NCBI GenBank assembly: GCA_023974075.1 | Contig: CM043792.1 | Location: 9,343,456-9,407,455, forward strand | Reading direction: 5' to 3' | Length of the DNA: 64,000 bases | Source of the DNA: Chaenocephalus aceratus | Taxonomy: Eukaryota > Chordata > Actinopteri > Perciformes > Channichthyidae | Part shown: piece after piece, positions 1 to 64,000 of the stretch | Layout of the letters: every line of letters begins with the position of its first letter | How positions within the stretch are numbered: the first letter of the stretch is position 1 | Made by a program: the position numbers and the translations under genes | The notes under the pieces: model-generated | Database searches by the model: none | What the model saw: only the letters and a program-made list of their open reading frames with translations | Told to the model about the DNA's origin: nothing

Positions 1-252
1 GCAGACTGAAAACTCATCTCTTTCGACTCCACCTCGAGCGATAGAACTATTAACAAAGCACTTATATACTAATAAAGGACGGGCTTATCTAAAGCCAGTT
101 GAGTAGCACTTGAAACGATTGGCTCTTTGAAACCTGATGTTCTTATATGATTCTGTTTTCTTCAAGGTTGTGTCTTCCTGGTCGAATGTACTTATTGTAA
201 GTCGCTTTGGATAAAAGCGTCAGCTAAATGCAATGTAATGTAATGTAATGTA
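1..252 (+). mobile_element. LINE 3' end (L2-like)
   Basis: This is the 3' end of a non-LTR retrotransposon cut by the window edge. The first bases encode the last residues of a reverse transcriptase ORF (reading RLKTHLFRLHLER in the related copy), followed by the 3' UTR. It ends in the fish LINE tail GTCGCTTTGGATAAAAGCG and a short TAATG repeat at 232-252. The element at 17048-17652, on the opposite strand, matches it almost base for base, so the two belong to one family. Placement in the L2/CR1 group rests on recognition of the tail and C-terminus, not on an alignment. Confidence 0.8.
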
Positions 253-373
253 ACATTCACATTATTTCGTTACAGAAGCATATAAAACAAAGCATTGCAC
301 AATAATTAGACATTAAAAAGAGCAGAAAATAAACAAATTCTAAAATATAATAGAAAATAAACAGAAAAATAAA

Positions 374-381
374 TATATATA

Positions 382-422
<41 letters not shown>
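374..422. repeat. (TA)n/(CA)n microsatellite
   Basis: Run of TA dinucleotides passing into a short CA tract. The 253-373 stretch before it is AT-rich and shows nothing recognisable. Confidence 0.9.
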
Positions 423-606
423 AGTTGACCGTGAAAATAAACTATCTGACAAATTAAACACTATTGGAGGATCAATTTACAGCTATCACAATAGAAAGGT
501 AGTATATTATTTATAACAAGATTATAGAAGAATAATAACACATAAATAAAAACTTTAAATCATTTGTATTTATCATTCTGTATCAGAGGCTCGCGGCTAG
601 CATGGC

Positions 607-696
607 ATCAAAGCTGTATCATGGGCAGGCTACCTCCTTAGCTAGCTAGCTAGCTAGCTAGCTAAGGAGGTAGCCTGCCCATGATACAGCTTTGAT
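607..696. repeat. 90-bp perfect palindrome with TAGC core
   Basis: Two 31-bp arms beginning ATCAAAGCTGTATCATGG and its reverse complement flank a 28-bp core of TAGC units that is itself palindromic, so the whole 90 bp is a perfect inverted repeat with no unpaired loop. A further run of TAGC units follows at about 696-716. No ORF or transposon terminus is recognisable in it. Confidence 0.95.
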
Positions 697-721
697 AGCT
701 AGCTAGCTAGCTAGCTTAAAA

Positions 722-1190
722 TCAAATGTCTAACGGTACAGTACTGACTTTTTTCTTTTTTACACAAGCCGACTTACCTCTGTCTTTGACTTTCGATTCC
801 TCCTGTTCTTTTTTCCGTTTCCTTCCCGTTGCCCCTGAAGGCTTGGACCTTTTCATAATGCTAATTGTTTGCCTCTTGCTGTTGCATCGTTGCAATCTCC
901 GACACTTTCAGCTGGAGCTGCCGAGTCACTTTGGCTGTGAGCCGCGGCCCGTGGGTGCCAGATAAGCGACCATCCCCCCCCCCCCCTTTCATCACTTACA
1001 GTTACAGCGCCCATTTTACAGGGCAAATGCAAAATGTTGCCGCCGGCCCGGGGTGCAAAGGGTGTTTACTTTATTCAATTATTAATGTAAACGTATTACA
1101 TCAAGGGCGTATTACATCAAGGGCATACAATTAGGCAGAATTGCCAGATCTGGCGACCGCCTAGTTCGCCAGTGGGAAGGGCCGGCCCTG
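722..1190 (-). mobile_element. hAT transposon 5' end, truncated
   Basis: Read on the minus strand, the element starts at 1190 with CAGGGCCGGCCCTTCCC, a hAT-type terminus. A GC-rich leader and a first coding exon follow. The body and the other terminus are missing; the left side runs into the palindrome region at about 720. The eight bases outside the terminus (1191-1198, TTTGCATA) would be one target duplication, but the partner cannot be found because the far end is lost. Confidence 0.55.
778..856 (-). pseudogene. first exon of a hAT/ZMYM-type transposase
   Basis: The minus-strand ATG at 854-856 opens a lysine-rich peptide reading MKRSKPSGATGRKRKKEQEE, as in the N-termini of ZMYM1-like proteins and related fish hAT transposases. 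It runs into GGTAAGTC at 772-778, a good splice donor, so the exon is about 26 codons. No later exon follows because the element is truncated. Assignment rests on the basic N-terminal pattern, the donor and the hAT terminus upstream; no zinc finger or catalytic domain is present. Confidence 0.4.
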
Positions 1191-1529
1191 TTTGCATATA
1201 TGGGTGTGCAAGTACATTAATCCACTGTATGTGAATAGGGTTGGGGTTAGGGTTATGGTTATAGTATGTGAATGTACGATATTTACAACTGACCTATCAG
1301 AGAGAACGGCCATGTTGGTCCTGCTCAGTCCAAGAACAAAAATATTTGGAAACCCATACAGGTTATTCCAAAACCATTTGCATTATTCTGCCTCCACTCT
1401 TCTGGCTTCAATCTTTCTATTGACTTTGGAACAAGGCTGCAGGGATTGGCTCTCATTCAGTAGCAAGAAGGAATGGTGCCGTAGAAAATGGGTTGTGCCT
1501 AATGCCAGAGGCTCTGCAAGTTGTTGCAT

Positions 1530-1700
1530 TTAAAGAGTCCATATTATGCTTTTTTGGGTTTTCCCTTTCCTGCAGTGTGTGATATAGGTTTTTGGTCTGC
1601 AAAAGGCTAAAATCCCTAAGTTCCCTACAGAGAGAGTTTCTCCCCCCCCCCCCCCCGCCTGAAAAGCCTTGATTGCCACATGATGTTAAACCTTTCTACC
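1530..1700 (+). repeat. MITE family A, copy 1
   Basis: Starts AAAGAGTCCATATTATGC and contains GTGTGTGATATAGGTTTTTG, a C-rich run and a CCTGAAAAGCC motif. The same order of motifs occurs at 18034-18356 (plus) and 27640-27845 (minus), and the 3' half alone at 23965-24180. No coding capacity, so it is a non-autonomous element. The right end is unclear. Confidence 0.6.
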
Positions 1701-2524
1701 TCAGTTTTATTATAATACATAAGAATTGTGTTAAAGCGATTCAATATGTCAACTATTATGACATTTACTTTACAGTTCGTTCCTGGCATTGAGGAGTACA
1801 TATTTTGCCGGTATGAGTATAGTATAAATATGGCTCAAGTGAAGTTCAACACTGATGTTCGGAGATAAGGTCTAGCTGCTGTTCTAGTTTTTGCAAAGTT
1901 GTTGGATGGGGTTGTGAGGACATCTGCACAGTGGTCCAATTATTTACACCAAACTTGGGGCATTTCAAAATAAAGTGTAAGAACAGGAAGCTATACTGTT
2001 GTCGAAAATTGTACTATATGAAATATATATGAAAGAGTAACAAAAAAGCCTGCTTTTTTCAATGTTCAGATTTCTGTTTTTGAAATGCATGCCTTGAGTG
2101 AACACAATTATGTTTGGACTACATTGTTTGCTTTTTATTCATTACAATTAATCAAATGTGGTTTTCCGTCGATGGAACAGGAAAAACCACTGCACCTGAC
2201 CTGGATTTTGGTTACAGTGCTAATGAAAAATATAGTTCAAATATTTTCCAAAATGTTCAATTTGGCAGCAATTTCATTAAGTAATTTGCAAATAAAGCTT
2301 AGTCTTTTGCCCACATATGCTATTCAGAGCCTTCTTTTGGAAATCCAAATGGTCTTTTTATTGTACAAAGGGAAGGCATATAATAAAATACATAAATTAC
2401 ATATTGTATTGGTGCAAAAAAGAGGTGGAGCAATCATCCTATCGCTTGTTTAGCAGCTTGATTCTGCTGGGTGTCCTGCACCCAATTAACCTTTTACTAG
2501 TTTTCATGAAGCGCACAACATGTA
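1701..2524. other. no recognisable feature
   Basis: AT-rich DNA with only short ORFs in several frames that lack recognisable domains or codon bias. The 1191-1530 stretch before the MITE is similar, apart from a short GGTTAGGGTTATGG run near 1245 that looks telomere-like by chance. Confidence 0.5.
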
Positions 2525-2838
2525 CATTGTTTCCCACAGATCTGAAATATACTTGTGGTGGTAGCCGAGAACGGGAAGGGGGGTTGCTAGTGGAGCACGC
2601 TCATGAACTGTTCGCCGGAGCCTCGCAGCGGAGTTACTGCAGAGCGCATAAAGCAGATCCTTCACGCAAATAGTAGAGCGAACAGGTACAGGAGGGGTAG
2701 TTAATCGATCGCAGATAGCGTCGTGCTCGCGGACGGATAACAAAAGATTTAACCGAAATGGGTCGCGAAATATACTTTGGCGGACGTTAATATACCTGGG
2801 CGGCCCGCCAAAGTAAAGTCTATCTGTGGGAAACCCTG
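2525..2838. mobile_element. hAT-N element, CAGTGTTTCCCA type, copy 1
   Basis: The left terminus CATTGTTTCCCACAG is one base from the hAT-type CAGTGTTTCCCACAG. The right end reads CTGTGGGAAACCCTG, giving inverted termini of about 15 bp. The interior matches 6861-7072 (GATCTGAAATATACTTGTGG, and AGTTAATCGATCGCAGAT). ATGTA occurs directly outside both ends, which may be what is left of an 8-bp duplication. There is no transposase ORF. Confidence 0.7.
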
Positions 2839-3519
2839 ATGTATAATGCATGACATAGAGTTTAATTGGCAATGCAGCTCACTAAAGGTATTCAAGGAAC
2901 CTCTGACATGCTGAAAACGGTACAATGACCACTGGAGAATTTCTTCTTCTCCGACTGGGGCCATGCTGGAAAGCATCAGTTTTGACCTTGGCCGACCTTG
3001 GTCATAATCCAACACGTGTACTCCACCTGCCCTACTCTCATAGCACAGAGCCTCGCTGTTGATGTCTACAGGATGTGTAAAGTTTAGATTTCTGAAAGGT
3101 CATGCTGCTATTCAGGACAAGAAACAGCAGTGAGGCGGACTTGACTTTAACAGACCAGTGTAGGCTGTCAGCAGGTGCCTCACGTCTGTCCCTTTTTCTC
3201 TCAAACTCACCACAAACATGCTGCCTGAAGCAATATCAGCTCCACTTTCCTGATGGGGGGGGGGGTCAGGGCATGAGCCCCCCCTGGATTTCAGGGAAGA
3301 GAAATGCACCTGCTGATTTGCAGGACAAATGATTGGCCAAAAAATAAATAAAACACCCTCTTCGGTGCTTTCCAATGCCCTAATCTTTAACATCTTATCC
3401 TGCTTTTACTTCTCACCAGAGACCTTCAAAAAGCACATCATCATTCTGTGAGCACCCATTTATACACTTCCAGGTCACATTTACATATTGCCAAGCTGCA
3501 AACAATCACCTTCCCAAAG
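2839..3519. other. no recognisable feature
   Basis: Mixed-composition DNA with overlapping short ORFs on both strands and a G9 run near 3256. Nothing supports a gene. Confidence 0.45.
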
Positions 3520-3691
3520 ACATTACATGTTAGATGCTTTTATCCAAAGAGACAATACTGTGGGCAATCCCCACAGGAGCAATTTGGGGTGAAGTGTCTC
3601 AGGGACACAATGACATGCTGACTGCAGTGGGGTTTGAACCTGTGACCCCCTGATCCCAACACCAACTTACAACCCACTGCACCTGCCTACC
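3520..3691 (-). mobile_element. tRNA-derived SINE (V-SINE-like)
   Basis: Read on the minus strand it contains a B-box-like GGTTCAAACCC, then GTCAGCATGTCATTGTGTCC, the conserved ACACTTCACCCCAAATTGC segment, and the LINE-like tail TTTGGATAAAAGCATCTAAC. The same order, in better condition, appears at 24683-24878. The tail resembles that of the LINE at 1-252, consistent with mobilisation by such a LINE. Confidence 0.8.
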
Positions 3692-4146
3692 TACTAGACA
3701 ATTGCAAACTTATGGAGAGCACAAAAAGCCATTCATCTTAATTTCTGTGTCCCCTGTGGAATGAGACCCTCGAAAAATGAATCCTTTCTCCCAGGCAGGA
3801 GGACATCAGTGGTATTTTTATGAGGCTGTCAGAGCCGCACTGAGAGATTTGTCGGCAAGGCCATATTTGTTTCTCTGTGGCCGATGGTGCAGGCCGGGCA
3901 GCATGACCTCAATCGATTGCTGTACCATAATAAATGTTAATGGATCCCCTGCTTGGGTTCAACAGCTTATACAGCGCACACTAGGTGATCGATGGGACAT
4001 ACAGATGGGACTGTAAAGAAAGGAATAATTACGTATCCTCTGAAGTTGGGTGGGTTTCAGGAATGTGTTATGTTTTGAAGATAACAGCTTCTACCTGAAG
4101 ACCAGCCTCGTGTTAGCCGCGGATCGACCTGTAACTGCGCAACATA
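3692..4146. other. gene-free; possible conserved noncoding stretch
   Basis: No ORF here is convincing. The 3790-3970 part has balanced composition and no repeat signature, unlike its surroundings, so it could be ancient single-copy sequence. This is inference only. Confidence 0.25.
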
Positions 4147-4938
4147 GGTTGGGAGGGTTACTTTAAAAATGTATTCCGTTGCAATTACTAGTTAGCTTTA
4201 AAGAAAATCTTATTAGTAACGTTATCTGAGTATCAAATATAACAGCAATGTAACCTGAACATTTTTTGTTACTTTTGGATTACCTCAATATCAAATGCAA
4301 TGCAAATAAATACAAGAGAAACAAAGTAACAAAAACATTTGTATAACTTAAGTGTATCATGTAAGACAACAGAACAATGTGACCTTAGATAAAGAAACCA
4401 AGATATTGAGGATCAAAAACTATTGTATTAAAAGGAAAACCTGCCTTTCATTTAGCATATGCAGGCAGTACTTTATACACCAACAATGAAACACATGAGC
4501 ACATACTACAGTTTAAAAAAGCAGAAATAAAATCTAAGGTAACAGAAAATGCTAGTTTAATACATACAGTTAAGCTCACACACACTATTTTATGAACTTA
4601 TAGTTTCACCTGCTGAGTTAAAATAAAAAAAATAAACCAAAGAAATTGAAAACCATAAAGCTGATTCAGGCAGTGGGCGTATACAGATTCAAACTTTAAG
4701 TATTAGCCTACAGAACAGTACAGTTTACAGAGAAGAAATACAATCTGATCCTTTTACAACAAACACTATATGCTGTTTTTTGTTTATAGTAATATTGTAA
4801 TCCTGCGAGTAATCCCTTATGTTTAGAAATGTTACCGTATTACGTATTTGTGTATGTAACTATGGGGGAATACATTTACCTTTTTTTGTATCCTGATTCC
4901 GTAATCCCATTACATGTAATCAGTTTCTCGCCAAGCCT
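4147..4938 (-). repeat. DNA-element family B (CAGGCTTGG terminus)
   Basis: The right end, read on the minus strand, starts CAGGCTTGGCGAGAAACTG and continues TTACATGTAATGGGATTACG. The left end shows a related GGTTGGGAGGGTTACTTT. The interior CATACTACAGTTTAAAAAAG recurs inverted at 37040-37080, so this copy and 36764-37080 are one family. The terminus suggests a hAT-type non-autonomous element. AT-rich, no coding. Confidence 0.6.
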
Positions 4939-5528
4939 GACTGCAGCGTCATGGCCATCCTTACGTTACTTGTACGATGATGCATATAAATAGCCTATTC
5001 TGTCGAAAAATGAAACTTCTGCACTTTTAAGCCATAAGGGGAAAAAAATGTCATGGCATGTGAAAGTTTGTTTGAGGTTTACTTTTTTAATACAACTTTG
5101 GCCCGTAATTTCAATTCCCCATTTCAGCGACCAGAGAGAGGGGGGGATATATCCAGTCTCTGATTGTGTTACGTTATTATGAGAGTGATCTCATACTTTA
5201 AATTGTATATATTTATATACATATATTTGTGTGTGTGTGTCCGCATCTGTAGCCTGTTATTGTCTCATTATACCGCACTCTCAATGAATTCAAAGTAAAT
5301 ATGTGGGGGAACAATGTTCATCTGATGTAACAGAGATTATAAAATATGACAAAACACTCGACAGCTGATGCAGCTGTTGCCACGTAATAATGAACGGACG
5401 TCGCTTTAATATGACCGCTCAGAGGAGAGGAGTTCTCATTTCTTTAAACGTCTGCTGCTTCCCCTCCTCTCTCCTCGGTTCCCCTCCTCGGTCCTCCGCT
5501 CGCATCTCCTGTGGGCGGGACTAAGTCT
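4939..5528. other. no recognisable feature
   Basis: AT-rich sequence with short GT runs; no supported gene. Confidence 0.45.
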
Positions 5529-5568
5529 CGAGGAGGGGAGTCGAGGAGGGGAGTCGAGGAGGGGAAAT
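5529..5568. repeat. 13-bp tandem repeat
   Basis: Three consecutive copies of GAGGAGGGGAGTC, the last ending GAGGAGGGGAAA. The G-rich strand could form structured DNA. Confidence 0.85.
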
Positions 5569-5774
5569 TTAAGAATTGAGAAGCCTCTAAAGATCTGCTT
5601 GGGACGGAGAGGACGCAGCGTTCAAATGTATAGTGATACTCTAAAAGGCTCAATGTGGACAATCCTCGTTATCAATTAGCATATTCGCCTTTGCGCGGTA
5701 AAACAAGCAATCTGTCCAAACATCTTGCTAAAAGGCAGAGAAATGCATTGTTTTCGACTTCCATTTACGTGTAA

Positions 5775-6125
5775 GGTATGAAAAGTACTCAAATATTGTA
5801 CTTAAGTAAAAGTATAACTGTGTAGAATACTCTTTTAAAATTAAAAGTCCTGCATTGCAAATTTTACTCAAGTAAAAGTACAAAAGTATACGCATCAAAA
5901 TATGCTTAAAGTACCAAAAGTAAAAGTACTCATTCTGCAGATTGGTCCGTTTCAGAATAATATATATGATATGTTTTATAATTATTGATCATTAAAGTGT
6001 TATCAAAGCTGGTAAAGGTGCAGCTAGTTTTAATGACTTTGCAGGGTAGCTTGTGAATTGCAGGTGGAACTAAAGTCTGATTTAAGAGTTGGTTATATTT
6101 CACATCATTAATCCAAATCTGCAAA
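5775..6125 (+). repeat. interspersed repeat with AAGTAAAAGTAC motifs
   Basis: Contains TACTTAAGTAAAAGTA, AAAAGTCCTGCATTGCAAAT, ACTCAAGTAAAAGTACAAAA and GTAAAAGTACTCATTCTGC, a very common percomorph fish repeat of the hAT-derived type. No termini or duplication can be fixed, so this is a fragment. The 253-bp ORF inside is a shadow. Confidence 0.55.
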
Positions 6126-6143
6126 ATAATTAATGGTATTCAG

Positions 6144-6855
6144 TAGGGATGCTCTGATCGCCAATTTTGGGGCCGATCGCCGGAATCAGTATCGGCCAAT
6201 ACCGATCGCCGATCCGATCGAGTGGGCGGGGCCTATAGGGGTCTTCCATTTAAAGTGATGTTTAAAACTCAGTTAATGGAGCTCATTCACTGGCGCTTCC
6301 ACAAACAACAATCAACATCATTATTACATTTAAATGAAGTACATTATTCAAGTTTACATTAACTTTGGATGATAACACGGGAGAAATGAGCGGACGCGCT
6401 CTCTTTTCCTCTCTCTCCCTCCTGACAGCCTGTCAGTATCTCATGCAGCTCACTGATCCAGTAATGAGTGACCCGACTGTGAATAATAAATATATTAATA
6501 ACTAGTTTAGCTTGTTCCAGGGGTAGATCAAATAGCCAAGAGTGTTAGGTCTAACTCTTAGTGTGTGTTCTGCTCCGCTCACCGGTCCGTCACAGCGGGT
6601 GGAGCTGCAGGATTTCTGCTCAGACACATTGCATACCGCTATTTTATTGTCATTTTCGGACACCTTAAAATACTGCCAGACTGGTGAAGCCATTTTGACG
6701 AGCTTGTTTTGCCGCGCACAGAAAAAAGTGTTATGTATTTTACGTCAACATTTTACGTCATGCGATCGGCATTTTTAGAGAGCACCGATTGGTCAGCAAA
6801 GAGTGAGTATCGGCCGATATCGATCATCGGCGGCCGATCGATCGGAGCTTCCCTA
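6144..6855 (-). mobile_element. hAT element, TAGGGATGC type, with perfect 8-bp TSD
   Basis: Termini are TAGGGATGCTCTGATCG on the left and CGATCGGAGCTTCCCTA on the right. GTATTCAG stands directly on both sides (6136-6143 and 6856-6863), a perfect 8-bp duplication as made by hAT transposases. The interior is deleted apart from one remnant exon. The right-hand duplication shares CAG with the start of the next element at 6861, so this copy landed on the exact tip of an older hAT. Confidence 0.85.
6502..6693 (-). pseudogene. BED-finger exon remnant of hAT transposase
   Basis: The minus-strand peptide starts MASPVWQYFKVSENDNKIAV, the opening of ZBED-like transposases, in which an aromatic-rich segment leads into a CxxC pair. 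Here the first cysteine is followed by NVS where the second cysteine is expected, and the histidine half is missing, so the finger is non-functional. It lies inside the 6144-6855 element. Confidence 0.55.
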
Positions 6856-6860
6856 GTATT

Positions 6861-7072
6861 CAGTGTTTCCCACAGATCTGAAATATACTTGTGGTGGTAG
6901 CTGGGCACGAGGGGGGAGTTTTAACAACATTAACATGAACCTTTCTGTTGGTCGCTTGTTAGCAGACCCTTCACGCGATAGCAGAGCGAAAAGGTACAGG
7001 AGGCATAGAGCGAGGGATCATTGTCCACTAGTTAATCGATCGCAGATGGCGTCGTGCTCGCGGACGGATACA
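6861..7072. mobile_element. hAT-N element, CAGTGTTTCCCA type, copy 2, truncated
   Basis: Begins CAGTGTTTCCCACAGATCTG and matches the 2525-2838 copy through the stretch AGTTAATCGATCGCAGAT and CGTGCTCGCGGACGGATA, then breaks off at an A-run. The right terminus is missing. The element at 6144-6855 is inserted at its left tip, so this copy is older. Confidence 0.7.
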
Positions 7073-7184
7073 AAAAAAACAAGAGTAAATCTACATGCTG
7101 TTACTTACTGCATGTTATGTGTTCTAGCAGCCCAGAATCCACAATATACATAAAAAAAGCAATGGTAATTATGTTTCCAATTTG

Positions 7185-7312
7185 TTTAGTTTTTCCCTTA
7201 TAAAACATAACAAAAAGAACCGATAAAAATACTGTTCAAGTACCGGATTGTTAAACAGTATATGTAAGAGTAGCAGTAGGCTACTGTTCAAATCTTAACG
7301 ACACCCATCCCT
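7185..7312 (-). repeat. hAT terminal fragment
   Basis: On the minus strand, 7312 starts TAGGGATGGGTGTCGTTAAG, a hAT-type terminus, followed by TTTGAACAGTAGCC and AAACAGTATTTTTATCGG. No partner end is visible. Confidence 0.4.
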
Positions 7313-8490
7313 ACTGTTGCTGTAGGCTGGCATTCATGGTAAACTACAAGGCTCTGCAGAGCAGGTGGGCTGAGTGAGGAGGAAGTAACACATGTCAGGG
7401 GCGGCAGCAGAATAAGAGGCGGGCATATGCTCTCTCTTTGTGGCCTGGCCTTGCCGCTTCACCGGACAACATGGCAGAGATACACATCTGACCCAAAATA
7501 ATATCCTCACAGATGGAAAAACCCAACGTCGCCGTGGCTCAAACTCCTGGCATTTACAATCACGCACTCGTCTTTTCCATCTGGGTTTGCTTGAGGCTAT
7601 TTTAAGAAGTGTTCTTGTGACTGAGGCGCAGAAAAGCAGCGAGGTAGAAGAAAAAACTTGGCTGTTAGAGATCCCAGGAGGAAGGCCGAATTTATCCCAG
7701 ACGTCTCTGAGTATTGACAAGTTGCATCTCGGCTTACACCCTGAAAAGGGTGTACACAGAGAGGCTCTCGGTGCTCTCCGTCTATACTGCTGCCGATCGG
7801 CAAAATAAATCCCACTCAACCATTGTTAATTCTCAAGAATGATGTTTATTAATGACTTGTGTTTCAAATGTCTCGATTTATTTGCCCTCTTCGTAAGAAC
7901 GAACAACATGTGCTTGACCTACATTCTGCGGCAGTGGAGTTTATAGCAGATATTGAGTAAGTATTGATTTTGCTATTTTTACGTCACAACAAGTCTGTAA
8001 GACTGTTTTATTTCAAGGTTTTTCAGGTTTCTAGGTTACAAAGGAACATTGTCTTATTGGTATTTGAGTGTGAAGCAAGCAACACTGAAGTAAAGTCATT
8101 GGTACAGTATGCTGATAAACAATGGTTAAAAACAGTTTATGTAATATAGACGTTTTTTACCTCAAACTTACCAAAAGTTACTATCCACAAATAGATAAAC
8201 AAAGGTATTGGCCATAATTTAAAGAACCTCTTCTGATGCTTTCCGGAAAAAGTTATCTCATGTAATTATTGGATAAATTACTGTCCCAGTGTGTTTTTTT
8301 CAGAACCTGGCAGTGATGAATGTTTGTTGTGTGACTTAGAAACAGGACTAAGATGGTGTCTGACAACATTTTTCTATACTTTTTAGGACTATTCCAATCT
8401 TTACCAAACCTCTTCATACCAAATAGTTTAAGTAGCCTCAAATTAACGAAAATTAACCATAGAGTTGGCAAATAGAAAAACACTCAATGA
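7313..8490. other. no supported gene
   Basis: Long overlapping ORFs occur in both orientations at 7334-7819, but they mirror each other and have no recognisable domain. The rest is AT-rich. Confidence 0.4.
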
Positions 8491-8560
8491 TTCAATTCAA
8501 GATTCAAGGTTTTATTGTCATGTGCACATAGCTACAGTGTAGATATGGCAATGAAAAACT
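8491..8560 (+). repeat. interspersed repeat fragment
   Basis: AAGATTCAAGGTTTTATTGTCATG followed by TGCACATAGC is a common fish repeat of unknown class. A related segment (ATTCAACTTTATTGTTATTGC) starts at about 12673. Confidence 0.45.
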
Positions 8561-8561
8561 T

Positions 8562-8625
8562 AAAGGGGACTTATCATGCAAAATGCACTTTTGTACGTCT
8601 TTCATACATGAATATGTGTCCCCGT
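8562..8625 (+). repeat. MITE C, left part (host of a hAT insertion)
   Basis: Begins AAAGGGGACTTATCATGC and runs to TATGTGTCCCCGT. The sequence appears to resume at 10708 as GTCCCTGGTGTGTCAGGG, so one MITE was split by the hAT at 8626-10707. Confidence 0.55.
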
Positions 8626-8840
8626 TAGGATTCGAATATTCGTTACAGTCTCCTTAATCGAAAATTATTTTTAAAATTCGATTTTATTTATATATTTTTT
8701 TATTATTATTTATGTTTTAGGCCTAGGCTTAATTTCAACCAAAATATAGACTAATGCTAATAATAGTAATAGTATTAATAATTGTAAATGGCCATTGGTC
8801 ACACCACCAGTTTGTTTTACTGTAAACTTGGAGGAAGCCA

Positions 8841-8900
8841 GCAGCGCAGGCTGCGCAGAGTGCAGACTGCTGCACTCTGCGCAGCCCTTCACTGCGCTGC
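8841..8900. repeat. hairpin inside hAT
   Basis: Perfect 17-bp arms starting GGCTGCGCAGAGTGCAG (8849-8865 and 8870-8886) around a 4-base loop. GCAGCGCA at 8841-8848 pairs with TGCGCTGC at 8893-8900 to extend the stem. Confidence 0.9.
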
Positions 8901-9204
8901 TACACACCGACCCCGCCCCCCCCCCCCCCCTCTCCGTCACACGTGTGATCAGAGGCGCGGGAAGGTATTTTAAATGGGGGTGCTGAGATGCTGGACTCCA
9001 GTGAACACTATTACGGGCACTATAGAGCACGCACAAAAGCACTCGCAAACACACAGTACACCCGCGACTGTTACAATGAAGGCTCGATAATCAGCTCACG
9101 GCATATAGGCAGGGGTAAAGTGCTATTTGTTACGAGTGGGGAGCGGACCTCACCTCCTATAGGGGGGTCCGGGAGGATGCTCCCCCGGGAAGATTTTTTT
9201 TAAA

Positions 9205-9330
9205 TATTGAAGTTAAAAGCATCAATCTTGTGCACTTTGAGAGCAACATTAAGAGATCTATGGATACATCTCTCAACACCCAGATGAAACACAACTGTAA
9301 GCAGATGTTCTTTTTCTTTATGGATATTTT
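9205..9330 (+). repeat. exon-like repeat module, copy 1
   Basis: In one frame this reads SINLVHFESNIKRSMDTSLN followed by TQMKHNC. The inverted copy at 11680-11790 reads CINLVHFERKMKRCVDTALN and THMKQNC. The two agree better as protein than as DNA, which suggests a degraded coding exon of a repeat. The protein family is not recognised. Confidence 0.5.
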
Positions 9331-9734
9331 ACAAATCACTCCCCTTTCAAACTGTATTCTTGTTTTACTGCCATATAGTATTTCATAACTGTTTTTCCTT
9401 TATTCTCTTATTTGTTTTATAACGATAATGATCATATGAAGGTGTGCCGCGGAAATAATCTTTTGAATAGTTTGTGACCAAACTGTTTGAGACCCACTGA
9501 GATAACTTAGACTAAAGTTAACTATCTAAACACTCAGAGAGTCCTTTAGCTCACCTGAGCCTCTCAGTCTGAGAGGAGAGCTCTCCTCCAGCTTGTTGTG
9601 GAACCAACAGCTCTGTATGTCCGTTAGTGCAGCTAGCTAACCAGCTAGCTAACCAGATGCTAACACGGTCCCTGCTGCTGGCCACCGGTCCCTCTCTCTC
9701 TCTCCCTCTCTCACACACACTAAATGTGCTATTT

Positions 9735-9735
<1 letters not shown>

Positions 9736-9803
<68 letters not shown>
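9736..9803. repeat. (CA)34 microsatellite
   Basis: Uninterrupted CA dinucleotides. Confidence 0.97.
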
Positions 9804-9804
<1 letters not shown>

Positions 9805-10207
9805 CCGAGCTTGAATGACACAAGCACACTTTTATTTCCATGCAACTCTCTGATTGGTCTGGTGTCTTGCCTCTGTTGCATTGACTGAACACGGGAAATT
9901 ACAGTTCTGTCGTCCTCTCTAGTGTCTTGATGAGGTTCACGTAAAGCACGTTTAATGTATTTTATTATGGAGGTAGAATTGTCCGGGGCTACAGAAACAA
10001 CATTCGGGGCAGGCCAAAATATTATTTTACCAACAATGTGGAATTTATTGGCTACATATTACACAGATTATGCACAGCGGGAGCAGCAATAACTGTCAAA
10101 TAATAATTCAGACAGGGGAGCTCCGCACCCCCTGCCTGCCGCTAGGGGGTGCTGAGGGCGCTGCAGCACCCCCTTCCCGCGCCCATGCGTGCGATTGATT
10201 TATTGGA

Positions 10208-10468
10208 GTGAGAACACAACTAAAGATGAACAAAGGAAAGAAGGGTTCCTCGTGGAACTACTTCAAACTGACAAGTGCAAATGAAGTCAAATGCAAGCTC
10301 TGCGAAAAGACTTTGGTGTACCACAGCTCAACATCAACAATGCGTTCGCATTTCAGTGCGAAGCATGCCAAAGAAGTGCCTGCAGAGAAAGACGCAGCGC
10401 AGCCAGCCATTACTAACTTCACTTCAAGGCCACGTCGTTGTTTGCTTTGTACTGTTCTACCTGAATAG
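10208..10468 (+). pseudogene. BED-type zinc finger, N-terminus of hAT transposase
   Basis: An 86-residue ORF. From residue 7, MNKGKKGSSWNYFKLTSANE leads into a BED finger with CKLC at about residues 30-33 and HFSAKH at about 48-53, so all four zinc ligands (C2 and Hx4H) are present. It binds DNA in ZBED-like transposases. The following residues (AAQPAITNFT) are the usual linker, but the RNase H-like catalytic core and the dimerisation region are absent because the element ends 240 bp later. It is an intact finger in a dead element; whether it is ever expressed is unknown. Confidence 0.75.
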
Positions 10469-10707
10469 CCCTTTTATTTGTACCATGTACATGTTCCAGT
10501 AAAAGAACACAACGGAATTCCATTTGACTGTGCGCAGTTCTCCAGTGAAGGGGGGGGAGTCTCCCTCCGCAGCCGGTTGGCGTAGTTTTGGCACAATTCC
10601 GTTGTACAGACCGACGTTAACAGCAGCCCTTTTTATAATAATCGATTATTATTCGCCAGGGCTGTCCTATTTTCGATATTGATCATGGCCAGTTTCTGGC
10701 ATCCCTA

Positions 10708-10860
10708 GTCCCTGGTGTGTCAGGGAACTCACCAAGTGTCAGAAAACACAACCCTCTCTCTTTTACTCCATACCCAAAATCTCTAAAAACGGGGCTGCAA
10801 AGGTGCTGATTATTTTTAGAATTTTTCTGACGTCAGAAAAGGGGTGCTCCGCCTATAGCC
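10708..10860 (+). repeat. MITE C, right part
   Basis: GTCCCTGGTGTGTCAGGG, CACCAAGTGTCAGAAAACAC and AAATCTCTAAAAACGGGG continue the MITE interrupted at 8625. The right terminus is not recognisable. Confidence 0.5.
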
Positions 10861-11670
10861 TACAGATGTAGCGCTTCATTTCAGACGCCTACCCGTGCGG
10901 GTCCGTTATCTGCACGGGGTGGGCCCCTGCTGAAAGGAAAACCCCCTGCAGGACTTGATACGCCCCGTTGATAAATACATGTAATTATAATGAAACCAGC
11001 TGCAATGGATCATGGATCCACCAGGGGGACCCGTGATTAAAAAGCTACCACAGTGGAACTCATGTGAAATAAACAGCTGATAGATCTACAGGTATCTGAT
11101 ATAGCGGATATTTGTTAAGATCCATATGTCATGGATAGGATCATATTCTGTGCTAAATAAGAGACATGTAATCATTTACAAAACATCACCATGTTTTTTT
11201 TTAACAAAATAATGTTCTTTAATCCACGTAGGTGTAAGTACAAAACCATCGCTATGTTTTTTTGTCAGGAAATGCAGACCGGCTCAAACTAATGATTTTT
11301 AATCCTCATCTTCACGATCATTTAATGTATCATATGTTCGCCAAATTGAAATGGATGCACTAATACATGTAGTTTAATCCACGTGAGTTTACAACAACAA
11401 AAATAATCGCTTTGTTTTTATATCACATCCGACCGGAGGAAAATGCAGCGTGGCTCTCACTACCGATAATCCTAAACCCACGGGCAAACAATAATATGTA
11501 CAGTGTTAATAGTTTACTGTATTATTAGTGTCTATAACAATCACAATCAATCACACATTGAGTTGTTAAAATCAGACCGTTTTTTTTTTTTAAATGAAAC
11601 GGCAGCTCTCAGGTGATCAGCTGTGTGTTTACACAATAAAATATGCATAGTATAATTTAATAAATCCTTC
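10861..11670. other. AT-rich unassigned sequence
   Basis: Contains recurring TTTAATCCACGT-like motifs at about 11219 and 11382, and again at about 12254, which hint at an old repeat. A GC-rich hairpin surrounds 10890-10930. No gene. Confidence 0.35.
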
Positions 11671-11679
11671 CAACACACA

Positions 11680-11860
11680 TTGTAAGAACAGTTCTGTTTC
11701 ATATGAGTGTTGAGAGCTGTATCCACACATCTCTTCATTTTACGCTCAAAGTGCACCAGATTGATGCATTCAACTTCAATGTAAAGAAAAACATCTTCTG
11801 TTGTAACAACAATAACATTATAAATGGTAATATAGCTGAACATGGTATTGCACATTTAGC
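11680..11860 (-). repeat. exon-like repeat module, copy 2
   Basis: Minus-strand partner of 9205-9330. Part of a 102-residue ORF with CINLVHFERKMKRCVDTALN. Function not recognised. Confidence 0.5.
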
Positions 11861-12045
11861 TTTGAGTGTTACTGACCTGAGATGTTTTTATTACATGAAT
11901 TAAGGTGACGGAGGCTTTTTAACATAAACTTTTCAGTGTCCCACACTTTGCACAGAACTGTCTCACATTAGGACATGCAGATGGTCTGAGACAACTTGGC
12001 ACTAAGAGTAGGCCTACTGATATGTCTACCATTTCTTTTATAAGT

Positions 12046-12093
12046 GTAATATCTGCATTTTCTCTTTTGGTTTGATTAGGACACTTCCTGGGG
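12046..12093 (+). repeat. direct repeat, copy 1
   Basis: TCTCTTTTGGTTTGATTAGG and CACTTCCTGGGGAT recur with few changes at 13291-13339, same orientation. This may be the end of a dispersed element; neither copy has a recognised terminus. Confidence 0.55.
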
Positions 12094-12671
12094 ATTTCAG
12101 AATGGTACTGGATTTTGATTGACTGTATCGGCTTCATATCGCAATATATTCCCGAAGTCTGAAATGCAAAAATGTCCCACATTAGGGCAATTCACCCTAC
12201 ATTTAATCATTCAAACAAAATCATATTTCGTTTCTTTTTAACGAAATAAATGTGGTTTAATCCACATAATTTACTGTGTTAATTGTTTACTGTAGTATTG
12301 TTCAACTTGAAAGTGCCTGATGTGAACATTTCCAGAAGAACGTCTCTTGAATGGCCTTTGTATGTATACAGTAGGCTACAGTATAGCCCAACCATTTACA
12401 CCTTCCTTTTTTCCCGTCAAGAGTTTGAATTGGAGAAGGGTAATGGTTATCGATGGTGCTTTTAAAGCCTATTAACTAATAACTGTGTGATTTATATTGC
12501 TTTTCAAATGCATATGGCCACCCATTGGTCCCAATCAGGTGCACAACTTTAAGGTGCATACCGCCACCTCCAGAGTCGGCTTGACTCGGTTTGCATTCAT
12601 AAAGAATGCACAAATGTGTTTAATCATTAATGTCAGATATGTACTAAGTAAATACATTTGTCTCAAGATTA

Positions 12672-12800
12672 GATTCAACTTTATTGTTATTGCACAGATT
12701 ACAGGTACTGAGACAATGAAATGCAGTTTAGCTTCTAACCAGGAGTGCAACAAGCAGTAAAGTGAAAAGTAATGTACACAATCTACAGAATAAAATATAG
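12672..12800 (+). repeat. interspersed fish repeat preceding a minisatellite
   Basis: ATTCAACTTTATTGTTATTGC, AGACAATGAAATGCAGTTTA and AGGAGTGCAACAAGC form a common fish repeat that often carries minisatellites. It leads directly into the 51-bp array. Class unknown. Confidence 0.5.
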
Positions 12801-12830
12801 AATTAATTAAATGATGATTAAAAGTGAGGG

Positions 12831-13078
12831 GTATGAATACACTAGATATACACAGCAGCCTGTGAGCAGTATGAACAGTGGGTATGAATACACTAGATAT
12901 ACACAACAGCCTGTGAGCAGTATGAACAGTGTGTATGAATACACTAGATATACACAGCAGCCTGTGAGCAGTATAAACAGTGGGTATGAATACACTAGAT
13001 ATACACAGCAGCCTGTGAGCAGTATGAACAGTATTAACAGTGTGTATGAATATGCTAAGATATATAAAGTATGAAAAC
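12831..13078. repeat. 51-bp minisatellite
   Basis: Four full units start at 12831, 12882, 12933 and 12984, plus a partial unit after a 9-bp insertion (13044). Each begins GTATGAATACACTAGATATA. As 51 is a multiple of three and no unit has a stop in the open frames, both strands show ORFs with a 17-residue repeat (plus strand EYTRYTQQPVSSMNSGY). The minus-strand 225-residue ORF that covers it is an artefact of this. Confidence 0.95.
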
Positions 13079-13290
13079 GGTAAGTGCAAGTATAGTATAA
13101 AATATATAGATATTAATTTCATGATAAACATTGTGGAACAATGATGAAAAATGTGAATGGAAGTGGCGACGTAAAACTGACACAAAACAACAAGAAACTT
13201 TTGCCGAGCCAATCGAGAGTTTTATCAGCAGCACGGGGTAAACACCACCAATGAGCGCTTAGCTCGAGATACCAGTGAGTGGAGAGGGAG

Positions 13291-13339
13291 AATGATATCT
13301 ACATTTTCTCTGTTGGTTTGATTAGGACACATCCTGGGG
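13291..13339 (+). repeat. direct repeat, copy 2
   Basis: Second copy of the 12046-12093 segment. The stretch from 13340 to 13900 holds no supported gene. A TATTTAAG box and an AATAAA about 90 bp apart (13520-13606) look LTR-like but have no repeat partner here. Confidence 0.5.
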
Positions 13340-13908
13340 ATTGTGTTTACAAACATTGACCATACCGTTCACCAGCCCCCATGTTGCCTATGCTGTTGCG
13401 AACTCTTTGTTTAAAACTAATTGGCCATTGGAATGTGTAGAGGAAGTCTCCCAAGGGGGATGGTCACATTCCCCCCCCTTCTGTGATCTCCCAACCCCCA
13501 GTCTGTAGGGTTGTGTTCGCATATTTAAGCTGTCGCACTTCCTGTTGTTTCTGTCGCGCATTGCCGGTATGAAAGGGTCTGTGCCAGAAATATCAAACAT
13601 TTAATAAAAGTGAAAAACAATGAACAAGACTTAACGTATTCATAATAATTAATTATATTTATTCCGTTTGGATGTAGGATTTTTGACTTTGTTTAGAGCA
13701 GTGATCTTCTCTGCAGCAGAGAGCTAAGCGCTGTCAGACCGGACCTAACCCTGAAAAGTATTATCATCTGAAAGTAATCATTATGTTATTAATATTAAAT
13801 ACATATAAGTATTTTTACAACTTGTATTTAGAAATACTCTGTCGTAATTATTGATGCATAAATGTGTTCATCCATTCAAAGTGGCATCTGCTATAATGGG
13901 GTTAATGT

Positions 13909-14461
13909 ATGATATTACTTAAAGTCATCTCTGGCTACGCCATCTTCAAGCTACCTAACTTCACTCCTTCCACCTTTGAATTCCATGCTGTCACAGTAAC
14001 CCATCCTATACAACTAACCATTGTTGTTCTCTACCGTCCACCAGGCGCCTTGGGGGACTTCTTGGAGGAATTAGACCATCTCCTCTCACACATCCCTGAA
14101 TCTGGCCCTCCCGCTGTACTTCTCGGAGACTTCAACCTCCAGAAGGGGAAGATAGACGAACTAACATCTCTGTTAACCGCCTTTGCTTTCTCACTGTCTC
14201 CGTCCCCGGGGCTACAGAAACAGCCCCGGGGACTTTAATAATACAATACATTATAATACATGATATGATAATTACATTTTAGTTTTATTCATTTGTTATT
14301 TCATAGTTTCTCATTATTATTATTTGTATCGCTCATCTTATTTTTGATTTTATTAATCTGTGTGAATCTGTGCTATCCTGTTTTTCACTCTTACCCTGTT
14401 GCTGTTTGAACTACTGAATTTCCCCACGGGGATTAATAAAGGTCCATCTTATCTTATCTTA
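13909..14461 (+). mobile_element. LINE fragment: endonuclease piece plus 3' tail
   Basis: The plus-strand ORF at 13909-14238 encodes part of an APE-type endonuclease: IVVLYRPPGALGDFLEELDH, then VLLGDFNLQ with the catalytic-loop GDFN. It stops after about 109 codons and is followed by a 3' UTR ending ATTTCCCCACGGGGATTAAT and a TCTTA repeat at 14444-14461. Reverse transcriptase is missing, so the copy is internally deleted. The tail differs from the element at 1-252, so this is a separate family. Confidence 0.7.
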
Positions 14462-15082
14462 ATGTATGAGTTGATTTACTTCAATCTACTGTACTGTGTA
14501 AAAACACCACAACAATATTACAAAAAATATACTGCATAAAGCAAACTATATACTTTATTGGATATAAAATATTTATGTTTTTTCATTATAGTAGCCTGTG
14601 AAAACCATAACAAATTATTAGTGATTAAATGCTACAGTATTCAGCAAACACAACTGCAGAGCTGCAAACATTGCAAACAGACTAAGTTCTACAACACCCA
14701 GTTGTCTTTGTGTATTTGTGAATGAAGCGCCATCTCATGGTTAAATCCTGTAATTGAACAAATGGGGAAATTGCAATTTGGCAACACCCCCAGCCATTGG
14801 GATCCGCTGGGCTTTTGGTTGGGACACACCCATTGAAGTCCTATCTGGAGTGCTACATCTGTATGGGCAACTCTCCACCTATCAGGGGAATGAGAGACCA
14901 CTCTAAAGTGCTGGAGACGCTGTAGTACATATGCCAGGCCTGTAAGCGGCGCTGTAGTCTGCCACACAAGCAGAATCAGCCCTTGCAAAAACAGGGCTGG
15001 AAAAGAGCGAAATGAGGCATGGCTAAAATGCATGATCTGTTTGGTATTTTGAAAAAAAAACTTCACAGACATGTTTTATATA
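14462..15082. other. no recognisable feature
   Basis: AT-rich and then mixed sequence; the minus-strand ORF at 14689-15072 has no recognisable domain. Confidence 0.4.
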
Positions 15083-15704
15083 GGTATGGCCAGCGCCATA
15101 TAGATAGAAGAGTTACGACAACGGAAGTCCAAAAACGGTTATCGTCACGTGGTTCATGTAGACGAGGATCGTTCCCCGGAAGTTCATGGCGGGCAATGTG
15201 AATGCATTGATAACAGGAGATAGAACTACGATTTTTGGTAATTATTAGTGAATAAAGGTTTTGATTTGCAATATTTATACAACAAATCGATATGTGTATG
15301 TATTTACATCAATATGTTTTAAAAAATAAAATCGAATTTGCTAATATTAAGTGATAATATTAGGATTAGTGTGAACAACTAGTTTACATGTTACTAACAG
15401 TGCCTTGGTTAAAGAGCCTGTTGCTGTTTATTTATAGCTTTGAATTCTTTCAAACCAATATTATCTTCTTAAACTTGTATGGTAGTCAGGAGCATCACTT
15501 TCTAATGTTTATTGATACATTTAGAGGGAGGGGATCTAAAGTAATGCTTTAAAATGCAGATTAGGTTCATTTCTACCATTTTCTTAAATTCATGGTAGTT
15601 TCAGTAATCCCCTGGTAATTGAGGACACAAGTTATCTAAATGACTAATGTCATCTTTATGGCTTTCAGAAAGGACAGGAGACCGACAGGTGACTATCAAA
15701 GGAC

Positions 15705-15765
15705 TAGCAGCAGCAGCAGGACTAGCAGGACTAGCAGCATATGATGATGATGATGATGATGTTAA
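15705..15765. repeat. AGC/ACTAGCAGG and (GAT)n short repeats
   Basis: CAGCAGCAGCAGG, repeated GACTAGCAG, then seven GAT units; all inside the P-like element upstream of its THAP exon. Confidence 0.8.
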
Positions 15766-15896
15766 ATGTGTTGTTTTAGGAACATCCATTGCAAATACAT
15801 GGAATTCAATAAACATTGAATAGCATATCATGCAGTTTGTCGGTGCCTTTTCCTCCGTGTTGTCCTGGTTTGCTGTGCTGCCTCCTAGTCGCCACC

Positions 15897-16046
15897 ATGG
15901 TTTGCTGTGCTGCCTGGGGATGCTCAAATCGCTCAGAGAAAGGAGTACGAATGTACGGCTTCCCCACTGACACAGAGCGGAGGAAAAAATGGCTGGCTCA
16001 AGTCAGCAGGAGCAATTTCACGACCAACAGCAACAAAATATGTGAT
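15897..16046 (+). CDS. THAP-domain exon of P-like transposon
   Basis: The ATG at 15897 sits in GCCACCATGG, an optimal vertebrate start context. The product begins MVCCAAWGCSNRSEKGVRMY and continues GFPTDTERRKKWLAQVSR, then NKIC. This is the first two thirds of a THAP zinc finger: the C-x4-C pair, the FP segment and the invariant Trp are present, and the CxxH half would lie in the next exon. GATGTAATT at 16044-16052 can act as donor; without splicing the frame runs to a stop at 16113. An 18-bp direct repeat (TGGTTTGCTGTGCTGCCT at 15867 and 15899) surrounds the start. In P-type transposases this domain binds the subterminal DNA. A host THAP gene is less likely because the exon lies between matched TIRs. 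Confidence 0.7.
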
Positions 16047-17047
16047 GTAATTATATACAAACACTGCATTTGCACTTTTTCACAAAACGAAAACCACACC
16101 ATTGGGAAAGCTTAATGTTTTGTTTAATACAAAAAAACAGGGAAAGGCTTGAAAAACACAGAGTTGAGACTCAGGGTGCAGGGTGAGGGTCTCAGTGCAG
16201 GTATTCAGGCTCCATTGAATCCCCCTCTGGTTCTTGTGCTGAAAGAGGGAGTAACAGACAGGAGAAAGGGTTATACACACACAGCACACCTATTGGATGG
16301 GAAATGCCTTGGGGAGATAAGGTGTTTACTTATATAAAACAGTAGTATTAAACGTACCTTGTGTTTTCACTCTCACTTAAGTCCCTCTCCCTTTGCCATC
16401 AATCCAGAATCAGCTGAGCTGCAACATTATACAGACAGGTAATAATCAACAGAATCACAAGGACACAATATGGCTCTGCTAAAAACACTCACTCTTACAC
16501 GCACCAAAGTTATATTTATCTAATATTTAACTCCCTCCACCCCCGCATACAATCCCGTTTAGAAGCCCTCTTCTCTAATTCAACATGTTGGACGAAATGA
16601 CATTAAGAGAACGGAATTTACAATTAAAAGGCTGTTCAACGTGTGTTGCTAACTTGCTTCGGTATGCTAGCTTAATCTGTTATCTGTAAACGTTCCCTAA
16701 ATCTACTAATTTTGGGATAATCCACTGACATCCTTTAATACACATGTTCATTTGAATCAGATGTATTGATAATATCCGCAATATAAATCTTTAAACTTCT
16801 TCTTACCTTTAAAAGTCCATCACGAACGGTCTATTATGCTGCAACTCCACAGCTCTGCCAGCCTTGGCGCTAACTTCCGGGGAACGATTGAGAGGCTCCA
16901 CGATCCGCCATTGCTGTAAAAAAGTGGTCCATTGGAGTGAACAGAGATGTCGTAACTCTTCTATTAAATGGCTCTGGGTATGGCCTGTTTCAAATATAGC
17001 ATGATAGGTCCACTTTAAGTCACAGGCTCCACCAACAGTGCAACATG

Positions 17048-17652
17048 AATATAGGACATTACATTACATTACATTGCATTTAGCTGACGCTTTTATCCAA
17101 AGCGACTTACAATAAGTACATTCGACCAGGAAGACACAACCTTGAAGAAAACAGAATCATATAAGTACATCAGGTTTCATAGAGCCAAAAATGTCAAGTG
17201 CTACTCAACTGGCTTTAGATAAGCCAGTCCTTTATTAGTATATAAGTGCTCTATTAGCAGTGCTTTGTTAGTAATTCTATCGCTCGAAGTGGAGTTGAAA
17301 GAGATGAGTTTTCAGTCTGCGCCGGAAGATGTGCAGGCTTTCTGCTGTCCTGATGTCAATGGGGAGCTCATTCCACCATTTTGGAGCCAGGATAGCAAAC
17401 CCACGTGTTTTTGCTGATGGGAACTTGGGTCCCCCTCGCAGCGAGGGTGCCGCGAGTCGTTTGGCTGATGCAGAGCGTAGTGCACGCGGTGGGGTGTACA
17501 GTTTAACCATGTCCTGGATGTAGGAAGGGCCAGATCCATTTGCAGCATGGTACGCAAGTACCAGTGTCTTGAAGTGGATTCTAGCAGTTACCGGAAGCCA
17601 GTGAAGGGAGCGGAGGAGCGGAGTGGTGTGGGAAAATGTTGGAAGGTTGAAG
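17048..17652 (-). mobile_element. LINE 3' end (L2-like), 5' truncated
   Basis: Minus-strand copy of the family at 1-252: reverse transcriptase C-terminus, 3' UTR and tail GTCGCTTTGGATAAAAGCG, ending in TGTAATG repeats at 17048-17075. 5' truncation at about 17652 is typical of LINE insertion. Confidence 0.85.
17277..17652 (-). pseudogene. LINE reverse transcriptase C-terminus
   Basis: About 125 codons reading HTTPLLRSLHWLPVTARIHF, later WWNELPIDIRTAESLHIFRR and LKTHLFQLHFER before the stop. This is the region after the catalytic core in L2-like LINE ORF2 proteins. The YADD core and endonuclease are missing because of 5' truncation. The upstream Met is not native. Confidence 0.75.
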
Positions 17653-17684
17653 ACCAAAACAATAAAACATAAAACATAAAACAA

Positions 17685-18033
17685 ATTAAACTAGTAAAAC
17701 ACATGAAAGATCATAGTGTTTGTAGTGCTCATTATTGTTTGACACGTAGATTTGAAAAAGGATTCAGATTATTTTCTTATGCAACAGTACCAATACAATA
17801 ATACAGTAAACCATTTCATGTGAAAGTCCTGCATTTAGAGTTTTATAAATGTGAAACATAACATGCATTTGTATGTTTTTGGAACTCTCAAGAATAATAA
17901 AATGTGCCTGGTTTTGATTTAGTTAAAGATTACATGCTCTATTCAAACAAAACATTGATTATGTTTAAATGACTAAATGGTAGACAGGCAAAAGCAATCT
18001 GACCCAGGGTTATTGCAGTGACTAATTATGCGG
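17685..18033. other. no recognisable feature
   Basis: AT-rich sequence, nothing supported. Confidence 0.45.
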
Positions 18034-18356
18034 GTAGTGTGTGATATAGGTTTTTGTGCATGTAAACCCCCCCCCCCCAACTGAAACGCCTCCATTGGAC
18101 TCCTTTGTTTAATTCTGTAACATAGTGACATCAATACATGCGCTTCTATTGGCTAGCGCTCCGACTCGTACGTGATAGGCTAAGCTAACCAATCAGAGCA
18201 GACTTGGCTCTGGTTTCAGACAGAGGGTGAAAAGAGGTGCTGTAGCACAGGCAGTATGAGAAAAAATAAAGAGCTTTTGGAACATTGAAGCATGGAGACA
18301 TGTCACAGTAGAGACACAAAATACAATTATGAACCTGAAAATAGCATAATTGATTC
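18034..18356 (+). repeat. MITE family A, copy 2
   Basis: GTGTGTGATATAGGTTTTTG, a C11 run, ACTGAAACGCCTCCATTGG, CTCTGGTTTCAGACAGAGG, GCATGGAGACATGTCACAGT and ATGAACCTGAAAATAGCATAA. The last five motifs recur at 23965-24180. Confidence 0.7.
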
Positions 18357-19422
18357 CCTTCAATTGTTGTTATCCTAATGCGATATCTGTCACAGCATGG
18401 ATTGAACATAAACTATAACAAAATATATGAAGACAGTATTTGTACAAAAAACAAGACACATGGCCTCATAAAACAGTAAAACATTAAACCGATAGTACAT
18501 CCAGCCATTATCATCCAACATTACCATACTAATGCAGTTAGAGTCATTCAAGATGATATTAGACTTCCTTCCCAACTAAATGTTGTATTCCCTTCCTCCA
18601 GGTCTGTATCCAGGTCATGTAGTCATATTGAGGCTGGGCAGTGTGGTGACATTCAGCTCTTCACGCCTCTTTTTAACCAGCTATCAGGGTAAGTAGCTGC
18701 AGCCTGGGCCTGCGGGCCCCTGGGCCTCCTGAGGCTGTCTGGTGACTCCGCCCAGACGCCGGCAGCGTCTCGGTCAGGGCCCGGAGAGCCTGCACACAAC
18801 CAGTCATGCCATTAAGCATCTGTGCACTCTGGGAACCCATGCCAAGCAGATAACCTGTTTTCTGATGGAAGATGTGAACAACTCTACATCGTGCTCAGGA
18901 CTCCAGTCCATTCTCTGCCTTTCCTGTCATATGTCGCCCAAAAAGAGGAAAGTCCATTTAAATATACTGAAAATTAGGTTTTGCTTCATCTCTATCGAGC
19001 GTGTGTGTGTCCTTGTGTACTATCTACCACCTGCAGCTGAGCTTAGCATTGGCTCTATCGCCACGTCCGAGTGTACACAGAGCTGACTTACAATCTGTTT
19101 CTGATAAACCTCCGTCTTTGTCAAACACGCATCCTGTTGGCAGACACAAGCCGGTGTTATCCTGTAACACACACAACTGCACACCAGAGCGGGAAACATG
19201 TTTGCAATCCAAATCCATTAGCTAAACTGTCACAGTGATCGGAGGCCTCTGCGTTTCTGGGCGGACAGTTACTGGGGCTGATGTATGTGGAGAAAAGTTT
19301 TGGAATATATATTTATATATATATATAGAACTGTAGTGCAGAGGCCCTGTTGCTCACAGAATCCTTCAACAAGACATCACAAACTGCTACGTTTAGTTAT
19401 AAAACCCCAGCTAAAATCTTGC
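18357..19422. other. gene-free; GC-rich patch and short AT repeat
   Basis: 18700-18800 is GC-rich; 19301-19327 is an AT dinucleotide run. ORFs are short and lack domains. Confidence 0.4.
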
Positions 19423-20842
19423 CTAGTCTGTTAAACCCCAAGGTCCCCGTCGGCGGGGACCCTGTTTTTTTTTTTCACGACACTGTCTCAGGGGATCTTA
19501 ATATTTAAGAACCTATTAATGTGTTATACCAGATTAACGGAAATAATCTCAGCTAACTGATGATACAAACCATTTTTACCAACACAAAACACAAGTCTCA
19601 TAAGAAGCATCTAAATGACCCTTTAGCGAAAAATGCTAACGGACATTGGCACAGAACTCAAGATAAAAGTACCCTTATTACTTATCGTAGCTGCACATAC
19701 AAGATATCCGATTAAAGATGAGGTTCCACAGATTATTTAGGTATATAGTATCATCACTGAGCCATCCGAACTCGCGACAGGGGAAGCAAACACAGACATC
19801 ACAACACGTACCTTTACGGAGCTTCTAGGGAGATCGTCTCACCGTAGCTGTCAATCTGATCAAAAGACGTGTTCAATGGCATTAAAACGAGAAAAACGCG
19901 GCTGAATCGGTTAATCCATAGGTTTTTAACGTCTCTGTATACAAAAATTATTTCATTTATAATCCATAATTCCATTTTTATGTAAAGATCGGAGAGCAAA
20001 AGTTAGCTGCTAATGGTAGCCACCAGAGTGGCTGCTGCTTCCGGTCTAGGCTATGCGGTAGTCTCACACACACATTACCAAATAAGGACTGTGTGGGAGT
20101 TCCGCTTGATTCCATTGGCTCTGACGGTCAGAAAGAGATGTCACATGTCAAAATCCAGCAAGGGGGGCCAGAGATATGGAAAATCCCCGAATGGCCCCAG
20201 AAGAGGGTTTTTGTTGCTAAATCTGTCTAAAAGGGTCAAATATCACTTGTTTTGCATCAATCTTGATACAGGGTACTTATTATATGTTGTACTTTGGATT
20301 CCTAAAGCTTTTAGTCTACTAACCCATCATCCAAGGTTAGTTTTCACCAGTGGTGTAGTGGAGATTTTTTTACTGGGGGGACGCTATTTTAAATTAGGTC
20401 ATCCCAAACAAGTGCGCACGCGTGCAGTGCACTCACAAAACGGGCAGACAGGTCCACAGAAACTACCGGTATGCTTAGTCCTACTTTACTTACTGTACTG
20501 CAAAAAGCAGACGGCGCTGTGCTCAACAGACACACACAGACTCAAAACCATGGACACACTGTCACATACGTTACATAAACAATGTATAGGCCTAAATTGC
20601 ATAAACTACAGTATTGCAACTAAGCAGACAGCGCTGCTTTTCTCTCTCTCGATCTCCACTTTCAAAATCTATTTAAAACTCATAACAAACAAACAAAATT
20701 CCCAAAGTTGTCCTGAAATTAACTTATTTAATAAACAAAACGAAAAATATATATAGCCTACTAATGCAAACATTGAATCTGGACTGGAAATTATTCTGAT
20801 TAGGCCTAGCCTACATTGCAAATAAGCAGACAGCGCTGCTTT

Positions 20843-20845
<3 letters not shown>

Positions 20846-20904
<59 letters not shown>
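20846..20904. repeat. (CA)n microsatellite
   Basis: About 29 uninterrupted CA units within the outer hAT. Confidence 0.97.
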
Positions 20905-20906
<2 letters not shown>

Positions 20907-21100
20907 TGCGTTTTGAAGACTGATACATCAGATATGGATGAACAAACTTTGCAGCCCAGTTTCCCAGCTTTGCAGTCTATCCACGGGTATGTCTCTTGTT
21001 TCCTCCGCCACATCTCCTCCGTCCATACCTCTGGGAAAGGTGAGCTTGAGCTAGCCAGAGGAACGTTGCTAGCGCAGCTAACGTGCACGTTAGCTAGCAT
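20905..21100 (-). pseudogene. TTF-type zinc finger part of hAT transposase
   Basis: The minus-strand peptide includes VWTEEMWRRKQETYPWIDCK and then KLGCKVCSSISD, the opening of the TTF-type finger of ZMYM-like hAT transposases (a CxxC pair after a YPW motif). It runs into the (CA)n tract, where the frame loses meaning. Upstream, the reading frame is cut by the inner hAT; the first coding piece lies at 22408-22506. Confidence 0.6.
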
Positions 21101-21148
21101 TATCCACGTCTTTAGGCGGCTCTTGTGATGATGTACTGTAGTACTAGT

Positions 21149-22399
21149 TAGGGTGACCAGATGTCCCGCTTTGCGCGGGACTGCACAGCATTTTCACGAC
21201 TTTTGGTGCGTCCCGCGAATTGAGACGATGTCCCGCATATTTCATTTTGATTGGCTAAAACGCTTTTCTTTAAAATCAGATTCATCCAATGGCTGTTGAG
21301 AAAGCAGGGAAGGCTATCATCAAGGGGCTGTGTTTGCTGTCAATCAAACTGTAACACACGGCGGGTGCTGGTCAAGTGTTAACCAATGAGAGTAACTCAC
21401 ACACACCCCCCCACCCCGCCAAACAACAACAACGAACGCAGGCGACGCAGCAGGTTATGGAAAATGGAGGAAACTGAAACTACAGCTAAGAAGAAAAGAA
21501 GATGCACATACAACAAAGACTGGGAAGACACTTACCCGTGGGTGAAGCCAGTGCAGGGCGACTCTCAGAGAGTTTTTTGCAATCTTTGCAAGAGTAATTT
21601 TTACATTTCACATGGCAGTCAAAAATACGACGTCAAAAGACACAGAGAATGCGATTCTCACAAGAAACGTGTCGCTCAAAAAGAGACATCCCACTCTATG
21701 GAGACATTCCTACTCAAACCAAAAAATGATGGCCACTCAGACAAGGTAACAGCAGCAAAAATAACCAGTGTTTACCACACAGTGCAACACTCCCATTCAT
21801 ACCGGTCAAATGACTGGTAACAAGCTAGCGCCGACCATTTTTGAGATAGTAAAGAAAAGTAAAGAAAATGTCATGTGGTCGTACAAAAGCAGCGTCCACA
21901 ATAACAGATGTGCTTGTCCCTGCCTCTGTGGAGAGTTGTTTGACAGAGTCAAAGACACCAGTGGTTCTAGGTGACAAAATAGCCCACACACTGTGTGTGG
22001 GGGCCCACCTTCTGTTGCTGTGATGGACAAAACTGAAAGCTATTTTATTTGATGTATTATTATGTTTCTGTTCCCTCCTGGCCAGTGTTGGTTTTATTTT
22101 ATCTATTAATTTATGTTGTGCCTACTTGTACAGGTAATACACTAGTTGAATTAAGAAGATGCATTTCTAAACACTTGAAGTGAATAATGCCTGCTGCCTT
22201 GGTTAGCCTTAGTTTACTTTTCTTTATTAAAAAACTGCATTTTGACTTCACTTTCTGCTCTGTTGTTATATATTTGTTACGTTTTTTTTTTCCGGGGGTT
22301 GGGGGGTGCTGTTGAGAGGGTGTCCCACATTGTCCCACATTGTCCCACACAACCATACTCCTTGTCCCACATTTGGTTTGTTGGGATCTGGTCACCCTA
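21149..22399 (+). mobile_element. hAT element (TAGGGTGACCAGATGTCCC), perfect 8-bp TSD, innermost
   Basis: Left terminus TAGGGTGACCAGATGTCCC, right terminus GGGATCTGGTCACCCTA. GTACTAGT flanks both sides exactly (21141-21148, 22400-22407). Near the right end is a triple TGTCCCACAT repeat. It carries the 5' part of a transposase gene and lacks the catalytic core. It landed inside the coding region of the outer hAT. Confidence 0.9.
21464..21820 (+). pseudogene. zinc-finger N-terminus of hAT transposase
   Basis: I take the ATG at 21464 (MEETETTAKKKRRCTYNKDW) as start rather than the upstream one at 21386, whose residues are low-complexity. The segment DTYPWVKPVQGDSQRVFCNL followed by C, then ISHGSQKYDVKRH and CDSHKK, forms a BED/TTF-like finger (CxxC and HxxxxxxH). 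The frame stops at 21818-21820, but plus-strand coding resumes in another frame at about 21860-22012 with SCGRTKAASTITDVLVPASV, so at least one frameshift has broken it. The usual C-terminal dimerisation region is absent. Confidence 0.7.
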
Positions 22400-22407
22400 G
22401 TACTAGT

Positions 22408-22506
22408 AGCAGCTTCACTTGTAGCTTCGGTGCTGCTAGACTCTTTCTTCTTGTGAATTATATTCTTTTTAGAAAAGAAGTCAAGTAAAAAATGTTTGCC
22501 TGCCAT
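22408..22506 (-). pseudogene. first coding piece of outer hAT transposase
   Basis: Opens MAGKHFLLDFFSKKNIIHKK, the LLDFF..K start seen in ZMYM-like hAT transposases. At 22407 the frame runs into the inner hAT, with the rest of the gene resuming below 21141. It is broken by that insertion and by the (CA)n tract downstream. Confidence 0.6.
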
Positions 22507-23096
22507 TATAGAGCTTTTTCTTTAGCGTTCTTGAGGGAAAGAGCTGCCGCAAAATCGGCGGGCGGTAAGCTGGCCGTGGGTGTGTCACTGACACACCCCC
22601 AGCTCGCCGCGGGGTCACGAGCCTGATGACTAATCATAATTCTTTAAGGAAATCGTTTTTATTATAATTACTGTGAAATGTATTATGTTTTTGTCATTAT
22701 TACAACAAATACACACTTGCAACTGATAAGACTGGCAATGATTTTATATTTATTAGACTATTACAAAAAAGATCATGCTCCAAATAAGTGGGGGTACGGC
22801 GTACCCCCGCGTCCAACGCCCACTACACCACTGGTTTGCACTATAAGTGCAAAATATGTTTTGGACGGACACTATAATTTACAGTTTTTTACCATGTTCA
22901 ATCTGAATTTTCTTTAAAATAAAAAAACATCTATATTGAATCTGACTTTTCTACATCCAACTCACAGGTTTATCATTACTTTGAGAATAAAGATTATTAA
23001 TTTAACCCTTTTAGAAGGGAAGATATGGTCATTTGTTCTGGGAATGTCATTTTCGAGCCTGAAACCTGAAAAACAGGCTCGGGGTTTAACAGGCTA

Positions 23097-23757
23097 GGGC
23101 AGCAAATTGGTCAGGACCGGCACGAGTACATTTACTCAAGTACGGTATTAACTACAATTTCGAGGTTCTTGTACTTTCCTTGAGTATTTTTAATTCATGC
23201 TACTTTATATTTTAACTCACAATCCAATATTGCAGTTTTATTCCTATACATTTATCTGAAAGCTACTAGTGACTTTACACATACAGATTATTACCTTAAA
23301 CTAAATATAAATCGACTAATACATAAACATTTTCATATAATTATAAATGACAAAGCTCCACGTATACCAGACGTGATGAACACATCAATGCATAAGTAAT
23401 CATACTGCCATAATTTAATAAATATGATGGGCCATATTGCTTAACCCCACCCCGCACTCCCATTGCTCCCCGGGCGCTGTACAATAGCTGCCCACTGCTC
23501 CTAGTACTAGACTCCTGGTACTAGGATGGGTTAAATGCAGTGGCCACATTTCACTGTGTGTGCTGTGTGCTCTGCATGTGTGACGGGTTTCATCCCTCCG
23601 ATTCTATCTATTCTATCTTAACAAGTACTTTTTACGTTTGGTACTTAAATAGGCTACTACAGTATTTTGATGTCAGTAAGATTTCATGATTTAAAAAAAT
23701 GTGGTATAGTTACCTTAACTTAAGTAAAAGGACCTGACTACTTCTTCCATCACTGGT
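23097..23757 (+). repeat. interspersed repeat, CAGTGGTGGAAAG-like
   Basis: ATTTACTCAAGTAC, GAGGTTCTTGTACTTTCCTT and GAGTATTTTTAATTCATGC at the left, with TTAAGTAAAAGGACCTGACT and CTTCTTCCATCACTG at the right. These are the ends of a frequent hAT-type fish repeat. The interior (about 23340-23600) differs and may be a separate insertion. Confidence 0.5.
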
Positions 23758-23964
23758 GAAACTATATGTCAACAGATAAAGAAATGTCCGAACATTTATC
23801 CGGATTTGCACCGTCTCACAACTTTTTCAGATAACATAAAACATCTTGGTTTTACTAATAGTTCAAATATTATCATACTATATTTAGCTTTTGGGCACAC
23901 TGGACTACTGTTTATAACTTTTATAATTAGATGTCTCCAGCATGTTGTTCTTGATAGTCTATAT

Positions 23965-24180
23965 CAGTGGTTGACCAATCAGAAGAGAGCCGGCCAGCTA
24001 ACCAATCAAACCAAACCAGATCAGACTGGGCTCTGGTTTCAGACAGAGGGTGAAAAGAGGTGCTACCGCACAGGCAGTATGAGAACAATAAATTGCTTTT
24101 TGAACATTAAAGCATGGAGACATGTCACAGTAGAGACACAAAATACAAATATGAACCTGAATATTTACATAATTGCGCGC
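23965..24180 (+). repeat. MITE family A, copy 3 (3' half)
   Basis: ACCAATCAGA, CTCTGGTTTCAGACAGAGG, GAAAAGAGGTGCTACCGC and GCATGGAGACATGTCACAGT match 18200-18350. Confidence 0.7.
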
Positions 24181-24219
24181 CTTAAATATCTGTATATATA
24201 CTGTTTATTAAACAGATAT

Positions 24220-24598
24220 TTAAAGGTGGGGTAAGTTTCAGAAACCGGCTCGAGATACACTTTTTGTTATATTCCATGGAATGCTCTTAACATCCCGATA
24301 GCAATGAATATCTTAAGTGCTTTGACAAAAAATCCATAAAAAAATGTCATCTGTAGAAGCCGTAATACTGTAAAAAGTACAACCAATCCGTTTAGCCGGT
24401 AAACGGATTGGATGGCCTACCTGCCTGTCAGCCTTCCATCGGGGCACAAACTTATCTCGTGCCCTCATTGGTCATGTGCGCGTTCGTGTGTGTTGGAGGA
24501 GGGGCTCTATAAGGAAGTGGCAGATTTTCTCCGGTTGTGTATTTTCAAATTCTAGCGATCTCGAGCCGGTTTCTGAAACTTACCTACCCCACCTTTAA
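24220..24598. mobile_element. MITE with TTAAAGGTGGGG ends
   Basis: Left end TTAAAGGTGGGGTAAGTTTC, right end on the minus strand TTAAAGGTGGGGTAGGTAAG; both go on to TTTCAGAAACCGGCTCGAGA. An inner hairpin CCAATCCGTTTAGCCGGTAAACGGATTGG (24384-24412) lies in the middle. No coding, class unknown. Confidence 0.8.
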
Positions 24599-24682
24599 GT
24601 TCTGATTAGAAAGTGGAAACTCCAAACAGGTTTAAAACTGTAAGATAAAGAAAGAGAAAAAGAGCTCTCATTAATATTAAAG

Positions 24683-24878
24683 AGGAGGCTGCGGATAGAG
24701 TGCTGGACTTCGAATCGGGGGGTAGCAAGTTCGAGTCCCTGCAGTCAGCATGTCGTTGTGTTCCTGGGCAAGACACTTCACCCCAAATTGTTCCTGTGGG
24801 GATTGTCCACAATACTGAATGTATCTAAGTCGCTTTGGATAAAAGCGTCTAACAAATGACATGTAATGTAATGTAATG
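24683..24878 (+). mobile_element. tRNA-derived SINE (V-SINE-like)
   Basis: A tRNA-like head with an A-box-like GGATAGAGTGCTGG and B box GTTCGAGTCC (24729-24738), then the conserved GTTCCTGGGCAAGACACTTC core and the LINE-like tail AGTCGCTTTGGATAAAAGCG with TGTAATG repeats. An RNA polymerase III promoter is implied by the two boxes. Same family as 3520-3691. Confidence 0.85.
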
Positions 24879-25251
24879 ATTGCTCTTCACTTTCCAGTGC
24901 AATGATCAACACTTCTTTTGTTTCCAGTGCAGTTGTGTTTCGTCCTGTCTGCTGTGGCAGGCTGAGGAGTCTGATTAAGGACGTTCTATGCCGGCCAGCG
25001 TCACTTGTTAGCACCGAACCCGAGACTTTAAACACACATGCTGCGGCTGAGAAGTGCGTCCTCACACCTGTACAAACATCTGCTGTCATGAGCAGTGTGT
25101 CAGCGCCCTCTAAAGGCCGCTCACAGGGATAACCTGACACCAACAACCTGATTTGATTCACTATCCAAAGCTTTAGCCCCTTTGGCTAAAATAGGGAAAC
25201 ATGGAAGAAGAAGAAAAACATGCATTTGTGAGGTATCCACAATTGTCCATT
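24879..25251. other. no supported gene
   Basis: ORFs on both strands at 24902-25161 overlap each other and lack recognisable domains. Confidence 0.4.
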
Positions 25252-25259
25252 CTCTACAT

Positions 25260-26145
25260 CAGGGATGGGCAACTTGGATGGTGGTGGGAGCCACATCATT
25301 TATGTACTGGCCGCCAGGGGCCGCAGATTCACTTGGAACACACACACGCACACAAATTCCATGTATTGTATTATTAACACATATACTAAGTCTGACATCT
25401 TCATTGACATTTTACAATCTTTCAGGGAACATCCTCTAATAAGCTCACTAAACAAATATCAGTTCACAGAAATGTTATTTAATTTTTACAAGTGGCATGA
25501 CAGTGGAATAAAACAATTGTAAACTATTGGAGAGCACGGAAATTGTGTGTGCATTGAGATTAACCATTAAGATGACATAAACATGAAGTCATGAACACTA
25601 ACCCAGACATTAGTTGTCTAACTAACTAACACTGTCTCTGCATTCCCCTTATTCCACAATAAGGGGATGTCAACACAGACACCTGTCAACCCGCACTCTG
25701 CTGTTCCTCAGCGCCGCTCCCCCTCCCTCCAGCTGAAATTATGAATGAATAGCATATAGTAATCATAACATGGCAGTGACAGTTTGTTTTCATCTGATTT
25801 CAAATAAACAAAGTGTTGGTTTTTAGAATATTAAACTTGGTTCGCCAAATTCAGATGATAAATACAACTTTTAAGCTTGTAAAGGCATAATTACAAGCGG
25901 TAACTTAACGTCACAGCAGGCATAACAACAGCCGGCGTTTGTTACAATACGCACAAACGTGTCAGAGATTATTTCGCGGTATTTGGCTGCCGAACGAAAT
26001 CATGTACGCAGCTCGCGAAGTAACTAGGAGTCTAGTGGACGGTATCAGTACTACAAGTAAAACAAAAGAACAATTAATTACGTTGTTTATACATGAATCT
26101 GAGGGCCGCAAAAAGAGGAGGTGGGCCGCCATTTGCCCATTCCTG
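25260..26145. mobile_element. hAT non-autonomous element, CAGGGATGGGCAA type
   Basis: Left terminus CAGGGATGGGCAACTTGG; the right terminus on the minus strand is CAGGAATGGGCAAATGG. Flanks CTCTACAT and CTCGACAT match at 7 of 8. Subterminal GGGCCGC motifs occur near both ends. AT-rich interior with no transposase ORF. Confidence 0.8.
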
Positions 26146-26153
26146 CTCGACAT

Positions 26154-26779
26154 GCAGGGCACCCACCTGCACAGGCCTTGTTTGGCTTTGGTTCTACTAG
26201 GGCAGCCTTGCCAACTAGTCCTATAATCCACAGGGTGAATAAAAATGGATTTGGCTGGAACAGACACTCAGTAAACCGCCCTAAACCAACAGGCAGGATC
26301 GTCCACAACAGATTCTCTCCTGTATCCTCATTTTTTACAGGTCATACATTTCTCTGCTGTAACGCCAACCTACACACATTTTTACACCAAAACGTTTAAT
26401 CTGAAATGAGAATCAGCATGAAAATAAGGGAAACAAAGCAGCCGAGCCAGCATTTTTCACTTGTCCAAATAAGGATCCCATTGATTATAATTAGATATGG
26501 GACAATATCAAATGTTTTCCAAAGTCATAATAAAATACAAAACACTCCCAACAAGTTTAATTCGATTTGTTCTCCTTTTTGTTGTATAGGGGGACCTCAT
26601 TATCTGTGATGCAATTAAGGATATTTAGTTTCTTAAGATTTAGGGTAGCCTACAGTGATCCTGTTTTAATTCCATTTTAAGGGTTTGGCACATTTTTATC
26701 GTTATGGCATCATAAATGGCAATTGTATTGATCAGGAAAATCGTTACATTGTATATGATTCCATGACTAAGAGATTGAG
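26154..26779. other. no recognisable feature
   Basis: AT-rich with short unsupported ORFs. Confidence 0.45.
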
Positions 26780-27091
26780 TCAGGTGATCAGTCTAATGGT
26801 ATGAGAAACCTCTGAACATTCTTCTTCATGACTGAACGCTTGACACTCTTCATAATGATTTAGTTTTTTCCACCAGTAAAGCACCATCACTGCACGTGTT
26901 AGTGGAGGACTGTCACTGTTTCCTGGCACGCCGTCCTCTCCTCCTCCGTCTCCAGAGGCCTCGGACAACAGACGGGTCACAGCGAAGCCACATTTTAAAT
27001 CCGGTGTGCAGATGGACACCAGTAGTTGTTCTAAATCCTGGAACCGGGCGGCACAGAGAGGGCAGAGCGGATTCTTTCCAGTGAACCACAT
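26780..27091 (-). CDS. hypothetical 103-residue ORF
   Basis: Starts MWFTGKNPLCPLCAARFQDL; one CxxC pair at residues 10-13, then a glycine/acidic patch (GDGGGEDG) near residue 50. Upstream on the minus strand a CACAG precedes the ATG, so it might be an exon rather than a complete gene. Its GC content exceeds that of the surrounding AT-rich DNA, which is the main reason to list it. I do not recognise the family; a chance ORF in a repeat is equally possible. Confidence 0.25.
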   Translation of the reverse strand: MWFTGKNPLCPLCAARFQDLEQLLVSICTPDLKCGFAVTRLLSEASGDGGGEDGVPGNSDSPPLTRAVMVLYWWKKLNHYEECQAFSHEEECSEVSHTIRLIT

Positions 27092-27639
27092 GTTGGAACC
27101 TTTTTACCTGTGATCAGAGCTACCGCACTGTGTACGGTTAAAAGAATGTCCCCTCGTTATATTTGAACTATTATTTATGTTTTGTGGTTTTATGCTCAAA
27201 TGCTCCATTTACAATTACAATAAATACATAAGAATTTTTGAAATGGGATGTATTTTTTGATAATTCCAGTATTTTATTGGCTGAAATTATTCCAATGTGC
27301 TGCATTTGAAATTTCAGCTGTCGACATTTTAAAATCTGTAATATAATTATTTAAGCTTTCCTGGTTGAAATTGTATTTAATTTCTAGTTTGCTTTATTAT
27401 AAGGTTAACATTTATTATTTACCAATAGAAATAAAGGTAGAGGGATTTGTGCTGTCATCAAATACTTAACCTACTTGTGGAACCGCATTTCTTTTTTCCA
27501 CCTTAATTAACAACACTAACTTAAAATGTGCTTAATTGTGTCTCAAAAGAAAACGTTTTAATACTGGTTCAGCACAACATATCAACCAAGAGCAGTTCTT
27601 TAAAAATGATCGGTAAATTACCGGCTCTGAGATTGTTCT
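27092..27639. other. no recognisable feature
   Basis: AT-rich intergenic-type DNA. Confidence 0.5.
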
Positions 27640-27845
27640 GGTCTAACCATGCCTATCACGCACAATGTGTTGGTGCTTGCCAATATAAGTGTGAGTGTTA
27701 CATAGTGATGTCACTTTGTCACAGAAGTACACAAGGGAAACCAATGGAGGCGTTTCAGGCAGGGGGGAACTTTGACCATGCAGACCACACACACACAAAC
27801 CCTAGAACACACTACAGGAAAGGGAAAACCCCAAAAAGCCTCGTT
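27640..27845 (-). repeat. MITE family A, copy 4
   Basis: Minus strand: GGCTTTTTGGGGTTTTCCC, TTTCCTGTAGTGTGTTCTAG, a C-run, CCTGAAACGCCTCCATTGG. The motif order is that of copies 1 and 2. It creates much of the long plus-strand ORF 27528-28115, which is not a gene. Confidence 0.65.
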
Positions 27846-28477
27846 TCTCCATCAGTTCCTGCTGCTGTTGATTCACCAGCTCGTGCTGGTGCCAACAAAG
27901 TGAGTTTGCTAATGCTCACAGATCACCCAATCGTCCGCCTGACCTTGCATTACCCACAAGGGTTTGGGTCACCGGTCGTGTGCTCACTTAATTCCACAAA
28001 TTGTGTCAGGAGCTCCTGTTCTGTCGAGCCCAGCACTTTGGTTTCCATTTATAGCGCAGAGCTTTTCAGGATTCTTATCATTATTTCCCCTAATAGGTTG
28101 AAGGAGGGAAGGTGAGCTTCAGCCCGGCTGAATTCCTAATGACAGCACCTCCACACTGTTGTAATGGGTAACGAACCACAATCATATTAAGCCGGCTAGA
28201 GTGGACTGAGTGTCACGCAGGCCAGTATTTCTTAGTGCCTTCATGTTTGAGGGTGGGAACGCTATGCTGACGAGGCTGAACAACTGATTTAAAGCTTGCC
28301 GTGCAGCATGGCCTGGCCGGCTGAGGGAGATACTGCAGGATGCTTGGTACAGCATGTGTGTGTGAATGTCAAATGGCATCATTGAGACTGAGAGACTTCT
28401 TTTTGAGATGTATGTGTGTGTTTACAGTAAATCAAGCAGCAGAAACACAATACAAATGGGAAAAGAGCAAATTGTCC
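27846..28477. other. gene-free, low-repeat stretch
   Basis: Balanced composition, no repeat signature or supported ORF; possible single-copy noncoding DNA. Confidence 0.3.
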
Positions 28478-28685
28478 AGGTGAGACTTTAAAGAGGACAT
28501 ATTCTGCTCATTTTCTGAGGTTCTCACAGATTTGCAGTCATGTTTTTTAAATAATAAAAGAAAAGGTATACAGTTCCAAGATTGACTCCCAGTATAATTG
28601 TTGTACTTGCTGCTGTGATGTGAAGGGATACAGGGACATGCTGTTTTTTCTTGGTTGGAAGTCAAAGACCAATAGTGCAAAGCTG
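28478..28685 (+). repeat. MITE fragment (AAGAGGACATATTCTGCTC)
   Basis: Begins TTTAAAGAGGACATATTCTG and continues CTCATTTTCTGAGGTTC, the terminus of a frequent fish MITE that resembles the reversed end of family A. No right end seen. Confidence 0.5.
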
Positions 28686-29645
28686 AAACAAACCCTGTTC
28701 ACTAAATATTCACAAAAGTTGATTTAATGTACAAAACTCATGTCAACTTAAATCTGATTGCATACATTTCTACAAGCGTGTGACTGCCCAAAAGTGTATT
28801 ATTTTCTTCTTAAGCACGTCAAATATACACCATCTTAACTTTGTAAGTAAATCCCAAGTTCCTCCATCGTACATGATGGAGTTGGTAACACAAGTACAGG
28901 AAGCGCAAGATTGAAAACATTTCATTGAATGTAATATTTAAATGTCAAATAACAACCCAAACAAAAAGTTGTTATTTATTTTGTTTTCAACTTACTCCAG
29001 GGGGGTATACTACGAAGCAGGATTTTCGCTTTGCCGGCTAAATTCAGGGAAAACTCGGGGTTTCCGGTCCTACGAAGCTGGTTCTCTTTTTAGCAGGCTA
29101 GATCTCCATGGTAACTTATGCTGAGCGGCTAACCTGGTCGGGACCAGGTTAGGTTGCAGGCTAAGAGCTCAACTCAGTGAAAGCACCGCCTGCTGACCAA
29201 TCAGAGCTCAGTGTGTGGAGTTTAAAGCGATCAAGTCATATTACAGGAGAAAGGAAATACAGAAAAGCTGCCGTTGCAAAAATCACCGACTGTGTGAACG
29301 TGAAAATGAATAGAATATCACCTCCCATCTTCAGAGCAATCTGACTATTATAACATTAGCGTTAAGAAAGCTTACTTAAATATCTGCCACAACATAAGTA
29401 CACTGAGTGCAGACGTCGATGTGTCCCATTATCATTCATCTCACATCATATCACTTCATAATGTATCATATATCTCCTTATCTGAGTCAGCTGAGCCGTA
29501 TCTGGCCGTGCAACACTCAGTGTCACATACTGTATGCAGAAGTATTATTTTAAACAACACATTAAGTTGACGAAACACTCGAGTCAAATGTAATTAAAGT
29601 CAGATCGTGTTTTAGACGGGGCAGTGATTTCATAAACCTGTTAAT

Positions 29646-30469
29646 TAGGGATGTCCGATCACCTTTTTTTGCTCCCGATCCGATTCCGATCATTTGATTT
29701 TGACAATCTGCCGATACCGATTTTTCCCGATCCGATCTTTATGCAATGCATTAAGAGAAAAAAAAGGTAACAGATAACGGCTGGTCATCCAACGCGATGA
29801 GTTCAGCTATCTTGGCTGTTATTGTTTGGCCTTTTCACTGTTCTGGGGCAGTTTCTCTTTCCTTTTAAAAGTCTCTGAAAGTGTCGGTTGTTTCAGTGCC
29901 GTTACCCGAGTGGCCGCTGTGTACTCGCCGTGTTGTTGTTGGTGTTTGTTTCTCAGGTAGCGTATTAGATTGGTCGTGTTGAACGTAGCTCTGTTCTTTC
30001 CACCACGCGGAACCTCTGCCTTGCAAACATTGCATCTGGCTGTTACACTGCCTTCGCTTTCAATTTTATAATACTTCCAAACTCCTGACATTTTCTCTGT
30101 CCCGACTCCCGAGTCACCAGCTGAACGTAGCCTCTCGTTAGCTTACTGCTACTATTAGACACTGCGCCGGGTGCGCCCTGCCCACTCTGTTGCCAGATTT
30201 CAGAGAAATAAGCAGGTCTATGAAAACAAGCCCAAAGAAAGCAACACATACATGATGTTGAGTAATTTTAAACCAAAACTAAGTCCTCAGGATGACTTTA
30301 AGACGTGAACATGGTCATTTTTGTTTTGTAACATTAAATAAAAAAAAAAAAAATTATAAAAAAAAAAAAAAATCCCGATCCCCGATTTTTTTCTCCTGAT
30401 CCCCGATTTTTTGAAAATCACGTGATCGGCTCCGATCCCCGATCACGTGATCGGATCGGGACATCTCTA
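29646..30469 (-). mobile_element. hAT element, TAGGGATGTCC type, perfect 8-bp TSD
   Basis: Left end TAGGGATGTCCGATCACC; right end on the minus strand TAGAGATGTCCCGATCC. CTGTTAAT flanks both sides exactly (29638-29645, 30470-30477). The second copy of element D holds the intact CTGTTAAT site at 34397-34404, so the insertion is proven by an empty site. It carries one BED exon; A-runs of 13 and 14 bases lie at 30339-30372. Confidence 0.95.
29819..30091 (-). pseudogene. BED-finger exon of hAT transposase, zinc ligand lost
   Basis: 90 residues starting MSGVWKYYKIESEGSVTARC. The CNVC pair (residues 20-23) and the FNTTNLIR block are typical of ZBED-like hAT transposases. The first ligand histidine, expected in LIRHL, is a tyrosine here (LIRYLRNKH), so the zinc site is incomplete. 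The frame ends soon after LSETFKRKEKLP, before the catalytic core. It is a damaged N-terminal remnant. Confidence 0.75.
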
Positions 30470-31339
30470 CTGTTAATGTACGCATTCAAACACTTTTTCT
30501 TTTGCCAGCTGTATTCACCTTGCAGGTGCAGCTATGTGGCTTTGATCCTGGATAAAGTGTTTAAGTCATGGATGTTTAAAGTTTTCTTCATATTTGACTA
30601 GTATTAAAGTTCACTTTTCATTCAGGAAGTATGACGCTGCGCTGTCAGTGAGCTTCTCCATGTTTGTGATTGGTCGAATGCTCCAAATACCACCCCTTTC
30701 ATGTGAACGCGCACCTAACTAGATAGGAAACGGCTGGCTTGAGCGATCCACTTGATAACCCGCGTCGTAGTACAGTTTAGCGAGAGCGCGTATGTTTTGG
30801 ATTAGGCCAACCGGCTAACTCAAACATATCCAGGTTAGGTTGAACCAGCTTCGTAGTATAGGCCCCAGGGGGGTATACTACGAAGCAGGATTTTCACTTA
30901 GCCGGCTAAATTCAGGGAAAACTCCGGCTTTCTGGTCCTACGAAGCTGGTTCTCTTTTTAGCAGGCTAGATCTCCATGGTAACTTATATGCTCAGCGGCT
31001 AACCTGGTCGGGACCAGGTTAGGTTGCGAGCTAAGAGCTCAACTCAGTGAAAGCACTGCCTGCTGACCAATCAGAGCTCAGTGTGCGGAGTTTAAAGCGA
31101 TCAAGTCATATTACAGGAGAAAGGAAATACAGAAAAGCTGCCGTTGCAGGAAAGACGGCCGGCAAAAATCACCGACTGTGTGAACGTGAACATTAATAGA
31201 ATATCACCTCCATCTTCAGAGCAATCTGACTATTATAACATTAGCGTTAAGAAAGCTTACTTACATATCTGCCACAACATAAGTAACCGGATCAGAGTAA
31301 CATTAAGTACAGTCCGCGGCATATCACTTCATAATGTAT

Positions 31340-31639
31340 TGTAACATTCACAAAGGGAGTCGGAAACAGGCTTCTAGTTATTAGGCTTTAATAACTCTTC
31401 TTATTCGCAGATGATCACAGGTACATGTCACTTCGTGGGTTCTACCTCACACTGACCTAACTCCTACCCCTACACATATATATATAGCAGTGTCTACGTC
31501 ACAACTCCCCGCCCTCCCCCGTCCGCTCCCCCAACCACAGGCCCGCACCTCAACCAGCATCACTGTGCAGCTCTATGATTGGCAGAGAGACGGGGGATGC
31601 CTGAGTGACACCCTTAGCATCCTATACAGGGTCGCTACA
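31340..31639 (-). repeat. 3' LTR (complete, 300 bp)
   Basis: On the minus strand it runs from TGTAGCGACCCTGTATAGG to GTGAATGTTACA, with the TG...CA ends expected of an LTR. It contains a TATATATATATG run and, on the minus strand, ATTAAAGCC as a possible poly(A) signal. Confidence 0.9.
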
Positions 31640-31659
31640 CTACCCCCCCCACTACAAAG
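31640..31659 (-). other. polypurine tract
   Basis: Minus strand GTAGTGGGGGGGGTAG lies directly against the 3' LTR, where plus-strand DNA synthesis would be primed. Confidence 0.75.
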
Positions 31660-31844
31660 TTCCTCGCCCACGAGGAACAAATAAAACTCAGCACAAACAC
31701 TACCCCCACCCTCTCCAGTACTCTGCAGGGAGCAACCCACTGGCTGTCCAGTTTTGGGCACCGGCCTTTCTTCCGTTGTGGGCTGTAGACCCAGACCAGC
31801 TCCCCGGCCCGGAAATGCTGCCCTCTTGTCCTGGTGTCCTGGTG
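31643..31844 (-). pseudogene. integrase C-terminus (GPY/F-like tail)
   Basis: In a frame different from gag, the minus strand reads HFRAGELVWVYSPQRKKGRC, then PKLDSQWVAPCRVLERVG. This matches the end of Gypsy integrases, where W.GP..VLE forms the GPY/F module. The proline-cysteine here replaces the usual GP(Y/F) core. A stop lies just upstream of it, so it cannot be translated with gag. It shows that a full pol once stood here. Confidence 0.75.
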
Positions 31845-33480
31845 TCATAGTTCCGCTTCTGTCCACCTCGTCCAGTCTCAGCTCCATCTCCTTCAGTTCG
31901 CCTCCGAGTCTGAACCTCAGAGTCCAGGGTCTGCTCTGCCTCTATCGAGGCCTCTCTGTGTTGGGCGTTCTGCTCCAAGGTACTCCTCTCCGCTATAGCT
32001 ACGCTTGCCTGCTTCTGGGACTCATCCAGCTGAGATTTACAGGTATCCAACTCTGCTTCTGTCCTTTTCAGGTCTTCTAGAGTTTTCAAAGTCTCCAGTT
32101 GGGATTGTTCTAGCTTATTCTGGAGCTCGTTGTAACCTTGCTGCAGCGCCTTAGCGTCTCTACCCATCTCGCTGATCCTCTCCTGGTACTTGATGCAGTC
32201 CCTCTGCAGCTGCCGGACCTCCAGCTGCTTCTCCTTCAGCAGCTCCTCCAGCTGCCGCGCTCTGCTCTGGCTGCCTTCCCTGACCCTCTGAGCGGACCTC
32301 AGCTGCTGCTCCAGCTCCCTCTGCTTACCAGACTCTGCTTCTGCTCTCTCTCTCTGTGCTTGCCTCATGTCCTCCTCCAGCCTGGCGGCCCGGTCGCTCT
32401 CGCTCTGCGCCTCAGCCTCCAACTCGGCCCGCTCCCTCGCCAACCGCTCCACCTCCCGCTGCAGCTCGGCCAAGTGCTCCCGGTTGTCCGCCGCCTCCTG
32501 CTGGTAGTCTGCGATGCTGCCGTTGAGCTGGGCCAGCTGGTTCATCAGACGCTCCTCCAGGTTGTCCTTCTCGGCTTCCAGGCTCCTGAGCAGCTCTTTG
32601 AACTGCGCCTCCCTCTTGGCACCCTCCTCCACCAGGCTCCTTTCTCTCTCTGTGCCCTCTTGGAAGCACTTCTCCAGAGAGGCCACAAGGCTCTCCTTCT
32701 CTTTACTCTCCTGGAGATCTCGCTCAAGAGAGGCCAGCTCCGCTTTGAGTCTAGCCTCCTGTTGCTGCCACAGTTCCCTCTCTGCATTAACAGCTGCTTC
32801 CATCTCCCTCATTTTCTCCTCTAATAAAACTTGAACACTTTCAGTCATTTCGGTAACCCATACAGGCTTCTCCTCCTCTCTGCAGCTCCTCACAGCCGGT
32901 GGTACCGGCCCTCCGTTGCTCCTCGCCGCTACACTCCACACAATCTCTCTCTCCACAGCCATCTCCAAGGCCGCCTGCAAGGACTGTGGATGCTGCAGCT
33001 GTACCCCAACCCTCAAGTCCGCAGGGAGGAGAGCCCTGATGAATTGATCACGTGCCAGCTCACTCTGCACTCCGGTTGGCATGTGTGCATATGCCCTCCG
33101 CGTCAGGCTCTCCACGTCGTTAGCCAACGCACGCAGCGTCTTTCCAGACTTCCTACAGCGGTTACTCAATTCGTTCCGGAGCAGCTCTGGCGGGAAACAC
33201 TGTCCAAACCGCCTCTTCAAAGCCCCCGCTAACGCTTAGCTGTATCGGTCCTCAGGGCTAAGTAGTAGCAGACATGAAAGAGCCTCGTCTGTGAGGCACA
33301 AAGCTAGCTGTAGTGCTTTAGTCTCTATTGACCACCCCCCGGCATGTGCAAGCAGTTCAAATTGGGCATGGAAAGCCTCCCAGTCTGCCTTACCCGAGTA
33401 TTTGGGTGTTTTCACGGACCCGGCGGCTGCTGCTGGTTGATGGGCGCCGCCATTGTTGTTTACATCCCGCTTGGAAATGG
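31700..33480 (-). pseudogene. gag fused to about 300 residues of coiled coil
   Basis: The 506-codon ORF starts at 33220, but the same frame continues upstream through one TAA (33236-33238) to KTPKYSGKADWEAFHAQFEL and LLLLSPEDR, the gag start region of fish Gypsy elements. After the stop come RRFGQCFPPELLRNELSNRC and LARDQFIRALLPADLR, typical Gypsy gag. From about residue 131 to 432 (32830-31925) the protein is a charged heptad-rich coiled coil (for example LEEELL-like runs, QLEELLKEKQLEVRQLQRDC). No CCHC knuckle follows. Its source is unknown; it resembles large cytoskeletal or Golgi coiled-coil proteins in general. An upstream 87-codon ORF (33460-33723) in another frame may encode the native gag start. 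Confidence 0.8.
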
Positions 33481-33692
33481 CGCGGAAGACGGCGACATTC
33501 CCGCGTCTCTAGCCATCTTCACCGCCGACTCTCTCAGGCGCTCTCTCGCCTCCCGTGCACTCATGAACTCTCTCCTCATGTCCTTCGACCACCCGCATGC
33601 TCCATCTTCCTCATCATCACTATTTTCCTGCTTCACTCCCATCTTGCTGAACTTTTCCATCTCCGCTAGCTTCCCGGCTAGCTCCGTGACGC

Positions 33693-33711
33693 AGTTAACT
33701 TCTGACACCAA
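33693..33711 (-). other. primer-binding site
   Basis: Directly after the 5' LTR, the minus strand reads TTGGTGTCAGAAGTTAAC: TGG plus sequence complementary to a tRNA 3' end (ACTTCTGACACCA). Which tRNA was not determined. Confidence 0.8.
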
Positions 33712-33988
33712 TGTAACATTCACAAAGGGAGTCGGAAACAGGCTTCTAGTTATTAGGCTTTAATAACTCTTCTTATTCGCAGATGATCACAGGTACATGT
33801 CACTTCGTGGGTTCTACCTCACACTGACCTAACTCCTACCCCTACACATATATATATAGCAGTGTCTACGTCACAACTCCCCGCCCTCCCCCGTCCGCTC
33901 CCCCAACCACAGGCCCGCACCTCAACCAGCATCACTGTGCAGCTCTATGATTGGCAGAGAGACGGGGGATGCCTGAGTGACACCCTTA
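33712..33988 (-). repeat. 5' LTR, missing outer 23 bp
   Basis: Identical to the 3' LTR over 277 bp; the TGTAGCGACC outer end is absent and sequence of another element (CGGCCCGTCCACAC) begins instead. Confidence 0.9.
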
Positions 33989-34275
33989 CGGCCCGTCCAC
34001 ACAGCGGCGTGCGTTGACGCTTCACCATTCACTTTGAATGGGGGTGACGTCACTTTTAGCCGAAATGCATCGTGGGAAGCGACGTGGAGCGTAGCTGGCG
34101 TGGCTCGCTGCAAAAGTTGAGCAATGTTCAACTTTTGACGCCTCGGCGAGGCGTCAGCCAATCGAATCATATGCCAGTACAAGCTCTCGCCAATCAAACC
34201 GCTGCTTGTGTGTCAGGGGCGGGAGATTCATGTGATTGGTTGTTGGTCGAGTTTCAGACACGCCCGCCGGCACTC
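33989..34275. repeat. structured MITE fragment (GGCCCGTCCACAC)
   Basis: Begins CGGCCCGTCCACACAGCGG and has two hairpins: AAAAGTTGA..TCAACTTTT (34112-34136) and GACGCCTC..GAGGCGTC (34137-34155). It ends at about ACACGCCCGCCGG where element D resumes. The inverted partner of its left end is not seen, so it is partial; it may have removed the LTR tip. Confidence 0.55.
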
Positions 34276-34566
34276 ACAGTGTCACATACTGTATGCAGAA
34301 GTATTATTTTAAACAACACATTAAGTTGACGAAACACTCTAGACAAATGTAATTAAAGTCAGATCGTGTCTTAGACGGGGCAGTGATTTCATAAACCTGT
34401 TAATGTACGCATTCAAACACTTTTTCTTTTACCAGCTGTATTCACCGTGCAGGTGCAGCTATGTGGCTTTGATCCTGGATAAAGTGTTTAAGTCATGGAT
34501 GTTTAAACTTTAACTTCTTCATATGTCTAATATTATAGTTGACTTTTCATTCAGGAAGTATAGGCG

Positions 34567-35267
34567 CAATAGGCGCATTCACACTGCGGTACTTTTCCCA
34601 CAAAGGTTCATGCGAACTTAGTTCATGATCGCGTTCACACCAAAAAGAGCTGGTACTAAAAGTAGTTCATGCGAACCTTTTTACCCCCTCGAAAGTCCCT
34701 GCTAGAGAGCAGGGACTTTCGAGCGGCTCTTTTTTGAGAAAAGGGCTATATTCCTGATTGGCTGGGCGAATTGCAGACCACGCCCCGTAAAACTCCCAAC
34801 AAGTTTTATGAAGCCGCCATTTTATTATCCTCGCATTAGCATTATTAGCATTAGCATTAGCCCAGCGCAGAAACGCAGAGAGACTAACTTATGGCAACAC
34901 AAAATAAAACATGGGAGCGGTGGAGATGAGGAGGTGTCGGCGTTCTGGCGATTTACTCGGAAGGCTTCAGTAGAAGCTGCTGGGAGTCCCAGCAGCTTCT
35001 ACTGAAGCCAGTCCCCAACTCCGGGGACTTCTGGCCGGGGACTTTGGGCGGCAGTATACGCCGTGAAGTAGTTTGCGGCCTGCCAGTAAACCCAAAGCAG
35101 AAGAAGAAGAAGTGACGTCAGCGGCTTCATTTGCCTAATCCACCCCCAGGGACTTTTTCTGGTGTGAATGCGATCTGTACTTAGTTCATGCGAACTAAAG
35201 AGTTTGCATGAACTAAGTTCGCATGAACCTTTGTGGGAAAAGTACCGCAGTGTGAATGCGCCTATTG
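34567..35267. mobile_element. MITE with 61-bp perfect TIRs, Harbinger-like
   Basis: 61-bp inverted ends (34567-34627, 35207-35267) beginning CAATAGGCGCATTCACACTG. The empty site is in element D copy 1 near 30632. The interior has a hairpin CTCGAAAGTCCCTGCT (34688-34723) and a 47-bp near-perfect palindrome. A plus-strand stretch from 34891 (MATQNKTWERWR, stop, then shifted DEEVSAF) resembles the Myb/SANT-like protein start of PIF/Harbinger elements, suggesting it derives from one. Confidence 0.8.
34963..35009. repeat. 47-bp near-perfect palindrome
   Basis: 23-bp arms starting GGCTTCAGTAGAAGCTGC around a single central G, inside the MITE. Confidence 0.95.
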
Positions 35268-35503
35268 AGGCTGCGCTGTCAGTACGCTTCTCCATGTTTG
35301 TGATTGGTCGAATGCTCCAAATACCACCCCTTTCATGTGAACGCGCACCTAACTAGATAGGACACGGCTGGCTTGAGCGATCCACTTGATAACCCGCGTC
35401 GTAGTACAGTTTAGCGAGAGCGCGTATGTTTTGGATTAGGCCAACCGGCTAACTCAAACATATCCAGGTTAAACTTGAACCAGCTTCGTAGTACAGGCCC
35501 CAG

Positions 35504-35688
35504 GGCTAAGAACGTTGTGCTTACACTGCACTTTTTCTTTGCTAGTAACAGCAGGAGTGGCAACTCCTGCCACAGATGGAAATGAGCTATTAGCTATAAT
35601 CTGGCATATCTGGCATCTGGCATATCTGGCATCTCTTCTCTTTGATGAGATGCTTAACGTTATTAACGCGTTAACTTGACAGCCCTAA
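35504..35688 (-). repeat. hAT-like terminal fragment
   Basis: On the minus strand starts TTAGGGCTGTCAAGTTAACG then CGTTAATAACG, a frequent fish hAT end. Upstream is an ATCTGGCATATCTGGC duplication at 35602-35634. No partner terminus. Confidence 0.45.
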
Positions 35689-35925
35689 TTTGTATGCATG
35701 GTCCTTCTATAAATAAATACATATATACTTCTTTAATATGAACTGTCCACTGTGTTGTCCCATGTGTCTATTTTTACAGTCTAACATCTGATTCAACACA
35801 GTCTGGGACATTAGCGCCTCCAGAGACACTTTGACTTTAAGATGCTTCCATAACTAAGATGATAACACACGTGTTATCAGTGATGTGGTCTCATTCTCAT
35901 TGATCATCAGGAGGAGTATTTATGT

Positions 35926-36035
35926 GCAGGCTTGAGGAGTAACATTACATGAAACAAAATGTATACTTAGTGATTATATTGTTTTTAAAGGCAACTAGTA
36001 ATTGTAACAGATTACATTTTAAAAGTAACCCTGCA
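35926..36035 (+). repeat. DNA-element family B fragment
   Basis: CAGGCTTGAGGAGTAACATTACATG and TAACAGATTACATTTTAAAAG resemble the ends of the 4147-4938 element. 35690-35925 and 36036-36500 hold nothing recognisable. Confidence 0.45.
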
Positions 36036-36501
36036 CTCATGCTGATGTGTAGAATTACCTTTCAAAATTCTGAATATCCAAAAGATCTTTAGGCCTTTGT
36101 CTCCCCCTTGTGGATAAATTGTGTAATCACATTTTGTTATGTCGGATCTAAGAGAATATCAACACTAAATAAGGCCATACATACAACATGGTTACTTGAG
36201 AAACATATTTTGCCCTCAACCTGAGTATGTTTGCTTATTGATGGTGCAGAAGGAACATCAAATGCTCTGCTTGTGCCTTGGAAACCCCTGGTTGCAGTAT
36301 CAAGCAGAGCCTCGTTATGTGGCTCCTATTCTTTTTCTTGTTGTGAGTCCAAAGTAAAACTTCTCAGAGCGATGAAAATGAAGCGGCTGCAGATGGCTCT
36401 GAGCTGGGCCGGCACCGCAGTGTGAGCACCAGATGGTGGCAGAGCTGATGGATGCACTGTCTGAAGCTGCAGACAAGAAACCTGCTGCTCCCCAACATCC
36501 A

Positions 36502-36689
<188 letters not shown>

Positions 36690-36763
36690 ACAGCTGATTA
36701 ATGCAACATTAGTTGATTTATTAGAGAATAAGTATCTTGTAATATTCTCTGTTGAGTTATATC

Positions 36764-37080
36764 CAGGCTTGGGGAGTAATGGATTACATGGAACAGGAAT
36801 ACAAAATAGGAAATTGTATTCCCTTACAGTTACATATACAATACATATTTTATATTCAAAAAAATTGGGATTACTAGCAGGATTATAATGTTACTAAAAA
36901 ACATTAAAGAGCATAATAGTGTTTGATGAAAAGGAGCAGATTTGATGTATTCTCTGTAAACTGTACTGTTCTGTAAGCAAATACTTTTAAGTGTGAATTT
37001 TATATCAGCAGATGAACCTATATGTACATAACATAGAATAAAGCTCAGATTTTATTTCTGCTTTTTTAAACTGTAGTATG
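36764..37080 (+). repeat. DNA-element family B, 5' part
   Basis: Starts CAGGCTTGGGGAGTAATGG and its inner CTTTTTTAAACTGTAGTATG is the reverse complement of 4503-4522. It stops where the next hAT begins. Confidence 0.6.
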
Positions 37081-37525
37081 CAGTGGTGTAACTATCGACG
37101 GTGCAGCCAGGGCCCAGAGCCGGCCAGGGGCCCAATGGCATTGACCGTTTCACGCAGTCTTCAAAGTGACCAAGCAACCTATATGTATTTGTAATTTGTC
37201 TGTCCAATGACCTGAAGAGAGAACAAAGAGATGTAACGGCTAAACTGACGAAATTGGACTGTTTTTTTTGTCATACATCGTCCTCGAAATCTCGATTAAT
37301 TAATTAATTAGTGATTGTGTGATTAGTTCGCTCTGCCGTTGTCAGGCTGTGGTGGTCTGAGGCCAGGGCAGGCTGTTTTTGATAGCCTACAAGTGGCGCT
37401 TATGAGTGGTTGTGTGTGTCCGTGCGTGTGTGAGCGCATCAGCGTGCGCTTATGTTTTGGTCGATGGGGGGGGGGCCCAAAACAATATTTGGACCGGGGC
37501 CAATCACAACCTCGTTATGCCACTT
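37081..37525. mobile_element. hAT non-autonomous element, CAGTGGTGTAACT type
   Basis: Left end CAGTGGTGTAACTATCG; right end on the minus strand AAGTGGCATAACGAGG. Flanks GTAGTATG and GTAGTATA match at 7 of 8. The interior has GGGGGGGGGCCC near the right end. It is inserted in the family B element. Confidence 0.7.
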
Positions 37526-37724
37526 GTAGTATATGCTCATGTGTGTAATTGTTGGTGAAAAGGCTGCTGCCTGAATATGCTGAATGAAAGGCAGATTTTC
37601 CTATAAATACATCTCTGAGCAGAAGATACATTTCTGATCCTAATTATCTTGGTTTCTTGTTTTAGGTTACATTGCTTGGTTGTCATAGTACACTTCACTT
37701 CTTTTAATATTTATTATATAATCA

Positions 37725-37766
37725 TTTTCGAATCATAAATCTAATCGATAGATTTATGATCGAAAA
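37725..37766. repeat. imperfect palindrome
   Basis: TTTTCGAATCATAAATCTA pairs with TAGATTTATGATCGAAAA around ATCGA, one bulged base. Stretch 37526-37871 otherwise shows nothing. Confidence 0.8.
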
Positions 37767-37871
37767 TTTACCATTTTTAACGATTTACATGTCACAAATT
37801 ACTCCAAACTACTCGCATATAGTTTTTCCAATATTCACGAAACGCTGTATATACACATTTCTATTAACAAG

Positions 37872-38078
37872 ATGCCTGTGTGCTTAGTACCAGGTTGTTA
37901 TCATACCAGCAATGGGTCTTGCTCGTTCTTTCGCTTCCCGTCTGATGAAAGGACTGAGTGGCTGGATCAAGTTAGCTTTGAAAAAAAAAAAAATGGAACA
38001 CATAAAACAGCCATTTTATGTGTTCATACACTCCCACACACTGAGGGATATATACAGACTGTATACATACAGGGTTAG
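37872..38078 (+). pseudogene. THAP-domain exon, truncated
   Basis: The start reads MPVCLVPGCYHTSNGSCSFF followed by RFPSDERTEWLDQVSF. That is a THAP finger: C-x4-C, the FRFP segment and the invariant Trp. At residue 37 it runs into a 13-A tract, after which no THAP sequence follows; the CxxH half is missing. It could be the first exon of a THAP gene or of a P-like element, but no TIR or duplication was found around it. It differs clearly from the THAP exon at 15897. Confidence 0.6.
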
Positions 38079-38214
38079 GACAGCTAGGATGAATAATTGT
38101 CATATACATACTTGAATAAACTGCAAACTGTGTTATCAGCTGCTTCGGATTAATTTGGCTCATGAATCATGTTAATTGTATTTGCTACCAAAATTACATG
38201 AGGGAATTCTGTAC

Positions 38215-38560
38215 CTACAGAAATGATGGCGCCCACAAGTATTTAAATTATGTTTTTCTTTGACACCGACAGATTTACCGTTTTGTCAGCCGCTCTCTGC
38301 TCCCCTCTGCGATAGATGTGCCGTGACTTGATATATCGACTCTTTTAGCCCCTGCTTTGGCTCAAATCCAAGGCCCATTTGTACAGATGGGGTTTTACGT
38401 GGGGCCATTTTAGCAAAGCACCCTCCCCATAAAGCCAAAGTGTCTCATCGCTTCATAATTGTGTGATTATGGTCAATTGCTGTGGTTGGGGTGACAGATC
38501 CTATTCGAGCCCAACAGATGCTTTTATCATATTTTAGTTCCCCATTTGACCTTAATCAAC
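38215..38560. other. candidate conserved noncoding element
   Basis: Repeat-free, balanced sequence with homeodomain-type cores (CATAATTG, ATTATGGTCAATTG, CATAAAGC) and no ORF. The character differs from the TE-rich surroundings. Conservation is inferred, not seen. Confidence 0.25.
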
Positions 38561-39254
38561 CGTTACATGTATGAATAAAACAGGGAGATAATATTTCACT
38601 TCTGAGGTGGACCAGGTGTCGGAGGGGAGCTGTGAGCGGGGGAGGTGAAGGTGGAGGGGGGGGGGAGACGTCAAAGCTGAACACTGGTGCTGCTGAATAA
38701 AGATACTGAGGCCTCCATTGGAAATGTATGAGACAGAAAGATGGTGCCACCATGTGGGAATCAGAGGGCATCGCACATACTGTATGGGAATTGAAGGTGT
38801 AAATACTGTATATACAGAATAGTAAGTGGCTGAACCAAATATAATTTCCCCATTGACATCTGTTTGCCTATATTTTCCTTTTATGGACAAATGTGTTGAT
38901 TCCAATTCTAAATGTTTCATATTCACAAAAGCTACAGCGTAAATTCTCCCAGCGTACCAGGCGTCTGGTACTGCAGTGACAGCAACGTAACTTAAAAGGA
39001 CAGCAGCACATATCGAGGTTTTCTGTAACTGTCCAAGTCTGTTCACATTATATTTTCCATTAACCAGTCTTTAAACACTGCCAGAGCCCATACTGTGTTC
39101 CTGTAAGTGTTTACTTCCCGTCTGTCTTACACTGTTTTTCTTTTCTTTACTGAGGACAGTTTAGCCATCATGAATCCAAAGCAACGGTCTGCAGTTGTCT
39201 GAATCAGGATCAAGTATTCAACTGTAAAAATATGTATATGTGTATTGTGTAATA
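38561..39254. other. no supported gene
   Basis: The minus-strand ORF at 38552-39046 has no recognisable domain and overlaps a G-rich run. Confidence 0.4.
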
Positions 39255-39262
39255 GAAAGATG

Positions 39263-40877
39263 GGTACCACTTTACAATAAGACTACCCTTATAAAGGATT
39301 CATAAAGGGTTTACAATTAGGTTATTAATTAGGTTGTAAACACTTTATTAATCATTAAGAACCATTTATAAACCAGTTCTAACATACATCAACACAGGCT
39401 CACTATTTGGCAAGATGACTAAGTCTTATATTGGCTACCTAGATTACTTTGTCTTCTTCATCAGCCAACATCCATGGTATCTGTTATTCACTGAGTTGAT
39501 TCCCCCCCTTCCATCTTGATGTTGATCTCTTTATGACCATTTATTTAAGAGTTACTAACATTTATAACTGACAAAAGGGAGCCTTGTAAAGTGTAAAACA
39601 AATCACCATTTATTAATGAGTTACAACCATTTATAATTTGTTTAAGTTATATTAAGCCTTAAAGTTATGCATAAATTAGGGCGTGGTCACATTGAGTGAC
39701 AGGTCTGTCCAGTGACTGCTGCTGTTAGCTTTCTGCTCTGCTAGCAGCTCCGTGATGCTACAGGGGCTCCGCCTGCTCAGCTCATCCGGGGAACATAAGT
39801 TGAACTCGGCCGTGTTTGTTGTGCTGGTGCCTTGTGGACTATTCTTCATGCTTATATCGGACTATTGTGACTCGCTTTGCGGTTAAAACAGACGGTGCAT
39901 GAATGCAGTTTTGTGGTAAGTGAAATTCGAGTACTTTATTTATGTTTTGAGTCATTTAACGTTAATGAATGTTAAGGCTTGGGTTAGCATGTAAGCAAGT
40001 GGTAGCTACGGTTAACGGTGGTAGCTACGGTTAACGATGCTAATCGCAGCATCCAAGTTAAAACGTATTAGAGAAGTGTTAATCATTAAGTGGTATAATA
40101 CTGTAGAATAAACGGCTTCTGTTTGAGATTGGTAAAATAAGGTCATCCTTGTCATTTAGAGATATTGTATTAGGTAGGTAACTTTATGCATTGATAAGGT
40201 TATATATATCCCGTCTGAGTGCCATTTTTTCTTACCAAGTCTTTCATTTATGTCTGAGAAAAGCTTTTATGTTTAAATATGTGTATCAGTCATACTAAAT
40301 AGTCATTATTTTGAGTCCTAATTTTCTTCATGTGTGAATAAAATGTTTTGCTTGGTTCTGTTGCATCTGACTTTGCATTTCATGTGAAAAGTGTGTATTA
40401 GGTAAGTGTGAATGTTATAACTCATTCATAAATGGACATGTGTATTTAACTTAAAAACAACGCACCCTTTCAGTAGTTATACATGTTAGTGACTCATCAA
40501 TAGATGGTGATGTGTTTCACACTTTACAAGGCTCCCTTTTGGCAGTTATACATGTTAGTAACTCATTCATAGATGGTCATAAGAGATGCCAAGAAACTTC
40601 AAGATGGATGGGGGAGAATCAACTCTTTGAACAACATATACCAAGGATGCTGGCTGATGAAGAAGACGAAGTAAGCTAAGTAGCCAATATACGGCTTAGC
40701 AGTACAGATGCATGTGGGCTCACTATTTGGCAAGCAACCGGTCACAGTTGCCCTGTTTATCTCATATCTTATAAAAGCTTATTAATTATTTATAAAGTGT
40801 TCACAACCTAATTAATAAATGAATTACAAACTATTCGTAAACCCTTTATAAGGGTAGTTTTATTGTAAAGTGGTACC
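39263..40877. mobile_element. long fold-back element with perfect 8-bp TSD
   Basis: Ends GGTACCACTTTACAATAAG and, on the minus strand, GGTACCACTTTACAATAAAAC. GAAAGATG flanks both (39255-39262, 40878-40885). The inverted arms reach about 390 bp (39263-39650, 40490-40877), with GGAGCCTTGTAAAGTGT and its complement near the inner ends. GG-starting TIRs with 8-bp duplications fit Merlin; hAT usually starts CA/TA. No transposase ORF. GGTGGTAGCTACGGTTAAC is duplicated in tandem near 40005-40035. Confidence 0.8.
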
Positions 40878-40885
40878 GAAAGATG

Positions 40886-41270
40886 TATAAATAAACACCA
40901 TGAAAAACCAGTATGTAATCTGCAATACTTCACAGATCTCAGAAGCAGTCTTATTGCCTGTGGTATAAAACTGTCCCTTTGTCTGGATGTTGCGGTACTG
41001 TCTGCCAAACTGCAGCAGACAGAGCAGTTTGTTGCCGTGGTGATTTTTATGATCTTATGAGCCTTCTTCACAAGAAGCTTGATTTAGAGGTCCTCCATGG
41101 ATGGCAGCTCAGTCCTGGTGATGTGCTGAGCAGTTTTCATCACCCTCTGTAGGGTACGGTTGGGGGCGGTGCAGCTGCCATACCAGGCTGGGAGACTCTC
41201 AACGGTGCTCCTGGAGAAGTTGCAGAGTACATTAATAAAACACGAGCATAATATGTACCAAAAAGTCATA
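40886..41270 (-). pseudogene. LINE reverse transcriptase C-terminal fragment
   Basis: Minus-strand peptides AWYGSCTAPNRTLQRVMKTA and LPSMEDLYQARCVKKAHKII, then RDSFIPQAIRLL, split over two frames. This is the C-terminal part of a fish LINE ORF2 of the WYGSCT..D/N..LQRV type. A 5' truncated, decayed copy. The LINE clade is not determined. It adjoins the fold-back element. Confidence 0.7.
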
Positions 41271-41574
41271 GAAGTATGTCATAAAAAGGTCATAGTATGT
41301 CTGTTACATGCCACCTTGTGAACAGTGTGGTGTTTTGTCTCTGTGTGAGACATGTGACTAGTTTGACTAGTGTTCTTGAAATTGTAAGGCAATTTGCTCG
41401 ATTTGTGACTTTTTGTTTTGGTCACTTGCCACTTTCTTCTGTAAGAATCGTATCTACCAGGTGTTTAGAATTAGCTAGGGAGCCCTTTTATCTTTTATCT
41501 TTTTGTTATGCAGTTCAGTTTCTTCTCTTTCCCCCCCCCTGGATATTCATTCATTATATTTGGCGAACAACAAT

Positions 41575-41945
41575 TCATAGTATAGTATATTAATAAAATG
41601 TCATAGGACAGTATTTACTAAAATGTCTTAGTATAGTATGTCATAAAAGTCCTCTTCAACATTTCTCTTCAGTCCTCTTCAACATTTCAAAACTATCCTA
41701 TATTAATCTATGCCATACTTTGAAGAATGTAAAAAGAATACTGTATCGTTATAAAAAATGTGTCATCGAAATTCCATAGTATAGGTCATAAGGTCTAATA
41801 TACCATACAAATGTAATTGTATGTCACTAAAATGTCATAGTGTATAGTACAACATTAAAAGTCAGACAGTTTATTATGTCATAAAAACATTGTACATATG
41901 TCATTAAAATGTCATCAAAATGTCACAGTATAGGATTGTGATGGA
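41575..41945. repeat. degenerate ATAGTATGTCATAAAA array, block 1
   Basis: Loose repeats of CATAGTATAGTATGTCATAA-like units; the first units already occur at 41225-41300. Blocks 2 and 3 are at 47360-47614 and 51091-51420. Confidence 0.7.
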
Positions 41946-42060
41946 GCTGAGGTGGAAAATCAGGGATGGAAAGAACAGCTACAGGAAGAAGATGGAGGAG
42001 CCTGGGGAGGCCTGAAGATCATCTCTGGGTACCAGGAGCCAGACTCTCTACTCTCCGTTC
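41942..42060 (+). pseudogene. LINE fragment (inter-domain region)
   Basis: MELRWKIRDGKNSYRKKMEE at 41942 resembles the basic region between endonuclease and reverse transcriptase of a second LINE type, the one seen at 40886-41270. It soon breaks into another frame. It is distinct from the L2-like LINE that follows. Confidence 0.45.
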
Positions 42061-42175
42061 ACCCTTTCACCCTCGCCCACCCTCCTGGAGATCGCTGAAC
42101 ACACGAAGGAGATACAGAGGGTTGGCACCAATTCCTTCCTGGAGTTCAAAGACAAAACTAAGGCGATACACAGGG

Positions 42176-42400
42176 TTGGCAGCATGTCCTTTACCCCCGC
42201 TCCTCAACGACGGCCACCAAAATCACCGTAGAGACACACGCACCATCTCCCCCGTCTTCATCACCGTGCCTATACGTCAACCACCTCCCCCCCCTGGCAG
42301 CATATCCTTTACCCCCGCCCTTCAACAACGGCCACCAAAATTACCAAAGCAGAGACGCGCACCATCTCCATCACCGTGCCCACGTCAACCACCTCCCCTC
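42176..42400 (+). repeat. proline-rich tandem duplication, about 118 bp
   Basis: GGCAGCATGTCCTTTACCCC at 42176 and GGCAGCATATCCTTTACCCC at 42295 each lead into CAACGGCCACCAAAAT-like and CGTCAACCACCTCCC blocks. In one frame it encodes P-rich peptide just before the LINE coding region; it may be a LINE 5' UTR or ORF1. Confidence 0.7.
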
Positions 42401-42579
42401 CCTTCAAGAAAGCATCTGCAGTTTCCGAAGCCTGATAAAGATGTGTGTGTACAAAACGCAACAAACTCTACTGATATGTGCCGGGTCCAGGCTCAAGGGC
42501 GTATGGCACTCTCAACTCTTTCCAGGACATGCCGGGGCCCTGCCTGCCTGTAGCTTTGCCGATATCTGTGTTGATAGGT

Positions 42580-43380
42580 AATAGATTAAGAGCGGTGAAT
42601 CATTTTAGAAACAGGAAGCGCTCAAACGTTTGTGTGAGTTTATCTAATTTAGCAGTGATTCCATGTCAGCCACAGCTTGTTACAAAACACCTGACTGATA
42701 GTGTGTTTAACAAACTTAAACTAGCTTTATTAAATGTCAGGTCTTTGGCAGGAAAAACATTTTTAATCAATGATTTTATCACTGAGCACAATCTCGATTT
42801 TATGTTTTTAACGGAAACTTGGATTGAACAAAATAACAGTGCAGCTGTTCTTATCGAATCAACCCCTCCCAACTTTAGTTTTATGAGTCAGGAAAGAATG
42901 CATAAGAAAGGAGGTGGAGTTGCTATTCTGTTCAATGATTCCCTTCAATGCAGGAAGACATTGTATGGAAACTTTGATTCTTTTGAATATGTGGCCCTTC
43001 AGCTGAAATGCTCCTCTCGAGCTCTGTTCCTAAATATCTATAGACCACCCAAATACTGTGCAAGCTTTTTTGATGACTTTACTGAACTGATGTCTATAGT
43101 GTGTATTGACTTTGACCGTCTAGTCATTGTTGGTGATTTTAACATCCATGTTGACAACCCCCAGGACAGAGGGGCTAAATAACTGTTTTGTGTTCTTGAT
43201 AGCTATGGACTGACTCAGCATGTGACGGAGCCCACGCACAATAAGGGGCACACTCTGGACTTAATTATCTCAAAGGGTCTGAATATCTCTAAGGTTGTGG
43301 TGACTGATGTTGTATTCTCTGATTATTCCTGTGTTTTATTTAAGAGATCTATTTCTGTTCACAAAAAACCACAAAGCGAT
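42580..43380 (+). pseudogene. LINE APE-type endonuclease
   Basis: LKLALLNVRSLAGKTFLIND, then DFMFLTETWIE (the catalytic Glu of the TETW motif), GGGVAIL, IYRPPKY and VIVGDFNIHVD form an almost complete APE domain. After GDFNIH the frame meets TAA (43180-43182) in AK*, continuing in frame as LDSYGLTQHVTEPTHNKGHT and LDLII, then decays. This enzyme nicks target DNA to prime reverse transcription. Confidence 0.8.
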
Positions 43381-43522
43381 ATTTAACTGAAAATACTAGG
43401 GAAATGATTACTCAGAATTTTTCTTCCACACTTGCTAATATCTCAGTAAATGAGCTAGTAGATCATTTTAATTCAAAAATAAAAATGTTATAGATGCAAT
43501 TGCTCTAACTAAGGTAAAGGAA

Positions 43523-44995
43523 GTGATTGGCAAGAAAATATCTCCATGGAGAAAGGCCATGACCGTGAGAACAGAAAAAAGAGAGTGTCGAAAAGCTGAA
43601 CGTAGGTGGCGAAAAACAAATCTCCAGGTTCACTTTGAAATCTATAAAGAGAGACTTGGCCTTTATAATTTTGAATTGAAAAACGCACGACAGTCTTTCT
43701 TCTCTGACATCATTACCAAAAACAAAAACAACGCACGTAACTTGTTTGCTACCGTCGACAGACTAACTAACCCCCCAGTGTCAGTAGCCTCTGAATTTAT
43801 ATCCACCAGGGCCTGCAATGCATTTGCCTCCTTCTGCACTGACAACATTCAGAAAATTAGACAAGCAGTCTCTGTATCAGGTACAGCAAATGTTTTGTCT
43901 CTGTGTCCACTTAAAATTAATTCAAATACCATGACACAATTCCATCAGATTAATGATAAAAACCTAGAGGACATTATTCAACTTCTGAAATCCTCCTCCT
44001 GCTGCCTTGATATTATTCCAACAGGATTTTTCAAAGATGTTTTTCGTTGCATGGCCTCAGATCTACTTCATATAGTAAACAAATCTCTTCACTCAGGTCT
44101 TTTCTCACAGGCCCTGAAAACTGCAGTCATTAAACCGCTCTTAAAAAAGAATAATCTAGATGCTTCAGTAATGAACAATTACAGGCCCATATCAAACCTG
44201 TCATTTCTATGTAAAATCATTGAAAAAGTTGTTTTTCAACAGTTGAGTAACTTCTTACATTTACATAACTGTTTCGATGTGTTCCAGTCAGGCTTTTGTC
44301 CAAACCACAGCAATGAGACTGCTCTTGTAAAGGTCTTTAATGACATCCACTTAAACACAGACAGTGGCAGAACTTCAGTGTTAGTATTATTAGATCTCAG
44401 TGCTGCGTTTGACACTGTTGACCACAGCATATTACTAGACCGACTGGAAAACTGGGTGGGACTTTCGGAAACAGTTCTAAATTGGTTTGAATCCTACCTA
44501 AAGGACAGAAAAAACGTTGTTTCTATAGGTAAATACACATCTGAGTTGACAAATATGACATGTGGGGTTCTTCAAGGCTCCATCTTGGGGCCTCTTCTCT
44601 TTAACATCTACATGCTACCACTGGCTCAGATAATGAAAAACAACAAAATAAGTTACCATAGCTATGCAGATGACACACAAATGTACGTAACAATTTCACC
44701 AGGAGACTATGCTCCAATTCAAACACTGAGTAAGTGCATTGAACAAATCAATGACTGGATGTGTCAGAACTTTCTCCAACAAAGATAAAACTGAGGTAAT
44801 GGTTTTTGGAGCCAAGTCAGAACGTATAAAAGTTAGCGCTGAGCTTCAGTCTGCAATGTTCAAAACAACAGATAAAGCCAGAAATCTAGGTGTAGTCATG
44901 GACTCTGACCTGAGTTTCAACAGTCACATTAAAACAGTTACTAAATCAGCCTACTATCACCTAAAGAATATATCTAGGATTAAAAGACTAATGTC
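43523..44995 (+). pseudogene. LINE reverse transcriptase
   Basis: 421 codons to 44788 with [53 protein letters not shown] (catalytic Asp), [13 protein letters not shown] and SYADDTQMY (the catalytic YADD). A frameshift near 44775 moves the reading to [16 protein letters not shown] and NLGVVMDSDLSFNSHIKTVT. The fingers-palm motifs are all present but the protein is split and has no end. L2 placement is by motif style. Confidence 0.85.
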
Positions 44996-45183
44996 TGATC
45001 TCTGGTCGCTGAAATGGGGAATTGAAATTGAAATTACGGGCCAAAAGTTGTATTTAAGTATTAAAAGTATGCATAGAACATCAAACCAACTGAGACCCGT
45101 CTGTCCGCCGCATCTACGCACTGTACAACACACACAGACACCTACACACTGTACCACACACACCTACAGCTGGAAAACAGCCT

Positions 45184-45580
45184 ATGTTGAGATTTCAGAT
45201 TTGGCGTAGAGCTGTTGAGGCATGGACCGGTGATATACAAGCGAAGTTTGGGGGACGATCGGACCAGCGACATCGTGTTTTATGGCAAGGGATGCGTTTC
45301 CATGGAAACAGCATATGGTGAGATCTCATATTTGGCTTAGAGCTGTTGAGGCATGGAGAGGTGATATACAAGGGAAGATTGGGGTAAGATTGGACCGTGT
45401 CCATTGGAGTTACAGCGACATCGTGTTTTATGGCGAGGGATGCGTTTCCATGGTAACACCACATTATGTAACATCAGATTTGACATAGAGCTGTTCAGGG
45501 CCAGTGTTTACCATCATGTGATGTTTGGTGGCGTTCTGAGCATGTTAGTTGGAGTTATGACATCATCGTGTTCCATGACA
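45184..45580. repeat. 130/151-bp tandem repeat, 2.5 units
   Basis: Units begin at 45184, 45314 and 45465. Shared blocks: TAGAGCTGTTGAGGCATGGA, GGTGATATACAAG, GCGACATCGTGTTTTATGGC and GGGATGCGTTTCCATGG. Unit 2 carries an extra GTGTCCATTGGAGTTAC; unit 3 is degenerate. Not recognised as a known repeat. Confidence 0.85.
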
Positions 45581-45980
45581 CAGGTGTTTATGTTTGAGCT
45601 TACAACGTTATGAAACACCTGTGCTTGAGCCCAGAGATCAAAGGTTTCCATGGTGATGTGCAGTAATCAGAGCCTTTCCATTGTTCTGAATGAGAGATAA
45701 ACCTCTTACATGTGAACGTTTTGTTGAAGAACCGTAGCAGATATCGGTGAAATGTCAACATGTGCAGCATGTCAGGACCCTAACGAGCGTCTGAATCTGC
45801 TTTTTCTGTACTTTGGGGTCAATAATGACATTTTATAATAAATAATAATTTGGCAGATTAACTAAAGGTGTGCGGCTGCTGCTGTGATGAAAGATTAGCC
45901 GGAGTATACAATGGGACTTAATGGAGACATGTTGAAAGTTTTTGTCACTTCATGCGCTGTTGGAGCACCACCCAGTGGCG
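45581..45980. other. no recognisable feature
   Basis: Mixed sequence, no supported gene. Confidence 0.45.
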
Positions 45981-46696
45981 TGGTTGAAGGTTCGAGTAGT
46001 CTTTTCAAGGAAAGGACTCGAACACCGAGTTATGAGATAAGCAATAAGCTGAGTTTAATGGTAAAAGCAACAATACAAAATACAGAGTACTCTGCAACAG
46101 TACAAAATACAGAGTACTCCGGGCTGAATTCTACTACTGTGTGATAGACGTATCAGGACAGTCAGTCAGAAGACAGCGCCGAGTATGAACATTGGAACAG
46201 CTTACATACAAATTCTGTGGGAGGAGTTGTGTAGGTTGCTCCTCCCTAGCTATTTGTTATTGGCGATTTCACTTCTGGGCGAGCCCTAGACAGTGAGTTG
46301 GTAGTTCTCCATTGGCCGGTTTCACTTCTGGGCGAACCCTAGGCAATGAGTCAGCAGCCGTTGACTCCGTCTGGTTCGCCCCATCTTCTTACATTAGCTA
46401 ACACACAATATCACATGTTCTGCCTCTCTGAAAGCTATACTTGTATATGTTTAAACGTCATCGTCTCATGATTCCTTGAATCCTTACGATTAGTTAACTA
46501 ACAAAGGTTAACTGTTCTTATACCCTAAGGCCTTCTCTGAACTTCCTCCAACCTAACAAAGGTCAACTGTTCCCATACCCTAAGGCCTTCTCTGAACTTC
46601 CTCCAACCCCGAAGCCAGCCCACTCAAAATGAATACAGCCATTGACAATTCAGAACGACCACCGTCCCTCCAACCGTGCGACCCAACTCAGTAACA
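45981..46696 (-). repeat. possible solo LTR
   Basis: On the minus strand it could run from TGTTACTGAGTTGGGTCGC to CCTTCAACCA (TG...CA, about 716 bp), with ATTAAACTCAGCTTATTGC as a possible poly(A) region. There is no second LTR, no internal sequence and no target duplication, so this is tentative. It contains a 28-bp (TACAAAATACAGAGTACTC, 46075) and a 55-bp tandem duplication. Confidence 0.3.
46501..46610. repeat. 55-bp tandem duplication
   Basis: ACAAAGGTTAACTGTTCTTA at 46501 recurs as ACAAAGGTCAACTGTTCCCA at 46556, each followed by TACCCTAAGGCCTTCTCTGA. Confidence 0.9.
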
Positions 46697-46739
46697 CACA
46701 TCCTATATATCAGGTGACATTAAAATGAATATACCAGAA

Positions 46740-47359
46740 ATACGCTGTATTAAACTTTCTGCTATAACACGTTACTTTGTTGAACGTTTTTGTCACTTCA
46801 TGCCCTCAAGAGGCATTTTGTTTAATTATTTTGCTTAATTTTTAAATGTTCAAGCTACGAGATGTTTTCCTACGTTTCTCATGAAAAATGATGTCCAAGA
46901 AGTGTAGGGTTTGGGAATTATGGCAGGTTTAAAAAAAAAAAATGAAGGCGGATTTCAAGCACTCTAAGCTTGAAATCCGAGCTGCGCAATGCACACTAAT
47001 GTTCAAATCTGAAGGAGGCCTCTTTACCAAGGTCTGAACAATGTTTAATATTTCTAATAGTATGAATCTGATTTAAAAGTGGTTTAATATGAATAATGTC
47101 GGAAAGATGAACATTTTAAAGTTGGAATGAGGTTTCTGAATATTTTTCAAGTCTGAAGAGTTTCTCCATTGACTTCCATGTTAAAAATCTGATGAATTAT
47201 GGGATATATCTCGGGAGCTGAACGTTTTGATGTTTGAACGGAGTTTCTGCGATGTGGAATGTGGGAGAAGAAGACGGACAAAATAACCGGGCGGAATAAT
47301 AACAAAGAATTTCGTGCGCAGAAGAACAAGTAGCTGGAATGCTGTATCAGCATTCCCAC
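46740..47359. other. gene-free; hairpins and short repeats
   Basis: GCGGATTTCAAGC..GCTTGAAATCCG (46949-46981) forms a hairpin and GGAATGCTGTATCAGCATTCC (47336-47356) another; the latter follows CGTGCGCAGAAGAACAAGTA and could be a Helitron-like 3' hairpin, unproven. Confidence 0.4.
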
Positions 47360-47614
47360 TAAATTATGAAAAAAACTGCATAGTATAGTATGTTGAAAAT
47401 ATATCAAAAAAAGACATAGTATAGTAGTATGTCTAATCTTGCTAAAATAACTAGATAGTATAGTATGAAAAACTTTATAACATAAGCCTAAAATAGAAGA
47501 AAAATGACATAGCATAGATAGTATGTCGAGAATATCTGAAAAAATGACATTGTATAGTACTTCTAGAATATCTGAAAGAGAACATCATAGTATATTTGAA
47601 AAATGTCCGAAAAA
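47360..47614. repeat. degenerate ATAGTATG array, block 2
   Basis: CATAGTATAGTATGTTGAAAA, then GACATAGTATAGTAGTATGT and similar; interrupted by the DIRS element at 47615. Confidence 0.7.
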
Positions 47615-47651
47615 CTATAGGTTACTTACGTAACCCCAGCCCTCAGAGTAA

Positions 47652-47840
47652 CATGAAGTGAGATGTCTCACTATGGGATGCGCCTCATCACGGAGCAAAC
47701 AGAAGCATCAATCTCATTACGCCAATCCTGATTGGCTGGTGATCTTGACGTCAGCGTCAGGGGAAATCACCCCCTATAAGTAGCTTGCGCCACAACGCAT
47801 GCGTCATTCAAAATAAGCACCTCTTCTCGCTTCACCATAG
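47652..47840. repeat. DIRS left inverted terminal repeat
   Basis: Contains GATGCGCCTCATCACGGAGC, AACAGAAGCATCAATCTCAT, GGTGATCTTGACGTCAGCGT and GCCACAACGCATGCGTCATT; the right copy differs at few positions. Confidence 0.9.
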
Positions 47841-47856
47841 CAAGGAGGGCCGTCTG

Positions 47857-47954
47857 GTGAGACATCTCACTTCATGTTACTCTGAGTGCTGGGGTTACGT
47901 AAGTAACCTATAGTTCTCATTCATAACACTCCGTTCGATGTCTCACTATGGGAT
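47857..47954. other. DIRS internal complementary region
   Basis: Its first half (GTGAGACATCTCACTTCATG ... GGGGTTACGTAAGTAACCTA) is the reverse complement of the element's left tip (47615-47670). Its second half (TAGTTCTCATTCATAACACT ... GATGTCTCACTATGGGAT) is the reverse complement of the right tip (51050-51090). This is the hallmark template that lets DIRS elements rejoin their ends as a circle. Confidence 0.9.
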
Positions 47955-48012
47955 ATTGTAGCTCCCGTATTGCCAGACGAGCTTATCTCGAAAATCACCG
48001 ATCAACCAGAAT

Positions 48013-49250
48013 TTAACAGGTGGAGTCCCGACTCAACAAGGTGCCCAGCACTGCTCGGGCCATGTTTGGAGCGGAGACGTCTAGCCTGTAAAAGCGGACA
48101 AAAGTGAGCGGCGAAGACCAGCTTGCCGCTGCACAGATGTCTTGGATGGAAACACCCTTGAACAAAGCCCAGGATGTAGCCAGGCCCCGAGTCGAGTGAG
48201 CCCGCAGACCCGAAGGTGCTTGCAAATTCTGACTCGTATAGGCCAAAGCAATTGCCTCCACAATCCAGTGGGAGAGCCGTTGCTTAGTAACAGGCTTACC
48301 CGTGTGAGGTTTAGCCTAGGACACGAAGAGTTGGTCATTAAGACGAAGCTCTTTTGATCTGTCCATATATGTGTGTAAAGCCCGGACTGGACACAACAGA
48401 TCCTGCTGCTGCTCCCCGGAGGAAACCAGCGGCGGAGGAAATGCCTCAATGTCAATTGGGGTACACGAACCAACCACCTTTGGTGTAAAGGCAGGGTTGG
48501 GTTTCAACAACACTCTCGTTTGTCCTGGGGCGAACTGAGTGCATGAGGGATGTACAGACAGTGCATGGATATCGCTGACCCGTTTAGCGGATGCCAGGGC
48601 CAGTAACAGCACTGTCTTGAGTGACAGATGTTTCATGTCAGCTCCTTCCAGGGGTTCAAATGGGGTCATTTTGAGCCCATTTAAAACCACTGCCAGGTCC
48701 CATAAGGGCACCAGCGACCTGGAGACAGGGAGGAGCCTGCGAGCTCCCTTCATAAAACGGCAAACCAAAGGATGTTGGCTAGCCGTCTTACCCTCAAAGC
48801 CCACATGGTATGCAGCAATAGCAGCCAGGTACACCTTGATCGTGGAGAAAGCTCTGTGTTTATCGATCAAGTCCTGTAGAAATGATAAAATCACCCCGAC
48901 AGGACATTGAAAAGAGATGTGTCCTTCTTGAAGGCACCACTCCTCAAACACCCTCCACTTACAGTCGTAAAGAGACCTGGTGGAGGAAGCTCTCGCACTC
49001 TGAATAGTGTTTATCACCTTCTGAGGGAGTCCCACTGTATTCAGATTGTACCACTCACGGGTCAGGCCCATAGTGCCCCGCGCTCTGGGCGTGGGTGAAG
49101 GATCGCCCCCCCCGCCTGAGACCATCTGTCCCTGCGTGGTGGGGGCTGCCATGGCTGCCCGCACAACAGCTGATATATCTCCGCCAGCCCGTACGTTGCG
49201 GGCTAGGGCGGACACATCAGAGTAAGTGTGTGGCGTTGCTCCTTCACTCT
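48013..49250 (-). pseudogene. DIRS tyrosine recombinase, one in-frame stop
   Basis: An N-terminal SAM-like region (RSLYDCKWRVFEEWCLQEGH) leads to the catalytic domain: SAKRVSDIHALSV gives the first Arg, LRAHSTRGLATSWA the HxxR pair, and TFVRFYRLDV the nucleophilic Tyr. All key residues are present. The frame is broken once, by TAG at 48316-48318 after NDQLFVS; frame and similarity continue unchanged to 48013. The enzyme integrates the circular DNA intermediate in DIRS elements. The ORF opens further upstream (to 49896) only because the overlapping RNase H region stays open in this frame. Confidence 0.85.
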
Positions 49251-49391
49251 GGCCAGAGTTGGGGGTAACAGAGCCAGGGGTGGGAACGCGTACAGAGCAC
49301 CCGGAGGTCAATCGTGTACGAGTGCGTCCCCGCCTAACAGTGCGTTTAAATCGTGCATTAAAGAGAACAGCTGTCATTGAGCATTTTTTCT

Positions 49392-49830
49392 TTATGCGAA
49401 CAGATTTAACGCGGCTCCGCCGTAACGCACCCACAGCGGACTCACGATCCTTGGATGAGGAGTCCAGTCTGCATAGAGTGGTGCACCTCTGGACAGTAAT
49501 TCTGTCCCGAGGTGCATCACTCCCGGTACCTGTGTCGCTCTCAGAGAGAGGAGACGTCTGCCGCTCCAAGGGATCAGTTTGTGAGCCAGTGAGAGGGGAC
49601 CACGCAACCTCCCTTGGCGGTTCATACACGATATCGTGTTGTCTGTCCTCACGAGGACATGGTGTCCTCTGAGAGAAGGCAGGAAGCGTTTTAGGGTGGG
49701 GAACACCGCTAAAAGCTCTGGGTAATTTACGTGCGCCCGCTGGAGGTCTCTGCTCTAGAGACCTCTCACCGGGCGACCTTCGTAAATACCCTATCAGCCT
49801 GTCTGACATGCGTCCGTGGTGACCACCTTC
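49392..49830 (-). pseudogene. DIRS RNase H and linker
   Basis: In a second frame overlapping the recombinase ORF, the minus strand reads VVTTDACQTG, a stop, then HHVLVRTDNTISCMNRQG, LLSLRATQVPGVMHLGTELL and SRGAPLYADW. This is the RNase H domain of DIRS pol (TDA and RTDNT carry catalytic aspartates). In-frame stops near 49800 and 49755 kill it. The reverse transcriptase that should precede it is deleted. Confidence 0.8.
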
Positions 49831-50064
49831 CGTGAAAGGACAGCACCCGTAGGCGCGTCCCGCACTAGAAAAGTCGGGTGTAGTGCCACTACGCATTACA
49901 TAATAACCAATACTCTCCGCACGCCGTGGCGCGCAGGGTTTAGTTTTATTATGAGCCCTATGTTGAGCGGGTGCTTTACGAGGACATTTGTCTGCGTAAT
50001 CTGACTCTGCTCGGCGGGCATTATAGATAAAACCCTTCTTTCTAGGAGAGAGAGGGCCTCTCTC

Positions 50065-50322
50065 CTAGAACCGTGGAACCGCTACCAGCAGTTCCATGGG
50101 CGGCATGCAGAGCAGGCCGAGCTTCTCCATTCCGTCACAGTCTAGGGAGGAGGCACCCTGGATTGGGACCTTGTTGCTGAAGGGCCGGTCTCTCCACGAG
50201 ACCGACACCTTATCCAACATCTCCGGGAAGACCGGAAGGAGTTGTCTCTTTTTCCCCGCTGCTTGGGGAAGATGTTTTCCCTCGTAGCGGGACCTGGAGG
50301 TCTCCTTGGCCATTTCGGCCAA
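50065..50322 (-). pseudogene. DIRS gag fragment
   Basis: LLPVFPEMLDKVSVSWRDRP, then FSNKVPIQGASSLDCDGMEK and MPPME resemble the C-terminal half of fish DIRS gag-like ORF1. It starts and stops without the rest of ORF1. 50323-50894 between it and the terminal repeat is GC-rich and probably 5' leader and ORF1 start in decayed form. Confidence 0.5.
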
Positions 50323-50894
50323 GGAGGCAGGACGAACAGACCTGGTGTGTGTCTGTGCCCGATATCTTCAACCCGCAGCCGCAGAGTCGAGCCACCGAGT
50401 CGAGCCACCGAGTCCCTGACTCCTCTGGTGTGAGGGAGAGGGGCGTCCATCTTGGCCGCCTCGTGGCGTGGAGAGGGCCCGCTCTCGACAGGTGGGACGG
50501 GAGAAAAGATAAAACCACCTTGTCCTTAATCCGGAGAAAAGGACAGTGTGGGTCTTTTATTCCCGGAGAATACTGACTGGTGTGGCAGTATGCTCCTTTT
50601 TAATCCTTTTCCCCTCCGTGGAGGAGAGAAAAGAAAAAAAAAACTTCCTCGCTACCGTGGTGTCGGTAGAGAGGGAGCGAGCTAGCAACAGGTGTGCTGC
50701 TAGCTTAAAAAAATCTGACCTACCTTACTTTCCGGGGAAGAGAAGGGCGAGGTCGATTTTAATACTAACTGGCGTTAGTACTACCGTCTTCCTGCGAAGC
50801 AGAAGGAGTAGCCGGCGAGCGCCCGTCGACCGAAATGGGTATTTGGGTTCAGTCTGTGGACCGTGAAGCTTGCCCGGCTACTGTAGAGATGTGC

Positions 50895-51073
50895 TCTGAA
50901 GCGAGAAGAGGTGTTTGAATGACGCATGCGTTGTGGCGCAAGCTACTTATTGGGGGTGATTTCCCCTGACGCTGACGTCAAGATCACCAGCCAATCAGGA
51001 TTGGCGTAATGAGATTGATGCTTCTGTTTGCTCCGCGATGAGGCGCATCCCATAGTGAGACATCGAACGGAGT
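50895..51073. repeat. DIRS right inverted terminal repeat
   Basis: Mirror of 47652-47840, ending CCCATAGTGAGACATC; the outermost 17 bases to 51090 differ from the left tip and are represented in the internal complementary region. Confidence 0.9.
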
Positions 51074-51090
51074 GTTATGAATGAGAACTA

Positions 51091-51420
51091 CATAGCATCT
51101 AAAAAATTTCAGAAAAACAACATGTCGGAAAACAAATGTTTATAATAGTATGTAAAAAACATAGCATAATATGTTGAATATAATCACAAAAATATAGTTT
51201 AACAATAAAACAGTATGTTGACACACACAAATAGGCCCTGTTTATTATGTCATAAAAAAGGCAAGTTGAAAATCTCAGTAAAAAACAACATTGTATAGTA
51301 TTTCTTGAATATAAGAACAAATATATAGTATTTCATGTCAATGATAAATCATAAATGACAAAAATATGAGTAAAAAAAAGCGAAGTCCGTTAAGAAATAT
51401 TTGGAGAAACAGCATATTTT
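51091..51420. repeat. degenerate ATAGTATG array, block 3
   Basis: CATAGCATCTAAAAAATTTC, AACATGTCGGAAAAC and AATAGTATGTAAAAAACATA continue the array cut by the DIRS insertion. Confidence 0.65.
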
Positions 51421-51611
51421 AACATCAGAAAAAAAAGTTTTACACTTCATCATTGCAGCCATCAATTTGTATTAGGTTCCTTAGAGCGACACTCATTCTT
51501 CTGCGTTTGGGGTACTGTACAAACTGCTTATTAACAGAATGTCGTATAGAATCAGAACAAGTGTTAAGCTGCTTCAACTTTCATATATACCAAGCTTGAA
51601 CCAGGTGATCC

Positions 51612-52518
51612 CTAAAGGCCCTGTCACACTGTCCCGAAATTGACACACGATAAAGGAAATGTTCAAATTCGGCTCTGATCGTAGCAACATCGGGCCATTC
51701 GTGAGGGCATCTAAGCCATCGTATGACCGCCGGTGGAGTTTCTCAGGTTCCGGCAGCAACTTCGTGAGCGGCAACTTCGTAAGGCACTCGTGAGGGCATC
51801 TTGTCAAATCGTGTCATCTTCGTGTTATCATCGGTGCATTCGCCCTCACTCTGATCGGGGCGAATGCCCAATGGCACCGAGGATAACAAGATGCCCTCAC
51901 GATGGCCTTACAAAGGGCAAAATTGACACACGAATTCAACACGAAAATGAACCTCTGCAAGGTCCTTCGGCTATTTTTTGGCATGCCAAAGATTTTGCCA
52001 CCGCTCACGAAGTTGCTGCCGGAGCCTGAGAAACTCCACCAGTGGTCATACGATGGCTTAAGATGCCCTCACGAATGGCCCGATGTTGCTACAATCACAG
52101 CCGAATTTGAACATTTCCTTTATCGTGTGTCCATCTGGTTGTTTTATTGCACAACAAAATCATGTAAATATATTATGTAAATAACCCAATTTGTGTTCTG
52201 TGAAACTAAAAAGGATATAATATATTATTTTGAAGGAGAGTTGACAGGAAGTTGTTGTTGCTATGGAAACAACATTACGGAGAAAACGTAATATTTTCTA
52301 CATATAAAGACGGATAAAGTAAAGAACAAAGTCTGAAGATATAGTATCATAGTACTGTAACATAATTGTTTTTGGTACTTTCGTTGCAGTTGTATGTCTT
52401 AAATGTAATGTAAATGTTGCCTTCGTGTGTGGTTCGGGGCCATCTTCGTGCGAAATTCACAATTCCATATTCGTGTGTCCATCGGGTGTCAATTTCGGGA
52501 CAGTGTGACAGGGGCTTT
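51612..52518. mobile_element. MITE with nested inverted repeats (AGGCCCTGTCACACTG)
   Basis: Ends TAAAGGCCCTGTCACACTG and, on the minus strand, TAAAGCCCCTGTCACACTG, both going on to TCCCGAAATTGACAC. A second, longer inverted repeat of about 125 bp lies inside (51636-51765 against 52004-52130), with GATAAAGGAAATGTTCAAAT and its complement. Two fold-backs of different span suggest a composite. No coding. PIF/Harbinger-like by appearance. Confidence 0.75.
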
Positions 52519-52544
52519 ACTGTTAGACAATTAGTCTTGGCACT

Positions 52545-54041
52545 ATCGACCTTGGCACTATCCTCCGTCATCATAATGTTCATTTCCACTGTTACGCCGA
52601 TGATACCCAGGTCTACATTTCCAGCAAACCCAACATTGCCGTCCCCCCAACCTCTCTCACCAACTGCCTCCAGGACATCAGGAGCTGGATGAGCAGGAAC
52701 TTCCTAAAACTCAACGGCAGCAAAACCGAAGCCCTGCTGGTTGGCACCAAAACCACCCTCTCCAAAACCTCATCCTCCCCTGCCTCCAACCTCATCATTG
52801 ATGGCTACTCCATCCCCTTCTCTGGCCTAGTTATGAGCCTTGGTGTCATCCTGGACAGCTTCCTCTCATTTTCACCTCACATAAATAACATCACCCGGAC
52901 TGCCTTCTTCCACATACGCAACATCTTCAGACTCCGCCCATCCCTTTCTCAATCAAACACTGAAGTCCTGGTCAATGCATTTGTCACGTCCCGCATCGAC
53001 TACTGTAACTCCATCCTCAGGCTTACCCACCAAGCTCATCAATAAACTACAAATCATACAGAACTCTGCAGCCCGGATCATCACCGGCACCAAGGCCTCA
53101 GAACTAGGGATGTGCATCTCCCTCACTGAGGCTCGATACGTTGCCACAATACAATACATTAACGATACATTTGAAACACCAGGCGATGCGATTAAAAAAA
53201 AATCCGAAGTGTTGCCAAACGTTTGATTTGTAGGTATTTTTCGGTGCGCTGTGTTTCTCTTTCTCCTCGACTTCCATGTGTGTTGATAACTGAGACTCTT
53301 GGCCTCCGTAGTGCGAAGCAAAGATCAAAGATCGTCTCTGCGGAGTGCTGACAGGATGAGGAGATATTATATGAATGAATCGTTTTTTTACCGATGCAAA
53401 GACGCTACAATCGATGCATCGCGAGTTCAACCCAAACTGTAGCCAATGTGCACTCTTTCAACCGGTGCACTCGCATCTTGAACGTTTATGCCGGTGCACC
53501 GATGTGAATCGGTGAATCTTAACATCCCTACTCAGAACACATCACCCCCATCCTCATCCAACTCCACTGGCTCCCCATTTCAATCCCGTATCAACTTCAA
53601 AAACCTACTGCTCACTTACAAAGCCCTACCTAACCTGCCCCCCTATCTGGCTGACCTTCTTCAGGAGTACACCCCCTCTCGCTCCCTCCTTAGCTGATCC
53701 GCTAACCGTCCCCACCCCACGCCTCGTCACCATGGGTGCTCGGGCTTTTAGCTGCACTGCTCCCAGACTCTGGAACTCCCTCCCCCCGCACATCCGACAG
53801 TCAGACACAATCACCATATTCAAATCCCAATTCAAAACCCACCTGTTCAAATCTGCTTACTCACTGTAGTGCTCCCCATTATGTTTCATTTGTGACCACT
53901 TGACTGTCTCCTCCATGATTTCCTGTTTGTGTTTTTATCATGTTTTGTTGCCTATTAGCGTTTTCTTTCTTTTTTAACAAATTGTACGGTGTCCTTGGGT
54001 GTCATGAAAGGCGCCTGAAAATAAAATGTATTATTATTAGT
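52545..54041 (+). mobile_element. LINE 3' half (L2/Rex-like), interrupted by a hAT
   Basis: Plus strand: YADDTQVYISSKP (catalytic YADD), MSRNFLKLNGSKTEALLVGT, GVILDSFLSFSPHINNITR, SRIDYCNSIL, then after the hAT the C-terminus HITPILIQLHWLPI, FKNLLLTYKALPNLPPYLAD, LWNSLPPHIRQSDTITIFKS and FKTHLFKSAYSL before a stop at 53866. The 3' UTR ends GGTGTCATGAAAGGCGCC and ATTATTATT. 5' truncated; several frame breaks. It differs from the LINEs at 1, 13909 and 42478. Confidence 0.85.
53105..53530. mobile_element. hAT MITE, TAGGGATGTGCAT type, perfect 8-bp TSD
   Basis: Left end TAGGGATGTGCATCTCC, right end on the minus strand TAGGGATGTTAAGATTCACC. CTCAGAAC is duplicated exactly (53097-53104, 53531-53538). 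Its removal rejoins the LINE reading. No coding capacity. Confidence 0.92.
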
Positions 54042-54737
54042 CTGCCAGACAAGTTCAGATGGAACAATAGAAGAAACTGTTGACCCCATACAAGGTTCAT
54101 AAGTATTTACTCAGAAGTGTTTTAGAACACACGCTCCTTTTTATGATGAAAGTAATAACTTAACGTCTGATTTCAATGGGGTTCAGTTGAGGCCTCAGGC
54201 TTTAAAAAGGATGCATACCTACAGACGACATTGTGCACATTTTGATGTGGCATAGCAGTGACACAAAAACAACAGTATTTTCCCAATTTTCTTTTAGCAG
54301 TTTTTTATGCTGTGACAATAAGAATCCCATCTCATCTTGTTTGTCGAGGCTCAAAGGATTAAACAAAGTCAACAGTGATGGAGAGGCACTGATGTTTTTG
54401 AAGTATTTACATTTGTGTGTTTTTGTGTCCCTGTTTTCCCCCTGAAGGCTCGAGTCTATATTTCCTCTCTTCACTCGGAGTTTGTCTTTGCTCCGGTTTG
54501 GTAAATGGCAGCCTCTGCGACAGACAGGTGCTCTCCATCTTGTAAACCCAGAGGGGGTTCGGTATAAGACAAATGGGTCTGGGAGCGTCACCCCGCCCCG
54601 TTCCACCTGGCTCATCTCACATGCAGTGATATGTCATGGGAGTTGTAGTCTTACCTCAAGTCCCAGTCGGCCCCAAGAACGCAGGAACTCATCACTCACC
54701 ACAAAACAGCTGAGACAAGTTGGCTGAAGTAGACAAG
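54042..54737. other. no supported gene; downstream of a candidate 3' UTR
   Basis: Repeat-poor sequence. ORFs at 54202-54615 (minus) and 54482-54727 (plus) oppose each other and carry no domain. Confidence 0.4.
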
Positions 54738-54743
54738 TTTATT
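54738..54743 (-). other. poly(A) signal
   Basis: AATAAA on the minus strand, about 15-20 bases before a plausible cleavage site near 54720. It would end the transcript whose last coding exon is at 58922-59044. Confidence 0.4.
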
Positions 54744-57700
54744 AATGATAATAATGAGGATGATGAGGATGATGATAATATTAATAATTAGTCATAATTA
54801 TAATAACGTTAATGTCATAATAAATAGAACTCTTCATCTGAAGCACATAAAGAGAAGCATACAGAAAGAGAAAAAACAAAAACACAAAGTTCAGAGTACA
54901 GAGCCAGAGGGGGGGCGGGGACTTCTAGAGACATTTTTTTTTTAACCTTTCAATATATCCATTTAATTTTTTAACATTTTAAAATTTTATTTAACTGGAA
55001 CATTTACAAAAAGGAGAAAGAGATAGATTTTAAAAAATCCTTATAAATAAATGTTGTCATTATTAGAACAAAATACAAGATTTCGGGGACTCAGAGGATG
55101 GAGTTTTTTTTCTTTTTTTGTAATCTTTTTCCCCCTGAAAGGACAGCTGGGGGTGGGGTAGGGGTAAGGAGGGGTGAAGGTTATTATGTACAGAACACCA
55201 GGTGTACAAAAGGGGCCAGTCGACTCACATACTAGAAGGCTAGGTATGGTGGGGGTCGGGGGGAGGCGGGACATCCTGCTAGTGTCACAGCTCAAGCAGT
55301 TGTGCTCAGGAAGATCAGGACCAGGTCATTATAATGAAGGCATCAGAGGGGAGGGTCGCTTTAACACCGTCTGTCCCCGCTGAGGTGCAGGCTGGAGCTT
55401 TAGACAGACTCACATGTTTGTAAAGGCAGAACCTCTCTGGACGCAGAAAGTTTCAAATGCAAAGGAGCAGAGATAAACAACCACATTTGAAAAAATAATA
55501 AATCCAAACCATACCTGACCACTGACACTAACATGGAAGACCAGCCAGAATAAATAGCTCGATTGGATACATCTAAATACCACCAATAAATATATTTTTT
55601 ATATCAACAACGGATTAAAGTATGATGGTAAACAGGTTGCACATCGTCCCACGAAACATTATAAGGCAATCAAATCTCAGGTGTGTTTTTTAGATTAAGC
55701 CTTTGTCAGTAAAGCACCAACAACGCCTCATGGGAGCTGTAGTTGTGGAATGCTTACACAATAATTGATATTTTTTCATACAGTAATGCAATGAAAAACA
55801 TACTTTTTGTTAGTTTTTTACTTCTTCTGTCCACAAGAGCCCAAAAGAAATGACATTTTAAATAAAGAAATCTGTTTGATCAACCATTAGCCCTGGCTTA
55901 CTTGGAGTCATTTACATCACAGGACATATTATTTATAATGGTCCCTTAAAAATGCCATATTTACTTCTCTAAGGCTTTTAAAACCTACAGTTCCAAACTT
56001 TTTTGAATGAAACTGCATCTATTGTAAAATATACACATCATTAGTGGGAACCAATGGGCTGGAAGCTAAGGGCAGGAAACAGGAAGTCAGAAAGTTTTGA
56101 GACAAACCCAACACTTTGTCAGTTTCGGTCTGTCTGTTTATGGGATTTATTTAAACAATAACATATATAATATCATTTATGAACTACTAGCTTATAAGTA
56201 GGTAACAGTGGTGTCTTCACATGTGACATCATTACTGTTTTGTTGCAAAGTGCATAGATCATTTAGTGAACACAAATCAAATCAATGGTAATAAGCTAAA
56301 AATGAAAAGCTGTGGTTCTTCATCTCTGTCGGATATTTTGACCCCCCCCCCCCCCCAGGAAGTTCCTTTTCAAAGTAAAACTCCAGCCTGCCCCTGAGTC
56401 TGTTCTGACCCACCACCAGCGCAGTAAGTAGGCCATACCAATCATGTGACTCTCAGAAACAAACCTACAGGTATACAAAAAGCTAAGCCTGAATGTGATC
56501 GCTGCATGGGAGAACAAATGACCGACTTTACCCCAATTAGACTTCACAACAGTTAGTTGCCATGATATAGATACTCTTTGTAATATATGAGAAGCTGTCC
56601 ACAGATGAACAGAGGTCGCGTGGGTAGAAGCCCTGATTCAGAACAAGTTTTTCTTCTTTTTTTTTTTACCTGAAATAAGATGAAGTTAAGTGTGAGGTGA
56701 GATTTACTGCACAGGATATTAACAGCACACACTGCAGTTGTGTACAGGAAGTCAGGAGCTTAAACCTAGTGTTGCCTTCTCGGAACAATTCACACAAAAC
56801 CACTACGAGCTAAGTAGTGTACCCTGAACTCTCAAACTAAGTTGTGCTTCACCCGAACCTGCTCGCCGCCGATCAAAAAAAAGTTTCTTTTCAGGGCAAG
56901 CAGGTTTTTTCTCCAATATGCAATACAAGCCTGCCCACCAGGGTCAGCAGGAGCACAGCGAGGCTGCTGCAGGACACTGGGCTTCATCAGCGGGGCTCCT
57001 CGCAATACAGCGAGCTCTTCCTCAGCCCTGATGAGCCAATGAAATCTGGGTCACGTCAATACACATCCGGGCTCCGCTGTCATCACACAGTCTCGCTGCC
57101 TCCTGATCAAAGAGCACCGAGACTGTGTGTTCAAATCATACTTTGGTTCAAGTAAGAAAAGAAAAATCAATATTCATAAACTTAACTTTTTATCTGACAC
57201 CCACAACACCTTGCACTAATTAGCAAGTCTTCCTAGCCTCCAATGAGGGGGGGGGGGGTGTCTGTCGGGTTAAAACAGGATGTAATGTCTTGCATTAGAT
57301 GGGGCATAGATGTGTGTAAATCTGCATTATTGTAAAATCTATCTGTGTGGTAAAGGGGGGGGGGGGTTCAGGGAAGATCAGTTCACACTATCACCATCAC
57401 ACTTTCAATCATATAACACATGATCACATGTTACAGTAAATATCAGGGACATATTTAGTTGGAGGGGGTCTGATATCTATGTTCGGGGGCCAGAGGCGTT
57501 TCCTGCCCACCCCCTCTACTCCCTGACACCACCACAGCCCATATAATAGATATGTATATATATTTATATACAGAAAAAGAATACATACTTATTGGACACC
57601 CTAGACATTAATGTACATTCAAAGAACTGAACCAACATTCTTTTTAAACACGTTTACAGTGACTCTTCTGATATAAAGAATTAAGGTTTCGCCTTAAATG

Positions 57701-58921
57701 AACACTTTTTTTCCTCTTTAAAAGTTTTCAGTGCTGCTGCAAAAAAAAAGGAACACACAAATAAATATTCTCAGAATACATTGACAAACAATTTGACATA
57801 TTTCAGCCCTCGTTCCTTGTTACCGTCGGATGGGCACTACTGTATTTCTATAATGTTTTATCTAGCGACATAGTCTATATGCCTCAGGCTTGTGTTTTGG
57901 TTATGCACCTGCTGATGTAGTACAATGGGAGTATTCGATTATAATTCAATTTGTTACATGGACGTTGATGAGTTATTCTCGTCAGGTGGAAACGTGCATC
58001 CTTGGTAGTTGTACGCACCTTTTTCCATCGTTGGTCTGATAGCTTGTCCGTCGGTGCAGAGCGACACAAAGGCTTGGGCTTGGAGTCTGGCAGGTGAGTA
58101 AAGTCGGCGACTTTTGCGCCATTTTCTCTAACTAGTCCTCAGTCAGTGACCTCTGCTGGGGCGTGGAGAGGGGCAGACCGGGGGCTCGGCTTTATACCGT
58201 CTCACCGTTCCGCCGTGGCTCACCCCCCCACTCCCCAACGCTGTAAACTAGAAATCGCTGCCCATTGGGGAGGGCGGGGATGCCCAATGGTGCTGCCAGG
58301 AGAAAGTGACATCACGACAGTATCCACGGGGGACGCTGCTAACAGAAGGCGCTGCGGGGCCAGTGACACCGCAACAAGGAGAAAGGAGCGACATCACCAG
58401 CCCGAAAAAGGGAAGTGAGGAAGCAAGGAAGGAAGGAGGTCAGGGAGGTTGGAAGGAAGAGGGCGGAGCAGTGAGACCAGCAGGCTGACCTTTGACTCCG
58501 CCCACAGGAAGTACAGCGTAGAAAGTGCTTCTGGCTGCCAAGCTCTCCCTGCCACCTTTCCTTTTGTTTATTCTGTTTTTTGTTTACACGACCTCTACGA
58601 CAGAGCAGTGTGCCATAGAGAGAGGAGGGTGGGCTCCTCCCTCCTCCTTCCTGCATACCACAGAATCAGCATCAAGGGCCAACTGTTCATCTCCCTTAGC
58701 AAAAAACATAAAAACAGATTTGTACATATATACTGCTTTATACACACTTTTTACCATTGTAAATCACAAAAGTATAGAAAAATAAAATGTTTTATAATAA
58801 CGGGACACTTTTCATTCTCTCTGGCTCACTCCGCCTGTCAAGTTTGTGGCTGGTTCGACACCGCTGTCGCGGCGCCACTTTGTACGCCTCCCGTCTTTCC
58901 TCCCGTCTTCCCTCGCCAGCC
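54744..58921 (-). other. candidate long 3' UTR
   Basis: About 4.2 kb with no recognisable transposon, in contrast to the rest of the window. It contains G-runs (57247-57257, 57355-57366), AT-rich blocks and short ORFs that oppose each other. Vertebrate neuronal and regulatory genes often have such UTRs. The link to the coding exon is inferred from position and strand. Confidence 0.35.
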
Positions 58922-59044
58922 TCAGTAGAGGGACTCCTTCTCGTCGTCTTCTTCTTCTTCTTCTTGTGTTATTTTCTTAAAGCTAGTTCTCCTCCCTTCG
59001 TTGTTTTCATCTGTGATGTCCATCAATACTGAGTACAGCTCTTC
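58922..59044 (-). CDS. candidate terminal coding exon of a host gene
   Basis: Minus-strand frame of 40 codons plus stop (TGA at 58922-58924): starts EELYSVLMDITDENNEGRRT, continues SFKKITQ, then an acidic run (EEEEEDDE) and ends KESLY. An acceptor is available: a pyrimidine tract (CTTCTCTCCCCTGTTTCCAG) lies just upstream, with AG at 59045-59046 giving phase 0 at 59044; the AG at 59057 would put a stop in frame. The acidic tail partly reflects a CTT repeat. I do not recognise the protein, and no upstream exon was found before 64000. Confidence 0.4.
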   Translation of the reverse strand, partial: EELYSVLMDITDENNEGRRTSFKKITQEEEEEDDEKESLY

Positions 59045-59059
59045 CTTTTGTATTTACTG

Positions 59060-61000
59060 GAAACAGGGGAGAGAAGCAGGGAGACTGGTAAATATGCAGA
59101 ATGGAATGTTATCATAGGCATATATAATGAGAGGTCTTATTATAAGTGTAGCAGCAAGTTTATTCCTTTCTAAACAAGTTTTTTTAGGAGTAAGAATCTT
59201 GTCATGGAAAGAATATGCTGGAAAAAAAGTCCTTTGAAAAACTAAAATACAAGTAAACGAGTGAAATGATGTATGGAAACTTCATGTAAAGCCTCCAAAC
59301 CCATCTTTTCCCCATCTATGTAATGTAGGAGGACAAGTGCAGAATGGGTAAAAAACTGTCACAAAAAAAGGAAACAATGTTAAAAACTTTACTGCAAAAA
59401 ACGTTTGTGAGCAGAGAGACAACAGCTCCATTCACTCTTCATCCCGTTCTTGTAATGTGACATAAAAGAAGCGGGAGCAGAGGCCTCGCGCCTGCCAACA
59501 CTACCGCGGCTCTCCCCAGAATACAGATCACAGCCCGCTGTAATCATGCAAGTGGAGATCGGCAGTTTGGCAGTGCAAAGTGAACATCTCAGTGTCATGG
59601 GGCCGGATGGAAGCGGGGGAGGAGGGGGTGTTAGGGGCAGGCAAGGCGAGTTTCCCGGGACCCTCGTCACGACATATGCTGGCTAATTCGGATGGATCTC
59701 TGGCAGCTCTTCCGACAAATAAATAAATAAAGGAATAAAAGGAAGACGAGCTTCTAATTTGCCTTTGTAGTGTGTTACTCCCCCCCGAACTCCCCACCTC
59801 CCTCCAATCCAGAGAGACAAACAAGTGGCGTGCTCAATCAGCGTCCATCCCGTCTCCCTTTGCATACATCACATGGAGGAGCTGCTCCCCCCCGCCCCAT
59901 CTCTCCTATAGCTCGGATTCACTGAGCGCTCGCTAGGGACCGCTATACAAAAATATCCTCATGCAGCCTTACAGCTCAGCAGGGAGGGAGCACAATACAG
60001 CGGAGCTACATATAGTCCTCCCTGACAGGCAGCCTCGAACTGAGAGGGCTGCGGAGACAAATATATGAATCACCCACGGACAGGAAGTATTCAGGGGGGG
60101 TTAGTTCAGGTATTACAGCCTGCGTTCCTTTCACTCATACTTTATTTGAACAAGTCTATCTTTAGCAATTAAAAGTGGAGCCCATTAAAGGCCGGATTAC
60201 AGAGAGAAGGCCGAGTAGTGTCGAGCCATGCAGATGTGTTTGGTTGTTCAGCTGTAATAACAATGTGATGTCATGTGGATATGGTTTTGCGAGATTTTTC
60301 CAGCCACCCCAATACAATGGAATGTTGTTCAGACTATGATGGCTGAGAGAGTTCAACACAATACAACTTACACCTGAGACAATTGCACTTTCTTTTCTTC
60401 TTCCTTATCAACTCCACCACCGGCTTTGTTAGTTTGTTTTTCTTTCAGCAGGATTTTGCAGTGTCCATGTTGTTTTAACGTTATGACTTTAAACTCAGCA
60501 CACCACATAAAATCTGCTGAATTGTAAAAAAGGAAATCTGAGGAGTACCTGAATGCACCATTGGCGGAGGTTTGCGCTGAAGTTGATGTTGTGTTCAATC
60601 CTGCCAATTCATCTTGAAAGATATTTATATTATATAAAGATATTATTAACTTGAAATCAGCTGTCACATATCGGCACTGTTGTAGAACGTTTTTCTTTGC
60701 AATCAATTGTTGTCAAATGTGTGAATAATTCCAAATTTGCAAAACTTTTTATAGAATTGAAATGATTAACTTGTTCATATGTTTTTATTCACATTGTGTT
60801 AAACTCTCTTCGCCATCATACTGTAGCAGCTGTCCCTATTTGCAACCATCTGAAGGGCCAGACACCACCAGGGCTCAGTGATGGAATGCTTTAAGCTAAC
60901 AGATAAGATGCACACATAATGCAACGATCCAAAATCAGATTCTGATAAAACCCTTAAAACAGCAACAACAACATCCATGTGTGAAGGCAGACATAATGTT
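59060..61000. other. intron or intergenic DNA
   Basis: Repeat-poor. A minus-strand stretch at 60552-60617 is bounded by CTTTCAAG and CAGGTACTCC and stays open (DELAGLNTTSTSAQTSANGA), so it could be a small exon, but this is weak. Confidence 0.3.
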
Positions 61001-61011
61001 CTTATAACTGC

Positions 61012-61017
61012 TTTATT
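61012..61017 (-). other. second poly(A) signal
   Basis: AATAAA on the minus strand in CAGAATAAAGC. It could end a transcript coming from beyond 64000, or be an early end of the gene whose last exon is at 58922. Confidence 0.3.
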
Positions 61018-61904
61018 CTGACACTGAAAACAATCAGAGGTTACTTATATGTCACATAAATAATCCATGAAATAAGAGAAAATGTCATAATAGTATACTA
61101 TGAAATGAATCCAAAAGAAAATTACTTTACACCTTTCAGACAATATATTCTCATTATAGAAATTACATACAATTCAAGAACAGCTGAATTGAAAATACAC
61201 AGATGACCCCACTTCATATAGGAATACATATAAAACAGTTAATCAGAGATTTGCGATATATGTATATACATCTAAATGTATTTACAAGTACTGTAACTTT
61301 TTTGCTTGGTTCTCTTTTGTACAAATATTTTTTAACTAATAAATGCACCTGCCAGCTTATCAGGGCTTAGTAAATACTTGTATTAAATATAAATAATGGA
61401 TAAAGAGTCTTTTTCTGCTGCTATGTAAACGTTACTCAATACTACCATCAATAAATACGAACAGACGTGTGGTTCAAAGAGGTCTGGTTGCATATTAGGC
61501 TGGTTATGGAATACAATGAAAGCAAACTAAACGGAGAAAATATCAAAGTGTCTGTTTTATAAATTCACATTTAGATTACTTGCAGAACTAAACGGCTCAG
61601 ACCTCTACAATACCGACATCCAGTTATTTACATGTTTTGTCTTTAACATTTAAGCCTTGATAAGCTGACAATGACACAGATAGACAATGCTAATGTAAAC
61701 TTTTTTACTGTAAACAAACCCGTGCAGACTGATAGGAGCAGATTCTAGATGACAATTATACTCAAACGTGTCCCTGTAATAACAGCGCAGTAGAATAATA
61801 TTTCCAGTTGGCTTTCATCCCCCTGTCGCCTTTTGAAAGTCGGCCATTTTGAATTTCTTTGAATGTTATGCTTTTTAGTGAACATTTACGAAATTCTCCT
61901 AGGG
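61018..61904 (-). other. AT-rich, repeat-poor; candidate 3' UTR
   Basis: No ORF of note. Together with 62344-64000 it is single-copy in appearance and could be the 3' UTR ending at 61012. Evidence is only the signal and composition. Confidence 0.25.
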
Positions 61905-62335
61905 CAGGGGTCGGCAACCCGCGGCTCTCGAGCCCTTGAGCTCAGACAAAAATAAGAAGGAAATCAAATTAAAAATATTTGCAGGACTATTTATATTTTG
62001 TTGCGCGGTTGAAAATGTTTCGTATCTTCTATTTTGAGGTGATACTGTACATACAAAAAATAGTTTTAATTAGGTCAACTAAAATATGCGTCACATCCTG
62101 CTACGGTCCCGCGGTAGCGCCTTTTCTTGGAGGCGAATAACCTGACCCCCGGCTCGATGAGCGAGCTATGGATAAATCAAAGAAAAGTACCGGAGGAACA
62201 CAGGATTTAATTCTGCGTGGACAGAGTTATCTGCTTTCACAGCAAACGATAGTGGCTTACCGGGCTGTTTGATATGTGGAGAGAAGTTGCTGCAGCCTTT
62301 ACGTAAGACAGCTCTTTTGGTCAAAAAGGTTGCTG
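61905..62335 (+). mobile_element. hAT element, CAGGGGTCGGCAACC type, perfect 8-bp TSD
   Basis: Starts CAGGGGTCGGCAACCCGCGG. The right end, on the minus strand, starts CAGCAACCTTTTTGACC. TCCTAGGG flanks both (61897-61904, 62336-62343). It retains part of a transposase exon: from 62206 FNSAWTELSAFTANDSGLPG, then CLICGEKL, a CxxC half-finger of the GTF2IRD2-like hAT family. A frameshift upstream separates the start (RKVPEEHR). The catalytic core is deleted. Confidence 0.85.
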
Positions 62336-62343
62336 TCCTAGGG

Positions 62344-64000
62344 TGTAGAGCGGAAAAAATATATTTCTTAACAGATTAATTGCATGTCAAATGTCATGTT
62401 ATATTTAAAAGGAATAGTGGTAGCTCACAAATTAAATCTGTTTGTCGAAAATAAATAAATAAACATTTTAAAAACTATTATTATGTGTCTACTGAACATT
62501 GTCTTAGATAGGAAAGGCCAGACCTCTCTCACTGAAGTCCGATTGACAACACATTTGACACACGTGTCCATCTGAATGTGCCATGGTACACAAAGCTCCA
62601 TGTTACAGCAAGGCCCCGCTTACATGGAAGTCGGCCATTTTGAATGATATGCATTTTCCTGTATTTTTGGTGCACAAACTACTCTTAAAGAGTAGAGTGA
62701 TTCACTTACATTTTTGGTGAGAATATACCATGTCAATATGGTATGTATATCATTTGAATGCTTTATAAAGTGGTTATTTAGACTGCAAATATTATGTTGA
62801 TTGACTCATCAGTCAATCAATGAGTACTGTGATACGTTCTGTCATGTTTGGAATTATGATGTTTTTGTTAGCATTACATTGTAAGTCTTGGATAAATACT
62901 GAATAAATGTCAATAACGTGGCCAAGTACTTTTAGTTTTTCTCTATGACTGTGTTAAAAATATTTGATTGATACTGATATTTTAGAGGCTATTGTGATGT
63001 TATTACAGGGACTTAGAGTGAAGGCATGTAAAACTGTATCCTACCTACAATATGTTAGCAAACTGCATTCACTTCCTCTTTCTCTCTTATCCGAAACATA
63101 CTCACACACACACACACACACATTCTAATGCATATGTATGTATATATATATAGAGCACATAGGCACACACATTCACATCAGAAAACTAAAATCTATTTAA
63201 TTCTATTCTAGCTTCCTAATAGTGGTCACTAACCAACACCCACACATGAACTCTGCTGCAGAGTTTACACTAGAAACTCAACTTCACCTGTTTGGTTCAA
63301 AACAATATTCAAAGTTCACTTTGACTCATATAAAACTAAGTACTAGCATATAAAAGGAAGAACGACATTTGTTTACCCACGTGAAGATTATTTTAGACTC
63401 ATGAGATTATGGATTAATTTGTCTTTTTTTGTGTGTTGATATACAACATATCGTTTTAACATCTTGACTAGACATAACTAGCTGTATATGATACTTTTAT
63501 AAATATGTAACATCTTGTAAAGTTTGGAAAAGCAAAAGTGCAACAAACTTGATTTTTTTTTCTGAGACCACAAACACTTTTGTGAGTACATATAAATAAA
63601 ATACTGTCAGCAATAGCTTTGAGTTGTGTTCCTAGCTGCAGTGACATCTTGAACCGCTAACAGCTACACAGAGATTTTTATTTTCGATCTGCCTCACGTA
63701 GCACACAGTTGTAATAGAAGCCAATGCAACCACTGTATGTGGACTAAGAGTCGAGCTCTGCTGCACTCTACACATTTACATCACGTCTCCTGGGTTCTTT
63801 TAGAATATATCGTACTGTACGTGTGAGTATGCAGTGTAAACTTAGTTATACAGTATATGTCTATATATATAATACAGTAGCTTTAATAAAGAACATCAAA
63901 TCATCTCGTAAAGAAAGCTGTGTTTGCTAAGCGGACAAACCTGCTGGTTGTGTTAGAAATGAAACTATCCTGCCTGCTGAGGAGTGTGTAGCACTGTGTT
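62344..64000. other. AT-rich, repeat-poor sequence to window end
   Basis: Holds a short (CA)n run (63102-63122) and TA runs near 63137-63151 and 63858-63872. AATAAA on the plus strand at 63886 is isolated. No supported gene. Confidence 0.4.

Follow-up and report, generated by a model that had tools for sequence, protein, structure and literature searches.

Acute transforming retroviruses carry a gag gene fused to host sequence, have lost pol and need a helper. The element described here has a similar layout, but it belongs to a germline retrotransposon family, and neither env nor any sign of infection or function was seen. The capture of host genes by LTR elements is established, as passages of three reviews set out (PMC6431247, PMC13317346, PMC5408686). 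In LTR-mediated retroposition, as outlined in part of PMC5408686, template switching with cellular mRNA at microsimilarities inserts coding sequence of the host between LTRs; only a portion of the parent gene is copied, and further retrotransposition is possible. Our element shares these features, but here the piece is joined in frame to gag, takes the place of the zinc knuckle and almost all of pol, and forms a multi-copy family; the mRNA template is presumed. Crocodilian endogenous retroviruses with nectin3 and KIT ligand, in the sections of PMC4299795 that treat them, likewise join a vertebrate LTR element to a host gene, and the nectin3 element is present in several copies from a capture that predates a speciation. 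These are retroviral cases in which nectin3 replaced env and KIT ligand cost the virus no domain, and purifying selection is reported for the KIT ligand open reading frames (PMC4299795), whereas the present case is a Gypsy element without pol whose captured part looks near-neutral. Maize Bs1, as summarized in PMC13317346, is also an LTR element with host gene fragments; it is a plant element with three fragments, whereas a single fragment is present in this fish Gypsy element, and its joints and mosaics are resolved.

Here, we describe a Ty3/Gypsy-type element in a window of 64,000 nucleotides, the whole stretch of Chaenocephalus aceratus DNA that was analysed. We hold it likely, with a probability of roughly 0.84, that this non-autonomous element was born in a notothenioid, most likely once, by reverse-transcription jumps onto giantin and back. 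Reverse transcription of a canonical gag-pol element would have jumped onto giantin (golgb1) sequence, presumably an mRNA, at a short match in integrase, and would have jumped back at a short match in gag. The product would thereby have kept the LTRs, the primer site, most of gag (including the capsid), the integrase end and the polypurine tract; as a comparison with relatives indicates, the zinc knuckle, protease, reverse transcriptase, RNase H and most of integrase would have been exchanged for 336 giantin codons in frame with gag. The Ty3/Gypsy background, the loss of the zinc knuckle to the gag fusion and the mosaics formed with canonical elements set this case apart from known LTR gene captures. 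Among the matches listed from open-licence full texts, a scope outside which most subscription papers lie, we found no report of giantin capture; golgins are not mentioned in PMC10256766, nor golgins or giantin in PMC5941688. This is a vertebrate Ty3/Gypsy host-gene capture in which the donor, both joints, canonical relatives, two mosaics and several notothenioids can all be read.

The element occupies positions 31340 to 33988 on the minus strand of the window, with a legible structure and defective coding parts. It possesses the hallmarks of Ty3/Gypsy elements: direct LTRs, a primer-like site after the 5' LTR, which we take to be of the tRNA-Leu type, and a polypurine tract before the 3' LTR. 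The original prediction had proposed the order LTR, primer site, gag, coiled coil, integrase end, polypurine tract and LTR, and both this order and its coordinates were confirmed, as follows.

33712-33988, minus strand: 5' LTR, lacking its first 23 bp; 277 of 277 positions identical to the 3' LTR
33661-33711, minus strand: primer-binding-site-like start and leader, directly after the 5' LTR
33463-33660, minus strand: first part of gag; 87-92% to the gag of fusion proteins P0004, P0005 and P0007
33239-33508, minus strand: middle part of gag in a different frame; homology from about 33484; stop at 33236-33238
33252-33329, minus strand: interval of the switch from canonical-type to captured-type gag; diagnostic sites canonical-type at 6 of 6, then captured-type at 20 of 20 (shuffle p 4e-5)
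32852-33235, minus strand: capsid C-terminal part of gag, in the same frame as the giantin segment
32839-32848, minus strand: 5' capture joint, a stretch common to canonical gag and giantin
31858-32851, minus strand: segment captured from giantin (golgb1), spanning 336 donor codons; DNA 96.3% identical to that of the native gene
31858-31863, minus strand: 3' capture joint, GACAGA (6 nt), common to giantin and the canonical integrase end L061
31698-31857, minus strand: C-terminal remnant of integrase, out of the giantin frame; 94.9% DNA identity to canonical L061 over 136 nt
31640-31652, minus strand: G-rich polypurine tract, directly before the 3' LTR
31340-31639, minus strand: 3' LTR, complete, 300 bp, beginning directly after the polypurine tract

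Two further claims held in part. The LTRs had been called identical over 277 bp, which they are, but that figure reflects the truncated 5' copy rather than the full LTR length. An open reading frame fusing gag to a coiled coil had also been described. The fusion is indeed in frame, and approximately 300 residues of coiled coil continue open from the last gag part; the frame does not hold the whole of gag, since gag is split over two frames and interrupted by the stop, and the 506-codon open reading frame comprises the last part of gag and the coiled coil only. Over 128 residues this last part matches five fusion proteins at 95-97% and the canonical gag P0010 at 88%. The frame of the integrase remnant spans 31638-31844 and matches the end of the P0046 integrase at 64% identity across 45 residues. 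The element has no reverse transcriptase of its own, and since only the integrase end is left of pol, it is, as its sequence reads, a non-autonomous derivative of a Ty3/Gypsy LTR retrotransposon. Pfam matches of the window open reading frames to capsid and integrase SH3 domains were all below threshold, a PDB sequence search with the window open reading frame returned no match, and a tRNA scan of the window and Rfam at the gathering threshold found nothing. Compared with most of the other five copies shown, the leader is short by about 40 bp, that of L018 being somewhat short as well. Much of the host sequence recurs, free of the element, in a paralogous repeat at 29.3-29.6 kb. The shortened 5' LTR is adjoined by a 277-bp block at 33989-34265, MITE-like by eye, that takes the place of part of the target repeat; the window copy therefore offers no legible target duplication. 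Direct repeats of 4 bp flank two (L016 and L019) of six copies, a set to which the window copy belongs; the window copy is shortened on its 5' side and the other ends are inexact.

The coiled coil had been attributed to a captured host gene, and this gene is golgb1, encoding giantin: the captured segment has 94% protein identity to icefish giantin, and the segment of the family corresponds to residues 1704-2039 of the 2,877-residue giantin of Champsocephalus esox. Against icefish giantin the window coiled coil scores 547 bits; none of 200 shuffles preserving the heptad register exceeds 73.9 bits, and a second match of the coil to giantin, out of place, reaches 68.2 bits. When proteins were searched with the coiled coil, scoring was confined to the 7,999 candidates with the most shared words and returned nine matches, seven of them gag-giantin fusions (three from Gymnodraco acuticeps and one each from Pseudochaenichthys georgianus, C. 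esox, C. gunnari and Notothenia coriiceps) and two fragments of genuine giantin. With long proteins admitted, the search gave 812 matches; among the best 120 of these, icefish giantin ranks first at 94% and golgb1 accounts for most named entries. The segment therefore matches more than gag proteins, a point the original prediction had singled out for checking, and its native counterpart lies elsewhere in the same genome (1.064 Gb in 3,032 contigs searched), at C23, in a single open frame of 1,707 codons. Among the giantin entries of the best 120 of 812 matches are 26 open reading frames of 1,590-1,880 residues, of which 24 end at the same residue and 19 start within the same five residues. The open frame thus reads as one giant exon, with the capture probably lying wholly within it, so that the loss of an intron is not available as proof of an mRNA template. 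Public annotation gives transposon copies the names golgin B1-like, golgin A3-like, trichohyalin-like and myosin-like (P0001-P0004), and notothenioid gene models with golgin-, trichohyalin- or myosin-like names can accordingly be transposon copies.

Canonical relatives lack the coil. In nine of nine canonical gag copies from the same genome, canonical sequence continues past the joint with no coil (41 bases shown), which answers whether relatives carry it between gag and pol, and it was also absent from the nine relatives inspected by eye. Just before the joint these gags have 91-94% DNA identity, and several match zinc-knuckle gag through the knuckle without a stop. The canonical gag P0010 of G. 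acuticeps has its zinc knuckle at 280-297, whereas the fusion P0003 has none. The related polyprotein P0046 contains the Gypsy-type domains RVT_1, RNase H, integrase H2C2 and zinc knuckle, and one gag match in the C. aceratus genome falls within a 1,603-codon open frame. At C3, a canonical element has LTRs 95% identical to the window LTR, and two more LTRs, at C584 and C1914, are 97% identical to it. Structure prediction for P0003 gave good confidence over the capsid region, with an overall mean pLDDT of 71. Compared with the PDB, this model gave 91 matches up to E 10, of which one, PNMA2 (E 8e-4), fell under 0.001; Arc came next and the Ty3 capsid was weaker (E 0.042). The gag of P0003 thus has a predicted Arc/PNMA2/Ty3-like capsid fold, and its Pfam Ty3_capsid match is below the cut-off.

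At the 5' joint, canonical gag reads ...gggttaccGAGATGAC(G/T)GAA... and giantin reads ...aaaaagcaGAAATGACTGAAAGTG...; captured copies follow gag until the shared stretch and giantin beyond it. The joint comparison took in 12 of the 14 places found in the genome, L014 and L022 having no joint, and the 5' joint has the same position in all 12. The match between giantin and canonical gag is unbroken in two of nine canonical copies, over 10 nt in L026 and 9 nt in L048; in the other seven, a single mismatch inside the stretch limits uninterrupted identity to 5 nt. At the 3' joint, GACAGA occurs both in giantin (...GAGGTGGACAGA) and in L061 (...GTGAGACAGAAGCGG), the single canonical integrase end used for comparison. 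Of 12 copies given, 11 yielded a result and nine have this same joint; the remaining two, L023 and L024, are duplicates of each other and have a different sequence after giantin position 987. An unbroken match of 10 nt or 6 nt at given joints has a chance of about 1e-5 or 0.002, respectively, the first figure being valid for L026 only. At the protein level, three of four shared residues at the joint occur in 0.16% of random pairs. Because the 5' joint is common to 12 of 12 copies and the 3' joint to 9 of 11, a single capture event is most likely, and the short shared stretches at both joints fit template switching.

Three other accounts of the fusion may be considered. Some retroelement gags carry coiled coils, and the coil might thus be an old part of the gag of this Gypsy lineage. 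This is refuted by the 96% DNA identity of the segment to the native giantin gene and by the other sequence with which all nine canonical gags continue past the joint, where P0010 has its zinc knuckle; we give this account next to no weight. An artefact of assembly or annotation might be suspected, given that some relatives are automatic gene models, but it is equally far-fetched and likewise refuted, as 12 copies of the assembly have the same 5' joint and the same fusion is predicted in five named species. Alternatively, the fusion might have arisen by DNA recombination, through microhomology-mediated repair between an inserted Gypsy copy and golgb1, and have spread later by retrotransposition. 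The joint matches are short, as this would require, and intron loss cannot discriminate since the segment lies in a single open frame. DNA recombination would, however, have to place two joints in one element while sparing the LTR, the primer site and the polypurine tract, for which two template switches are simpler, and we judge it unlikely. This DNA-level route and the 5' mismatch in seven of nine canonical copies lower our confidence in jumps during reverse transcription, which we nevertheless prefer.

The segment is present at at least 14 places in the genome, the window and 13 others, two of which are the duplicates L023 and L024. Together with the seven predicted proteins in five named notothenioid species, this supports the earlier suggestion of a non-autonomous family. 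L022 is a giantin fragment only, and L014 has lost most of gag. Four copies (L012, L015, L019 and L020) retain roughly 275-305 bp extra near the integrase end; because this stretch is canonical-like in L012, the one copy tested, the longer form probably came first. Clear LTR pairs differ at 0 of 277 positions in the window copy and 4 of 292 in L017, and by 6 mismatches plus indels over 292 columns in L016 and 8 mismatches plus indels over 302 columns in L019. Dating left out L013 (3 mismatches in 277), L014 (3 in 114) and L018 (3 plus indels in 290), in which extra LTR pieces or truncation blur the pairing. These values suggest that the insertions differ in age and that the window copy is the youngest of those with clear LTR pairs. 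The upper 95% bound on its LTR divergence is 1.1%, and gene conversion between LTRs may also account for such similarity. The identical LTRs suggest that the family may be active.

The gag of the window copy is a mosaic. We scored 26 sites, chosen so that three canonical copies have one base and at least five of seven captured copies have a different one in common. In the window copy the six leading sites are all canonical-type and the 20 that follow are all captured-type (shuffle p 4e-5). Among seven captured control copies, three have no canonical-type site and four have two to four, some of them among the first six of the window. Over 189 nt, the leader and the beginning of gag in the window copy match canonical copy L046 at 100%, and the LTR of L046 is 95% identical to that of the window copy. 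A second mosaic is the G. acuticeps fusion P0003, which begins with a P0010-type gag start, 15-residue gap included: the first 16 of 36 informative positions are P0010-type, followed by 17 of 20 captured-type (p 1e-5). This test covered P0003, which has a near-twin, P0002. Template switching between co-packaged RNAs is the simplest cause of these mosaics, which gene conversion could mimic, and the window mosaic suggests co-packaging with a helper RNA. Most likely, therefore, the captured element would be transcribed from its LTR, its RNA packaged into particles of canonical relatives and then reverse transcribed and integrated in trans by canonical enzymes, with no need for the Gag-giantin product. 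Multiplication was thus probably aided by intact relatives. The two mosaics represent fossil evidence for steps that are usually only modelled, namely template switching and co-packaging.

In a tree of 27 segments, the captured copies group with icefish giantin and the giantin P0060, apart from Eleginops, with support of 99/95. A grouping of the Eleginops, two icefish and P0060 giantins without the captured copies was rejected (AU p 0.0066, the group having been named after the tree was seen), indicating that the capture would postdate the split from Eleginops. A capture after the split of the P0060 giantin (AU p 0.057) is favoured but not established. Monophyly of the captured copies has no support in the protein tree (72/0), and the single origin rests on the shared joints rather than on that tree. 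The same fusion is predicted in Notothenia coriiceps, which we take to belong to the Nototheniidae, in Gymnodraco, presumably of the Bathydraconidae, and in icefishes. Barring horizontal transfer, the capture would thus be older than their split. In the part of PMC10256766 concerned, the onset of the radiation is put at 10.7 million years ago, and the capture would fall early in the notothenioid radiation, again barring horizontal transfer.

Relative to native giantin, the 14 copies carry 134 nonsynonymous and 51 synonymous changes, near-fixed changes (6:7) aside. Without the duplicate L024, changes shared by two or more copies and not near-fixed number 25 nonsynonymous to 8 synonymous, and single changes 109 to 43. 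The ratio in the captured part is compatible with a neutral ratio of 2.41, weighted for transitions and CpG, and lies slightly below a flat neutral ratio of 3.67 (p 0.03-0.09, according to which copies are excluded). Constraint is stronger in canonical gag (40:29), though the contrast is weak, with p 0.034 against giantin and 0.23 and 0.096 against captured gag. The near-neutral substitutions in the captured part point to a protein that is probably a passenger.

A functional Gag-giantin protein, in which the coiled coil replaces the zinc-knuckle domain as the multimerizing part and helps assembly or interferes with canonical particles, seems distinctly improbable to us. It is conceivable in that HIV-1 Gag whose NC is replaced by a leucine zipper multimerizes efficiently, as part of PMC2965768 describes; a second precedent, from part of PMC4599808, is the truncated Ty1 Gag p22, which inhibits Ty1. 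The predicted capsid fold of the relative P0003 is in its favour, as are the 600-614-residue fusion proteins predicted in G. acuticeps, although these are gene models, and the slightly low ratio against 3.67 would allow weak constraint. Against it, the shared changes in the giantin part (25:8) lie near the neutral ratio, and the window copy, despite its identical LTRs, has a gag interrupted by a shift of frame and a stop codon. Were Gag-giantin to join or disturb canonical particles, the element would be a parasite or restrictor of its helper, not a mere passenger.

Gag matches in the genome total 114, a figure that takes in the captured copies. Of the canonical gag copies, about 37 (e.g. L027-L044) have near-equal scores, 420-codon frames and 79-80% to P0010, which points to a recent burst of a related element. 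Scans of viral contigs with giantin, fusion and gag queries found no relatives. Gene models from Mugilogobius chulae (P0022) and G. acuticeps (P0055 and P0056) combine a gag-like stretch with receptor kinase or mucin-like domains and represent either fusion genes or annotation errors. Elsewhere in the window, an open frame at 29822-30091 on the minus strand, in the repeat cluster adjoining the element, resembles by eye the BED zinc finger of a hAT transposase. RVT_1 (Pfam) fragments at 43472-44785 (E 2e-27) and 52527-53042 (E 1e-7), both on the plus strand, are probably LINEs, and a perfect AC dinucleotide repeat of 92.5 units extends from 36503 to 36687.
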